NCBI GenBank assembly: GCA_902604065.1
Contig: CACKXF010000006.1
Location: 1 to 52,412, forward strand
Origin: an uncultured Pelagibacteraceae bacterium
Lineage (GTDB): Bacteria > Pseudomonadota > Alphaproteobacteria > Pelagibacterales > Pelagibacteraceae
Reading direction: 5' to 3'
Length of the DNA stretch: 52,412 bases
Below the pieces are notes generated by a model that did no database searches, was not told where the DNA came from, and saw only the letters and a program-made list of their open reading frames with translations. The position numbers and the translations under genes are program-made. Shown piece after piece: positions 1 through 52,412 of this stretch (positions within the stretch are counted from its first letter, which is position 1; every line of letters starts with the position of its first letter).

Positions 1-3000
1 GAAATTTTCTAAATTTGAAACTTCATCGATCTCAATTGATACTTTTTTATACTCTTGGTTAACTAATTCATTTAATGATACAATTTTTTTTACATTTATT
101 CTTTTTTGATCTTTGTCAAACTCTTTAAATAACGTTAATACAAATGATTCCCCCTCTTTTAATATTTCTCTATTTTTAGTTAGTATTTCAGAAAATAAAA
201 ATAATTCAAACTCTCCCATTTTATCACTAAATTTAGCTATTGCGTAAGGTGTTCCTTTTAATGTTTTTTTTTCTTGAATTGACATTAAGGTACCGGCGAC
301 CTGACCTTCATTGTTTTTATTATTATTATATTCTTTGAAATGTAAAATTCTTAGTTGTTCAAAGATCTTTGTGTAATCATTTAGAGGATGATCAGATATA
401 TAAAAGCCTAAAGACTTAAATTCTTCACCAAGAAGTTCTTTTTTAGACCATGATTTAGAGGTTTGTAGTTCAAACTTCTCTTCATTGGTTTCGGTTTGAT
501 CATTAAAAAGATTGCTTTGATTGCTAATCTTTTCTTCAAAATAAATTTTATTTAATTGAATAATTTTAGGAATAGATTGAATTATCGCTTTTCTATTTTT
601 TTCAATATCATCAAATGCTCCGGACTTAACCAGTCCTTCAAGTTGTAATTTATTTATATCTTTAGGGCTTACTCGCTTAATAAAATCCAAAAGCGACTTA
701 TATTTACCTTTATTAATTCTTTCATTTACTAGGTTGCTAACAGCTTCAAAGCCTACGCTTTTAATTGCTCCTAAACCATAATAAATCTTGTTTTTTTTGG
801 CCTTAAAATCTCCAAAACAACTATTTATACTTGGCCTAACTACTTCGACTTTTAATCTTTTTAATTCTTCAACAAATTCTCTTAGTTTACTTGTATTAGT
901 GAGCTCAGTCGACATTGTTGCAGCTATAAATTCCTCTTTAAAGTATGTTTTCAAGTAAGCAGTTTGATAGGCAATTAATGCATAGGCTGCTGCGTGACTT
1001 TTATTAAATCCATATTCTGCAAATGGCTCGATTTTCGTAAAAATGTAACTAGCAATATCTTTTTTAATTCCTTTTTTTAAAGCACCATTAATGAATCTTT
1101 CTTTTTGTTCTTCTAGTTCAGCTCTCTTCTTTTTTCCCATTGCTCTTCTTAGAATATCAGCTTCACCAGCAGAAAATCCTGCTAATGTTTGAGCAATTTG
1201 CATAACTTGTTCTTGATATATTATAATCCCATAAGTCGGTTCCAGAATATTTTTTATACTTTCATGAATATACTCAGGTTCTCTTAAGCCATTTTTACAT
1301 TCATTATAAATGGGTATATTGCTCATTGGCCCAGGTCTATAAAGAGCAACTAATGCAATAATGTCATCAAATTTATTTGGTTTCATCTGTTTTATTGCTT
1401 CACGCATGCCAGTGCTTTCTAATTGAAACAGTCCAGTGGTTTCACCGGTTGATAGCAAATTATAAACTTTGTCATCACTCAAACTTATTTTTGATATATT
1501 AATTAATTTGTTCGTTTTGTTTATCATTTTAACTGTTTTATCTATGACGGTTAAAGTTTTAAGACCTAGTAGATCAAACTTAACTAGACCAGCGTTTTCA
1601 GACGAATACATATCGTATTGAGTTGAAGGAAGAGGTAGTTTGGAAGAGTAGTCAACATATAAAGGAATTTGATCAGAAAGTTCTGAATCTGCAATAACAA
1701 CTCCTGCTGCGTGAGTTGCCATGTTTCTATTTAACCCTTCAAGCTTTAAAGACAACTCAATTAATTTTTCAACTTTTTTATTATTTTTTATTTCTTCTTG
1801 AAATCTAGATTCTCTATTTATTGACTCTTGTAATGTAAGTGGTCTTGAGGGATCGAAAGGTATCATTTTACAAATTTTATCTACGTGGCCATAAGGGAGA
1901 CCCAATACTCTACCTACATCTCTTAAAACCATTCTTGCTTTAAATTTTCCAAATGTAATTATATGAGCTACGCCCCTACCATATTTAGTTTTTAAATATT
2001 CGAATACTTTGTCTCTTTTTTCTTCACAAAAATCTATATCAAAATCAGGCATTGAAATTCTATCTGGATTTAAAAATCTTTCAAAAATTAAATTAAATTC
2101 AATGGGATCTAAGTCTGTAATATCAAGACAATAAGCTACTAAAGATCCTGCTCCCGATCCTCTTCCAGGACCTACCGGGATTAAATTTTTTTTAGCCCAT
2201 CGTATATAATCTGATACAATTAAAAAATAGCTAGAATAATTCATTGATTTAATTATATTTATTTCATGAGTGAGTCTGTCATTATAAACGTTTTTGATTT
2301 CATCTTTATTCATATTTTTATTTTTAATTAAAATATAATTTTCTAATCTATTATTTAAACCTTTGTTTGCCTGTAAAAATAATTCACTATCAACATTATG
2401 ATTTTTTTCTAAAATAATATTCGGGAGTTTTGGTTTAGTTTTTTTTGGTTTAAAACTAAATTTTTTTGGAAAATTATAATTATTTTCTAATGCCTCAGGT
2501 ATATCCTCATATATTTTTTCTAAATCACTTGTGTTTTTTATATGATGATTGTTTTTATATTTTATTCTATTATTTTCATCTACAAATCTTTTTTCACCTA
2601 TACAAATTAAAGCATCATGAGCCTCGGCCATTTCTTTGCTTATATAAAATATTTCTTGGGAGGCTAATAAAGGTAAGTTAATTTCAAGAGATTGACTTAT
2701 TAAAAATGTTTCAAAGTCCTTTTCGCTGTCTTCGTTATGTCTTTGTATTTCAAAATAAAAATTATCTTTGAAATTTTCAGATAATTCTTTGAAGATTTTT
2801 TTTAATAAAGAGATTTTGTTTAGTTTAAAAAGACTTCCAAATAAATCCCTTACACCTCCCGAGAGCACTATTAAACCCTCGCTATTGTCAAATAGTTGAC
2901 TCAATTTACAATAAGGATCCGTAGTGCCATCTATATCAAGATAACTTGTTGAAGATAATCTTGTTAAATTTCTATATCCGTTTTCGGTTTTTGCAAAAAT

Positions 3001-3252
3001 AGGTAGCTTAGCAATTGTGTCGTTTATCTTAAAATTAATTTGAGATCCAATTAAAGGGTGAGTACCAACTTTACTAATTTTCTCAGCAAACTCTAAGGCT
3101 CCGCATAGATTGTTACTATCACAAAGACCGACTGCTTTAACTTTATTTTCTTTACAATATTTTGCTAAATCATCAATTTTTACAGCACCTTCACATATAG
3201 AAAACTGGGAATGAATTTTAAAGTTCGTAAATTGAAACTCATTTTTTTCCAT
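1..3252 (-). CDS. dnaE: DNA polymerase III alpha subunit, 3' end cut by window edge
   Basis: Replicative DNA polymerase catalytic subunit. The frame is open from ATG at 3252 to position 1 (1084 codons), so only the last part of the protein is missing compared with the usual 1,150 or so residues. The N-terminal PHP domain starts with a KIHSQFS stretch, where the metal-site pattern is degenerate. The catalytic PDFDIDF motif lies near residue 404, where E. coli has its catalytic aspartates. A QSNLF pentapeptide near residue 912 fits the beta-clamp binding motif. The visible C-terminal part would be the OB-fold region. The start overlaps the 3' end of lolD by 14 bp, so the two are probably translationally coupled. 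Identification is firm from these motifs; the extent beyond the edge cannot be seen. Confidence 0.96.
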   Translation of the reverse strand, partial: MEKNEFQFTNFKIHSQFSICEGAVKIDDLAKYCKENKVKAVGLCDSNNLCGALEFAEKISKVGTHPLIGSQINFKINDTIAKLPIFAKTENGYRNLTRLSSTSYLDIDGTTDPYCKLSQLFDNSEGLIVLSGGVRDLFGSLFKLNKISLLKKIFKELSENFKDNFYFEIQRHNEDSEKDFETFLISQSLEINLPLLASQEIFYISKEMAEAHDALICIGEKRFVDENNRIKYKNNHHIKNTSDLEKIYEDIPEALENNYNFPKKFSFKPKKTKPKLPNIILEKNHNVDSELFLQANKGLNNRLENYILIKNKNMNKDEIKNVYNDRLTHEINIIKSMNYSSYFLIVSDYIRWAKKNLIPVGPGRGSGAGSLVAYCLDITDLDPIEFNLIFERFLNPDRISMPDFDIDFCEEKRDKVFEYLKTKYGRGVAHIITFGKFKARMVLRDVGRVLGLPYGHVDKICKMIPFDPSRPLTLQESINRESRFQEEIKNNKKVEKLIELSLKLEGLNRNMATHAAGVVIADSELSDQIPLYVDYSSKLPLPSTQYDMYSSENAGLVKFDLLGLKTLTVIDKTVKMINKTNKLINISKISLSDDKVYNLLSTGETTGLFQLESTGMREAIKQMKPNKFDDIIALVALYRPGPMSNIPIYNECKNGLREPEYIHESIKNILEPTYGIIIYQEQVMQIAQTLAGFSAGEADILRRAMGKKKRAELEEQKERFINGALKKGIKKDIASYIFTKIEPFAEYGFNKSHAAAYALIAYQTAYLKTYFKEEFIAATMSTELTNTSKLREFVEELKRLKVEVVRPSINSCFGDFKAKKNKIYYGLGAIKSVGFEAVSNLVNERINKGKYKSLLDFIKRVSPKDINKLQLEGLVKSGAFDDIEKNRKAIIQSIPKIIQLNKIYFEEKISNQSNLFNDQTETNEEKFELQTSKSWSKKELLGEEFKSLGFYISDHPLNDYTKIFEQLRILHFKEYNNNKNNEGQVAGTLMSIQEKKTLKGTPYAIAKFSDKMGEFELFLFSEILTKNREILKEGESFVLTLFKEFDKDQKRINVKKIVSLNELVNQEYKKVSIEIDEVSNLENF

Positions 3253-3928
3253 GTATTCTTTTTACAATACCTTTTGAAATACTCAACTTATAATCAGCTT
3301 TGTTAGCAAGTTCTCTATTGTGAGTTGCAAATAAAATTGTTTTATTCATTTTTTTTAATTTAATGAAATAGTTAAATATTTCTTCTGAGGTTTTATAATC
3401 TAAATTTCCAGTCGGTTCGTCTGCCAATATCAAATCAGTTTCCGAAATTAAAGTTCTTGCTATTGCAACTCTTTGTTGTTCGCCTCCAGATAAGTCACTA
3501 GGAAAATAATCAAAACGATTAGACAATTGGACTTTAGCAAGAATTTTCTTTGATTTCTCGTAGCTTTTTTTCAGATCCTCATCTCTTATCAATAATGGCA
3601 ACATAACATTTTCAATAACATTTAGATCAGAAATTAAATTATTATTTTGAAAAATTAAAGATATTTTAAATCTTCTTAATCTATTAATATCATTTTTATT
3701 TAGATTGTTAATATCTTTATTAAAAAATAATATTTTCCCATTAGTAGGTTTTTCTAATAAAGATATTAAGTGAAGCAAAGTTGATTTCCCTGAACCGGAA
3801 GGTCCAGTAAGAGCTACTAATTCTCCTTTTTTTAAAGAAAAATTTATATTTTTAAATATTTCTACTTTTTTATTATTATGTGTAAAAAATTTACTTACAT
3901 TTTTGATGTTTAAAATATTACTAGTCAT
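3239..3928 (-). CDS. lolD: Lipoprotein-releasing ABC transporter ATPase LolD
   Basis: ATPase that drives extraction of outer-membrane lipoproteins from the inner membrane together with its FtsX-type permease partner. The 229-residue protein has Walker A GPSGSGKS at 42-49, a Q-loop glutamine near 94, the LSGGE signature at 146-150 and Walker B LILADE at 166-171, followed by the PTGNLD stretch typical of the LolD/FtsE/MacB group. It overlaps the upstream permease gene by 8 bp and the downstream dnaE by 14 bp. FtsE and MacB-type ATPases share these motifs; the neighbouring lolC/E gene and the proS-lolC-lolD-dnaE order point to LolD. Confidence 0.9.
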   Translation of the reverse strand: MTSNILNIKNVSKFFTHNNKKVEIFKNINFSLKKGELVALTGPSGSGKSTLLHLISLLEKPTNGKILFFNKDINNLNKNDINRLRRFKISLIFQNNNLISDLNVIENVMLPLLIRDEDLKKSYEKSKKILAKVQLSNRFDYFPSDLSGGEQQRVAIARTLISETDLILADEPTGNLDYKTSEEIFNYFIKLKKMNKTILFATHNRELANKADYKLSISKGIVKRIHGKK

Positions 3929-5150
3929 ATTTCAATGCACTGGTAGTTTTCATTTTTGATATAATTTTAGCTGGATAGTATGAGGCAATTGAAGAAATAG
4001 TAATTGACAAAATAAATACTATAAATACTGAACCAAAGTTAATTTCACTTGGCATTTTTTCTAAATAATAAATGTTAGATGGAAATATGTTTAACCCAAA
4101 TACTAATGATAAAAAATTTCTTATATTGTCTATATATATCGAGAATAAAATTCCAAAAAATATACCTGATATAGTAGCTAAAAAACCAATAGTAAAACCA
4201 GTTAAAAAAAAAGATTTAATTATAGAATTATTTGATAAACCTAAAGTTTTTATAATAGCTATTTCTTTTGTTTTATTCTTTATTAAAATAGTAAGACCTG
4301 AAATTATATTAAAGGCAGCAACTATAATAATAAGAGTTAAAATAATAAACATTACATTTCTTTCAACTTTTAAAGCTTTAAAAAAAGATTTATTTGTATC
4401 TGACCAAGTAGAAATAAATATATTTTTATCAATATTATTAATTTCTTTTTTATACTTTTCAGCCAAAAAAGGGTCCTTTAAAAAAACTTCTAAATCGACC
4501 TCATTTAATTTTTTATCAAAGATGGCTTTGGCATCGTTCATTTCCAAATATATTAAATTATGATCAAATTCATAAAAGCCACTATTAAAAATACCAGCAA
4601 TTATAAAATCATCTTGCTTTGGCACACCTCCAAATGGAGTAATAACAAATGATGATGAAACTATATTTATTTTGTCACCTATCTTTAAATTTAAGTTGTA
4701 AGCTAGTTCACCCCCAATCATAACAGTCCCTATAGAAAAATCTTTTAAATTTCCTTGTGTGATTTCTTTATTTAAAAAAGATAAAGATTTTTCTATTTCA
4801 TTTACTCCTTTTACAAGAACTCCTTTGGCTTTATTCTTGGTTAATACAATACCCTCTCCACTCACGGATTCTGTTATTGTTATATCTTTATATTTTTGAT
4901 TAAGTTTCTTTTTTAAATTTTTTTGATCAGACTGATTGGCTAATTGAATAATTAAATGAGGGTTTAAGCCTATTATTTTATCTGTTAAGTCTGCTCTAAA
5001 TCCATTCATTACAGACATTACAATTATTAAAACAGATACACCCAACATTATTCCTAGAAAAGAAAATAGAGATATTATTTTTAAAAAACCTTGTTTTTTT
5101 TTCGGTTTTAAATTCCTTAAAGCAATTAATCTTTCAGTATAGGTAAACAA
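3921..5150 (-). CDS. lolC: Lipoprotein-releasing system permease, LolC/LolE family
   Basis: Inner-membrane FtsX/MacB-type permease that hands lipoproteins to the periplasmic carrier LolA. One N-terminal membrane segment (rich in LGIMLGVSVLIIVMSVMNGF-type residues) precedes a periplasmic domain of about 220 residues, then three C-terminal membrane helices, as in LolC/LolE. There is no ATG near the 5' end. I favour TTG at 5150, which lies one base after the proS stop, has AAGAG upstream and aligns with the N-terminus of E. coli LolC; the alternative is TTG at 5189, inside proS, giving 422 residues. Only one LolC/E gene is present here, so a homodimeric (LolF-like) permease is possible, or a paralogue lies elsewhere. 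Confidence 0.85.
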   Translation of the reverse strand: MFTYTERLIALRNLKPKKKQGFLKIISLFSFLGIMLGVSVLIIVMSVMNGFRADLTDKIIGLNPHLIIQLANQSDQKNLKKKLNQKYKDITITESVSGEGIVLTKNKAKGVLVKGVNEIEKSLSFLNKEITQGNLKDFSIGTVMIGGELAYNLNLKIGDKINIVSSSFVITPFGGVPKQDDFIIAGIFNSGFYEFDHNLIYLEMNDAKAIFDKKLNEVDLEVFLKDPFLAEKYKKEINNIDKNIFISTWSDTNKSFFKALKVERNVMFIILTLIIIVAAFNIISGLTILIKNKTKEIAIIKTLGLSNNSIIKSFFLTGFTIGFLATISGIFFGILFSIYIDNIRNFLSLVFGLNIFPSNIYYLEKMPSEINFGSVFIVFILSITISSIASYYPAKIISKMKTTSALKYD

Positions 5151-5151
5151 T

Positions 5152-6465
5152 TTAACTCTTAATTTTTGATTTAACTTCTTTAAAATCAATAAAAGAACTC
5201 TCAGAGTTTATCTCTTTAAACTCAATTTTGCTCTCAGTAGACTTACTACCGACTATTATTTGATATGGAATTCCAATTAAATCGTGTTTTTTAAATTTCT
5301 GTGACATGTTCTCATCAACATCATCTAACAATACGTCAATATTTTGTTTTTTAAGATCATCATATAATTTTAAGGATTTTGTTAGATTTTCTTTATTGTT
5401 TTTGCTTATACTAGGAATAATTACCACATCAAAAGGAGAGATCGATTTTGGCCATTTCATAACCTCTTTTTCATAATTAGCCTCGATAATAGCTCCTACT
5501 AATCTTGAGACACCAATACCATAAGAGCCCATTTTAACTGAATTTTTTTTTCCATCTTTATTGTCTATAAAACAATTTAATGGTTTTGAGTATTTGTCAC
5601 CAAAATAAAATATATGTCCTACTTCTATACCTTTGGTTATAATTTGATTTTGTTTAGTTACTAATTTGTCAAACTTTATTTGTTCAAATTTATCATCAGT
5701 AGCCGCATAAACTGATGAAAAATCATTTCTCATTTTTTCAAGAGACTTGATATCAAAATTATAATTATTTACATCTATTTTAAAAATACTTTTATCAGTA
5801 TAAATTTTACTTTCTCCTGTTTCAGCTAAAATTATAAATTCATGTGAAAGATCCCCGCCTATTGGGCCAGTGTCTGCTGCCATAGGTATAGCTTGAAGGC
5901 CCAATCTTTTAAAAGTCTTAAGATATGAATAAAACATTTTATTGTAAGAAATTTTAGCGTTCGCTTCGTCAACATCAAAAGAATAGGCATCCTTCATGAA
6001 AAATTCTCTGCATCTCATAACTCCAAATCGAGGTCTTATTTCATCTCTAAACTTCCATTGTATGTGATAAAGCATTTGTGGAAGAGATTTATAGGACTTT
6101 ATTGAAGATCTAAATATATCGGTAATTAATTCTTCGTTTGTCGGTCCATATAACATCTCTCTACCTTGTCTGTCTTTAATTCTCAACATCTCTTCGCCGT
6201 AGTCTTCATATCTTTTACTTTCTTTCCAAATTTCAGCAGGCTGAATTGTAGGCATAAGCAATTCTTGGGCACCTATTTTATTTTGTTCTTCTCTTACAAT
6301 TTCTTCTATTTTTTTCATAACCTTCAGACCGATAGGTAACCATGAATAAATTCCAGCAGATGATTGTTTTATCATACCAGCTCTCAACATTAGTTGATGA
6401 GATTTTATTTTTGCATCTGAAGGTAGATTTTTAGTAATAGGCAAGAATAATTTTGATAAAAACAT
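5152..6465 (-). CDS. proS: Prolyl-tRNA synthetase, short form without editing insertion
   Basis: Class II aminoacyl-tRNA synthetase that charges tRNA-Pro. The 437 residues contain GPTNEE near 107-112, motif 2 FRDEIRPR at 139-146 with the following RCREFFMKD, and motif 3 GSYGIGVSR near residue 315, then an anticodon-binding C-terminal domain. The length is about 130 residues below the E. coli enzyme because the large editing insertion between motifs 2 and 3 is missing, as known for many alphaproteobacteria. The start codon shares its A with the stop of the upstream DUF1467 gene (TAATG). Confidence 0.95.
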   Translation of the reverse strand: MFLSKLFLPITKNLPSDAKIKSHQLMLRAGMIKQSSAGIYSWLPIGLKVMKKIEEIVREEQNKIGAQELLMPTIQPAEIWKESKRYEDYGEEMLRIKDRQGREMLYGPTNEELITDIFRSSIKSYKSLPQMLYHIQWKFRDEIRPRFGVMRCREFFMKDAYSFDVDEANAKISYNKMFYSYLKTFKRLGLQAIPMAADTGPIGGDLSHEFIILAETGESKIYTDKSIFKIDVNNYNFDIKSLEKMRNDFSSVYAATDDKFEQIKFDKLVTKQNQIITKGIEVGHIFYFGDKYSKPLNCFIDNKDGKKNSVKMGSYGIGVSRLVGAIIEANYEKEVMKWPKSISPFDVVIIPSISKNNKENLTKSLKLYDDLKKQNIDVLLDDVDENMSQKFKKHDLIGIPYQIIVGSKSTESKIEFKEINSESSFIDFKEVKSKIKS

Positions 6466-6719
6466 TATTTTATAAATTCTCTTAAATTAAAATGATCATT
6501 TACAACAATATAGTATATTAAAGCAAAAATTAATGTAGTAATTAAGGTTGTGTATAAAAATTTTTTTAGAATATTTGGATTTTTAGGTGCTCCTGGGTCT
6601 ATACCTTCTAAATTATTATTAAATTTCTTAGTATCGTGTTTAATGCCTATTGGTAAAACTGAAAAAAAAATTATCCACCAGATTATAACGTATATGACAA
6701 TTGAACCGGTTATACTCAT
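6465..6719 (-). CDS. DUF1467 family small membrane protein
   Basis: An 84-residue protein with two predicted membrane helices (roughly 5-27 and 52-73) joined by a loop containing the DPGAP sequence characteristic of the DUF1467 family. The function is unknown. It sits between rnj and proS, with one-base TAATG overlaps on both sides, a placement that recurs in alphaproteobacteria. Its tight coupling suggests it is translated together with its neighbours, but nothing in the sequence says what it does. Confidence 0.85.
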   Translation of the reverse strand: MSITGSIVIYVIIWWIIFFSVLPIGIKHDTKKFNNNLEGIDPGAPKNPNILKKFLYTTLITTLIFALIYYIVVNDHFNLREFIK

Positions 6720-8377
6720 TAAATTCTAGCCACATTAACGTTGGTGAAAGGTCTTTTACCAGTTTTTTCTTTAACTATTTTTCTACAGTTATGTTTAATT
6801 GTATCGATTAAATTTTTCTCTTGATTAAAATTATTTACTGCAAAGCTTTTACAAGTTTTTATAATCTGATCCTCTAAATCAAATTTAAATGTCTCGCTTA
6901 GTTCTTCTTCTGGAATTCCTCTAAAAGATATGATGGGTTTTTTTATTTTTCCATTATTTAAAATTATTAATGTTATCTCAAGTAAGCCATTGATTGAAAT
7001 ATTTTTTCTTTCTTTTATAGATAAAGAGTCTAATCCTACTGCAATTTTTCCATCTAAGTAAATTTTACCAGTGGGAGCCTTGTCTATTATTTCAGGTTGT
7101 TGGTCCTTAGATATTTTTATAATATCTCCGTTTTCAACTTTAAGATTAAATGGTATTTGCATTTCTTTTGCGAATGAAATGTGTTCTTTCATATGCCTAT
7201 GTTCACCATGAACCGGTATTATACACCTGGGTTTAACCCATTTATACATATCTTTTAAATCATCTCTATTCGCATGACCTGATACATGCACAAAAGCATT
7301 CTCTTCAGTAATAACTTCAATATCTCTTTTAACAATTAAGTTTTGAAGTGCGTAAAGTTTTTTTTCATTTCCTGGAATTATTTTTGATGAAAAAATTATA
7401 GTGTCACCGCTTTCTAAATTGACGTCTGGATGAATCTCGTTAGCTATTCTGTTTAAACCACCCATAGGTTCACCTTGGCTACCAGTGCATAGATAAATAA
7501 TATTTTCTTTAGGAATTTTATTAGCATCTCTAGGGTCAAGTGGTTCAATTACGTCTTTTAAATAACCACATTGTTTTGCAGCTTTATAAATTCTATGCAT
7601 CGATCTACCTACTAGTGAAATTTTTCTTTTAGTATGTTTTGCAATATAAAATATACTTTCCATTCTAGCTACATTTGAAGCAAAAGAAGTTACTAAAACT
7701 CTTTTTTTTTGATTTGATATTATTTTAAGTAAACTTTCTCTTACGTCTTGCTCTGAACCTGCTCTGCCAGGACTAAACACATTTGTGGAGTCACATATCA
7801 TTGCTATCACACCCTTTTCCCCTATAGCTCTTAGTTTTTTTTCATCTACTTTATTTCCGATTAATGGATTAGGATCAACTTTCCAATCACCAGTATGAAG
7901 GACAACGCCAACTGGTGTAGTAATACTTAATCCATTTGGTTCTAGGATTGAATGGGTCAAAGTTACAAAATCTATTTTAAAAGGTCCTAAATCAATCTTG
8001 CTATTCAATGCAACAATTTTTAAATAATTTGTAATATCTATTTTTTTTTCTTTAAATTTTTCTTGAATTAAAACTGCTGTGAAAGGTGTAGCATATATTT
8101 TACATTTTAATTTTGGCCATATATGAACAATAGAGCCTATATGGTCTTCGTGGGCATGAGTTAAAACTATACCTAATAGATCTTCTTTTTTTTCAATTAT
8201 GAATCCTGCATCAGGATAAATAAGGTCAATTCCTGGGATTGAATCATCCGCAAATGTTATGCCCATATCAACTATTAACCACTTTTGATTTTCTTCTGTT
8301 CCATAGGCATAAAGATTCATATTCATGCCAATTTCTCCGGAGCCTCCAAGAGGACAAAATAATAATTCTTCTTTCAT
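6719..8377 (-). CDS. rnj: Ribonuclease J
   Basis: Metallo-beta-lactamase/beta-CASP nuclease with 5'-exonuclease and endonuclease activity in RNA decay and rRNA maturation. The 552-residue protein shows the zinc-binding THAHEDHIG motif at 73-81, a second metal region LHTGDWK near 160, the beta-CASP domain with CTGSQGEP near 298, HVSGHA near 363 and PVHGEHRH near 385, followed by the C-terminal RNase J domain. The stop overlaps the start of the DUF1467 gene by one base, and the start lies 3 bp after the end of coaX. Confidence 0.95.
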   Translation of the reverse strand: MKEELLFCPLGGSGEIGMNMNLYAYGTEENQKWLIVDMGITFADDSIPGIDLIYPDAGFIIEKKEDLLGIVLTHAHEDHIGSIVHIWPKLKCKIYATPFTAVLIQEKFKEKKIDITNYLKIVALNSKIDLGPFKIDFVTLTHSILEPNGLSITTPVGVVLHTGDWKVDPNPLIGNKVDEKKLRAIGEKGVIAMICDSTNVFSPGRAGSEQDVRESLLKIISNQKKRVLVTSFASNVARMESIFYIAKHTKRKISLVGRSMHRIYKAAKQCGYLKDVIEPLDPRDANKIPKENIIYLCTGSQGEPMGGLNRIANEIHPDVNLESGDTIIFSSKIIPGNEKKLYALQNLIVKRDIEVITEENAFVHVSGHANRDDLKDMYKWVKPRCIIPVHGEHRHMKEHISFAKEMQIPFNLKVENGDIIKISKDQQPEIIDKAPTGKIYLDGKIAVGLDSLSIKERKNISINGLLEITLIILNNGKIKKPIISFRGIPEEELSETFKFDLEDQIIKTCKSFAVNNFNQEKNLIDTIKHNCRKIVKEKTGKRPFTNVNVARI

Positions 8378-8380
8378 GTT

Positions 8381-9119
8381 TTAATCAATTAATTTTAACA
8401 AGCCTTTAATGGTTAAATCTTTATCAATTTTTATTTTTTTATTTATTATATCTTTAAACAAATGAGATAAACCTCCTGTAAAAATAATTTTGAATTCTTT
8501 TTTTGTTTCTTTTTCAATCATATTTATAATATTGTCAATTAAACCTTTGTAGCCCCAATAAAAACCTGACTTAACAGCACTTTGTGTATTATTTCCAATA
8601 ATGTTTTTAATTTTAGTTAATTTGATATTAGGAATTAATTTTGCTTTAGATATCAAAGTATTTAAAGAAAGATTTACTCCAGGAGCTATAATACCCCCTT
8701 TATATGTATTTTTTAACACTACATCAAAAGTAGTAGCTGTGCCAAAATCAAGAACTATGAAATTATCTTTATAATTTATAACACTTATTGCATTTGCTAT
8801 TCTATCGGATCCAACTTGATTAATATTGACGTTAATTTTTAACATTTTTTTTAAATTAAATTGCTTTAGTTCATTTACCTCGAGTTTAAAAATTTTTTTA
8901 ACAGATTTTTTTATAATTTTAAATGCGTGAGGAACTACGCTAGAAAAAATAATTTTTCTCATATTGCTTTTATATAAGTGTAAATACCTGAGCTTTTTGT
9001 GTATATTTGAATTAGTTACATCATTTGTATTAAAAATCTTTTTTTTGACTAGTTTTTTTTTTACTATTAAAAACGCAAAGCTTTATCTCGGTATTTCCTA
9101 TATCTCCAATTATATACAT
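8381..9119 (-). pseudogene. coaX: Type III pantothenate kinase, frame broken at a run of ten A
   Basis: CoaX phosphorylates pantothenate, the first step of coenzyme A synthesis. ATG at 9119 starts MYIIGDIGNTEIKLCVF, which contains the phosphate-binding DIGNT motif, but this frame meets a stop about 28 codons in. The rest of the enzyme (VGSDRIANAI, DFGTATTFDVV, GGIIAPG, GFYWGYKG, FTGG) is in another frame, open from the region after the A-run to the stop at 8381. The two join perfectly if the run at 9053-9062 (ten T on the plus strand) is read as nine, giving 246 residues, the normal family length. It may be a sequencing error, a true frameshift mutation, or a gene rescued by polymerase slippage. 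The start overlaps birA by 10 bp. Confidence 0.88.
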
Positions 9120-9640
9120 AATTTAGTCAAAATAAATTTTTCAAAGTTAATTTTTATCTTTTTATACACATCAGATTTTTTTATTTTATTGTTGTTAAAT
9201 TTTTGAAGGTAAGATGTTTTTTTATAAGCAATCTTTGGGCTTTTATTTAAATTAATACCTATACCTACTATAAAAAATTTATTTTTTTTATATATTAATG
9301 TTTCCTGTAATACTCCACAAATTTTAGAACCTTTTATCAACAAGTCGTTTGGTAACTTTACAGAAATTTTTTCATTAACAAATTTTTCTAAACTTTTTTT
9401 TAATACCGTATAAATTTTTTTTGAAATTGATTTAAGCAAAATATTTTTTTTTATGCTAAAATAAATAGTGATAAATATATTTCCTTGATAAGATATCCAT
9501 CTTCTACCATATTGTCCTCGACCTTTCTTTTGATTTTTAGCAATTATCAAAGTTGGTTTAGTTTGACCTTTATTAATCCTTCTAATTGCTACGTTATTGG
9601 TGCTATCAACGCTTTTATATTTTATTATCTGCATTTTCAT
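9110..9640 (-). CDS. birA: Biotin-protein ligase, catalytic domain only
   Basis: Attaches biotin to the carrier protein of acetyl-CoA carboxylase and related enzymes. Starting at ATG 9640 gives 176 residues, with the biotinyl-AMP motif GRGQYGRRW at 40-48 and the SKICGVL stretch carrying the usual catalytic lysine. There is no N-terminal helix-turn-helix, so it should not act as the biotin repressor, and the SH3-like C-terminal domain is very short or absent. The longer frame from 9712 adds hydrophobic residues encoded inside nuoN and is unlikely; the 9640 start makes a TAATG overlap with the nuoN stop. Confidence 0.9.
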   Translation of the reverse strand: MKMQIIKYKSVDSTNNVAIRRINKGQTKPTLIIAKNQKKGRGQYGRRWISYQGNIFITIYFSIKKNILLKSISKKIYTVLKKSLEKFVNEKISVKLPNDLLIKGSKICGVLQETLIYKKNKFFIVGIGINLNKSPKIAYKKTSYLQKFNNNKIKKSDVYKKIKINFEKFILTKLCI

Positions 9641-11049
9641 TATGTAAATAATCCCTCTAAGAATAATGTTAAAAAGGAAGGAAAAATAAAAAATAATGAT
9701 AAAATTAAACAACTTAAAAGTATAGTAGCTTTGATGCTTAAATTTCCTATATCGTCAAACTTTACTGTAGTATCATCAAAATAGATTGTTTTTATTATTT
9801 TTAAATAATAAAAAGCCGAAATAACAGTTGTTAATAAACCAATAATAGCTAAGGCGTATAATTTACTTTCTATCACAGACATAAAAATGAAGAATTTTGC
9901 AAAAAAACCACCTAGAGGAGGAATTCCTGCCAAAGAAAAAAATAAAATCAAAAAAGAAAATGCGTACAAAGGTTTTTGTTTAGATAATCCAGACAGATCT
10001 TCTATCTTCTCTGTATACTTACCATCTATCTTCATTAAGTATAGACATCCAAAAGTACCTAAATTCATAATTACATAAATTGTAATATAAATTATTGTAG
10101 CAGTATATCCTAGCGTACTACCAGTGGCTACACCGGCTAATGCATAGCCCATATGACTTATTGAACTATAAGCTAATAGTCTTTTAATATTTTTTTGACC
10201 TATAGCTGCGACGCTTCCAAGTATCATTGATGCAATAGAAATAAATATTATAATAGTTTGCCACTCTTCTAAAATATTTTTAAAAGGCAAATCCATAAAT
10301 CTTATTATAACTGCTAGTCCTACAGCTTTTGGAACTACAGCAAAAAAATTAGTTATTGATGTTGGAGCTCCTTGATACACATCTGGTGTCCACATGTGAA
10401 AAGGTACAGCAGACACTTTGAACGCTAAGCCAACTAATATAAAAACCATAGCAAATACAGCGCCAGTATTTTGTGAGGTTAAACTGATACTAATTTCTTC
10501 AAAGTTTGTTGACCCTGTAAAACCATAAAGTAATGAGCATCCATACAAAAGAAGGCCTGATGATAATGCACTTAAAACAAAATATTTAATTCCAGCTTCT
10601 GATGAAATCGTGTTGTCTCTATCTATTGCTGCTAAAACATATAGTGCAAGAGATTGAAGCTCTAAACCAAGATAGAACAATATAAGATCATTAGAACTTA
10701 GCATAAAAAACATGCCTAATATTGAGAACATAATTACAACGTGATATTCAAATTTGTTTAATTTGTTATCTTTAATAAACTGATCGGACGAGAAAAAAAT
10801 AAATAAGCTTGATATTAAAATTAGTATTTTAAAATAATCAGAAAATTTATCGCTAATAAAAGATTTTAGAAAAATTTCAGGCCCACTACCCCAATCCGAG
10901 ATTATAGAATATACCACACTTAACAAAACTAAAGTTGATAGCTTTACTACTAAATTAAAACTATTATTAAAAAAAACTCCAGCCATTAAAACTATACAAA
11001 TTCCTGAAAATAATATGATTTCTGGTAATAATATATTTATATTTTCCAT
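9640..11049 (-). CDS. nuoN: NADH-quinone oxidoreductase subunit N
   Basis: Antiporter-like proton-pumping subunit of the complex I membrane arm. The 469-residue protein has about 14 predicted membrane helices; the LLAYSSISHMGY stretch near residues 292-303 and the preceding KAVGLAVIIRF carry the conserved lysines of this family. It is last of the fourteen nuo genes and overlaps nuoM and birA by one base each (TAATG). The NuoL/M/N group is similar internally; length and final position in the operon identify N. Confidence 0.96.
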   Translation of the reverse strand: MENINILLPEIILFSGICIVLMAGVFFNNSFNLVVKLSTLVLLSVVYSIISDWGSGPEIFLKSFISDKFSDYFKILILISSLFIFFSSDQFIKDNKLNKFEYHVVIMFSILGMFFMLSSNDLILFYLGLELQSLALYVLAAIDRDNTISSEAGIKYFVLSALSSGLLLYGCSLLYGFTGSTNFEEISISLTSQNTGAVFAMVFILVGLAFKVSAVPFHMWTPDVYQGAPTSITNFFAVVPKAVGLAVIIRFMDLPFKNILEEWQTIIIFISIASMILGSVAAIGQKNIKRLLAYSSISHMGYALAGVATGSTLGYTATIIYITIYVIMNLGTFGCLYLMKIDGKYTEKIEDLSGLSKQKPLYAFSFLILFFSLAGIPPLGGFFAKFFIFMSVIESKLYALAIIGLLTTVISAFYYLKIIKTIYFDDTTVKFDDIGNLSIKATILLSCLILSLFFIFPSFLTLFLEGLFT

Positions 11050-12542
11050 TAGTTGTTATTAGTTAATTTTATTGCTAACTCGTTGTTATGATTGTTAATT
11101 ATTCCGGTTACTGAAACATCCATTGTGTTTAGTAATGGTTCGGGGTAAAAACCAAAAATTATCGTTGCCAAGCATAAAATGATGAGAACTGAACTCTCTA
11201 AATAATTTATATCTTTTAGAGATGAAATTGTTGTTTTGTTTGTATCTCCAAATACTACTCTTTTTGCCATCCAAAGCATGTAAGCGGCGCACAGAACAAC
11301 TCCTGTACTTGCTAAAATTGCTACTAAATAATTTGATTTGAAAGCCCCAATTAACACTAAAAACTCACCTACAAAACCAGTTGTACCAGGTAAACCCAAT
11401 GCACCAAGTACAAAAATTATAAATATAAATGAAAAATTTGGTAAATAATTTACTACACCACCAAAGTTTTTTATCATTCTAGAGCTTGTTCGATCATATA
11501 AAACACCGACACATAAAAATAAAGCAGCAGATATTATTCCATGACTTATCATTTGAAACATGCTTCCTTCAATTCCTTGCTTATTAAAAGTAAATATACC
11601 TAAAGTTACAAAACCCATATGTGCTACAGATGAATAAGCTATTAACTTTTTCAGATCTTCCTGCATTAAAGCTACTAATGACGTATAGATTATAGCTATA
11701 ATACTTAGTGTGAAAACTAGAGGGGTAAAAAAGTCTGAAGCTATAGGAAACATACCTAAAGAAAATCTAATAAAACCATATCCTGCCATTTTTAAAAGTA
11801 TAGCTGCAAGAATAACTGATCCTGCGGTTGGAGCTTCAACATGAGCGTCAGGAAGCCAAGTATGAACAGGCCACATTGGTGTTTTAACGGCAAATGAACT
11901 AAAGAAAGCTAGCCATAATATATATTGATACTCTTGAGGAATTTTAATTTTATATATTTCAGTATAATCTGTTGTGCCTATTGACCAGTATATAAAAATT
12001 ATAGCTGCAAGCATTAAGACAGAGCCTAACAAAGTAAATAAAAAAAATTTATAAGCAGAATATATTCTTCTCGGACCTCCCCATACTCCAATTATTAAAA
12101 ACATTGGTATTAATCCTGCTTCAAAAAATAAATAAAAAACAATTAGGTCTAATGAGCAAAAAACCCCTAAAATAAAAGTTTCTAAAATTAATATTGCAAT
12201 TAAAAACTCATTCAGTCTCTTCTTAACACTATTAATACAAGAAACTATACATATTGGTGTAATGAAAGCTGTTAAAACTATAAACAATGTTGAAATTCCA
12301 TCTATTCCAAGTTTAAATTTAATAAACCCACTTATCCAATTTTTTTCTTCTATAAATTGAAAACCAGAATAACTTTTGTCAAAGGATTGCCATAAAAATA
12401 AAGTTAATAAAAAATTTGCTATTGAGGTGAACAATGCAATATATATGGCGCTTTTGTTTTCATCTTTATGTCCTGATAAAAAAATAAAAAGTGCTCCAAG
12501 AAAAGGAAGAAAAATTATAGCTGATAATATAGGAAAATCCAT
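11049..12542 (-). CDS. nuoM: NADH-quinone oxidoreductase subunit M
   Basis: Second antiporter-like proton-pumping subunit of complex I, 497 residues with about 14 membrane helices. The family stretch HTWLPDAHVEAPTAGSVILA is present near residue 228, with KKLIAYSSVAHMGF near 305. The charged residue in the fifth helix region (FYLFFEAGLIPMF, glutamate near 142) is where NuoM has its conserved glutamate. No gap separates it from nuoL. Confidence 0.97.
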   Translation of the reverse strand: MDFPILSAIIFLPFLGALFIFLSGHKDENKSAIYIALFTSIANFLLTLFLWQSFDKSYSGFQFIEEKNWISGFIKFKLGIDGISTLFIVLTAFITPICIVSCINSVKKRLNEFLIAILILETFILGVFCSLDLIVFYLFFEAGLIPMFLIIGVWGGPRRIYSAYKFFLFTLLGSVLMLAAIIFIYWSIGTTDYTEIYKIKIPQEYQYILWLAFFSSFAVKTPMWPVHTWLPDAHVEAPTAGSVILAAILLKMAGYGFIRFSLGMFPIASDFFTPLVFTLSIIAIIYTSLVALMQEDLKKLIAYSSVAHMGFVTLGIFTFNKQGIEGSMFQMISHGIISAALFLCVGVLYDRTSSRMIKNFGGVVNYLPNFSFIFIIFVLGALGLPGTTGFVGEFLVLIGAFKSNYLVAILASTGVVLCAAYMLWMAKRVVFGDTNKTTISSLKDINYLESSVLIILCLATIIFGFYPEPLLNTMDVSVTGIINNHNNELAIKLTNNN

Positions 12543-14447
12543 TTAATTTAAAATCAAATAAGTTATTAAAGCTGATAAACCGATTAACATAACAAAAGCA
12601 TAATCATAAATGTAACCACTTTGAAACTGAACAGCTTTGTTAGAAATGAATTTTATTAATTTTGAAATTCCATCGGGTCCATACCTATCTATAGTATTTA
12701 GATCACCTTTTTTCCAAAAAAATAAACCTAGTTTTTTTAATGGTTCTATAAAAATATAATTATAAATGTCATCAATATACCATTTATTCAGTAAAAATTT
12801 ATACAAAGGTAAATTAGAATTTTTTACACCTTCTAAAATATTCTTATTTATTATGAAAAGATAATAAGAAATTGGTATTGCAATTAAAATTAAAACAGGA
12901 GTAATTAAAATTAACCACAATGGAATATTTTCTAATTTTATAAATTCTAAAAATAAAATAGAGTCGCCCCAAAACGAAGAGGTATTACCGATGAATAATT
13001 CTTTAAAAATGTATCCTGCAATTAATGCACCTATAGCTAAAATTATTAAAGGAATAATCATTATCAGTGGGGACTCATGAGTTTTGTTTATCGGGATAGT
13101 TTTATTATTATAATCACCAAAAAATGTTTTGAAAAATAATCTCCAAGAATAAATAGCAGTTAAAAATGCTGTTAAAATTCCAACACTACTTACATAATTT
13201 CCAGTTACACTATTTTTAAGATAAGCAAATTCAATAATTGCATCTTTAGAATAAAAACCAGATAAAAAAGGAAATCCTGTTAAAGCCAATGTACCGATTA
13301 GCATAAGAATCATTGTATAAGGAATTTTTTTCCAAACTCCTCCCATTTTTGTAATATCTTGTTCGTCATGAAATGCATGGATAACGGAGCCTGCTCCTAA
13401 AAATAATAATGCCTTAAAAAAAGCATGCGTAAATAAATGGAACATTGCTATATGATAAGCGCCAACACCAGTAGCAAAAAACATGTATCCTAATTGACTG
13501 CAAGTTGAATAAGCAATTATTTTTTTTATATCATTTTGAACCAATGCAATAGAAGCTGCAAATATTGCGGTTATCATTCCGATTATTGCTATTAAGTTCA
13601 AAGCAAATTGAGAGTACTCAAATATTGGTGAGCATTTTACAATTAAAAAGACTCCAGCTGTTACCATTGTAGCTGCGTGAATTAAGGCTGAAACTGGAGT
13701 GGGACCCTCCATAGCATCGGGTAACCAGGTATGTAAAAAAAACTGAGCAGATTTTCCCATTGCTCCAATAAATAGAAATACACATATTAATGTAATAATA
13801 TTAAATTCTCCTCCAAAAAAATTAAAATTAGTCTGAGTGAATTCTGGCACAAGCAAGAAAACCTCATTAAAATTAACAGTACCAAAAAAAAGAAAGATTA
13901 GAAATATTCCAATAGCTAAGCCAAAATCTCCTACTCTATTTACTAAAAATGCTTTTATAGCCGCATTATTAGCCGTCTCTCTCTTAAACCAAAAACCTAT
14001 TAGCAAATAAGAGCATAAACCAACCCCTTCCCAACCAAAAAATAATTGCAAAAAATTATCTGAAACTACTAAGCACAACATCGAAAAAGTAAATAAAGAA
14101 AGATAAGACATAAACCTGGGTTTGTGTGGATCTTTGCTCATATATCCCACAGAATAAATATGAACTAATGCTGAGACCGAAGTTACGATCACTATCATAA
14201 TTGAACTTAAGGGATCAATATTGATTGACCAGTTGACTATGAAATTTCCAGAATTAATCCATTCGAAAATTAGATAATTGCCATAAGTTTTATTTATAAT
14301 CCCTTCATAAAAAATAAAACAAGACAAAACTGCGGACAAAAAAATCATCGAACAGGAAAAGATTTGAGAAAATAAAGTTCCTATACTCTTTGCAAAATAA
14401 GTTACAATAGAGCCTAATAGTGGTAAAAATATTACTGCGTATTCCAT
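12543..14447 (-). CDS. nuoL: NADH-quinone oxidoreductase subunit L
   Basis: Distal antiporter-like subunit of complex I. The 634 residues give about 16 membrane helices including the C-terminal lateral helix region specific to NuoL. The conserved FFGWEGVGLCSYLLIGFW stretch near residue 136, HTWLPDAMEGPTPVSALIHA near 244 and KKIIAYSTCSQLGYM near 309 are present. It abuts nuoK and nuoM without spacer. Confidence 0.97.
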   Translation of the reverse strand: MEYAVIFLPLLGSIVTYFAKSIGTLFSQIFSCSMIFLSAVLSCFIFYEGIINKTYGNYLIFEWINSGNFIVNWSINIDPLSSIMIVIVTSVSALVHIYSVGYMSKDPHKPRFMSYLSLFTFSMLCLVVSDNFLQLFFGWEGVGLCSYLLIGFWFKRETANNAAIKAFLVNRVGDFGLAIGIFLIFLFFGTVNFNEVFLLVPEFTQTNFNFFGGEFNIITLICVFLFIGAMGKSAQFFLHTWLPDAMEGPTPVSALIHAATMVTAGVFLIVKCSPIFEYSQFALNLIAIIGMITAIFAASIALVQNDIKKIIAYSTCSQLGYMFFATGVGAYHIAMFHLFTHAFFKALLFLGAGSVIHAFHDEQDITKMGGVWKKIPYTMILMLIGTLALTGFPFLSGFYSKDAIIEFAYLKNSVTGNYVSSVGILTAFLTAIYSWRLFFKTFFGDYNNKTIPINKTHESPLIMIIPLIILAIGALIAGYIFKELFIGNTSSFWGDSILFLEFIKLENIPLWLILITPVLILIAIPISYYLFIINKNILEGVKNSNLPLYKFLLNKWYIDDIYNYIFIEPLKKLGLFFWKKGDLNTIDRYGPDGISKLIKFISNKAVQFQSGYIYDYAFVMLIGLSALITYLILN

Positions 14448-14762
14448 TTAACCTTTCATTTCATGAATATCTTCAACTCTAATTGAACCTCTGTTTCTGT
14501 AAAATATAACTATTATTGCAAGACCGATGGCAGCCTCTGCAGCTGCTACTGTTAAAATTAGCATTGTAAATATTTGGCCTAATAAATCACCAGAAAAAAT
14601 AGAAAAAGAAATTAAATTAATGTTTACGGATAACAATATTAACTCAACAGACATTAAAATAACTATGACATTTTTCCTATTTAAAAAAATTCCAATTACA
14701 CCAAGAAAGAATATAACTGCTCCTAATGTTAAATAATGTCCTAGGCCTATCTCAATCATCAA
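14448..14762 (-). CDS. nuoK: NADH-quinone oxidoreductase subunit K
   Basis: Small three-helix membrane subunit of complex I, 104 residues, the usual family length. Conserved membrane-embedded glutamates appear in [10 protein letters not shown] (near residue 40) and [10 protein letters not shown] (near 75), both needed for proton pumping in the family. It overlaps the 3' end of nuoJ by 11 bp. A second ATG three bases after the first would serve equally well as start. Confidence 0.97.
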
Positions 14763-15381
14763 TTTTTACTCCTTTATTGAACTCAACATCTTTTAACGAT
14801 ACAGCGGACGATTTATCTCTAGAAATTTGCTTTAAATAGCTTTGAGTTTTTACATTCTCTCTCTTTCTATATGTTAGTATTATTGCTCCTACCATTGAAA
14901 GCAGAAGAATTATCCCTGACAACTGAAAATAAAGAACATAGTCGGTATACATTACACTACCAATTGAATGGGTATTTGTAATTGATGTATCAATGATTAA
15001 ATTTGAGCTGGACATGACATCTTTTTTATATTTCCAACCACCTGTTACTACTAAAAGTTCAAGAAATATCAAAACTGAAACTATTAATCCTGAGGGTATA
15101 TGAGTAGATTTTTGACCTATAAACCACGATTGTTTTTGTTGAGCAACATTTAACATCATAACCACAAACAGGAATAATACTGCTACAGCTCCAACATATA
15201 CAATTAATAATATCATACCTAAAAATTCTGCCCCAACCATAATAAATAGACAGCCGACAGATATAAAATCTAAAATTAAGAAAAATACAGAGTTTACTGT
15301 GCTTCTAGAAGTTATTACCATTAACGCAGAAAAAATAGCTAATATTGAAAAAAAGTAAAAAAATATTGCGTGAGCTAACAT
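14752..15381 (-). CDS. nuoJ: NADH-quinone oxidoreductase subunit J
   Basis: Five-helix membrane subunit of complex I, 209 residues. The conserved [21 protein letters not shown] region near residues 51-71 is clear. The C-terminal tail of about 35 residues after the last helix is charged and cytoplasmic. It is placed between nuoI and nuoK, overlapping nuoK by 11 bp. Confidence 0.96.
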
Positions 15382-15867
15382 TTATTTATAAATTTTATCC
15401 GTTTTGATATTCTTTGCTAGCACGGACTCCCATCTGTCTCCATTGTCTAATAGCTTTTCTTTATTGTAGTAAAGTTCTTCTCTTGTTTCTGTAGCAAATT
15501 CAAAATTTGGTCCTTGAACTATCGCATCAACAGGACAAGATTCTTGACAAAGTCCGCAGTAAATACATTTTAGCATATCAATGTCATATCTTGTAGTTTT
15601 TCTACTCCCATCTTTTCTTTCTTCGGACTCTATTGTTATCGCTTGAGCTGGACAAACTGCTTCGCACAACTTACAAGCTATACATCTCTCTTCACCGTCA
15701 GGATATCGCCTAAGCGCGTGTTCTCCTCTAAATCTTGGACTTATCGAACCTTTTTCAAAAGGATAATTAATAGTTTTTTTAGATTTAAATATTTCTTTTA
15801 TTGCTTTTGCAATTGCCAAAATAAATTCTGTTAGAAATATTGTTTTTAAAAACCTACCAAAATTCAC
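15382..15867 (-). CDS. nuoI: NADH-quinone oxidoreductase subunit I, two 4Fe-4S clusters
   Basis: Ferredoxin-like subunit passing electrons to NuoB. The 161 residues contain two cluster motifs, [12 protein letters not shown] near 61-72 and [12 protein letters not shown] near 100-111, each followed by a proline as in 8Fe-8S ferredoxins. The start codon is GTG at 15867, sharing its first G with the TAG stop of nuoH (TAGTG). The upstream KRYEGEH-like stretch [18 protein letters not shown] is the family signature. Confidence 0.97.
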
Positions 15868-16871
15868 TAAAAGGCTCCTTTCGGTAATTTATCAAAATAA
15901 AGTAAGAAACTTGCTGTTAAAACTACATAAATTAAAGACAATGGTAAAAATACTTTCCAACCTAATCTCATAAGTTGATCATAACGATACCTGGGTACAA
16001 TAGCTTTTATAATTGCAAATAAAATAAATAAAAATAATATTTTAAATATCATCCAAAAAGGAGCAGGAACTAAATTTATTGGATAAATATCTATTGGAGG
16101 CAGCCATCCTCCTAAAAATAAAATTGATCCCATCGCACACATTAAGAGAATATTTGCATATTCTCCTAGCCAAAACATAGCATACATCATTCCAGAATAT
16201 TCAGTTTGATATCCTGCAACTAATTCAGCTTCAGCTTCAGGCAAATCAAAAGGAGGTCTATTTGTTTCGGCTAAAGCGGATATGAAAAACACCACAAACA
16301 TTGGGAAAAGTGGAATTACATACCAAAGATTTTTTTGAGCCATGACAATATCGTTAAGATTAAGAGATCCAACACATAATAGTACGTTAATAATTATTAT
16401 TCCTATGGATACTTCATAAGAAACCATTTGCGCTGCAGATCTAATAGCTCCAAGAAAAGGGTATTTTGAATTTGAAGCCCAACCCCCCATTATTATTCCG
16501 TAAACTCCTAAAGATGAGATTGCAAACAAATATAATATTCCCACATTTATATCTGATAAAACCATCGTTTCACTTAAAGGTATCACAGCCCAGGCTACTA
16601 AAGCTAAAGTCATAGTTATTATCGGAGCAAGGATAAAAATTGTTTTGTTTGCACCTGCTGGGATAATTATTTCTTTGAAAATATATTTTAATGCATCTGC
16701 TAAAGTTTGAAATAAACCAAAAGGTCCAACAACATTTGGGCCTTTTCTTTTTTGGACTAATCCCCATACTCTTCTATCTAACCAAACTATCATTGCAACT
16801 GATACTAGTATAGGAATGACCAAATATAAAATTTTGTAAACTTCATTAAACAAAGTTATTAAATTGTCCAT
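15867..16871 (-). CDS. nuoH: NADH-quinone oxidoreductase subunit H
   Basis: Membrane subunit at the junction of the arms that helps form the quinone channel. The 334 residues have eight or nine helices; [21 protein letters not shown] near residues 37-57 and [20 protein letters not shown] near 203-222 are the two family signatures. It overlaps nuoI by one base and lies 1 bp after nuoG. Confidence 0.97.
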
Positions 16872-16872
16872 T

Positions 16873-18921
16873 TTAATTGTTTGTACCTGACTTTAATGTT
16901 TTAATTTTTATACTTCTACATTCACTCATAACTTTAGAAGATCTTGATATAGAATTAGAAAAATAATAATCTATATGACTTAGATGAATTTTTTCATTTT
17001 TAAATATGTTATTTATCTTTTTTGATGGTTCTTTAAATTTAGGTAACTTATTTATATCTTTAAAATTAACTATATTTTTTAAAACTTCTTCTTTCAAAGA
17101 ATTATAACTGGTAAATAAGTTTTTATTTTTATACAAATAATTTAATTTATTTAAAATTTTCCAATTTTCTATTGCCTCTCCTGCTGGATATGAGGCTTTT
17201 CTACATTCTTGAACTCTTCCCTCAAGGTTTTGGTATAATCCATTTTCTTCTGTATAGGCAGGGCTTGGTAAAATAACATCTGCCATTTCAGCTCCTCGAT
17301 CTCCATGACTCCCTTGGTAAATAACAAATTCTTCATTTTTATCAAATTTAAGATTGTCTGATCCCAAAAGATATAAAATTTTAAATTTTTTATTTTTTAT
17401 GTTTTTAAAAAAATTAGAATTACTTTGGTCTTTATTAATTATTTTAAAATCTAAAGCCCCAACAGTCGATGCATTTTGTACAAGAATATTGAGAGCATTC
17501 CACTTATCATTAATTAATTCTTTTTTAATTAGAAAGTTTTTTAATTCTTCAAAGATATAGCCACCAGACTCCAATTCTAAGGCTGATTCTCCTATAATAA
17601 TTAAGGGTTTTTTTGAATTGTTTAAAATTTTATTAAATTCATGTTTTTCTTCTATTATTTCTTTAATTGTTTGTGTGCTATTTCCTAATATTTTGAAGTC
17701 ATAAGTTTGATCTCCAGGGTCTCCGATTGAAAATATTGGAGTTTTGTTATTTCTGAAGGCTTTTCTTATTCTTGCATTAAGAATTGTTGCTTCATGCCTT
17801 GGGTTAGATCCTACTAATAATATTAAATCTGATTCTTCTATTCCATTTATTGATGAATTAAATAAATAATTCATTTTATCTTCCGGATTTATGTAAAAGG
17901 GTTTTTCTCTAAATTCAAGGTTTTGACTTCCTATCTCTTCAAAAAATTTTTTAAATGCAAATGTAGTTTCTAAGTTCACTAAATCTCCTATATGACCGGC
18001 GATTTGATTGGGATCTGTTTCTTTGAATTTTTTAATTATGGTATCTAATGCATCTTCCCAGCTTGACTTTATTAATTTATTTTCCTTTTTAATATACGGA
18101 GAGTCAATTCTTTGTTTTAATAGTCCGTCACAGGAATATCTAGTTTTATCAGAAATCCATTCCTCATTAATGTCTTCGTTCAACCTTGGTAGAATTCTTT
18201 TTACTTCCCACCCATAAGTATCAACTCTTATGTTAGATCCCACTGCATCTAAAACGTCTATACTCTCAGTTTTTTTTAATTCCCAAGGTCTTGCAGAAAA
18301 AGCATATGGTTTAGAAGTTAATGCTCCAACCGGACATAAATCTATTACATTTCCAGATAATTCTGAGTCCATAGATTTTTCTAGATAAGTTGTTATTTCC
18401 ATATTTTCTCCTCTACCAATCGCACCTATTTCTGGCACTCCCGCAACTTCAGTGGAAAATCTTACACATCTTGTACAATGAATGCATCTTGTCATTTGAG
18501 TTTTTATTAAGGGCCCCATATATTTTTCGCTAACAGATCTTTTGTTTTCCGAAAATCGAGATTTATCTACTCCATAGTAAAGTGACTGATCTTGTAAATC
18601 ACATTCCCCTCCTTGATCACAAACTGGACAATCTAATGGGTGGTTTGCTAATAGAAACTCCATTACACCTTTTCTAGCTTTTTCTACTAATTCGCTATTA
18701 GTTTTAATCTTCATACCTTCTACTGCAGGCATCGCACAAGAGGCTATAGGCTTAGGTGATTTTTCCATTTCTACAAGACACATCCTACAATTTCCTGCTA
18801 TAGAAAGTCTTTCATGATAACAAAATCTAGGAATTTCTACCTTCGCCAATTCACAAGCTTGAAGAACTGTCATACCAGTTTCAAAGTCTATTTCTTTTCC
18901 GTTAATATTAATCTTAGGCAT
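16873..18921 (-). CDS. nuoG: NADH-quinone oxidoreductase subunit G
   Basis: Large Fe-S subunit of the peripheral arm, 682 residues. The N-terminal 2Fe-2S domain has cysteines in [15 protein letters not shown] (residues 34-48), then [13 protein letters not shown] near 98-110 with the following histidine site for N5, and a CIHCTRC plus CPVGAL set for a 4Fe-4S cluster. The C-terminal molybdopterin oxidoreductase-like domain is degenerate, as in NuoG generally. It overlaps nuoF by 8 bp. Confidence 0.96.
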
Positions 18922-20245
18922 TTTTTTTCTCTAATAAATGTTGATCAACTAAATATGGAATATCTTTTTTCTTTTTAACAAGTGGATCATTGCTGCATTT
19001 TTTATCTATTTCTTTTCTAAAATGTCTTAAAAGTCCTTGGACAGGCCATGCAGAACCTTCGCCAAATGCACAAATTGTGTGGCCTTCTATTTGTTTAGTC
19101 ACATCCTCTAATAAATCAATATCACTTAAGGTAGTTTCGCCATTATTTGCTCTATTTAAAATTCTCCACATCCAACCTGATCCTTCTCTACATGGAGTAC
19201 ATTGACCACAGCTTTCATGTTTATAAAATCTAGCTATTCTCGCCATACAAGAAACAATATCTTGATCTTTATTAATAACTACTATTCCAGCAGTACCTAA
19301 ACCACTTTTATTTTCAATTAATGAGTCGAAGTCCATATTTATAGTCTCACAAATTTTTTTTGGTAGTAAAGGCATAGACGATCCTCCTGGTATTACTGCT
19401 TGCAAATTATCCCATCCTCCTACAACGCCACCAGCATGTTTGTTTATTAATTCTTTAAGAGGAATTCCCATTTCTTCTTCAATATTACATGGAGAATTTA
19501 CGTTACCTGAAATACAAAATATCTTTGTTCCGGTATTTTTTGGTCTACCGATTGACGCGAACCATTTACCCCCGCGTCTTAATATAGTTGGTACTACAGC
19601 TATTGTTTCTACATTATTAACAATTGTCGGACAGCCATACAATCCTACCAAGGCTGGGAAAGGAGGTTTTAGTCTTGGTTGACCTTTGTTGCCCTCTATA
19701 CTTTCAAGTAATGCTGTCTCTTCACCACATATATATGCACCAGCGCCGTAATGAATATGGATATCAAAATCCCAATTAGTTCCACATGCGTTTTTTCCTA
19801 AAAAATTTTTCTTATATGCTTGATTTATTGCATCTTGAAGTCTTTTACCTTCAAAAGAATATTCACCCCTAATATAAATATAACAAATATGTGCTCCGAC
19901 TGTATAACCAGCTATTAAACACCCTTCTATAAGTTTTTGTGGTTCAAATCTTAGGATGTCTCGATCTTTACAAGTTCCTGGCTCTGATTCATCTGCGTTT
20001 ATAACTAAATAGTGTGGTCTCGATCCAGATTTTTTTGGAATAAACGACCATTTCATAGCAGTAGAAAAACCTGCACCACCTCTTCCTCTGAGCTCAGATG
20101 TTTTAACTTCATTTATAATCCACTCTTTGCCTTTTGAAATAAGATCTTTTGTATTTTTCCAGTCGTCTCGTTCTATTGCTTTTTCAATTTCCCATCCATA
20201 GTGATTATAAAGATTTTTAAATATTTTATTTTCTTCCTTAAGCAT
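18914..20245 (-). CDS. nuoF: NADH-quinone oxidoreductase subunit F
   Basis: NADH-binding flavoprotein of complex I carrying FMN and the N3 4Fe-4S cluster. Glycine-rich [13 protein letters not shown] (NADH) and [19 protein letters not shown] (FMN) are present, with the N3 motif [12 protein letters not shown] near residue 345. I set the start at ATG 20245 (443 residues), which overlaps the nuoE stop; the frame is open to 20272, but the extra residues (KRKLMVMT) do not look like family sequence. Overlaps nuoG by 8 bp. Confidence 0.95.
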
Positions 20246-20843
20246 AGTCATTACCATTAATTTTCTTTTCATTTTCGGGAGATGTATTTTTTCTACCTCG
20301 ATAAGAACCAGGTTTTAAAATTTTATTATTTAATATAGAATCTATTATTTTCACCGTGCTTTTCTCGTCTAAGTCTTCATAATAATCTTCATTTATTTGC
20401 ATCATAGGAGCATTTACGCAAGCACCTAGACATTCAACTTCTGCCCAAGAACATTCTCCATTTTTTGTAAGATGATTTTCTTTTTCTGATATTTTTTGTT
20501 TACATACTTTAACAATTTTATCAGCGCCCCTTATCAAGCAAGGAGTAGTAGTGCAAACTTGTAAAAAGTATTTTCCAACTGGAGATAAATTGAACATACT
20601 ATAAAAAGTAGCTACCTCGTAAACATTTATATATGGCATAGATAGATATTTTGAAATATATTTAATAGCAGCGAGTGGTATCCAATTTGAATTTTGTTTT
20701 TGAGCTAAATATAAAAAAGGCATTACTGCACTTTTTTTGTTTTCATTAGGATATTTTTTTAAAATTTCTTCAGCAATTTTTTTATAATTTGAAGAAAATT
20801 CGAAATTTTTTGGTTGTTCGGGGTTTACTTTTTTTAAGCTCAT
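20238..20843 (-). CDS. nuoE: NADH-quinone oxidoreductase subunit E, 2Fe-2S
   Basis: Thioredoxin-fold 2Fe-2S subunit. The 201 residues contain the ligand cysteines in CTTTPC (near 97-102) and CLGACVNAP (near 138-146), with the standard spacing. A lysine- and asparagine-rich C-terminal tail follows the fold. The start overlaps the nuoD stop by 4 bp (ATGA). Confidence 0.96.
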
Positions 20844-22012
20844 CTATCAACCTCTCCAAAAACAATATCAAGAGAGCCCAAAACAGCTGGGACATCAGCC
20901 AGCATATGTCCTTTGATTAAATAATCCATAGCTTGAAGATGGGAAAATCCTGGGGCTCTAATTTTACATCTATAAGGCCTATTACTTCCATCAGATATTA
21001 AGTAGACACCAAATTCACCTTTAGGTGCTTCAACTGCTGTGTATACATTTCCAGCAGGGACTCTGAACCCTTCGGTAAATAATTTAAAATGGTGAATAAG
21101 TGCTTCCATAGACTGTTTTAAATCCTCTCTAGGCGGAGGTGTAACTTTTCCATCTACACTTTTTACAGGTCCCTTAGGAAGATTTTTAATACATTGTTTT
21201 ATAATTTTTACACTTTCTCTCATCTCCTCAATCCTACATAAATATCTGTCATAACAATCTCCATTCTGACCTACAGGAATTTTAAATTCTAAATCTTGAT
21301 AACATTCATAAGGTTGAGACTTCCTTAAATCCCAAGGAATTCCTGATCCTCTCAGCATTACACCTGTAAAGCTGTGATCTAAAGCTTCTCTTTTGGTTAC
21401 TATTCCGATTTCTACATTTCTTTGTTTAAAGATTCTATTTTCAGTAAGCAAATCTTCTAAGTCATCTATAATTTTAGGGAATGATTCACAAAATTTTCCT
21501 ATGTCCTCTATTAGTTTAGTTGGTAAATCTTTATGGACTCCACCTGTTCTAAAATAATTTGCATGCAATCTAGAGCCGGAAGCTCTTTCATAAAATGTCA
21601 TAAGGGTCTCTCGCTCCTCGAAGCCCCACAAGGAAGGGGTTAAAGCACCAACGTCAAGGGCTTGGGTAGTTACATTTAATATATGACTTAGTATTCTTCC
21701 TATCTCACAAAAAATTACTCTTATGTATCTGGCTCTGGCTGGTACTTCTATATTTAATAACTTCTCAGTTGCTAACGCAAAAGCATGTTCTTGATTCATA
21801 GGAGCAACATAATCAAGTCTATCAAAATAAGGTAAGGCCTGCGTATAGGTTTTATTCTCAATTAATTTTTCTGTGCCTCTATGAAGTAAACCGATATGAG
21901 GGTCGGCTTTTTCAACAATTTCCCCTTGCAGTTCTAAAATCAATCTTAAAACACCATGTGCTGCAGGATGTTGAGGTCCAAAATTTAGAGTCATAGATTT
22001 AGTTTTCTTCAT
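20840..22012 (-). CDS. nuoD: NADH-quinone oxidoreductase subunit D
   Basis: 49-kDa subunit lining the quinone site with NuoB. The 390 residues include [15 protein letters not shown] near 9-23, [14 protein letters not shown] near 38-51 and [18 protein letters not shown], all family signatures, plus the C-terminal DIVFGEVDR ending. It is separate from nuoC, unlike the fused nuoCD of E. coli, and overlaps nuoC by 14 bp. Confidence 0.97.
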
Positions 22013-22613
22013 TTTTTTTAACCTCTTTAATATCTTTCAAGTATTTAGTACCTTCCCAAGGACTATTGAAATCAAAATTTCTATAATTTTGTTCAAGTTT
22101 TACAGGTTCATAAATTACTTTTTTTTCTTTTTCACTGTACCTAACTTCATTAAATCCTGTTAAAGGAAAATCTTTTCTTAAAGGATGACCTTTAAAATTA
22201 TAATCTGTAAGTATTCGTCTTAAATCTGGATGGTTGACAAATTTAACCCCATACATGTCAAATACTTCTCTCTCCATCCAATTAGCAGAAGGAAATATTT
22301 TCGTTATTGATTGTATTTTTTCATCAATTTCAAATTTTGTAGAAATTTTAATTCTTATATTATTTTCAATAGATAGAAGTAAATAAACTAATTCAAATCT
22401 TTTTTCTTTATTGGGATAATCTATTGCAGCAATATCTATTAATTGTTTAAATTTTAATTTATCATCTGATTTTAAAAATTGTATAACATCTGTTATTTTG
22501 TCGATAGAAATTTCAATCATTAATTCATTAAATAAAATTTTTGAAGCTAAAATTTTGCTAGATAACTCAGAATTAACTATTTTTTCTAATTTTTTTAAAT
22601 CAGTATATGTCAT
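21999..22613 (-). CDS. nuoC: NADH-quinone oxidoreductase subunit C
   Basis: 30-kDa peripheral arm subunit without cofactor. The 204 residues contain the family signature [29 protein letters not shown]-like region near 114-140, followed by [12 protein letters not shown]. It is a stand-alone protein here. Three bases separate it from nuoB. Confidence 0.96.
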
Positions 22614-22616
22614 ATT

Positions 22617-23153
22617 TTATCTTTGAATATCGCCTTCTCGTCTAATTTTTTTTTGTAGCTGAAGTATTCCATATAACAACGCCTCTGCAGAAGGAGGACA
22701 TCCAGGGACATAAATATCTACTGGAACTATTTTATCACAACCTCTTACTACAGAGTAAGAATAGTGATAGTAGCCCCCACCATTTGCGCAGCTGCCCATA
22801 GAGATTACATATCTAGGTTCAGGCATTTGATCATAAACTTTTCTTAAAGCTGGAGCCATTTTATTTGTTAAGGTGCCAGCAACAATCATTACATCAGATT
22901 GTCTTGGTGAAGCTCTTGGGGCTGCACCAAACCTTTCAAGATCATATCTTGGCATAGAAGCGTGCATCATTTCTACCGCACAACAAGCTAAGCCAAATGT
23001 CATCCAATGAAGAGAGCCGGTCCTTGCCCAATTGATTAAATTATTAGTCGATGTTGTTATAAAACCTTTTTCAGCAAAATCTTTTGCTATTTCTCTAAAT
23101 TCTTCAGGAATTTTTTTTAACTTCTCATTTGTATCTATGATTTTCATTCCCAT
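22617..23153 (-). CDS. nuoB: NADH-quinone oxidoreductase subunit B, N2 cluster
   Basis: Carries the terminal 4Fe-4S cluster N2 that reduces quinone. The tandem cysteines [10 protein letters not shown], the distal cysteine in [14 protein letters not shown], and [14 protein letters not shown] are present. I chose ATG 23153 (178 residues) because AGGGAG lies 7 bases upstream (23161-23166). The alternatives are ATG 23147, which makes an ATGA overlap with the nuoA stop, and a longer frame to 23174. Confidence 0.96.
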
Positions 23154-23521
23154 TCTAAAGCTCCCTTTTTCCATTCATATATAAATCCAATTGTCAAAAT
23201 TCCTAAAAACAACATCATAGACCAAAACCCAAAAATACCGATTTTTCCTAACGAAATTGCCCAAGGGAATAAAAATGCTATCTCTAAATCAAAAATAATA
23301 AAGAGGATTGCTACTAAATAAAACCTTACGTCGAATTCCATTCGAGAGTCATCAAAAGCTTCAAATCCACACTCATATGCTGAGAGTTTTTCAGGATCTG
23401 GATTATTAGGAGAGGCTAAAAAATTAACTAAAATAAAACCGATGCTAAGGAATAGAGCTATAAATAAAAAAATTATTATAGAAAAATAGTCTGTTAAAAA
23501 ATTATATATCATTTTAATCAA
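23144..23521 (-). CDS. nuoA: NADH-quinone oxidoreductase subunit A
   Basis: First gene of the nuo operon, a three-helix membrane subunit with the conserved [23 protein letters not shown]-type loop near residues 45-67 and the [12 protein letters not shown] helix. TTG at 23521 is preceded by GAGGT at a 5-base spacing (23527-23531), which favours it; ATG at 23512 is the alternative but lacks a well-placed ribosome site. The promoter should lie in the 190-bp gap upstream. Confidence 0.95.
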
Positions 23522-23716
23522 TATCTACCTCAATACACATGGCTTGAGGATTTTTATATTAACCTTGTAAATGATGTATCTTATATAGTTATATGAGTCT
23601 AGGACACATATGTAGCAATTAGTTGATAATGATTCTCAAATCACATAAGAAAGTCTTAAAAAATAAGTGTATAAATTAGAGTTTTTCTTAACTAATTTCT
23701 AAACTAATAATTGTAT
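23522..23716. promoter_or_regulatory. Divergent intergenic region, nuo operon promoter region
   Basis: This gap must contain the promoter of the 22-gene nuo-dnaE run. A possible minus-strand -10 element, TATAAC, is at 23588-23593, with a weak TTGCTA-like -35 about 19 bases upstream. No clear hexamer pair is visible for the plus-strand methyltransferase gene. I see no riboswitch-like structure or repeat. The Fur-type box is annotated separately. Confidence 0.4.
23624..23638. promoter_or_regulatory. Fur-type box between nuoA and the methyltransferase gene
   Basis: The 15 bases TGATAATGATTCTCA match the 7-1-7 Fur consensus TGATAATnATTATCA with one mismatch. The site is in the divergent gap, about 100 bp upstream of nuoA and 80 bp upstream of the islet genes. 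The match is seen directly; that Fur binds here is inference. Confidence 0.4.
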
Positions 23717-24520
23717 ATGTTTTTTATAAAAGAATATAAAGCAAAAAAAATCAAAGCTCCTGATAATTATGTGAATCGAAAAAGAATTCTATCTAGTAAA
23801 AATAAAAATTTGATTTATCTTTTACATAAAAGATTTAATTGGATGCATAAGTATTTAAGAAAAAAAAAAGTAGTAGTTGAGTTAGGCTCTGGAAGTGGTT
23901 GTATAGAAAAAATTATCAATAATAAAAAAATTATTTTAACAGACATAATAAAATATCCGTGGATTACTAAGAAAGTAGATATGCTTAAAGTAAATTTAGG
24001 AAAAAAATATATAAAAAAAGTAGATGTTTTCATAATAAATCACTCGTTACATCATTGCTCTAGTCCTTATTCAACATTACGAAACTTGTCTAAGTATCTC
24101 AAAAAAGATGGTTATATTTTAATTAACGAGCCGGAATGCTCATTTTTTCTCAAGTTAATTCAGGTAATCCTTGATGATGAGAGCTGGTCTTTAAAAGCTA
24201 AAGTATTTAGCAAGAAAAATATTTTTAATCCTAAAAGTCCTTGGATTTCTAATACTGCAGTAGCTCAACTTTTATTTAAGAACAGGAATGAATTTCATAA
24301 AAATTTTAAAGAATATAAAATGATAGAGAATAAATTATCAGAATTTTTAATTTTTTTGAATTCTGGTGGTGTTAATTCTAATTTTTATTATTTAAAATTA
24401 AATAATTTTTTTTTAAATTCAATGAATATTCTTGACAATATTTTAATCTTTTTGTTTCCAAACATTTTTGCTTTAAACAGAACAGTAGTGTTAAAAAAAA
24501 TAAATGAAAATAAAAACTGA
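23717..24520 (+). CDS. Class I SAM-dependent methyltransferase
   Basis: A 267-residue protein (ATG 23717; a TTG six bases earlier is possible) with SAM motif I VELGSGSG at 54-61, an acidic residue after the next strand (TDII), and a DVFIINHSLHHC post-motif stretch like those of type 11/23 methyltransferases. The substrate is unknown. It overlaps the next gene, a polytopic membrane protein, by 17 bp, so the two probably work together, perhaps on a lipid-linked sugar or surface glycan. The pair lies between core genes and beside a tRNA pair and is markedly A+T-rich, suggesting transfer. Confidence 0.75.
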   Translation: MFFIKEYKAKKIKAPDNYVNRKRILSSKNKNLIYLLHKRFNWMHKYLRKKKVVVELGSGSGCIEKIINNKKIILTDIIKYPWITKKVDMLKVNLGKKYIKKVDVFIINHSLHHCSSPYSTLRNLSKYLKKDGYILINEPECSFFLKLIQVILDDESWSLKAKVFSKKNIFNPKSPWISNTAVAQLLFKNRNEFHKNFKEYKMIENKLSEFLIFLNSGGVNSNFYYLKLNNFFLNSMNILDNILIFLFPNIFALNRTVVLKKINENKN

Positions 24521-26048
24521 TAATTTAATTGCTATAATATTTTTAGCTCTATTCTCTATCTTGTTCAATCAATTTTACGGCTACATAGGAATATTACCTA
24601 TTGATAGTTTTTTAATATTTAACTCAGGTTTTGATCTATTGAATGGATATTATCCATTTAAAGATTACTGGACCATTAAAGAGCCTTTTATAGATTTGAT
24701 ACAGGCAATTTTTTTTAAATTATTTGGTGTTTCTTGGTTTAGTTACGTTTTACATGCCTCAATTTTTAATTGTTTAGTAACCATTACAACTTTTTTAATT
24801 TTTAAAAAATATCAATTAAGTAACAATTTAAGTTTTTTTTATTCTATTTGTGTAGCAATATTAACTTATCCTACTGCCGGGACACCTTTTAGTGATCATC
24901 ATACTCTAATTTTATGTTTGTTATCTTTTTACACTTTAATTTTAGCAATAAATGAAAAAAAAAATTATTTTTGGTTTTTAATTCCAGTTTTTCTAGGTTG
25001 TTCTTTTATGTCTAAACAAGCTCCTACAGTATATATAATTCTTTTAATATCTATTTTGTCAATTATTTATTTTATTAAGTTTAAGAAAATATCAAATTTC
25101 TATTCTGCTTTAATTGGATTTTTTTTCACAATCTTAATTTTTTTATTATTATTATATTTTGCTAAAATAAGTTTTAAAGATGTTTTCTATCAATATTATT
25201 TATATCCAAAATCATTAGGTGGAACCAGATTTGAATGGCTTTTTCCTTTTGAATTTCAAAGAATTGTTTGGAGATATAAATTACAGTATTTATCAATTGG
25301 TGTTTTGCTATACATATTTATAAAATCTTCATTTTTAAAAAAGAAAATCGATTTTTCTGATTATTTAATTATTGCTGGTTTAATTTTGTTTTGTCTTTTG
25401 ACAATAATGCACCAATTAATGACAATTAATGCAATTTTTATTTATTGTTTGATACCAGTGTTTAGCGGATTTTCTCATATTTACGCAAAAAAATATTTTA
25501 ATAAACAAAAAATTATAAATAATTTTCTTATAATTTTAACTCTTTGTTCAACGATTTATTATTATTTAAGCTATGTAAAAAATAGAACATTTATGGATTT
25601 AAGAGGTGTAAATTTAGAAAACGCCATAGATGGTAGAGAAATACATCCAAAACTTTCAAAGATAAAGTGGTTAACAATGTTTTATCCTGACAAACCTATG
25701 GAAGAAGTTGCGAATATAAAGTTAGCTTTTAAGATAATAAATGAAGATAGTGAAAAAAAAATGATAATAACTGATTATCAGTTTATATCTGTTTTTTTAA
25801 ATCAATATGACTATGCAGCAACAAGATTTTGGTATAATTTTCATGGGTACCCTTCAAAAGAAAATAAATATTTTAATTACTGGAGTAAATTCGTTTTAAA
25901 TAAGATAAGAACTAATAATATCAAAAATATATATGTGCTGTTGCCAATGCATGGTGAAACTAAGCCTTTAGAAAATATTCTCAATAATTGTTTTAAAAGA
26001 TTAAATTATTCAGATAATTTTTATAAACTTATTTTAAATAATTGTTGA
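24504..26048 (+). CDS. Polytopic membrane protein, possible GT-C glycosyltransferase
   Basis: A 514-residue protein with about ten hydrophobic helices across residues 5-350, then a soluble C-terminal region of about 160 residues. After the first helix the loop carries an acidic residue (LPIDSF near 32-37) and an YWTIKEPFIDL segment, the layout of GT-C (ArnT/PMT-like) enzymes that use polyprenyl-phosphate sugars. I cannot name the substrate and the family call is weak. It overlaps the upstream methyltransferase gene and ends 6 bp from the 3' end of tRNA-Asp. The codon use is extremely AT-rich. Confidence 0.6.
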   Translation: MKIKTDNLIAIIFLALFSILFNQFYGYIGILPIDSFLIFNSGFDLLNGYYPFKDYWTIKEPFIDLIQAIFFKLFGVSWFSYVLHASIFNCLVTITTFLIFKKYQLSNNLSFFYSICVAILTYPTAGTPFSDHHTLILCLLSFYTLILAINEKKNYFWFLIPVFLGCSFMSKQAPTVYIILLISILSIIYFIKFKKISNFYSALIGFFFTILIFLLLLYFAKISFKDVFYQYYLYPKSLGGTRFEWLFPFEFQRIVWRYKLQYLSIGVLLYIFIKSSFLKKKIDFSDYLIIAGLILFCLLTIMHQLMTINAIFIYCLIPVFSGFSHIYAKKYFNKQKIINNFLIILTLCSTIYYYLSYVKNRTFMDLRGVNLENAIDGREIHPKLSKIKWLTMFYPDKPMEEVANIKLAFKIINEDSEKKMIITDYQFISVFLNQYDYAATRFWYNFHGYPSKENKYFNYWSKFVLNKIRTNNIKNIYVLLPMHGETKPLENILNNCFKRLNYSDNFYKLILNNC

Positions 26049-26054
26049 CTTTAA

Positions 26055-26132
26055 TGGCGGGAGTGACGGGACTCGAACCCGCGGCCTCCTGCGTGACAGG
26101 CAGGCGCTCTAACCAAACTGAGCTACACCCCC
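26055..26132 (-). tRNA. tRNA-Asp (anticodon GTC)
   Basis: A 78-base cloverleaf with encoded CCA. The acceptor stem pairs GGGGGTG with CACTCCC (one G-T wobble), the anticodon loop is CTGTCAC giving GTC, and the T arm is GCGGG-TTCGAGT-CCCGT. It lies 5 bp downstream of tRNA-Val on the same strand, so both are probably cut from one transcript. Its 3' end points at the methyltransferase/membrane-protein islet. Confidence 0.97.
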
Positions 26133-26137
26133 ACTAA

Positions 26138-26213
26138 TGGTGGGCGGTAAAGGACTCGAACCTATGACCCTCTCGGTGTAAACGAGATGCTCTACCAACT
26201 GAGCTAACCGCCC
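26138..26213 (-). tRNA. tRNA-Val (anticodon TAC)
   Basis: A 76-base cloverleaf with encoded CCA. The acceptor GGGCGGT pairs fully with ACCGCCC, and the anticodon loop TTTACAC gives TAC, which can read all valine codons by wobble. The T stem ATAGG/CCTTT has one T-T mismatch at its second pair (positions 50 and 64). It is the first gene of a two-tRNA unit. Confidence 0.96.
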
Positions 26214-26227
26214 TAAAATTTGATCGA

Positions 26228-26256
26228 GATATACAATAAAATTCCTTTAAAGTAAA
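26228..26256 (-). promoter_or_regulatory. Putative promoter of the tRNA-Val/tRNA-Asp unit
   Basis: On the minus strand TTTACT (26251-26256) and TATATC (26228-26233) are separated by 17 bases, and the -10 ends 14 bases before the tRNA-Val 5' end. This gives a very short leader, as expected for a tRNA promoter. The hexamer matches are moderate. Confidence 0.45.
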
Positions 26257-26298
26257 AATGTATTTATCCTATGGCTAATAAGCTGTATTATTATAGAT

Positions 26299-26823
26299 AT
26301 GATTCTGGAATGTAAGTCATGTTCAAAAAAATTTTTAGTTCCTGACACCGCTATTACGTCTAATGGTCGTTTAGTTCAGTGTAGTTCTTGCGGAAATAAA
26401 TGGACGCAATACCCGATAATGAAAGAAACTCCTAAAAATTCGAACGAAATTAAATCAAAGATAGATTTTTTAAAAAAAACAAAAAATACCTCCAAACCAA
26501 AAAAAAAATTGAAGAAAAAAGTAGGTCCTTCCATATACTCTAGAGAATATCTTCAGCAAAAACACGGTTTAAAAATTGAAGGAAATAAAACAAATAATAA
26601 AAATAAAAAGTCAGAAAAAACAAATTTATCCTCTTCCTTTTTTGGGTTTTATAGTTATTTGATTATTATAATTTTTTTTATAATTACGTTCGTTGGAATT
26701 TTAAATTTAACAAAAGAAATTATAGTTTTTAACTTTCCCTTTTTAGATAAATATATTGAGTATTTATTTGAAAACATCAATTATTTTGGGATAATAGTTA
26801 AGGATTTATTTAATATATATTAA
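26299..26823 (+). CDS. Zinc-ribbon (MJ0042-type) single-pass membrane protein
   Basis: A 174-residue protein. The N-terminal zinc ribbon has CKSC (residues 5-8) and CSSCGNKW (28-35) with the spacing of the MJ0042 finger family. A lysine-rich linker of about 70 residues follows, then one strong membrane helix (roughly 117-140) and a short C-terminal region. Function unknown; the family occurs across alphaproteobacteria and the finger would face the cytoplasm. Its stop overlaps the stop of the converging fusion gene by 3 bp, sharing TTAA. Confidence 0.75.
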   Translation: MILECKSCSKKFLVPDTAITSNGRLVQCSSCGNKWTQYPIMKETPKNSNEIKSKIDFLKKTKNTSKPKKKLKKKVGPSIYSREYLQQKHGLKIEGNKTNNKNKKSEKTNLSSSFFGFYSYLIIIIFFIITFVGILNLTKEIIVFNFPFLDKYIEYLFENINYFGIIVKDLFNIY

Positions 26824-29363
26824 GTTTCAAGATTTTTTATATTAATAAAGTTATCTGAGAGATTTTGATTATTTTTCCTAATATCATTATAAAAATTCCA
26901 AGCTAAAACTATCATATTATTTTTTTTATTTTTAACTTTATCTTTGCTTAATATTGGTATTTTTACACCTGGAATAAACTTATTATGCTTTAAAGGATTA
27001 TCTTCTACAATAAAGTCAATCTGGTCTGTAATACCATAAAAATTTAGAGCTGTAGTGGCTTTAGCAGGCGCCCCATATCCTATAACAATTTTTTTATCTT
27101 TTTTTAATTCTTCCAATTTTTTTAAAACATTTTTACGTATTTTGTAAACTTTTTCTCCAAATTTTTTGTAAGTTTCATATTTTTTTAAGCCATATTTTTC
27201 TTCCTCTTTTAATATTGAATTTACATTTTTTTTTATTTTTCTTTTATTTTTATCTAAATATACTCTTATTGAACCACCATGAGTATTTATTTTTTCAGCA
27301 TTAAAGATAGTCAAACCCATGTTCTTAAAAAAATTTTTAAGGGAAGTTAATGACCAATAATTATAATGTTCATGGTAAATATTATCAAAAGTTAGGTCTT
27401 TGAGGGTATTTAGGAGGTACTGAACTTCAATAACGAGTATACCATTTTTATTTAATAATTTAGTTATACACTCAGTCATTTCTTTAAGTTTGTCAGAATG
27501 AGCAAACACATTTGAAGCTAAAACTAAATCAGCTCCTTTTTTAATTTTTTTTAGATTCTTTTTTTCTAGAAAACCATTAAAAGTTTTTATCTTATTTTTA
27601 TTAGCAATTTTGGCTAAGTTTTTTGCAGGTTCGATTCCTAAAATTTTTTTAAATTTTAAATCTTTAAATGTCTTTAATGCAATACCATCATTACTTCCAA
27701 TATCTATAATATAGGATTTTTTTGCTTTTAACTTAAATTCTTTAATATATTTTTTTGTTGCTTCTATAAAATGATCTCTAAAAACTTTCGAGGTTGAAGA
27801 AGTGTATAAATAGTTTGAAAACATTTTTTTTGGATCTACAGATACAGAAAGTTGACAATTGTAGCATTGATCACAAAAATTAACTTCGAGTGGATACAAC
27901 TCATGTTTATCTTTTTTATTTTTTAAAAGGTTATTTGCTAATGGTTGATATCCTAAGGACACAACTCTCTTTAAATCTAAATTTCCACAAGATCTGCAGT
28001 CAAATTTATAACTTTTTAATAATAAATCTTTTTCTTTTTCATCTACAAATACATGTTTAATTGTGTGTGTAACTCCATAATTATCGTGTTCTCTTTCACC
28101 TCTTACTAAATTCAAAAAAGTTGTGTCTTTAGCAAACACCATAGTGTGAGCTACATTTGGTTTAATAACTGATAATTGACCTTCATTTACTACTTGAGTA
28201 ATTTTTGGAGAGTTAGGGTTTAATATGTCTTTGTAAACTTCAATTATCTGGCCTTTGGTAAACAAACATTTTTGTTCTTGTTGAGGATGATAGTGATTAG
28301 CTCTAATTGTGCCTCTCTTTGAGTTAATTAAACCTATTAAATTTATTGGCTCAGTTAATTCGTGATTACTAATTTTTCCTCTATTGTCTACATATTCGTT
28401 CTCACCGCTCTTGACATATTCTAAATCTGGGGTGATATTTTTTTTTGACCATTTAAAAATCATTTCTTTAATACTTTCATCTAAACTATAAAGAAATTTA
28501 AAACCTTTTTTTAAAATTTTTTGATTTGATAATGAAAACCCTAAATTAGGAATTTCATCATTTGTTTCTCTTAATGTTACTTTAGGGTTAAGTTTTTTAC
28601 ATATTTCTGCTACCTCTTTAACGGTAACGGTATCTTTAGTTAGATTAAAAGTTTCTTTACTTATATCTTTTCTTTCTTCAATAAACTTAAAACATCGGGC
28701 TACATCAATAAGAGGAACTAAACTTTTAATTTGTTTACCGCCGGAGAATAATTTTAAAACTCCGTTTTGAGACGCAATTTTTGAAAAAAGATTCGGCATA
28801 ATATCAATTCTCATTGTGTCACTGGAATATCCATAAACAGAGCCGAGTCTTAGGATTACATAATTCTTACCAGATTTTTTTAATTGTTTTTCATTTAAAT
28901 CTTTTGATAAAGCATAAGATAAGACAGGAGAAGTTTCCTCATTTTCTAAAATATTTTTTCTAATCTTATTTATTCCTTCGTAAACTACATGTGTAGATGG
29001 CATAATTATTTTACATTTGTCATTAATTGAGTCTAAAATATTTTGAGTTCCTTCGTTTGCTACAAGCTTAATTGTATTATCTTCTTGTATATTCGTTTCA
29101 CTTTTTACTTTTGGCACTTTAGTAATGCCTGCTAAATGATGGACGATATCAGCATTTTTTAATGTTTCTTTAATTAACTCTTTGTTTAAAATATCACCGT
29201 GTATAAAGTTTATATTCCAACTTCTTAGTTGGTTTACTTTTTCGGATATAAATCTATTATCAATAACTGTTATATTATCATTCCAGGCGTATCCTGAATA
29301 AATTTTACATAACTCAGTGCCTATATACCCTAATCCTCCAGTGATAATTATATTTTTACTCAT
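26820..29363 (-). CDS. Three-domain fusion: sugar epimerase, cupin, C-methyltransferase
   Basis: An 847-residue protein joining three sugar-nucleotide enzymes. Residues 1-315 are an extended short-chain dehydrogenase/epimerase with nucleotide-binding GGLGYIG at 9-15 and catalytic S/T123-124 plus Y150xxxK154. Residues about 318-450 form a cupin like the CapF C-terminal domain (NHYHPQQEQK, NVAHTMVF). Residues about 455-847 are a zinc-type C-methyltransferase: CRSC and CDQCYNC cysteines, YIIDIGSNDGIA SAM motif, EHYNYWS, and the C-terminal GYGAPAKATT signature. Together they suggest synthesis of a branched or C-methylated deoxysugar nucleotide for a surface glycan. The exact product is unknown. 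A 62-bp gap separates it from lon. Confidence 0.85.
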   Translation of the reverse strand: MSKNIIITGGLGYIGTELCKIYSGYAWNDNITVIDNRFISEKVNQLRSWNINFIHGDILNKELIKETLKNADIVHHLAGITKVPKVKSETNIQEDNTIKLVANEGTQNILDSINDKCKIIMPSTHVVYEGINKIRKNILENEETSPVLSYALSKDLNEKQLKKSGKNYVILRLGSVYGYSSDTMRIDIMPNLFSKIASQNGVLKLFSGGKQIKSLVPLIDVARCFKFIEERKDISKETFNLTKDTVTVKEVAEICKKLNPKVTLRETNDEIPNLGFSLSNQKILKKGFKFLYSLDESIKEMIFKWSKKNITPDLEYVKSGENEYVDNRGKISNHELTEPINLIGLINSKRGTIRANHYHPQQEQKCLFTKGQIIEVYKDILNPNSPKITQVVNEGQLSVIKPNVAHTMVFAKDTTFLNLVRGEREHDNYGVTHTIKHVFVDEKEKDLLLKSYKFDCRSCGNLDLKRVVSLGYQPLANNLLKNKKDKHELYPLEVNFCDQCYNCQLSVSVDPKKMFSNYLYTSSTSKVFRDHFIEATKKYIKEFKLKAKKSYIIDIGSNDGIALKTFKDLKFKKILGIEPAKNLAKIANKNKIKTFNGFLEKKNLKKIKKGADLVLASNVFAHSDKLKEMTECITKLLNKNGILVIEVQYLLNTLKDLTFDNIYHEHYNYWSLTSLKNFFKNMGLTIFNAEKINTHGGSIRVYLDKNKRKIKKNVNSILKEEEKYGLKKYETYKKFGEKVYKIRKNVLKKLEELKKDKKIVIGYGAPAKATTALNFYGITDQIDFIVEDNPLKHNKFIPGVKIPILSKDKVKNKKNNMIVLAWNFYNDIRKNNQNLSDNFINIKNLET

Positions 29364-29425
29364 GAAAATTTAATCTACTCTAAATATAATTCAGACACAA
29401 TAAACTTAACTTTAAAAAATTACTT

Positions 29426-31807
29426 TTAATGTGTGCTTTTAGTCTGTTCTTTAGATTTAGATTTTGATAATTGCTCAACTTCCACCCACTCAACTCTTTT
29501 AAGATTTTTAGTTAAAGCTAATTTCAATACTTCATCGACACTTTTAACAGGAATAATTTCCATTGTTTTTTGAATAGAACTTGGAACTTCTGCTAAATCT
29601 TTTTTATTTTCTATTGGAATCAAAACTTTTTTTATTCCTGCTCTGTGAGCTGCTAAAAGTTTTTCTTTTAAACCACCGATTGGTAGAACCAATCCTCTTA
29701 AAGTTACCTCGCCTGTCATAGCTACTTTTTTATCAACCGGAATTTCAGTAATTGCTGAAACTATCGATGTTACCATAGCAATTCCTGCAGACGGTCCATC
29801 TTTAGGCGTAGCTCCTTCGGGTACGTGTATATGGAAATCTTTTTTATCAAAAACTGGAGGAATTATACCAAACTCTAAACTCTTCGATCTTATGTAAGAT
29901 TTAGCAGCTTTTACAGACTCTTGCATGACTTCTCCTAATTTACCAGTTATTTGCATTTTTCCTTTACCAGGCATTACTGCAGATTCAATTTTTAATATTT
30001 CACCACCAACTTCAGTCCAAGCTAAACCTGTTACTACTCCAATTCTATTTTCTTCTTCTATCTCTCCATAATTAAACTTTTGAACGCCTAAAAGATTTGA
30101 TAAATCTTTATCTTTAATTGATGTGTTTACTTCCTCTTTAGCATCAATTTTTTTAACTAATTTTCTAGCAATCTTAGCTAGTTCTCTCTCTAAGTTTCTT
30201 ACACCAGACTCTCTTGTGTAATCTCTAATAATTTTTCTATTAACTTCCTCATTTATTTTCCATTCGTCTTTTTTTAATCCATTATTTTTACTTTGTTTAG
30301 GTATTAAATATTTTTGTGATATATTTACTTTTTCGTCTTCTGTATAACCAGATATTCTTATAACTTCCATTCTATCTAATAACGGAGGTAAAATATTTAA
30401 TGTATTAGCAGTAGTTACAAACATTACATCAGATAAATCATAATCAACTTCTAAATAGTGATCATTAAATTCTTTATTTTGTTCAGGATCCAATGCTTCT
30501 AATAAAGCTGAAGAAGGGTCTCCTCTGTAATCATTGCCAACTTTATCAATTTCATCTAATAAAAATAAAGGATTTCGTGTTCCTGCTTTTTTCATCATTT
30601 GAATAATTTTCCCAGGTAAAGATCCTATGTAAGTTCTTCTATGCCCTCTTATCTCAGCTTCATCTCTTATTCCACCTAAAGAAATTCTTATAAATTTTCT
30701 ATTTGTTGCTTTCGCAATAGATTTTCCTAGTGAAGTTTTACCTACTCCTGGAGGTCCAACTAAACAAAGTATTGGTCCTTTCATTTTTTGAATTCTTTTT
30801 TGTACCGCTAAAAATTCAATAATTCTCTCTTTAACTTTATCAAGACCGTAGTGATCTTCGTCTAATGTTTTTTGTGCCTGATTAAGATCGGTATTAATTT
30901 TAGTTTTTTCTGACCACGGCAGTTCTGTCATCCAGTCTAAGTAATTTCTGACAACTGTTGCTTCTGCAGACATTGGGCTCATTGATTTGAGTTTTTTAAG
31001 TTCTGAAAAACATTTCTCTTGTGCACTTTTAGGCATTTTAGCTTTAGTAATAGCTTTTGATATATTTGCTATTTCATCTTTGCCTTCATCTATTTCACCC
31101 AATTCCTTCTGAATAGCTTTTAGCTGTTCATTTAAATAGTATTCTCTTTGAGTTTTCTCCATTTGATTTTTTACTCTTCCTCTTATTTTTTTCTCGACTG
31201 AAATAACACTAGTTTCTTTATTTACAATTTCATAAATCTTTTCTAGTCTTTTTCTTAAATCTCTTATCTCAAGAATTTCTTGTTTTTTTATAATTTGAAT
31301 ATTTAAATTTGCTGCAATATTGTCAGCTATGATTTTAGCATCTTTAGAGTTTTTAATAGTGTTTAAGTTTTCATTTAAATCTTTTTTGTTAAGAACAATT
31401 AATCGTTCAAATTTTTTTACTAAACTTTGTGCATAAACATCAAGGTCTTTGGTAATATTGATATCATCGGCTACTTCAACATCGCAATTCAAAAATTCTT
31501 TTTCTTTTTTAATGCTATTAATTTTTACTCTCTTTTGTCCTTCGACTAAAACTTTAACTGTGCCATCAGGAAGTTTTAAAAGCTGCAAAACTTTACTCAA
31601 ACATCCAAAAGAAAATAAATCTTTTTCTTCAGGATCATCTATTTCAGAGTTTTTTTGGGCAACAAGAACTATTGATTTGTCCATTTTCATAGCCTCCTGT
31701 AAAGCCTTTATTGACTTTTCCCTTCCCACAAAAAGAGGGACTACTATTGAAGGAAATATAACAATATCTCTTAATGGTAATAGTGGTTTTGTATAAGTAA
31801 CGTTCAT
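29426..31807 (-). CDS. lon: ATP-dependent protease Lon
   Basis: Cytoplasmic AAA+ serine protease that removes misfolded and regulatory proteins. The 793 residues begin with the N-terminal substrate domain ([10 protein letters not shown]), continue with the AAA+ module (Walker A GPPGVGKT, Walker [11 protein letters not shown]) and end with the Ser-Lys protease domain, where [10 protein letters not shown] carries the catalytic serine and the [21 protein letters not shown] region the lysine. A strong promoter-like sequence ends 6 bases before the ATG. It is last in the tig-clpP-clpX-lon order. Confidence 0.97.
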
Positions 31808-31813
31808 ATATTA

Positions 31814-31843
31814 GTTATATGATAGTTTAATCAGATATTTCAA
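31814..31843 (-). promoter_or_regulatory. Putative lon promoter, possibly leaderless
   Basis: On the minus strand TTGAAA (31838-31843) and TATAAC (31814-31819) are separated by 18 bases; each matches five of six consensus positions. Six bases separate the -10 from the lon ATG, so the predicted start of transcription falls on or next to the start codon. Confidence 0.5.
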
Positions 31844-31857
31844 GAAGCAAATTCTCT

Positions 31858-33111
31858 TTATGCTACAGATGTTGATTGTTTTTTACCGTAAGTGATCAAA
31901 GGATCGCCATCACCTTTGGCTGAGGACTTATCTACTGTTACCTTAAGAACATCTTCCTTGTCAGGTAATTCAAACATGGTTTTAAGAAGAATATTTTCTA
32001 AAATGGATCTAAGGCCTCTGGCTCCTGTTTTTTTCTTGATAGCATTTCTAGCTATTTCAAGTATAGCCTCGTCATGAAAATCTAGTTCTACATTTTCAAA
32101 TTCAAATAATCTTTTATACTGTTTAATTAAAGAATTTTTTGGTTCTTTCAAAATTTTAACTAAAGATTTTTCATTAAGTTCATCTAATGTTGCTATAATT
32201 GGCATTCTACCAATAAATTCTGGAATTAGACCATATTTTATTAAATCTTCAGGTTCTAAAGATTTCATTATTTCTGTTAGTGGTAATTCTTTATAACTTT
32301 TTACCTTAGCTCCGAATCCTATTGAGCTACCTTTGCCTCTGCTATCTATTATTTTATCTAAACCAGCAAAAGCTCCACCACATATAAATAATATATTTGT
32401 GGTATCAACTTGCAAAAATTCTTGTTGAGGATGTTTTCTTCCTCCTTGAGGTGGTACACTTGCTATTGTTCCTTCCATAATCTTTAGCAAGGCCTGCTGC
32501 ACGCCTTCACCAGAAACATCTCTCGTAATTGATGGGTTCTCTGACTTTCTACTTATTTTATCAACCTCATCAATATAAACAATTCCTCTTTGAGCTTTTT
32601 CAACATTATAATCTGCGGCTTGTAAAAGTTTAAGAATTATATTTTCTACATCTTCACCAACATAACCAGCTTCTGTAAGTGTAGTAGCATCTGCCATAGT
32701 AAAAGGCACATCAAGAATTTTAGCAAGAGTTTGAGCTAATAAAGTTTTGCCACAACCAGTTGGGCCCACTAATAAAATATTTGATTTTGATAGCTCAACA
32801 TCTTTATTAGTTTTTACTTCATGGTTTAATCTCTTGTAGTGGTTATGGACTGCTACAGATAATACTTCTTTTGCAAATTTTTGGCCAATTACATAATCAT
32901 CTAAGACAGTACAAATTTCTTTAGGGGTTGGAACACCGTCTTGATGTTTTACTAAGGAGCTTTTATTTTCCTCTTTAATAATGTCCATACAAAGTTCAAC
33001 ACACTCATCGCAAATGAAAACTGTAGGACCTGCAATTAGTTTTCTAACTTCATGCTGGCTCTTTCCACAAAAAGAACAATATAAGATATTTTTATTATTT
33101 TTTTCAGTCAT
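31858..33111 (-). CDS. clpX: ClpXP ATPase subunit ClpX
   Basis: AAA+ unfoldase that feeds proteins to ClpP. The 417 residues start with a zinc-binding domain (C12, C15, C34, C37), then Walker A GPTGCGKT at 116-123, [10 protein letters not shown] pore region, Walker [10 protein letters not shown], and sensor RGLRSILE near the C-terminus. It follows clpP on the same strand, with a 79-bp gap containing a possible promoter. Confidence 0.97.
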
Positions 33112-33128
33112 AACGAATCAATGGTATG

Positions 33129-33157
33129 ATATTAAATCTCTAAGAAACTGTTATCAA
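33129..33157 (-). promoter_or_regulatory. Putative clpX promoter between clpP and clpX
   Basis: TTGATA (33152-33157) and TAATAT (33129-33134) on the minus strand are spaced by 17 bases and lie 17 bases before the clpX ATG. This would let clpX be transcribed separately from tig-clpP. The -10 match is four of six. Confidence 0.4.
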
Positions 33158-33190
33158 GCTGAAGTTGAAATAAACTCTATATATTGTGTG

Positions 33191-33802
33191 TTATTTTCTT
33201 TTTTCCACAACAGAGTCAATTAAGCCGAATTTTTTTGCGTCTTCAGGAGTCATAAAATTATCTCTTTCAAGAGCTTTAGATATTTCCTCCACTGACTTGC
33301 CCGTATGTTTCGAGTAGATAACATTAAGCCTATCTTTTAAGGACTGAATTTCTTTAGCATGAATTTGTATATCAGTAGCTTGTCCTTGAAAACCAGCGGA
33401 AGGTTGGTGAACCATTATTCTAGAATTTGGTAACGAGTATCTTTTTCCTTTATCTCCTGCTGCTAATAAAAAAGATCCCATGGACGAAGCTTGTCCTATG
33501 CAAAGAGTAGAAACTGGAGAATTAATATATTGCATAGTATCATAAATTCCTAAACCAGAGGTAACAAGTCCTCCAGGGCTATTTATATAAAAACTTATTT
33601 CTTTTTTTGGATTTTCAGACTCCAAAAATAGTAATTGTGCGGTAACAAGAGAAGCAACATTATCATTAACGGGGCCAACAAGAAAAACGATTCTCTCTTT
33701 CAAAAGCCTAGAATAAATGTCATAAGCCCGCTCACCTTTACTTGATTGTTCAACAACCATAGGGATTAGATTATTCATTTTTTCTTCAAAATCACGACTC
33801 AT
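33191..33802 (-). CDS. clpP: ATP-dependent Clp protease proteolytic subunit
   Basis: Serine protease chamber of ClpXP, 203 residues. The catalytic triad is visible as S107 in GQASSMGS, H132 in MVHQPSAG and D181 in LERDNF. Length and motifs match housekeeping ClpP. It lies between tig and clpX, the common bacterial arrangement. Confidence 0.97.
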
Positions 33803-33846
33803 AAGTTTGATTTATACAACTATTGGTTACTTTTTGCTAATTTTAT

Positions 33847-35184
33847 TTATTTACTTGGATTATTTTTCTTTTTTTTATCTTGGCGAGTTGCTTTTGCTTT
33901 ATTGTTTTCATTGAAACTTGTTATCATTTTTTCAGCATCTTTTATTGATAATTCTTTTTTTGTTAAGTTAGCTTTAGATTTAATAAATTTAATAACTTTT
34001 TCCTCATATATGGAACTTTGTAAGTGTTGAGTAGCCGCAGGGTTTTTTTGATAATATTCAAAAACAAATTTTTCCTGACCTGGCATACTTTTAACTTGCT
34101 TTTGTATTTCATTTTTTATCTCGTCTTCAGTAACTTTTATATTATTTACTTCACCACATTCATTTAAAATTAATCCTAATTTAATTCTTTTCTTAGTCTC
34201 AATGATTGTATTTTTATCTTGATTTAATGTAGCATCTTTTGAATTAAATTTAATTTCATTATCTAATAAATTTTTTGGTATTTCAAATGTATGCGATTTA
34301 TCTAATTGGTCTAATATTTCTTTTTTTGTTATAGAATTTAAAGCCATAGTATATTGGCTTGAAATTTGATCATTAACCTTTTTTGTTAAATCAGATAAAT
34401 CTTGGGCTCCAAGTTTTTTTGCAAAATCATCGTTTAATTTACTTTCTTTAGATTGTTTAATATTTTTTATTTTACATTCGAAAATTGCTTCTTTATTAGC
34501 AAGTTCTTTTTTAGGGTGGTTAGGAGGCAATACAGCTTTTACTTTTTTAATATCATTTGTTTTTGCTCCTATTAATTGTTTATCAAAATCTTTTAAAAAT
34601 AGATCTTTACCCAGTTCAATCGCAACTCCATTTCCTTTGCTTCCATCAAAGTCTTTACCTTGAACAGTAGCTTTATAATCAAAAATTATTTGATTGCCTA
34701 ACTCAGCTTTAGACCCTTCTTGTCTGTCTTCAAAATTTTTATACTCTTTCGTTAAGTTTGCTAGTCTTGAGTCTAATTCTTTTTTATCAACTTTTATAGA
34801 ATAATCAGAAATTTTATATTTTGAAAAAGATTGTAATTTAATTTCGGGCAATAAATCTAGTTCTAATTCAAAATTTAGATCTTTACCTTCGCCAAAAGTT
34901 TTTAAATTTATTTTGGGCTGACCTGCAACCTTGAATTTTTTATCTTGTATGGCTTTAGTGGTGCTTTCTTTCAAGATTTTATCAACCACTTCACCATAAA
35001 TAGCTTTACCAAATTGATTTTTTATGACCATTGGGGGCACTTTCCCTTTCCTAAAGCCTTTGATATCTACCTGACTTTGAAGCTCTACTAATCTTGCATC
35101 TAATTTTTTTTTAATTTCTTGTTTATCAACTATAATTGATAAAATTGTTTGTAGATCTTTTTTTGATTTTATTTGTACTTTCAT
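33847..35184 (-). CDS. tig: Trigger factor
   Basis: Ribosome-bound chaperone with peptidyl-prolyl isomerase activity. The 445-residue protein has the ribosome-docking signature GFRKGKVPPMVI near residues 40-51, an FKBP-type domain near 155-240, and a C-terminal chaperone domain that ends in a lysine/asparagine-rich tail. The ATG aligns with the family start and is only 7 bases after the CCA end of tRNA-Leu, leaving no space for a ribosome binding site outside the tRNA. Confidence 0.95.
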   Translation of the reverse strand: MKVQIKSKKDLQTILSIIVDKQEIKKKLDARLVELQSQVDIKGFRKGKVPPMVIKNQFGKAIYGEVVDKILKESTTKAIQDKKFKVAGQPKINLKTFGEGKDLNFELELDLLPEIKLQSFSKYKISDYSIKVDKKELDSRLANLTKEYKNFEDRQEGSKAELGNQIIFDYKATVQGKDFDGSKGNGVAIELGKDLFLKDFDKQLIGAKTNDIKKVKAVLPPNHPKKELANKEAIFECKIKNIKQSKESKLNDDFAKKLGAQDLSDLTKKVNDQISSQYTMALNSITKKEILDQLDKSHTFEIPKNLLDNEIKFNSKDATLNQDKNTIIETKKRIKLGLILNECGEVNNIKVTEDEIKNEIQKQVKSMPGQEKFVFEYYQKNPAATQHLQSSIYEEKVIKFIKSKANLTKKELSIKDAEKMITSFNENNKAKATRQDKKKKNNPSK

Positions 35185-35191
35185 AATTTTC

Positions 35192-35276
35192 TGGTGGGCA
35201 AGAAGAGACTCGAACTCTTAAGCCTTGCGGCACTAGTTCCTAAGACTAGCGCGTATACCAATTCCGCCACTTGCCC
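35192..35276 (-). tRNA. tRNA-Leu (anticodon TAG)
   Basis: An 85-base class II tRNA with encoded CCA. The acceptor GGGCAAG pairs fully with CTTGCCC, the anticodon stem is CTAGT/ACTAG around loop CTTAGGA (anticodon TAG), the long variable arm is TGCCGCAAGGC-like, and the T arm AAGAG-TTCGAGT-CTCTT is perfect. It sits 16 bp after the WecA-like gene and 7 bp before tig, all on the same strand. Confidence 0.97.
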
Positions 35277-35292
35277 ACATAATTTTACGTGT

Positions 35293-36366
35293 TTATATAT
35301 CAATTTTTTTTTTTAGAAAACTGTTAAGTCGAAAATAAGTCCATAAATAAATAATAATGAGGCTTAAAAACCAATACTTACATAATAGTCCATTTTCTTT
35401 AATAAAAAAACTAGGCAAAACTAACAAACTATACGTAAAATTAACTACTAACGAATTAAGATAATTACAATCTTTTACAGAGAATTTTAATTTTATAAAC
35501 TTATAAAAGAGCATATGTAAATGAAATCTATCAGGTTTAATAGGTGATTTATTCTGTATAATTTTTCTTATAAAAGAGAAAAATACTTCAAAAAATAAAT
35601 AAAATAAAATAATACAGAAAAAAAATGAAGAAATTTCAGGATTCAAATTATTGGTTGTAATTACATTTAAAGACGTAAATGATCCAAAAAGATATGCCCC
35701 TCCATCTCCCATAAAGATTTTTGCAGTTGGAAAATTAAACAATAGGAAAATTAAAAGAACGATCAATTGGGCGGTTAAAAATACTGAAAATAATTGATGT
35801 CCATTATCTAAATTTATTGATAATAATACTCCGTTAATGATAATTAACTGAAAAGCTAATAGTCCATTAAAACCATCTATTAAATTAGAGCCATTAATAA
35901 TAAATAAAAAGCATAAAAGAATAAAAATGAACAGAATAATGTCAAAGGATAATAGATAATTAAGGAAAGGTAAATCAACCCCTCTTATTTCTAGTGAAAA
36001 AATTTTTATTATTAAGATTAAAAATATGCTCATTAAAATTAATCTTGTTTTTGGACTTAATCTAAACTTTATATCTTCAAAAAACCCAATTAAAAACAAT
36101 CCTATTCCCGAAAATAAATACTCAAAGTAAATTATTGAAAACAATAAATCATTTAAAAATAAAAATATAAAAAAAGAGAAAATCGAGGCAATTCCACCAC
36201 TTCTAGGAATATTTTGATTATGAAATGATTGGGGCTTATCAAAATCATCGTCGTAAAGTGATTTGCCAAAAATTTTATCTGATAATTTATAAATAATTAA
36301 AAATGTAAAAAAACTTAATACAGAAAAAATTGACAAAAAACTTAGTTCTAATGACTCGTTTGGCAT
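35293..36366 (-). CDS. Undecaprenyl-phosphate sugar-1-phosphate transferase, WecA/MraY-like
   Basis: A GT4-family membrane enzyme of 357 residues with about ten helices that transfers a sugar-1-phosphate from a UDP-sugar to undecaprenyl phosphate. Family motifs are NLIDGFNGL near residues 160-168 and MGDGGAYLFGS near 218-228; a basic HLHML stretch near 284 fits the HIHH-type loop. WecA-like is preferred over MraY because no cell-wall cluster surrounds it, but the substrate is not certain. Eleven A in a row precede its last codons. The start overlaps the EamA gene stop by one base. Confidence 0.8.
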   Translation of the reverse strand: MPNESLELSFLSIFSVLSFFTFLIIYKLSDKIFGKSLYDDDFDKPQSFHNQNIPRSGGIASIFSFFIFLFLNDLLFSIIYFEYLFSGIGLFLIGFFEDIKFRLSPKTRLILMSIFLILIIKIFSLEIRGVDLPFLNYLLSFDIILFIFILLCFLFIINGSNLIDGFNGLLAFQLIIINGVLLSINLDNGHQLFSVFLTAQLIVLLIFLLFNFPTAKIFMGDGGAYLFGSFTSLNVITTNNLNPEISSFFFCIILFYLFFEVFFSFIRKIIQNKSPIKPDRFHLHMLFYKFIKLKFSVKDCNYLNSLVVNFTYSLLVLPSFFIKENGLLCKYWFLSLIIIYLWTYFRLNSFLKKKIDI

Positions 36367-37253
36367 TAATTTTTACTACCTTTATTGTTTTTTTTTACTA
36401 TATATATACTTGTTATTATTATACCTAATGAAATCAAGGCGCGCCAAGTAATTACCTCATTCATAAGAAAATAACCAAAAAATATACCAAAAATAGGAAT
36501 TAAATAAGCTACTTGAGTCTGAAATACCAAGCCATTAACCGATAAAATTCTAAATCTAATTAACCAAGCTAAACCAGTTGCGACTATACCTAAATATAAT
36601 AAAGACAATGTAGACTCCAAAGTAGGATTGGCTAACCAAGGTTTTTCTAAAATAAATGACATAGGTAAAAGAAAAATTATTGACCATATAGTAGTTGAAG
36701 TAGTAACATTTTCGTTTCCTCTATTTTTGATCTTTAAAGTCAAAATACCTCCGATCGAATAAAATGTAGATCCTAAAATTGTGATAAGTGCAAAGATGTA
36801 ATTACTTTCATTAATTACAATTCTATCTAAAAATAAAAACAAAACTCCTGAAAAACCAACTAATACCCCTACAGCTTTAAAGAAATTAATTTTTTCATCT
36901 TTTATAAAATAATGAGCAAGTATTGTTCCGGTTAAAGGAGTTGTGCTCATTAACATCGCAGCTAAATAACTGTTTATTTTACTTGTGCCTATTGCAATTA
37001 AAATAAAAGGAATTGCTATATTACATAAGCCTATTAAAGAATAAGTTTTCCACTCTTTTGAAAAAGCCTCTATTTTTATTTTTTTATATTTACAGAGAAT
37101 AATTAAAGGCAAGCTAGCAAAAATTACTCTAACTAAAGCTAAGGTAATGGGTTGATAAGAGTAAGTAGCTATCTTTATATTAAAGAAAGAAGAACCCCAA
37201 ATTAGTCCTAGCAATACTAGTAAAAAAATATCAAATTTGTTTGCTTCTCTCAT
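36366..37253 (-). CDS. EamA/DMT family membrane transporter
   Basis: A 295-residue protein with ten predicted helices in two EamA repeats (about 7-137 and 150-288). The N-terminal LGLIWGSSFFNIKIA and the second repeat's YLGIVATGLAWLIRF are typical of drug/metabolite transporters. The substrate cannot be read from the sequence. It is divergent from glnA with a 104-bp gap and coupled (TAATG) to the WecA-like gene. Confidence 0.85.
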   Translation of the reverse strand: MREANKFDIFLLVLLGLIWGSSFFNIKIATYSYQPITLALVRVIFASLPLIILCKYKKIKIEAFSKEWKTYSLIGLCNIAIPFILIAIGTSKINSYLAAMLMSTTPLTGTILAHYFIKDEKINFFKAVGVLVGFSGVLFLFLDRIVINESNYIFALITILGSTFYSIGGILTLKIKNRGNENVTTSTTIWSIIFLLPMSFILEKPWLANPTLESTLSLLYLGIVATGLAWLIRFRILSVNGLVFQTQVAYLIPIFGIFFGYFLMNEVITWRALISLGIIITSIYIVKKNNKGSKN

Positions 37254-37275
37254 GTTTATACAATTAATAAGTGTA

Positions 37276-37305
37276 TTGATGCTTTAGACGCATAGCTGAT
37301 ATCAT
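37276..37305 (+). promoter_or_regulatory. Candidate glnA promoter
   Basis: TTGATG (37276-37281) and TATCAT (37300-37305) are spaced by 18 bases, about 50 bases before glnA. The whole 104-bp divergent gap is AT-rich; I see no GG-N10-GC sigma-54 site, no clear NtrC dyad and no recognisable riboswitch. The call is weak. Confidence 0.3.
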
Positions 37306-37357
37306 TTAATTACAAGATATTCTATAACTTTATTCTGATAGTAAACGATGATTAAAA

Positions 37358-38764
37358 ATGAGTGCAAGTAAAATAAAAAAATTAATGAAAGATAAAGAGG
37401 TCGAGTACGTTGACCTAAGGTTTACCGATCCTAGAGGTAAACTACAGCATTTGACAATGGACAGTACCGTTGTGGATGAGGAGATGTTAGAAAAAGGTGT
37501 TTTTTTTGATGGGTCTTCTATAGCTGGGTGGAAAGCAATTAATGAGTCGGATATGATTTTAAAGCCAGATCTATCTAGACCGATAATAGACCCTTTTAAT
37601 TCACATACTACTCTTAATATTTTTTGTGATATTATGGATGCAGTAAAAAAAGATCCTTATGGAAGAGATCCAAGAGGTACAGCAAAAAAAGCTGAAGATT
37701 ATTTAAAGAAATCTGGCGTAGGTGATAAAGCTTATTTTGGTCCTGAACCAGAATTTTTTGTTTTTGATGATGTTAGATTCAAAAATGAGATGAATGAAAC
37801 TAGCTTTTCTATAGACAGTTCTGAAGGTCCTTATAATACAGGAAAAAAATATGAAAATGGTAACTTGGCTCATAGACCGGGTGTTAAAGGTGGATACTTT
37901 CCTGTTCCTCCAGTAGATAGTGCACAAGATATGAGAAGTGAATATTTAAAAGCTTTAAAAGACATGGGTGTGAAAGTGGAGAAGCACCATCATGAAGTTG
38001 CTCCGTCACAACACGAATTAGGAATGTATTTTGGAACTTTAACAGATATGGCTGATAATGTGCAATTATATAAATACGTGGTTCAAATGGTAACAAATTC
38101 ATTTGGTAAAACTGCTACCTTCATGCCCAAACCAGTTAAAGGTGATAATGGTTCAGGGATGCATTGTCATCAATCTATTTGGAAAGGAAGCTCCCCAGTA
38201 TTTATGGGTAAAGAATATGCAGGGTTATCAAAAACAGCTTTATATTATATTGGAGGAATACTAAAACACGCTAAGGCAATTAACGCGTTCTCAAATGCTA
38301 CTACAAATAGCTATAAAAGATTAATTCCAGGCTTTGAGGCACCTGTAATTTTAGCTTATTCAGCCAGAAACAGATCAGCGTCTTGCAGAATACCAATTAT
38401 AATGAATCCCAAAGCAGCAAGAATGGAAATTAGATTTCCTGACGCTGCAGGCAATCCTTATTTAACTTTTGCTTCGATGCTAATGGCTGGAATAGATGGT
38501 ATAAAAAATAAAATTGATCCAGGCAAAGCTTTTGATAAAGATCTTTATACTTTAGGAGAAGATGAAGTAAAAAAACTCCCAACTGTATGTGGCTCTCTAA
38601 GAGAAGCTATGGAGAGCTTAGATAAAGATAGAAAATTTTTAACTCAAGGTGGAGTTTTTACTGATGATCAAATAGATGCTTATATAGATCTAAAATTCCA
38701 AGAGATTTATAAATTTGAGCACACACCACATCCTATTGAGTTTGAGATGTATTATAGTCAATAA
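37358..38764 (+). CDS. glnA: Glutamine synthetase type I
   Basis: Assimilates ammonium by making glutamine from glutamate and ATP, as a cytoplasmic dodecamer. The 468 residues contain FDGSSIAGW near 50-58, EPEFFVFDD (metal ligands), KHHHEVAPSQHE, GSGMHCHQS, NRSASCRIP and the C-terminal DLYTL tyrosine near 395, equivalent to the adenylylation site of GlnE-regulated enzymes. It ends 3 bp from the end of the converging Fe-S gene. No glnB or glnE gene is in the window. Confidence 0.97.
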   Translation: MSASKIKKLMKDKEVEYVDLRFTDPRGKLQHLTMDSTVVDEEMLEKGVFFDGSSIAGWKAINESDMILKPDLSRPIIDPFNSHTTLNIFCDIMDAVKKDPYGRDPRGTAKKAEDYLKKSGVGDKAYFGPEPEFFVFDDVRFKNEMNETSFSIDSSEGPYNTGKKYENGNLAHRPGVKGGYFPVPPVDSAQDMRSEYLKALKDMGVKVEKHHHEVAPSQHELGMYFGTLTDMADNVQLYKYVVQMVTNSFGKTATFMPKPVKGDNGSGMHCHQSIWKGSSPVFMGKEYAGLSKTALYYIGGILKHAKAINAFSNATTNSYKRLIPGFEAPVILAYSARNRSASCRIPIIMNPKAARMEIRFPDAAGNPYLTFASMLMAGIDGIKNKIDPGKAFDKDLYTLGEDEVKKLPTVCGSLREAMESLDKDRKFLTQGGVFTDDQIDAYIDLKFQEIYKFEHTPHPIEFEMYYSQ

Positions 38765-38767
38765 TAT

Positions 38768-39103
38768 TTAGACTTTAAAAGATTCTCCACAGCCGCATCG
38801 CTCTGTTTCGTTAGGATTTTTGAACACAAATTGTGAAGAAAACTTTTCTTTTTTGTAATCCATTTCTGTTCCTAAAAGATAAATGATAGCCGCGGGATCT
38901 ATGAATACTTTAACTCCCTTGTCTTCAATTACTTCATCATTCACTTTTTGATCTTTAGCATATTCCATTGAATAACTCATACCAGCGCAGCCTCCAGATT
39001 TTACTCCAACTCTCACACCAATAGTTTTACCATCAGCATTTGACATAATTTCTTTAATTCTAGCTGCTGCAGTATCAGATAATTTAATAACTTGCTTGTT
39101 CAT
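38768..39103 (-). CDS. A-type iron-sulfur carrier (HesB/IscA/SufA family)
   Basis: A 111-residue protein with the three family cysteines in GGCAGMSY (near residue 38) and CGCGESF at the C-terminus. Such proteins pass Fe-S clusters to target enzymes. It is last in the suf operon, so SufA is likely by context; ErpA is the alternative. Its ATG overlaps the stop of the DUF59 gene by 4 bp. Confidence 0.93.
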   Translation of the reverse strand: MNKQVIKLSDTAAARIKEIMSNADGKTIGVRVGVKSGGCAGMSYSMEYAKDQKVNDEVIEDKGVKVFIDPAAIIYLLGTEMDYKKEKFSSQFVFKNPNETERCGCGESFKV

Positions 39104-39399
39104 AAGTTTAGTTCTAATTTTGCTTCTTCACTCATCATATCTTTTGTCCATGGAGGATTCCAGACAAGTTTTAAGTCTACTTTCTTTATTTCTTCTATTG
39201 AATTGATGTTTTCTTTCACCATCTTTGGCAAACTATCCGCGACAGGACAGTTTGGACTGGTCAATGTCATCTCAACATAAGCCTCATTTTCGTTATTAAT
39301 TTCTATATTATATATTAAGCCCAAATCATAAATATTGACCGGTATTTCAGGATCATAGACTTTTTTTATTTCAGCTATAACTTTATCTTTAATTTTCAT
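39100..39399 (-). CDS. sufT: DUF59/MIP18 family Fe-S assembly protein (SufT-like)
   Basis: A 99-residue protein with the DPEIPVNIYDLGLIY signature near residues 16-30 and a TLTSPNCPVADSLP stretch containing the conserved cysteine near 51. Members of this family mature Fe-S proteins with the SUF machinery. It lies between sufU and the A-type carrier gene and overlaps sufU by 11 bp. Confidence 0.88.
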   Translation of the reverse strand: MKIKDKVIAEIKKVYDPEIPVNIYDLGLIYNIEINNENEAYVEMTLTSPNCPVADSLPKMVKENINSIEEIKKVDLKLVWNPPWTKDMMSEEAKLELNL

Positions 39400-39838
39400 G
39401 TTTTTTCTCCAAAACTTGGGACAGTGTGTGCCAAGCCATTGTCGCGCACTTAACTCTCATGGGAAAATCCTTTACTCCTGATAGAGACATGATTGTGGTC
39501 GTTTGATCATCGTTTAAGCTATTTAATGTAATAGTCTTATTTTCTTTAATTAAATTCAAAAAATTATCAATAATGATTTTCGCTACATTAAAATCTTTTC
39601 CTTTTAAAATATCGGTTAATATAGAGGCTGAGGCCAAAGAAATTGCACAGCCCTCACCTTCAAAACTAAGATCTAAAATTTTTTTTTCTTTATTCAGTTG
39701 AGCATAAATATGTACTTTATCACCACAAAGAGGATTATGACCTTTTGCATCACTTGTAAAATTTTTACATTTACCAAAATTCCTTGGATTTTTTCCATGA
39801 TCTAATATTATTTCTTGATATAATTCTTTTAATTCCAT
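39389..39838 (-). CDS. sufU: SufU-type scaffold / sulfur-transfer protein
   Basis: A NifU/IscU-fold protein of 149 residues. Zinc or cluster ligands are visible in NPLCGD (near 36-41), GCAISLASAS (near 62) and VKCATMAWH (near 129). It accepts sulfur from SufS in SUF systems without SufE; no sufE is in the operon. It overlaps sufS by one base (TAATG). Confidence 0.92.
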   Translation of the reverse strand: MELKELYQEIILDHGKNPRNFGKCKNFTSDAKGHNPLCGDKVHIYAQLNKEKKILDLSFEGEGCAISLASASILTDILKGKDFNVAKIIIDNFLNLIKENKTITLNSLNDDQTTTIMSLSGVKDFPMRVKCATMAWHTLSQVLEKKHEN

Positions 39839-41055
39839 TATAATTTAAAAACCTTTTTACATTTTTCTATTGCATTAATTAAAATATCTATATCTTCCTT
39901 AGTGTTATACAAACCAATAGAAGCCCTAGCGGTAGCAGACATACCAATTTTTTCATGTAATATTTGGCAACAATGATGTCCAGCCCTTATAGCAACTCCG
40001 TCATCATCAAGGATTGTTGCAATATCATGTGGATGAATTCCTTTAAGAGTAAAGGATATAACTGAAGCTTTATTTTTTGGATTACCAACTAAATTTATTA
40101 AATTATTTTTCCTTATTTTATCTATTCCATATCTAAGAACATCGTTTTCATTTTCAGAAATTTTGTCTAAACCAATTTTTTCAATAAGCTTTATTGACTC
40201 GCTAAAAGCAACGACTTCAGCGGTTTGCATTGTGCCTGCTTCAAATTTTGTTGGACTTTCAGCAAATGTTATGCTTTCTTTTTTTACCTCATCTATCATT
40301 CCTCCACCACCTTGGTACGGAGGCATTATATCTAACCACTTTTTTTTTCCATAGAGTATTCCTAGTCCATTAGGTCCATATAATTTATGGCAAGAGATTA
40401 CATAGAAATCACAACCTAATTTTTGCATATCTAATTTTAAATGTGGCGCGCCTTGGGTTCCATCTATTAAAACGGGAATTTTTTTTGATGAAGCTAAATC
40501 AATAATTTCTTTTAATGGAGTTATACCTCCTGTAACATTTGATATATGGGTAATAGCTATTATTTTAGTTCTATTTGTAATTAATTTCTTAATTTCGTCT
40601 ACTTCTATTTCAAGGTTTTCATTAATTTTTGCAAATTTAATTACTGCTTTTTTTTTGTTTCTTAAATAATGCCAAGGAACGTAATTTGAGTGATGTTCTA
40701 ACTCTGTAAGAATTATCTCATCTCCCTCATTTATAAATTTTTCACCAAAAGAGTTTGCTACTAAATTAATACCTTCTGTAGCACCCTTAGTGAATATTAT
40801 CTCTTCTCTATGCTTTGCATTAATAAATTTTTTTACAAGATCTCTAGTTTCTTCAAATCTATTAGTTGCGGTAACAGCTAACGAATGCACGCTTCTACCA
40901 ACGTTGGAAAATTCCTTCTCATAGAAATAAGACATTCTATCAATAACAGATTTAGGTTTTTGAGAAGAATTCGCGCTATCTAAATAAACTAACGGATTGT
41001 TATTTATTTTTTTTTTAAATATTGGAAAATTATTTTTAATTTGATCTATTTTCAT
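39838..41055 (-). CDS. sufS: Cysteine desulfurase SufS
   Basis: PLP enzyme that takes sulfur from cysteine for cluster assembly. The 405 residues contain the PLP lysine in SCHKLYGPNGLG near 226, HHSNYVPW near 122, and the active-site cysteine in RAGHHCCQIL near 361; most family members have alanine after that cysteine (HHCAQP), here a second cysteine. It overlaps sufD by 20 bp and sufU by one base. Confidence 0.96.
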   Translation of the reverse strand: MKIDQIKNNFPIFKKKINNNPLVYLDSANSSQKPKSVIDRMSYFYEKEFSNVGRSVHSLAVTATNRFEETRDLVKKFINAKHREEIIFTKGATEGINLVANSFGEKFINEGDEIILTELEHHSNYVPWHYLRNKKKAVIKFAKINENLEIEVDEIKKLITNRTKIIAITHISNVTGGITPLKEIIDLASSKKIPVLIDGTQGAPHLKLDMQKLGCDFYVISCHKLYGPNGLGILYGKKKWLDIMPPYQGGGGMIDEVKKESITFAESPTKFEAGTMQTAEVVAFSESIKLIEKIGLDKISENENDVLRYGIDKIRKNNLINLVGNPKNKASVISFTLKGIHPHDIATILDDDGVAIRAGHHCCQILHEKIGMSATARASIGLYNTKEDIDILINAIEKCKKVFKL

Positions 41056-42292
41056 ATTTTATATGCGTGTTAAAATGTTTTAATAAAATGTTTATAATTT
41101 CTTTGTTTTTTATTTTTTCCAAAACACTCTCTAAAAATCCCTTTATAATCATTTTTACTGCTTCTTTTCCCTCTATACCTCTCGCTTTTAAATAAAATAA
41201 AGCCTCTTTATCAATATTTCCTGATGTTGAACCATGAGAACATTTTACATTATCTGCGTAAATTTCAAGTTCAGGTTTCGTGCTAAATTCAGAGTCTTCA
41301 TCAAGCAAAAGGCCTTTGCTTAATTGATATGCATTAGTTTTTTGCGCTATCTCGTCTACAAAAATTTTACCTTGAAACACTCCTTTACTACCTGAAGTAA
41401 GAACGTTTTTTATGTCTTGATGACTTTGACAACTTGGTTTTAAATGTTGAATATTAGTTTTAATTTCCTGATGCTTATTTATACCTAGAAATAACCCAGA
41501 ATATACTTCACCACAAGAATTTGACCCATTTAACTTAATGTTACTTTCAAATTTTCCAAATTTCATACCTGATGAGAACAAGTATTTTTTAAAATTTGAA
41601 TCTTTTGATAATTTAACTCTTGAAAATTCATAAAAAAAATTATTACTTTCGTTTTTATTAATAAAAAAATAATCAAGAGATGAATTTTCTTCTAAATTTA
41701 CATATTTAAATGTATTTTTAAAAAAATTTCCTTCAGACTCATCTATTAAATATTCTATTATTGTGGCATTGGAATTTATTGACATATTTATTGACTCAGA
41801 ATTATTTATCATTTTGTTTTTTAATGAACCGGTAAAATAATTGTAGATTACTATGGGATATTTAAATGTATAATCTGAATTTACGTTTAAGTTAAATCCG
41901 CCTTCATGTAAAGCAGTGTTAAGATTTTGCATTGAGTTATCTTTGAATTCATTTGCAAAATTTAAATGATGATCAATGTCAAGTTCTTTGATTGTTAAAT
42001 AATTTTTATCTTTTGAGTTTTCAGATTTAAAATCAAATGACTCTAATTTACCATTAATAAGTATTATAGAATTATGAATAAACTTTAAATTTTGGATGTT
42101 TGGTTTTTTACTATCTAATTGTTCATTATTTAATTCTTTAAAATTATCTTTTAAAACTTTTTCTAAATCAGTGAATTTCCAATCCTCTTCCCTTTTATTA
42201 GGAAATCCTTTTTTTTTAAAAGTTAATAGATTTTCTTCCCTTAACTTAAGGCTTTTATCTGACTTATCTTTAATTTTAAAATTTAGTTCCAT
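41036..42292 (-). CDS. sufD: Fe-S cluster scaffold subunit SufD
   Basis: Partner of SufB in the SufBC2D scaffold complex. The 418-residue protein shows the right-handed beta-helix core and the C-terminal signature CSHGSTSGNIDKEALFYLKARGI near residues 352-374. The N-terminal third is divergent, as usual for SufD. It lies between sufC and sufS. Confidence 0.94.
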   Translation of the reverse strand: MELNFKIKDKSDKSLKLREENLLTFKKKGFPNKREEDWKFTDLEKVLKDNFKELNNEQLDSKKPNIQNLKFIHNSIILINGKLESFDFKSENSKDKNYLTIKELDIDHHLNFANEFKDNSMQNLNTALHEGGFNLNVNSDYTFKYPIVIYNYFTGSLKNKMINNSESINMSINSNATIIEYLIDESEGNFFKNTFKYVNLEENSSLDYFFINKNESNNFFYEFSRVKLSKDSNFKKYLFSSGMKFGKFESNIKLNGSNSCGEVYSGLFLGINKHQEIKTNIQHLKPSCQSHQDIKNVLTSGSKGVFQGKIFVDEIAQKTNAYQLSKGLLLDEDSEFSTKPELEIYADNVKCSHGSTSGNIDKEALFYLKARGIEGKEAVKMIIKGFLESVLEKIKNKEIINILLKHFNTHIKYENRSN

Positions 42293-42294
42293 AA

Positions 42295-43029
42295 TTAAAT
42301 TAGATTTGTATACCCAGTCTTTTCTAGTTCTTCTCCAAGTTCTTTAGAGCCAGTTTTTATAATTTTTCCTGCTGATAATACGTGTATGAAATCTGGTTTT
42401 ATAAAATTTAAAAGTCTTTGATAGTGAGTAATAATTAGGAAAGAATTTTTTTTATTTTTATAAGAATTAACTCCATCTGCTACAATTTTTAAGGCATCTA
42501 TATCTAGACCTGAGTCTGTCTCATCTAAGATTGCAAGCTTTGGTTCTAATATTTTTAGTTGTAATATTTCATTTTTCTTTTTTTCTCCTCCTGAAAATCC
42601 AACATTCAAGTGCCTAGATAAAAATTTTTCATCTATACCTAGCTCTTTAGCTTTTTCTTTTACAATTTTCAGAAAATTAATCGCATCAATATCTTTATCG
42701 CCTTTGGCTTTTCTTATTGAATTAAGTGATGTTCTCAAAAAATTATTTGTATTTACTCCGGGTATTTCAGTTGGATATTGAAAAGCTAAAAACACTCCTT
42801 TTTGAGCTCTTTCTTCTATTGAAATTTGAGTTAAATCTTGTCCTTCGTACTTTAATTCTCCAGAAATATTATAACCTGGTTTACCTGATAATATATTGGC
42901 TAAGGTACTTTTCCCAGACCCATTAGGGCCCATAATTGCATGAACTTCTCCTTGGTTTATTTTAAGGTTCAAACCTTTAATAATTTGCCTATTATTAATA
43001 TCAGCTTTAAGATTTTTAATTTCTAACAT
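42295..43029 (-). CDS. sufC: Fe-S assembly ATPase SufC
   Basis: ABC-type ATPase of the SufBC2D complex, 244 residues. Walker A GPNGSGKS is at 34-41, the signature reads FSGGEKKKNEI, and Walker B is LAILDETDSGLD, whose DSGLD is diagnostic for SufC. It overlaps sufB by one base and is 2 bp from sufD. Confidence 0.97.
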   Translation of the reverse strand: MLEIKNLKADINNRQIIKGLNLKINQGEVHAIMGPNGSGKSTLANILSGKPGYNISGELKYEGQDLTQISIEERAQKGVFLAFQYPTEIPGVNTNNFLRTSLNSIRKAKGDKDIDAINFLKIVKEKAKELGIDEKFLSRHLNVGFSGGEKKKNEILQLKILEPKLAILDETDSGLDIDALKIVADGVNSYKNKKNSFLIITHYQRLLNFIKPDFIHVLSAGKIIKTGSKELGEELEKTGYTNLI

Positions 43030-44462
43030 TACCCAACACTTCCTTCTAAGCTAATTGAAACTAATTTTTGAGCTTCTACAGCAAATTCCATAGGTAATTG
43101 TTGTAAAACTTCTTTGCAAAAACCATTTACGATTAAACTAACTGCCTCTTCTTGGTTTAAGCCTCTTTGATTGCAATAAAAAAGTTGCTCCTCATTAATT
43201 TTTGAAGTTGTAGCTTCGTGTTCTATTGTGGAAGAAGAATTCTTGTTTCTTATATAAGGCACAGTATGTGCTCCACATTTGTTTCCCATCAAAAGAGAGT
43301 CACATTGTGTATAATTTCTAGAATTAATTGCTTTTTTATTTATATCAACTAATCCTCTATAAGTATTATCCGCATTACCAGCAGATATTCCCTTAGAAAT
43401 TATTTTGCTTTTAGTATTTTTTCCTAAATGTATCATCTTAGTCCCAGTATCAGCTTTTTGATGATTGTTAGTAATTGCAATCGAATAAAATTCTCCAACA
43501 GAATTGTCGCCTTGTAAAATACAGCTTGGGTATTTCCAGGTAATTGCAGATCCTGTTTCAACTTGGGTCCAAGAAATTTTAGAATTTTTTCCTCGGCAGG
43601 CTCCTCTTTTAGTTACAAAATTATAAATCCCACCTTTTCCCTCTTCATCACCAGGGTACCAATTTTGTACAGTAGAATATTTAATCTCTGCATCATCAAG
43701 AGCTATGAGCTCAACATTTGCGGCATGAAGTTGATTTTCGTCTCTCATAGGTGCAGTGCAACCTTCAAGGTAACTGACATAGCTTCCTTTATCTGCAATG
43801 ATTAATGTTCTTTCAAACTGACCGGTTTGAGAAGCGTTTATTCTAAAATATGTAGAAAGTTCCATTGGACATCTTACGTTTGGTGGTATGTAAACAAATG
43901 AACCATCTGTAAATACTGCAGAGTTTAAAGTAGCAAAATAATGATCTGTCAAAGGGATTACAGAACCTAAATATTTTTTAACTAAGTCAGGATGATTTTG
44001 TATGGCCTCTGAAATAGAACAGAAAATTATACCCTTTTTAGTTAATTCTCCTTTAAAAGTAGTTGCTACCGAAACAGAGTCAAAAACAGCATCAACAGCA
44101 ACACCACTTAGTCTTTTCTGTTCATCTAGGGGAATGCCAAGTTTTTTATAAGTTTCTATAAGTTTAGGATCGACGTCTTCTAAACTTTTAGGTTTATCTT
44201 TAGTGCTTTTAGGAGCGGAATAATAATAAAGATCTTGGTAATCTATTTTAGGGTATTTTGGTTTTTGCCAATTAGGTTCTTTTAGTAATTTTAATCTTTT
44301 GTAAGCTTTAAGCCTCCAATTTAAAAGCCATTTAGGTTCTTTTTTTTCTTTTGAAATAAATTTTATTGTTTCTTCATTTAGCCCTTTTGGTGCTTTAAAA
44401 CTTTCAATGTCAGTTGTAAAACCATATTTGTATTCTTTATTTGTATCTATAACTTTGCTCAT
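43029..44462 (-). CDS. sufB: Fe-S cluster scaffold subunit SufB
   Basis: Main scaffold on which the cluster is built, 477 residues. The core signature [28 protein letters not shown] region (near 210-238) and the C-terminal [27 protein letters not shown] (near 413-440) are present, including the conserved cysteine after LEG. It is the first structural gene of the operon, coupled by TAATG to the iscR-like gene upstream and to sufC downstream. Confidence 0.97.
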
Positions 44463-44869
44463 TATCTTTTAATTAGTTCCTCTAATTTTACGTTTTCAAA
44501 AAATCCATTAATGTGAGTATCTAATTTGTCCCACAGATTGTGTGTTATGCATTTCACAGACTTATTATTACATCCTTTTTTTGATTCTTTTTTGCAATTA
44601 AGGGTTTTTACCTCTTCATTGACAGCATGAAAAATATTTGAAATTTTAATTTCTGAAGCTGGTCTATCCAAGGCATATCCGCCCTTAACTCCTCTTACAC
44701 TTTTTACTAACTTGCTTTCTTTCAAATGGATAAATAATTGCTCTAAGTAAGCTAAAGAAATATTTTGTCTCGTAGAAATTTCAGTTAGACTTACCGGTTT
44801 ATTTTCAGAATATGACGCAAGATCTGCCATTGCCATTACTGCGTATCTTCCTTTAGTAGTTAATTTCAT
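44462..44869 (-). CDS. iscR: Rrf2-family Fe-S sensing regulator, IscR type
   Basis: A 135-residue winged-helix repressor heading the suf operon. The HTH region is [20 protein letters not shown] (near 27-46) with the wing [10 protein letters not shown]. Cysteines 92, 100 and 107 and histidine 110 match the three-Cys/one-His cluster ligand set of IscR, with slightly longer spacings. It should sense Fe-S status and control sufBCDSU. A candidate IscR site is in its own promoter region. Confidence 0.9.
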
Positions 44870-44907
44870 AAATTTGGCTTGTTTTATAACAGTTTTGAAT
44901 TAATTCC

Positions 44908-44920
44908 TACTAAATTACTC
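44908..44920. promoter_or_regulatory. Candidate IscR-type operator upstream of the suf operon
   Basis: TACTAAATTACTC matches the type 1 IscR core GACT-RWWWY-AGTC at all but two positions and lies 39 bp before the iscR start, near where the promoter should be. This would allow feedback repression of the operon. The low GC makes chance matches common. Confidence 0.35.
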
Positions 44921-44976
44921 TGATTTAAAAAAAAATATTTGACGCATAAAAACATGTTATAAGTCTATTCTTTTAT

Positions 44977-44991
44977 TGAAAATAATTATCA
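44977..44991. promoter_or_regulatory. Fur-type box between iscR/suf and the hydrolase gene
   Basis: TGAAAATAATTATCA matches the 7-1-7 Fur consensus TGATAATnATTATCA with one mismatch. It ends 8 bases before the hydrolase ATG and about 108 bp upstream of iscR, so it could control the hydrolase directly and possibly the suf operon. Binding is inference. Confidence 0.45.
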
Positions 44992-44999
44992 TTATTAAT

Positions 45000-45656
45000 A
45001 TGAAACAGAAAAGTTTAGAAATTTTTATTCCTGGTCCGGCTGGAAGACTTGAAGGTAAATATTATAAAAATCCAAAATTTGGTTCTCCAGTTGCAATAGT
45101 ATTGCAGCCTCATCCACAATATGGTGGGACAATGAATAATAGAATTGTTCAGCTTATGTATAATACTTTTTTAGAAAATGGTTTTTCTGTCATAAAAATT
45201 AATTTTAGAGGCGTTGGAAAAAGTGATGGAGTATTCGATAACGGTCAAGGTGAGCTTTCTGACGCAGCCGCAGCTTTAGATTGGATTGAAAGAGAAAATA
45301 TGGATTATAGTCAATGTTGGGTATCTGGTTTTTCTTTTGGTGCTTTAATATGTATGCAATTAATAATGAGGCGCCCTGAAGTAAATAATTTTATAGCTAT
45401 TTCACCTCAACCAAACGTTTATGATTTTTCTTTTCTAGCTCCATGTCCAACATCTGGTCAAGTGGTATATAGTGACAATGACGAACTTGTTACAAAAGAA
45501 AGTATAAACGAATTAGACACAAGAATAAAAAATCAAAAAGGAGTGGAAGTAATATTTTCTAAAATCAAAGGAGCTAATCATTTTTTTAAAGGAAGAGAGG
45601 AAAGTCTAAGACAAGAAGTTGAAAAATATATTGGTGAAAAAACAGCTTTAATCTAA
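45000..45656 (+). CDS. Alpha/beta hydrolase
   Basis: A 218-residue hydrolase starting at ATG 45000 (an in-frame TTG at 44976 would add eight residues encoded by the Fur-like box and is unlikely). PHPQYGGTMNN near residues 36-46 is the family start, the nucleophile elbow is GFSFGA with its serine near 110, and HFFKG near the C-terminus carries the histidine. The substrate is unknown. Genes of this type sit next to suf operons in other alphaproteobacteria. It overlaps the end of anmK by 4 bp. Confidence 0.85.
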   Translation: MKQKSLEIFIPGPAGRLEGKYYKNPKFGSPVAIVLQPHPQYGGTMNNRIVQLMYNTFLENGFSVIKINFRGVGKSDGVFDNGQGELSDAAAALDWIERENMDYSQCWVSGFSFGALICMQLIMRRPEVNNFIAISPQPNVYDFSFLAPCPTSGQVVYSDNDELVTKESINELDTRIKNQKGVEVIFSKIKGANHFFKGREESLRQEVEKYIGEKTALI

Positions 45657-46774
45657 TAATTAATAATTTCTCCCCCTGTGCAAGGTGACGAGCAACCAGT
45701 AGTTTGAGGAAAAGAAATTGGTAAAGATAGTACAGATCTTATAGCTAAATACGCAAAAGCTTGAGACTCAATAAAGTCACCCTCTAAACTATAATCTTCA
45801 GAGCTATAAAAAGATAAATTTTTATTCGTGTATAGCTTTATTTGTTTAATTAAATTTAAATTTTTTCTTCCTCCTCCACAAATAATAACTTTAACTTTTT
45901 TATTTAAATAATCTTTTAAAAATAAATCTATATTTGATGCTATTATTTTTGAAGTAAATTTTACTAAAGTTGCAGCTCCATCTTCAATTGAAAGACCTCT
46001 TGCAAATGAGACATCAAAATCATTAGTATCTAAAGATATATTATTTTTTTTTTTAAAATTATTTTCGTAAAGCTCCAGAGCTTGCTCTAGAATAATTTCA
46101 TTAACTGTTCCTCTTTCAGAAATTTTTCCTTCGTTATCAAATTTTTTTTTGGTATATTTTTGTATCCATTGGTCTATTAAGCAATTTCCAGGACCAAGAT
46201 CTTTACTTAAAATTTTATTATCTTTAAAGTCATATAAATACGTCATATTAGATATGCCTCCTATATTTAGAATAGCAGCAGGCAAATTAATTTTTTTAGA
46301 TTTAATCAAATATTTATGAAATATTGGTGTTAAAGGAGCTCCTTCTCCTCCATTTAAAATATCGTTTTTTCTAAAATTGAAAACAGTTTTTATCTTAGTA
46401 AGTTGAGATAATAAAATACCATTTCCAAGTTGGTTTGAAATTTTCTCATCAGGATTATGATAAATCGTTTGGCCGTGAAACCCTATTAAATCTAAAGTAA
46501 TATTTGAAGAAATATCCTTTATTATTTTTGCGTTAAATAAAGTAATTTTTTTTTCTAATTCTTTAATTTTTAAGGAATGGGTCTTTAAGTCGTTATAAGA
46601 GTTAATCTTATTTTTTAATTCGTGAAAGTCGTAGAATATACTTTTATCGTACTCATAGTATCTTTCCTTTACTACTGTAAATTTATCTTGGCCGTCTGAA
46701 CGAACAATAGATGCATCTACTCCGTCACCTGAGGTACCGCTCATTAATCCTAAGCATGTGTATTCTTTCTTCAT
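45653..46774 (-). CDS. anmK: Anhydro-N-acetylmuramic acid kinase
   Basis: Converts anhydro-MurNAc from turned-over cell wall to MurNAc-6-phosphate. The 373 residues show the N-terminal phosphate motif GLMSGTSGDGVD at 9-20, HGQTIYH near 110, LNIGGISN near 177, and the C-terminal FPQTTGCS stretch. Its presence implies some peptidoglycan recycling. It converges on the hydrolase gene with a 4-bp overlap and is divergent from tyrS. Confidence 0.95.
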   Translation of the reverse strand: MKKEYTCLGLMSGTSGDGVDASIVRSDGQDKFTVVKERYYEYDKSIFYDFHELKNKINSYNDLKTHSLKIKELEKKITLFNAKIIKDISSNITLDLIGFHGQTIYHNPDEKISNQLGNGILLSQLTKIKTVFNFRKNDILNGGEGAPLTPIFHKYLIKSKKINLPAAILNIGGISNMTYLYDFKDNKILSKDLGPGNCLIDQWIQKYTKKKFDNEGKISERGTVNEIILEQALELYENNFKKKNNISLDTNDFDVSFARGLSIEDGAATLVKFTSKIIASNIDLFLKDYLNKKVKVIICGGGRKNLNLIKQIKLYTNKNLSFYSSEDYSLEGDFIESQAFAYLAIRSVLSLPISFPQTTGCSSPCTGGEIINY

Positions 46775-46801
46775 AATTGTATTTATTTATACTAAATTTT
46801 G

Positions 46802-46829
46802 TATAATATTATTCTTATAATTATTATAA
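46802..46829 (+). promoter_or_regulatory. tyrS promoter with overlapping palindrome
   Basis: TATAAT at 46802-46807 is a perfect -10 hexamer; the best -35 (TTGTAT, 46777-46782) is 19 bases upstream and so not ideal. A perfect 7-1-7 palindrome, TTATAAT-T-ATTATAA, at 46815-46829 covers the predicted transcript start and ends 2 bases before the tyrS ATG. Confidence 0.4.
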
Positions 46830-46831
46830 AT

Positions 46832-48067
46832 ATGAAAAGCACTTTTTTGAGAGAAATGCAAGAAAGGGGGTTTTTAAATCAGTGCACTGATTTGGAAAAA
46901 CTTGACTCAATAATTTCAAGAAAGTCTATCTCAGCATATATTGGATTTGACTGCACAGCGAATAGTTTACACGTAGGGAGCTTACTCCAGATCATGATTT
47001 TGAGGCTTCTTCAAAAACATGGGCATAGACCCATAATCCTTTTAGGAGGTGGAACTACACTAATTGGTGACCCATCAGGGAAAGACTCAACTAGAAAAAT
47101 TTTAAAAACCAAAGATGTTAAAAAAAATATTTTAAGTATTAAAAAAATATTTGAAAAATTATTAAACTTTAAAGATAAAAGAATTAAACCGATTTTTGTG
47201 GATAATTTTTCCTGGTTGGGAAAATTAAATTATATAGATTTTTTAAGAAATGTTGGTTCACAATTTACTTTAAATAAAATGTTAACTTACGACAGTGTTA
47301 AATTAAGACTGGATAGAGAACAATCACTTAGCTATATGGAGTTTAACTATATGATTTTACAAGCTTATGATTTTTATAAACTCTATGAGAAGAAAAATTG
47401 TTTATTACAACTTGGAGGTTCTGATCAGTGGGGAAATATAATTAATGGAGTTGATTTAATAAGACGTATTTTGAAAAAAGAGGCTTTTGGATTGACTAGC
47501 CCTCTAATAACTTTATCCTCTGGTGCAAAAATGGGTAAAACTGAAAAGGGAGCAATTTGGTTAGAAGAAAAATTATTTTCTTCTTACGATTATTGGCAAT
47601 TTTGGAGGAATTCAGATGATAGAGATGTAGTAAAATTCTTAAAATTTTTTACTGATATCGAAACCGACAAAATAAATAAACTTACTGAAACAAATCAGAT
47701 AAATGATTTAAAAAGAATTCTTGCTAGTGAAACTACTAAAATATTACATGGTAAAATAAAATCGTCTCAAGCTGAAAAAACAGCAACCGATATTTTTAAA
47801 CTAGGAAAAATTAACGAAAATCTTCCTTCAAAAAAAATTTTAAAGAGAGATCTAATTCAAGGTGTGAAGTTTTTGGAGTTGTTAGTTTCTAACAATATAA
47901 TGAGCTCTAAAAGTGAAGCAAGAAGAGCAATAAATAGCAATGGTATAAAAATAAACGATGAATTAGTACAAGATGAAAATAAATTAGTTACATCATCAGA
48001 TTTTAAGAATTCGAACATGAAAGTTTCTTTTGGTAAAAAAAAACATTACCTATTTAAAGTTACTTAG
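46832..48067 (+). CDS. tyrS: Tyrosyl-tRNA synthetase
   Basis: Class I synthetase charging tRNA-Tyr, 411 residues from ATG 46832; a TTG at 46799 would add eleven hydrophobic residues and is rejected. The HIGH-type motif is HVGS at 47-50, YDF and QLGGSDQWGN line the tyrosine pocket, and the KMSKS-type motif is KMGKT near 234. The C-terminal S4-like RNA-binding domain (SKSEARRAINSNGIKIN) is present. It overlaps the AsmA-like gene by 8 bp at the 3' end. Confidence 0.96.
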   Translation: MKSTFLREMQERGFLNQCTDLEKLDSIISRKSISAYIGFDCTANSLHVGSLLQIMILRLLQKHGHRPIILLGGGTTLIGDPSGKDSTRKILKTKDVKKNILSIKKIFEKLLNFKDKRIKPIFVDNFSWLGKLNYIDFLRNVGSQFTLNKMLTYDSVKLRLDREQSLSYMEFNYMILQAYDFYKLYEKKNCLLQLGGSDQWGNIINGVDLIRRILKKEAFGLTSPLITLSSGAKMGKTEKGAIWLEEKLFSSYDYWQFWRNSDDRDVVKFLKFFTDIETDKINKLTETNQINDLKRILASETTKILHGKIKSSQAEKTATDIFKLGKINENLPSKKILKRDLIQGVKFLELLVSNNIMSSKSEARRAINSNGIKINDELVQDENKLVTSSDFKNSNMKVSFGKKKHYLFKVT

Positions 48068-50225
48068 TTCTTTTTAATGCTTTTTGTATAAATCTTGGAG
48101 TTAAGCTTTTTATTGGATTTACCGTTGTTTTTATATTGTCAGGTGTGCCTTTCATTTTAAAGCTTATTCCAAATAAACCCTCACCAATTTCCTTGGGAAT
48201 TAAAATATCTCCTACTATAGGAACTTTAGATAAAAACTTATTTAAAGTTTTTGCAGGAACCATAGTTCCTCTCAAACTTACTAGGTCTGTTTTGGATTCT
48301 ACGTAACCTTCCATTAAAACAGAAATACTTGGTCCGATCGCATACAACTCTCTTAGATTTAAAATATTATCATTTTTTTCTATTTTCATTTCTAATTTAT
48401 CAAAAGACAAACCTTCTCCGGACATTGCGTCAGCCATACCACCGAAATCAGCTAGCGATAATAACTTTACTATATTAGGTGCATCTTTAACTTTGAAGTT
48501 TTCAACAATAAGATTTGAATTGCTTTTTTGAGAATTATAATAGGAATTGAATAACAATTTACCTCCAGACAAACCCTTAAAAAAATTATAATTTTTTAAT
48601 AATGGTCCCGGCAAGTCTGAATAAACTTCTAAAATTTTCATTTTAGAAATTTCATCTTCTCTTAAGGATATATCAATATACTTATCCTTATAGAATTTAC
48701 CTTTCGATATTATTTTATTAAATTTTCCTCTTTTAACAGATCCAATAAGACTAAAATTAGATATTTTTTCAGAAAAATTATTTGTTATTTCGCTTATATT
48801 TATTGAGATTTCTTTATTTACATCATTTAAAAATTTAGAATTATCTCTTTTGTCTAGAAAATTTGTCAGATTACTTGCGTCATATTTTGATCCTTTAATT
48901 TCTAATTTATCATTAAGAAGTACACTAAAATTATTATTTAACTTATTATCTTTAAAAGTCTTGACTATAATGTTATCAAAATTCTTAAGTTGTTTGTTTT
49001 TAATAAGCATTTTATTTATTTCGATAAAGTTTTTATTTTCTTTTAAAGAAATTCTTTTTAGATTAATTGACTTCTCTCCTATTTCTAGATCTGTATTAAA
49101 ATTAACAATTTTATTTTTAGAATTGAAATTTATTATAGGTATACTAATTTCATCATTAAAATCTAAATTAATATATATTTTCTGAAGTTTAGATAAGACG
49201 TTTTTAAATTCAAATTTTTGACTCTGTTTATTATTTAATTTGTATAGACCAGATAAATAGATATTTTTATTTTCGCCTTTATTATAATCAATTTTAAATT
49301 CAGTTTTTTCAAAATTTAGACTTTCAACACCATTTTTTAAAAAATCAATTTTTATTATATCTTTAAAATTTAAACTTGAATTTTTAATAACGCCAGATGC
49401 TTTTATTTTATAATTAATTAATTTCAAAGTTTTGTCGAATTCAAGGTTAAATAAATTAGTTAAGCTACTGTTAATCTTTACGGTATTAAAATTTTCAAGT
49501 ATTTTTTCATCAAAAAAATTTCCTATTTCTTTTTTTGATAAATTAAAATTTGATTTAATTTCACCATTAAGACTTAATGAGTTTGAATTATCAAATTTAA
49601 CAAATCCAGAGTTAATTTGAAATCCACTTATTAAACCTCTCAAATTATCTATTTCACCGTAATTTTCTTTTATAGAGTATATAAAACTTGAATTATTTAT
49701 TTCTATATTTTTAAAAAGCGCAAATAAATTTTTAACATATCCATTAATTTCATAATTAGAAATTTCATTGTTTTTTAAATTTAAATCAACATTGAAACTT
49801 ATACTACCAGTTTTTACTTCATTGAGAAAAAATTTTTTTAAATTTGATGGTTTAAAATATTTTATAATTTTTTTAACTTCTTGTATATCAGTTTCCTCAA
49901 AAGAAATATAAATTTTATCTATTTCTGTAGAGCCAGTTAAAAAAGATTTAAAATTAATATTAGCTTTAATTTTTTTTACATTTAAATTGGTCTCATAATA
50001 TTTAATTTTTGGTTTAGAAGTTGTTATAAAAAAACCTAATTTTTTTAAATCTACTTTAATTTTTATTTTGTTTAAATCAATTCTAGCATTTGGTTCGTTC
50101 AAGGATATTTTGCTTTCTAATAAAGAATTAAATTTTTCTGTCTCATATCCAAATATTGACAAATAAATCAATGAAAAAAAAATCAAAAAAGATATTGATA
50201 ATATTGATAAAAAAAAAATTCGCAT
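48060..50225 (-). CDS. AsmA/YhdP-like envelope protein
   Basis: A 721-residue protein with one N-terminal membrane helix (about residues 3-25) and a long beta-strand-rich periplasmic region with repeated AsmA-type strands. The C-terminal part (LSLADFGGMADAMSGEGLSFDKLEMKI, then VPIVGDILIPKEIGEGLFGISFKMKG) is typical of the AsmA/DUF3971 family, implicated in phospholipid transport between the membranes. It lies 2 bp after prfB... reading in the opposite sense it is the next gene downstream of prfB on the same strand. A run of ten T follows its third codon. Confidence 0.75.
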   Translation of the reverse strand: MRIFFLSILSISFLIFFSLIYLSIFGYETEKFNSLLESKISLNEPNARIDLNKIKIKVDLKKLGFFITTSKPKIKYYETNLNVKKIKANINFKSFLTGSTEIDKIYISFEETDIQEVKKIIKYFKPSNLKKFFLNEVKTGSISFNVDLNLKNNEISNYEINGYVKNLFALFKNIEINNSSFIYSIKENYGEIDNLRGLISGFQINSGFVKFDNSNSLSLNGEIKSNFNLSKKEIGNFFDEKILENFNTVKINSSLTNLFNLEFDKTLKLINYKIKASGVIKNSSLNFKDIIKIDFLKNGVESLNFEKTEFKIDYNKGENKNIYLSGLYKLNNKQSQKFEFKNVLSKLQKIYINLDFNDEISIPIINFNSKNKIVNFNTDLEIGEKSINLKRISLKENKNFIEINKMLIKNKQLKNFDNIIVKTFKDNKLNNNFSVLLNDKLEIKGSKYDASNLTNFLDKRDNSKFLNDVNKEISINISEITNNFSEKISNFSLIGSVKRGKFNKIISKGKFYKDKYIDISLREDEISKMKILEVYSDLPGPLLKNYNFFKGLSGGKLLFNSYYNSQKSNSNLIVENFKVKDAPNIVKLLSLADFGGMADAMSGEGLSFDKLEMKIEKNDNILNLRELYAIGPSISVLMEGYVESKTDLVSLRGTMVPAKTLNKFLSKVPIVGDILIPKEIGEGLFGISFKMKGTPDNIKTTVNPIKSLTPRFIQKALKRTK

Positions 50226-50227
50226 AA

Positions 50228-51317
50228 TTATCTATTTATAACACCTGCTTCTATAAATTTATCTATGTTTCCATTTAAAACTCCTTCAGGATCGGAGCTT
50301 TCAGTTTTATTTCTTAAATCTTTTACAAGCTGATAAGGTTGAAGTACATAAGACCTAATTTGGTGGCCCCATCCAATTTCAGTCTTTGACTCCAAATTTT
50401 TTAAATTATCTTTTTCCCTTTTTTGAATTTCGTACTCATACAATCTTGCTCGAAGCATTTTATAGCAAGTTTCTTTATTCTTATGTTGGGATCTCTCATT
50501 TTGACATTGCACAACTATTTTTGTTGGTAGATGAGTAATTCTTACTGCGCTGTCAGTAGTATTTACGTGTTGTCCTCCTGCTCCACTAGATCTGTAGGTG
50601 TCAATTCTAAGCTCGCTATCATCAAATTTAATATCAATACTATCGTCTATAACGGGATAAACCCATACGCTAGCAAAGCTAGTATGTCTTCTAGCTCCAC
50701 TATCAAATGGAGAAATTCTAACTAATCGGTGCACACCAGACTCACTTCTCATAAGTCCATATAAATTAATGCCAGAAATTTTTAATATAGAAGACTTTAT
50801 TCCTGCTTCTTCTCCTTTATGCTCAGAAATTATTTCATAATTAAACTTTTTTTTATCAAACCATTTTAAATACATTCGTTTTAGAATATCGGCCCAGTCT
50901 TGACTTTCGGTACCACCAGCACCCGCATGTATTTCTAAATAGATGTCAAGTTTGTCATTTTCTTTTGATAAAAAACAATTTACTTCTGTTTTTTTTAAAT
51001 CAATAAATAATAAGTTTAGTTTTTCGTAACAGTCTTTAATAACTGACTCGTCCTTTTCATCTAAACTTAATTTGTACAATTCAGATATATTTTGGATTTC
51101 ATTATTAAAACCATTAAAAGAAGCTATTAAGTCTTCGTAAAATTTTTTCTCTCTTAGTGTTGTTTTGGCTTTATTTTGATTTTTCCAAAAATTTTCTTTT
51201 GATATTTCTGATGATAAATTTTTAAGTCTCGTTGTAATATCATTTTTTTCAAAGATACCCCCTTATATTTCCAAGAACTTTATTTGCTTCGTTTATTTTT
51301 GTATTGAATAAATTCAT
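50228..51317 (-). CDS. prfB: Peptide chain release factor 2, programmed +1 frameshift
   Basis: Terminates translation at UGA and UAA. The coding sequence is in two frames: 22 codons from ATG 51317 to a UGA at codon 23, then a +1 shift into the frame starting GAA at 51250 and ending at 50228, giving 362 residues. Release-factor motifs are SPFDSGARRHTS (the SPF tripeptide is specific to RF2) and SSGAGGQHVN (GGQ). The ATG overlaps the stop of the penicillin-binding protein gene by one base (TAATG). Low RF2 levels slow termination at the UGA, favouring the shift and restoring RF2. Confidence 0.95.
51249..51263 (-). promoter_or_regulatory. prfB recoding site
   Basis: AGGGGGTATCTTTGA on the minus strand: an internal Shine-Dalgarno-like AGGGGG three bases before the CUU slippery codon and the in-frame UGA. 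The sequence is identical to the E. coli site up to the UGA; here the next base is A rather than C. The frame change is confirmed by RF2 sequence on both sides. Confidence 0.95.
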
Positions 51318-52412
51318 TAATAAAACTGCCTAAACTTTATAAGATTATCATAATTATAACTTGAAATTAATTCCTTATTATTAATATTGTTAATATCTTT
51401 AAGCTTAAATGCTTCAAGAATAAAGTCTTTGTCATCAAAATCTGACTGCTTACCAGTATTATAATTTATTGGAGCGAAATAAATATCATTGGGAATTGCA
51501 AATTCTTGGAAATCATCTTTAAAAAGAGCTTTTTGGACAAAATTTTTAAAAATAGGGAGAGCTGCCTTTGAGCCAGTTTCAAATTTTCCTAAAGTTTTTG
51601 GATTATCAAAACCAACATATACCCCGATGACTAAATTAGAGCTATATCCAATAAACCAAGCATCAAAATTATTATTAGTAGTTCCTGTTTTACCGGCTAT
51701 AGGAACTTTTAAATCTTTTAATTTTTTTCCTGTTCCTCTTGTAATTACACCTTTTAAAATAGATGTTATTTGATAAGCAGTTTGTTCACTAATAACCTTC
51801 TTTTGATTAAATTCTATTACAGGTAAATTAGTATTTAAGTCATCCTCAGAAAATCTATCGCAACCTTTACATTTTGCAAACTCTGATAGAAAAATAGTTT
51901 TTCCTCTTCTATCTTGAATTCTATTTATTAAAGTAGGTTTAACTTTTTTTCCTCCATTAACAAAAGTTGCATAACCAGTAGTTAAATTTAAGAGTGAAGT
52001 TTCTACAGATCCTAATGATACTGATAATAATTCAGGTATATCGTCATATATTTCGAGTTCTTTAGAAAGATTTAAAATTTTACCTAAACCTAAATTTTTT
52101 GCAATTCTGACAGTCATCAAATTTCTTGAAAATTCAATTCCTTTTCTTAAAGTAGATGGACCATAAAACTTTTTACCATAATTTTCAGGTTTCCAATCTT
52201 TTAGTCCAATGCCTTGTTCTGCAATGAATGGGGCATCAAGTACGATTGAATTTGGAGATAATCCATTTTCCATAGCAGCGGCATAGACAAAAGGTTTAAA
52301 GGCTGAACCAGGTTGTCTTTTAGCTTGAGTCACTCTATTAAATTCACTTGAAATATAACTAAAGCCCCCAACTAATGCCTTTACCTCTCCAGTATAAGGG
52401 TCTAGAGCGATA
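51317..52412 (-). CDS. mrcA: Class A penicillin-binding protein, C-terminal part only
   Basis: Peptidoglycan transpeptidase; the 5' part with the glycosyltransferase domain is beyond the right edge. The frame is open from 52411. Visible are ALDPYTGEVKALVGG, the catalytic SxxK in QPGSAFKPF, the SxN motif SRN, and KTGTT, with AWFIGYS and VGFDNPK following, all as in PBP1a. The C-terminal tail is about 60 residues beyond the domain. It sits directly upstream of prfB with a TAATG overlap. Confidence 0.93.
   Translation of the reverse strand, partial: IALDPYTGEVKALVGGFSYISSEFNRVTQAKRQPGSAFKPFVYAAAMENGLSPNSIVLDAPFIAEQGIGLKDWKPENYGKKFYGPSTLRKGIEFSRNLMTVRIAKNLGLGKILNLSKELEIYDDIPELLSVSLGSVETSLLNLTTGYATFVNGGKKVKPTLINRIQDRRGKTIFLSEFAKCKGCDRFSEDDLNTNLPVIEFNQKKVISEQTAYQITSILKGVITRGTGKKLKDLKVPIAGKTGTTNNNFDAWFIGYSSNLVIGVYVGFDNPKTLGKFETGSKAALPIFKNFVQKALFKDDFQEFAIPNDIYFAPINYNTGKQSDFDDKDFILEAFKLKDINNINNKELISSYNYDNLIKFRQFY

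Follow-up and report, generated by a model that had tools for sequence, protein, structure and literature searches.

Organization of the coaX locus

We analysed a stretch of 52,412 nucleotides, called the window here, and focused on a coaX gene that lies on the minus strand between two genes of the same orientation. Both neighbours were named by eye: a birA-like gene is found upstream (9110 to 9640) and an rnj-like gene, with one open frame, downstream (6719 to 8377). The ORF listed for the birA-like gene begins with a TTG at 9712, and the ATG at 9640 is our choice of start. The coaX start codon overlaps the 3' end of this upstream gene, so that the two genes have 10 bases in common.

As sequenced, coaX is broken in frame by one extra A within a run of ten adenines (A10, minus strand; T10 on the plus strand, 9053 to 9062), which comes right after codon 19. 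The ATG at 9119 to 9117 opens an N-terminal frame of 29 codons followed by a stop (9030 to 9119, minus strand), which reads MYIIGDIGNTEIKLCVFNSKKKTSQKKDF* and contains the DIGNT motif (DxGNT), which we take to be phosphate-binding. The body of the type III pantothenate kinase (P0001, 226 amino acids; 8381 to 9061, minus strand) lies in the next frame, which is open from the A10 run down to 8381. Translation from the first ATG within the body (8962) would yield a product of 193 amino acids that lacks the DIGNT motif.

The position and size of the break were established as follows. In the nucleotide alignment, the codons on both sides of A10 are in phase with those of the relatives, indicating that the indel lies inside A10 and that the window carries one A beyond the expected frame. 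The adjacent A8 (9039 to 9046) is already in the downstream frame. When the length of the run was varied, nine A restored a frame of 245 residues and twelve A one of 246 residues, and all other lengths (7, 8, 10, 11, 13 and 14 A) led to a stop after 22 to 30 amino acids. Ribosomal frameshifting was also considered: relative to the N-terminal piece, the body is in the +1 frame, and the third frame stops at once. The original prediction that coaX is split by one base at A10 was thus confirmed by the frames, the alignment and the run-length test. Its expectation that nine A would give a full enzyme of 246 residues was right about the frame but not about the length, which is 245 residues; 246 residues need twelve A.

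The A10 run is one of eight A/T runs of at least 10 bases in the 52-kb window, and the site is GC poor, since five 500-base windows over it have a GC content of 19 to 23% (percentile 2 to 13 of the window). The coaX break was also picked up by tblastn with ORFs from 9 of 12 reference genomes, and it was the sole break in the window supported by more than one reference. A frame signal at 22613 to 22655, seen in many relatives, was rejected since it reflects the overlap of nuoB and nuoC via one G070 ORF. Another frame signal, at a C5 run (26128 to 26133), was seen against one 89-residue G070 ORF only.

coaX encodes a constrained type III pantothenate kinase

The kinase body matched PF03309 (Pan_kinase) at 150 bits (cut-off 24.7; E = 9e-44) and TIGR00671 at 155.7 bits (cut-off 58.2). 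With the body alone, the equivalog models listed by the TIGR00671 search all stayed below their cut-offs. Sequence matches in the PDB included the solved type III kinases 2h3g, 3djc, 3bex and 2gtd. We then used 51 intact SAR11 CoaX proteins, which represent the intact genes that were fetched and not every one existing, to define conserved columns (at least 95% identical). All 49 such columns are kept across the two window pieces. The claim that the coaX motifs are all intact was therefore borne out, with the qualification that DIGNT, as sequenced, is out of frame with the body. In profile, PDB matches and conserved columns, the window coaX resembles the CoaX family (PF03309, TIGR00671), from which it differs by the interruption of its frame within A10.

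Compared with six relatives, changes at codon positions 1 and 2 amounted to 0.30 to 0.38 of those at position 3. By this measure, coaX ranked 35 to 43 among 46 to 50 genes, meaning that it is constrained, yet faster than the median gene. The codon-position pattern fits a gene that would have been under selection until recently, or would still be so; a recent indel cannot be dated by it.

The window belongs to the genome assembly G000, in which coaBC and coaD are open frames. The original prediction had proposed a search for a second pantothenate kinase that would remove the need for rescue. Profile searches of G000 found none, but the assembly is about 75% complete, so that this absence is weak evidence. 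Moreover, the Fumble model (PF03630), which gave no match in G000, gave no match in any control genome either and thus shows little, and the CoaA model (TIGR00554) detected just a 19-bit stretch, nothing usable.

These data bear on whether coaX could be a young pseudogene in a bacterium that salvages CoA precursors. The frame is broken and DIGNT is cut off from the body, and 13 of 140 near-complete genomes of the family have no coaX match, suggesting that loss may be possible. However, all 49 conserved columns are kept, coaBC and coaD are open, and coaX is present in every one of the 12 genus genomes with at least 90% completeness and at most 5% contamination. We thus consider a pseudogene highly improbable.

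The coaX site in related genomes

We compared the coaX site with that of the 11 nearest complete relatives available (G116, G016, G060, G157, G078, G087, G088, G098, G105, G107 and G070), which show 73 to 76% DNA identity. All 11 have a single frame at the site. Exactly nine A are found in seven of them; in the remaining four, the run is either interrupted (G105, G107 and G070) or an in-frame A11 (G016). The frameshift is thus common to none of the 11 genomes.

In the genus, a coaX match was detected in 99 of 151 genomes. Of these, 82 carry the gene as one full-length frame and 15 have it truncated by the end of a contig; in the last two, G000 and G129 (the latter at A13), it is split. Across the wider family, coaX was matched in 295 of 397 genomes, and in 127 of the 140 that are near-complete. 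We re-inspected 29 weak family matches (including G129) and 63 others (including G000), with G280 present in both sets. Among the family matches listed, further split copies are those of G204 (at A10) and G234 (at A13), and partial matches were seen in G271, G332, G348 and G368. G179, a relative of G204, has an intact coaX with A11 at the corresponding place.

Long A/T runs are the norm in coaX, since 45 of the 51 intact genes contain a run of at least 9 bases; the run reaches at least 10 in 31 genes, at least 11 in 15 and 12 in one. Long A runs are hypermutable. The extra A could accordingly be a real mutation that arose recently by replication slippage in the cell or population sequenced and is either polymorphic or being lost, and leaky slippage may soften the loss. 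The abundance of long runs, the other split copies (G129, G204 and G234) and the lack of decay in the conserved columns are consistent with this reading. It is opposed by the finding that the window split stands alone among the 11 nearest complete relatives, by the presence of two further breaks in this assembly, including one at T7, and by the absence of confirmed splits from the 800 kb scanned in six single-contig genomes, the last two findings being described below. Weighing both sides, we regard a recent mutation as possible but rather unlikely.

A special tendency of coaX to split was considered and rejected. No excess is claimed, because the G129 stretch had been selected for its coaX, split genes abound in G204, and the G234 draft consists of about 190 contigs and carries coaX on two of them. 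The coaX pieces of G234 are located on contigs 78 and 87 (L125 and L155), which start with unrelated-looking sequence and are possibly chimeric. In a separate observation, contig ends cut 15 of the 99 genus copies compared to about 5 expected at random, assuming 30 contigs per 900 kb (binomial P of about 1e-4). The region around coaX is poor in GC, and low coverage may result from this.

One-base breaks in draft and single-contig genomes

To estimate the error background, we used a reference-based and a reference-free scan. In the former, the window was compared by tblastn with the syntenic regions of 12 relatives (576 kb). Several references supported one break in the window, namely coaX, and six in the relatives. 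G060 has two of these six, and G107, G016, G088 and G129 have one apiece; they lie at runs of 6 to 13 bases or where no run is obvious. Single-reference signals were left out of this count, as was a seventh break (G016, two references) that corresponds to the nuoB/nuoC overlap.

In the reference-free scan, both halves had to span at least 40 codons and the break had to lie at a run; the window coaX is below this detection limit. In 252 kb of G000, composed of the window and ten further stretches, three pairs were flagged at a run. Pfam confirmed the split of glpX and that of a GT4 glycosyltransferase gene, with one half of each scoring under the cut-off. The third pair was rejected, since one member is an entire Ldh_2 gene and the other a neighbouring gene. 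The two confirmed splits lie in the 200 kb of G000 outside the window, on contig 5 (L117): glpX at 9981 to 10923, split at T7, and the glycosyltransferase gene at 14483 to 16610, split at A10. The glpX halves cover positions 4 to 265 and 264 to 307 of PF03320, and the second half scored 23.7 bits, below the cut-off of 27 bits. The glycosyltransferase halves match Glyco_transf_4 (18.9 bits, below the cut-off) and then Glycos_transf_1 (95 bits).

Together with coaX, this makes three breaks in 252 kb of G000, or about one per 84 kb, and all three can be read as +1. Indeed, glpX would have T7 in place of T6 and the glycosyltransferase gene A10 in place of A9, although -2 is also possible. A run of seven T is a poor slippage site, and rescue by slippage there is implausible. 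The two additional +1 breaks, one of them at T7, thus point to a problem of the consensus and not to a device specific to coaX.

Among the 12 relatives, the reference-free scan flagged six pairs. The G129 coaX and the G088 dxr were confirmed, the first half of dxr being below the cut-off, and three pairs were unsupported as splits by Pfam. In one G088 pair, neither half had a family match in Pfam; it was dropped from the confirmed count, which makes the contrast between draft and closed genomes weaker. For comparison, we scanned 800 kb of six single-contig SAR11 genomes, with a run threshold of at least 7 for G192 and G200 and of at least 6 for G171, G184, G207 and G224. Six pairs were flagged. 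Three consist of two adjacent complete genes and the other three lack a Pfam family match, leaving no confirmed split in these 800 kb by the reference-free scan and Pfam. In the drafts (G000 and the 12 relatives, 828 kb), four of nine flagged pairs were confirmed, compared to none of six in the single-contig genomes. At equal rates, the chance that all four splits fall in drafts is about 0.07, and the contrast in confirmed splits is thus weak. The draft relatives break at a rate similar to that of G000, indicating that such breaks are not special to this assembly.

A closed genome with many splits is G204 (1,284,727 bases; L156 to L166), where the scan flagged 13 pairs over 220 kb. In at least six of these, a single protein is divided between the two halves. 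Besides coaX, they are squalene/phytoene synthase, Cu-oxidase_4 and PdxJ, whose halves match separate parts of the same profile, and PriA and prepilin peptidase, whose halves carry domains that belong to one protein. The first scan alone listed hemB as a further split. At least one flagged pair (Glycos_transf_2 and WecG) looks like two neighbouring genes and was rejected. From its sequence, the G204 pattern looks like systematic homopolymer error.

Taken together, the extra A in the window coaX is probably an error of the draft consensus, introduced in the reads or during assembly at a homopolymer where the window is GC poor. This reading is favoured because coaX of the relatives is intact and because the same assembly holds other one-base breaks, at T7 in glpX and A10 in the glycosyltransferase gene. 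Like known homopolymer errors of draft genomes, the G000 breaks are single-base indels that affect A/T runs of unrelated genes, but they are less frequent than those of G204. Against an error, one break per 84 kb does not point to a particularly noisy consensus, runs of nine and ten bases are usually read correctly by short-read sequencing, the contrast between drafts and single-contig genomes is weak, and the draft relatives break at a similar rate. If the consensus is in error, the organism would carry an ordinary coaX with nine A, and its 245-residue type III pantothenate kinase would be made by plain translation. Nine A in the reads or in the cells is what we infer, not what we observed. 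Of the three explanations put forward in the original prediction, an error is therefore best supported, a recent mutation comes next, and slippage appears unlikely.

Transcriptional slippage at the A10 run

Genes rescued by slippage have been described in insect endosymbionts. A review reports that 12 to 50% of endosymbiont transcripts are corrected at long poly(A) runs (PMC5009743), and a study on Blochmannia vafer reports eight genes with homopolymer frameshifts for which correction is possible (PMC3017870). For Buchnera transcripts, PMC5574713 reports that insertions and deletions occur at comparable overall rates, with 151 of 157 insertions and 16 of 57 deletions located in homopolymers, and that no restored frame was seen.

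By analogy, coaX could be stably frameshifted and work via slippage of RNA polymerase on A10, which would yield transcripts with A9 or A12. As in slippage genes, the frameshift lies at a long A/T run. Moreover, the gene encodes the sole pantothenate kinase found in G000 while coaBC and coaD are open, shows the codon-position pattern of a constrained gene, and belongs to a group, SAR11, in whose genes long runs are tolerated; the proportion of corrected endosymbiont transcripts given in PMC5009743 also speaks for this reading. However, rescue of coaX needs -1 or +2, since +1 (A11) meets an immediate stop, and the homopolymer errors in Buchnera transcripts are mostly insertions, with no restored frame reported in PMC5574713. 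The window coaX shares with the reportedly rescued genes of Buchnera and Blochmannia a single indel in a long A run, an otherwise conserved gene and an AT-rich reduced genome. It differs from them in a frameshift that is not common to the nearest relatives, in a direction that is wrong for a +1 slip and in a likely error background, and it is known here from DNA alone.

We also compared A runs in SAR11 coding sequence (G000 and other stretches) with a synonymous-codon shuffle. Runs of up to nine A are not avoided. Longer runs occur at 0.5 to 0.9 of expectation for A10, at mixed values of 0.2 to 1.8 for A11, and at 0 to 0.4 for A12 or longer, which are depleted. According to an argument in PMC1088944, slippage may be scarce in genomes where nine-base runs are not avoided; by this argument, the lack of avoidance at nine hints, indirectly, at low slippage in SAR11.

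The original prediction had held that, if the split is real, CoA synthesis here depends on slippage, and had itself named an intact frame in all relatives as a sign of an error; with 11 of 11 nearest complete relatives intact, this check came out against slippage. Dependence of the window coaX on slippage is thus unlikely. Less likely still is the broader view that coaX in SAR11 loses its frame again and again at poly(A) runs, as in G000, G129, G204 and G234, and would be kept useful by mixed mRNA from slippage on A10 to A13. In a literature search, we found no paper joining transcriptional slippage with SAR11, and the papers retrieved that name SAR11, homopolymer and frameshift included, judged by titles, none on this subject. 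If the split were real and rescued, slippage rescue would extend from insect symbionts to abundant free-living plankton, and an essential step in a streamlined, free-living cell would depend on slippage.

Under the preferred reading, a consensus error, the window coaX as it stands is a caution on one-base splits in draft genomes. In the scanned SAR11 stretches, A/T runs of at least 10 bases occur every 4 to 19 kb of total sequence, so that one-base splits in drafts need a check of the reads before they are labelled as pseudogenes or as cases of slippage.
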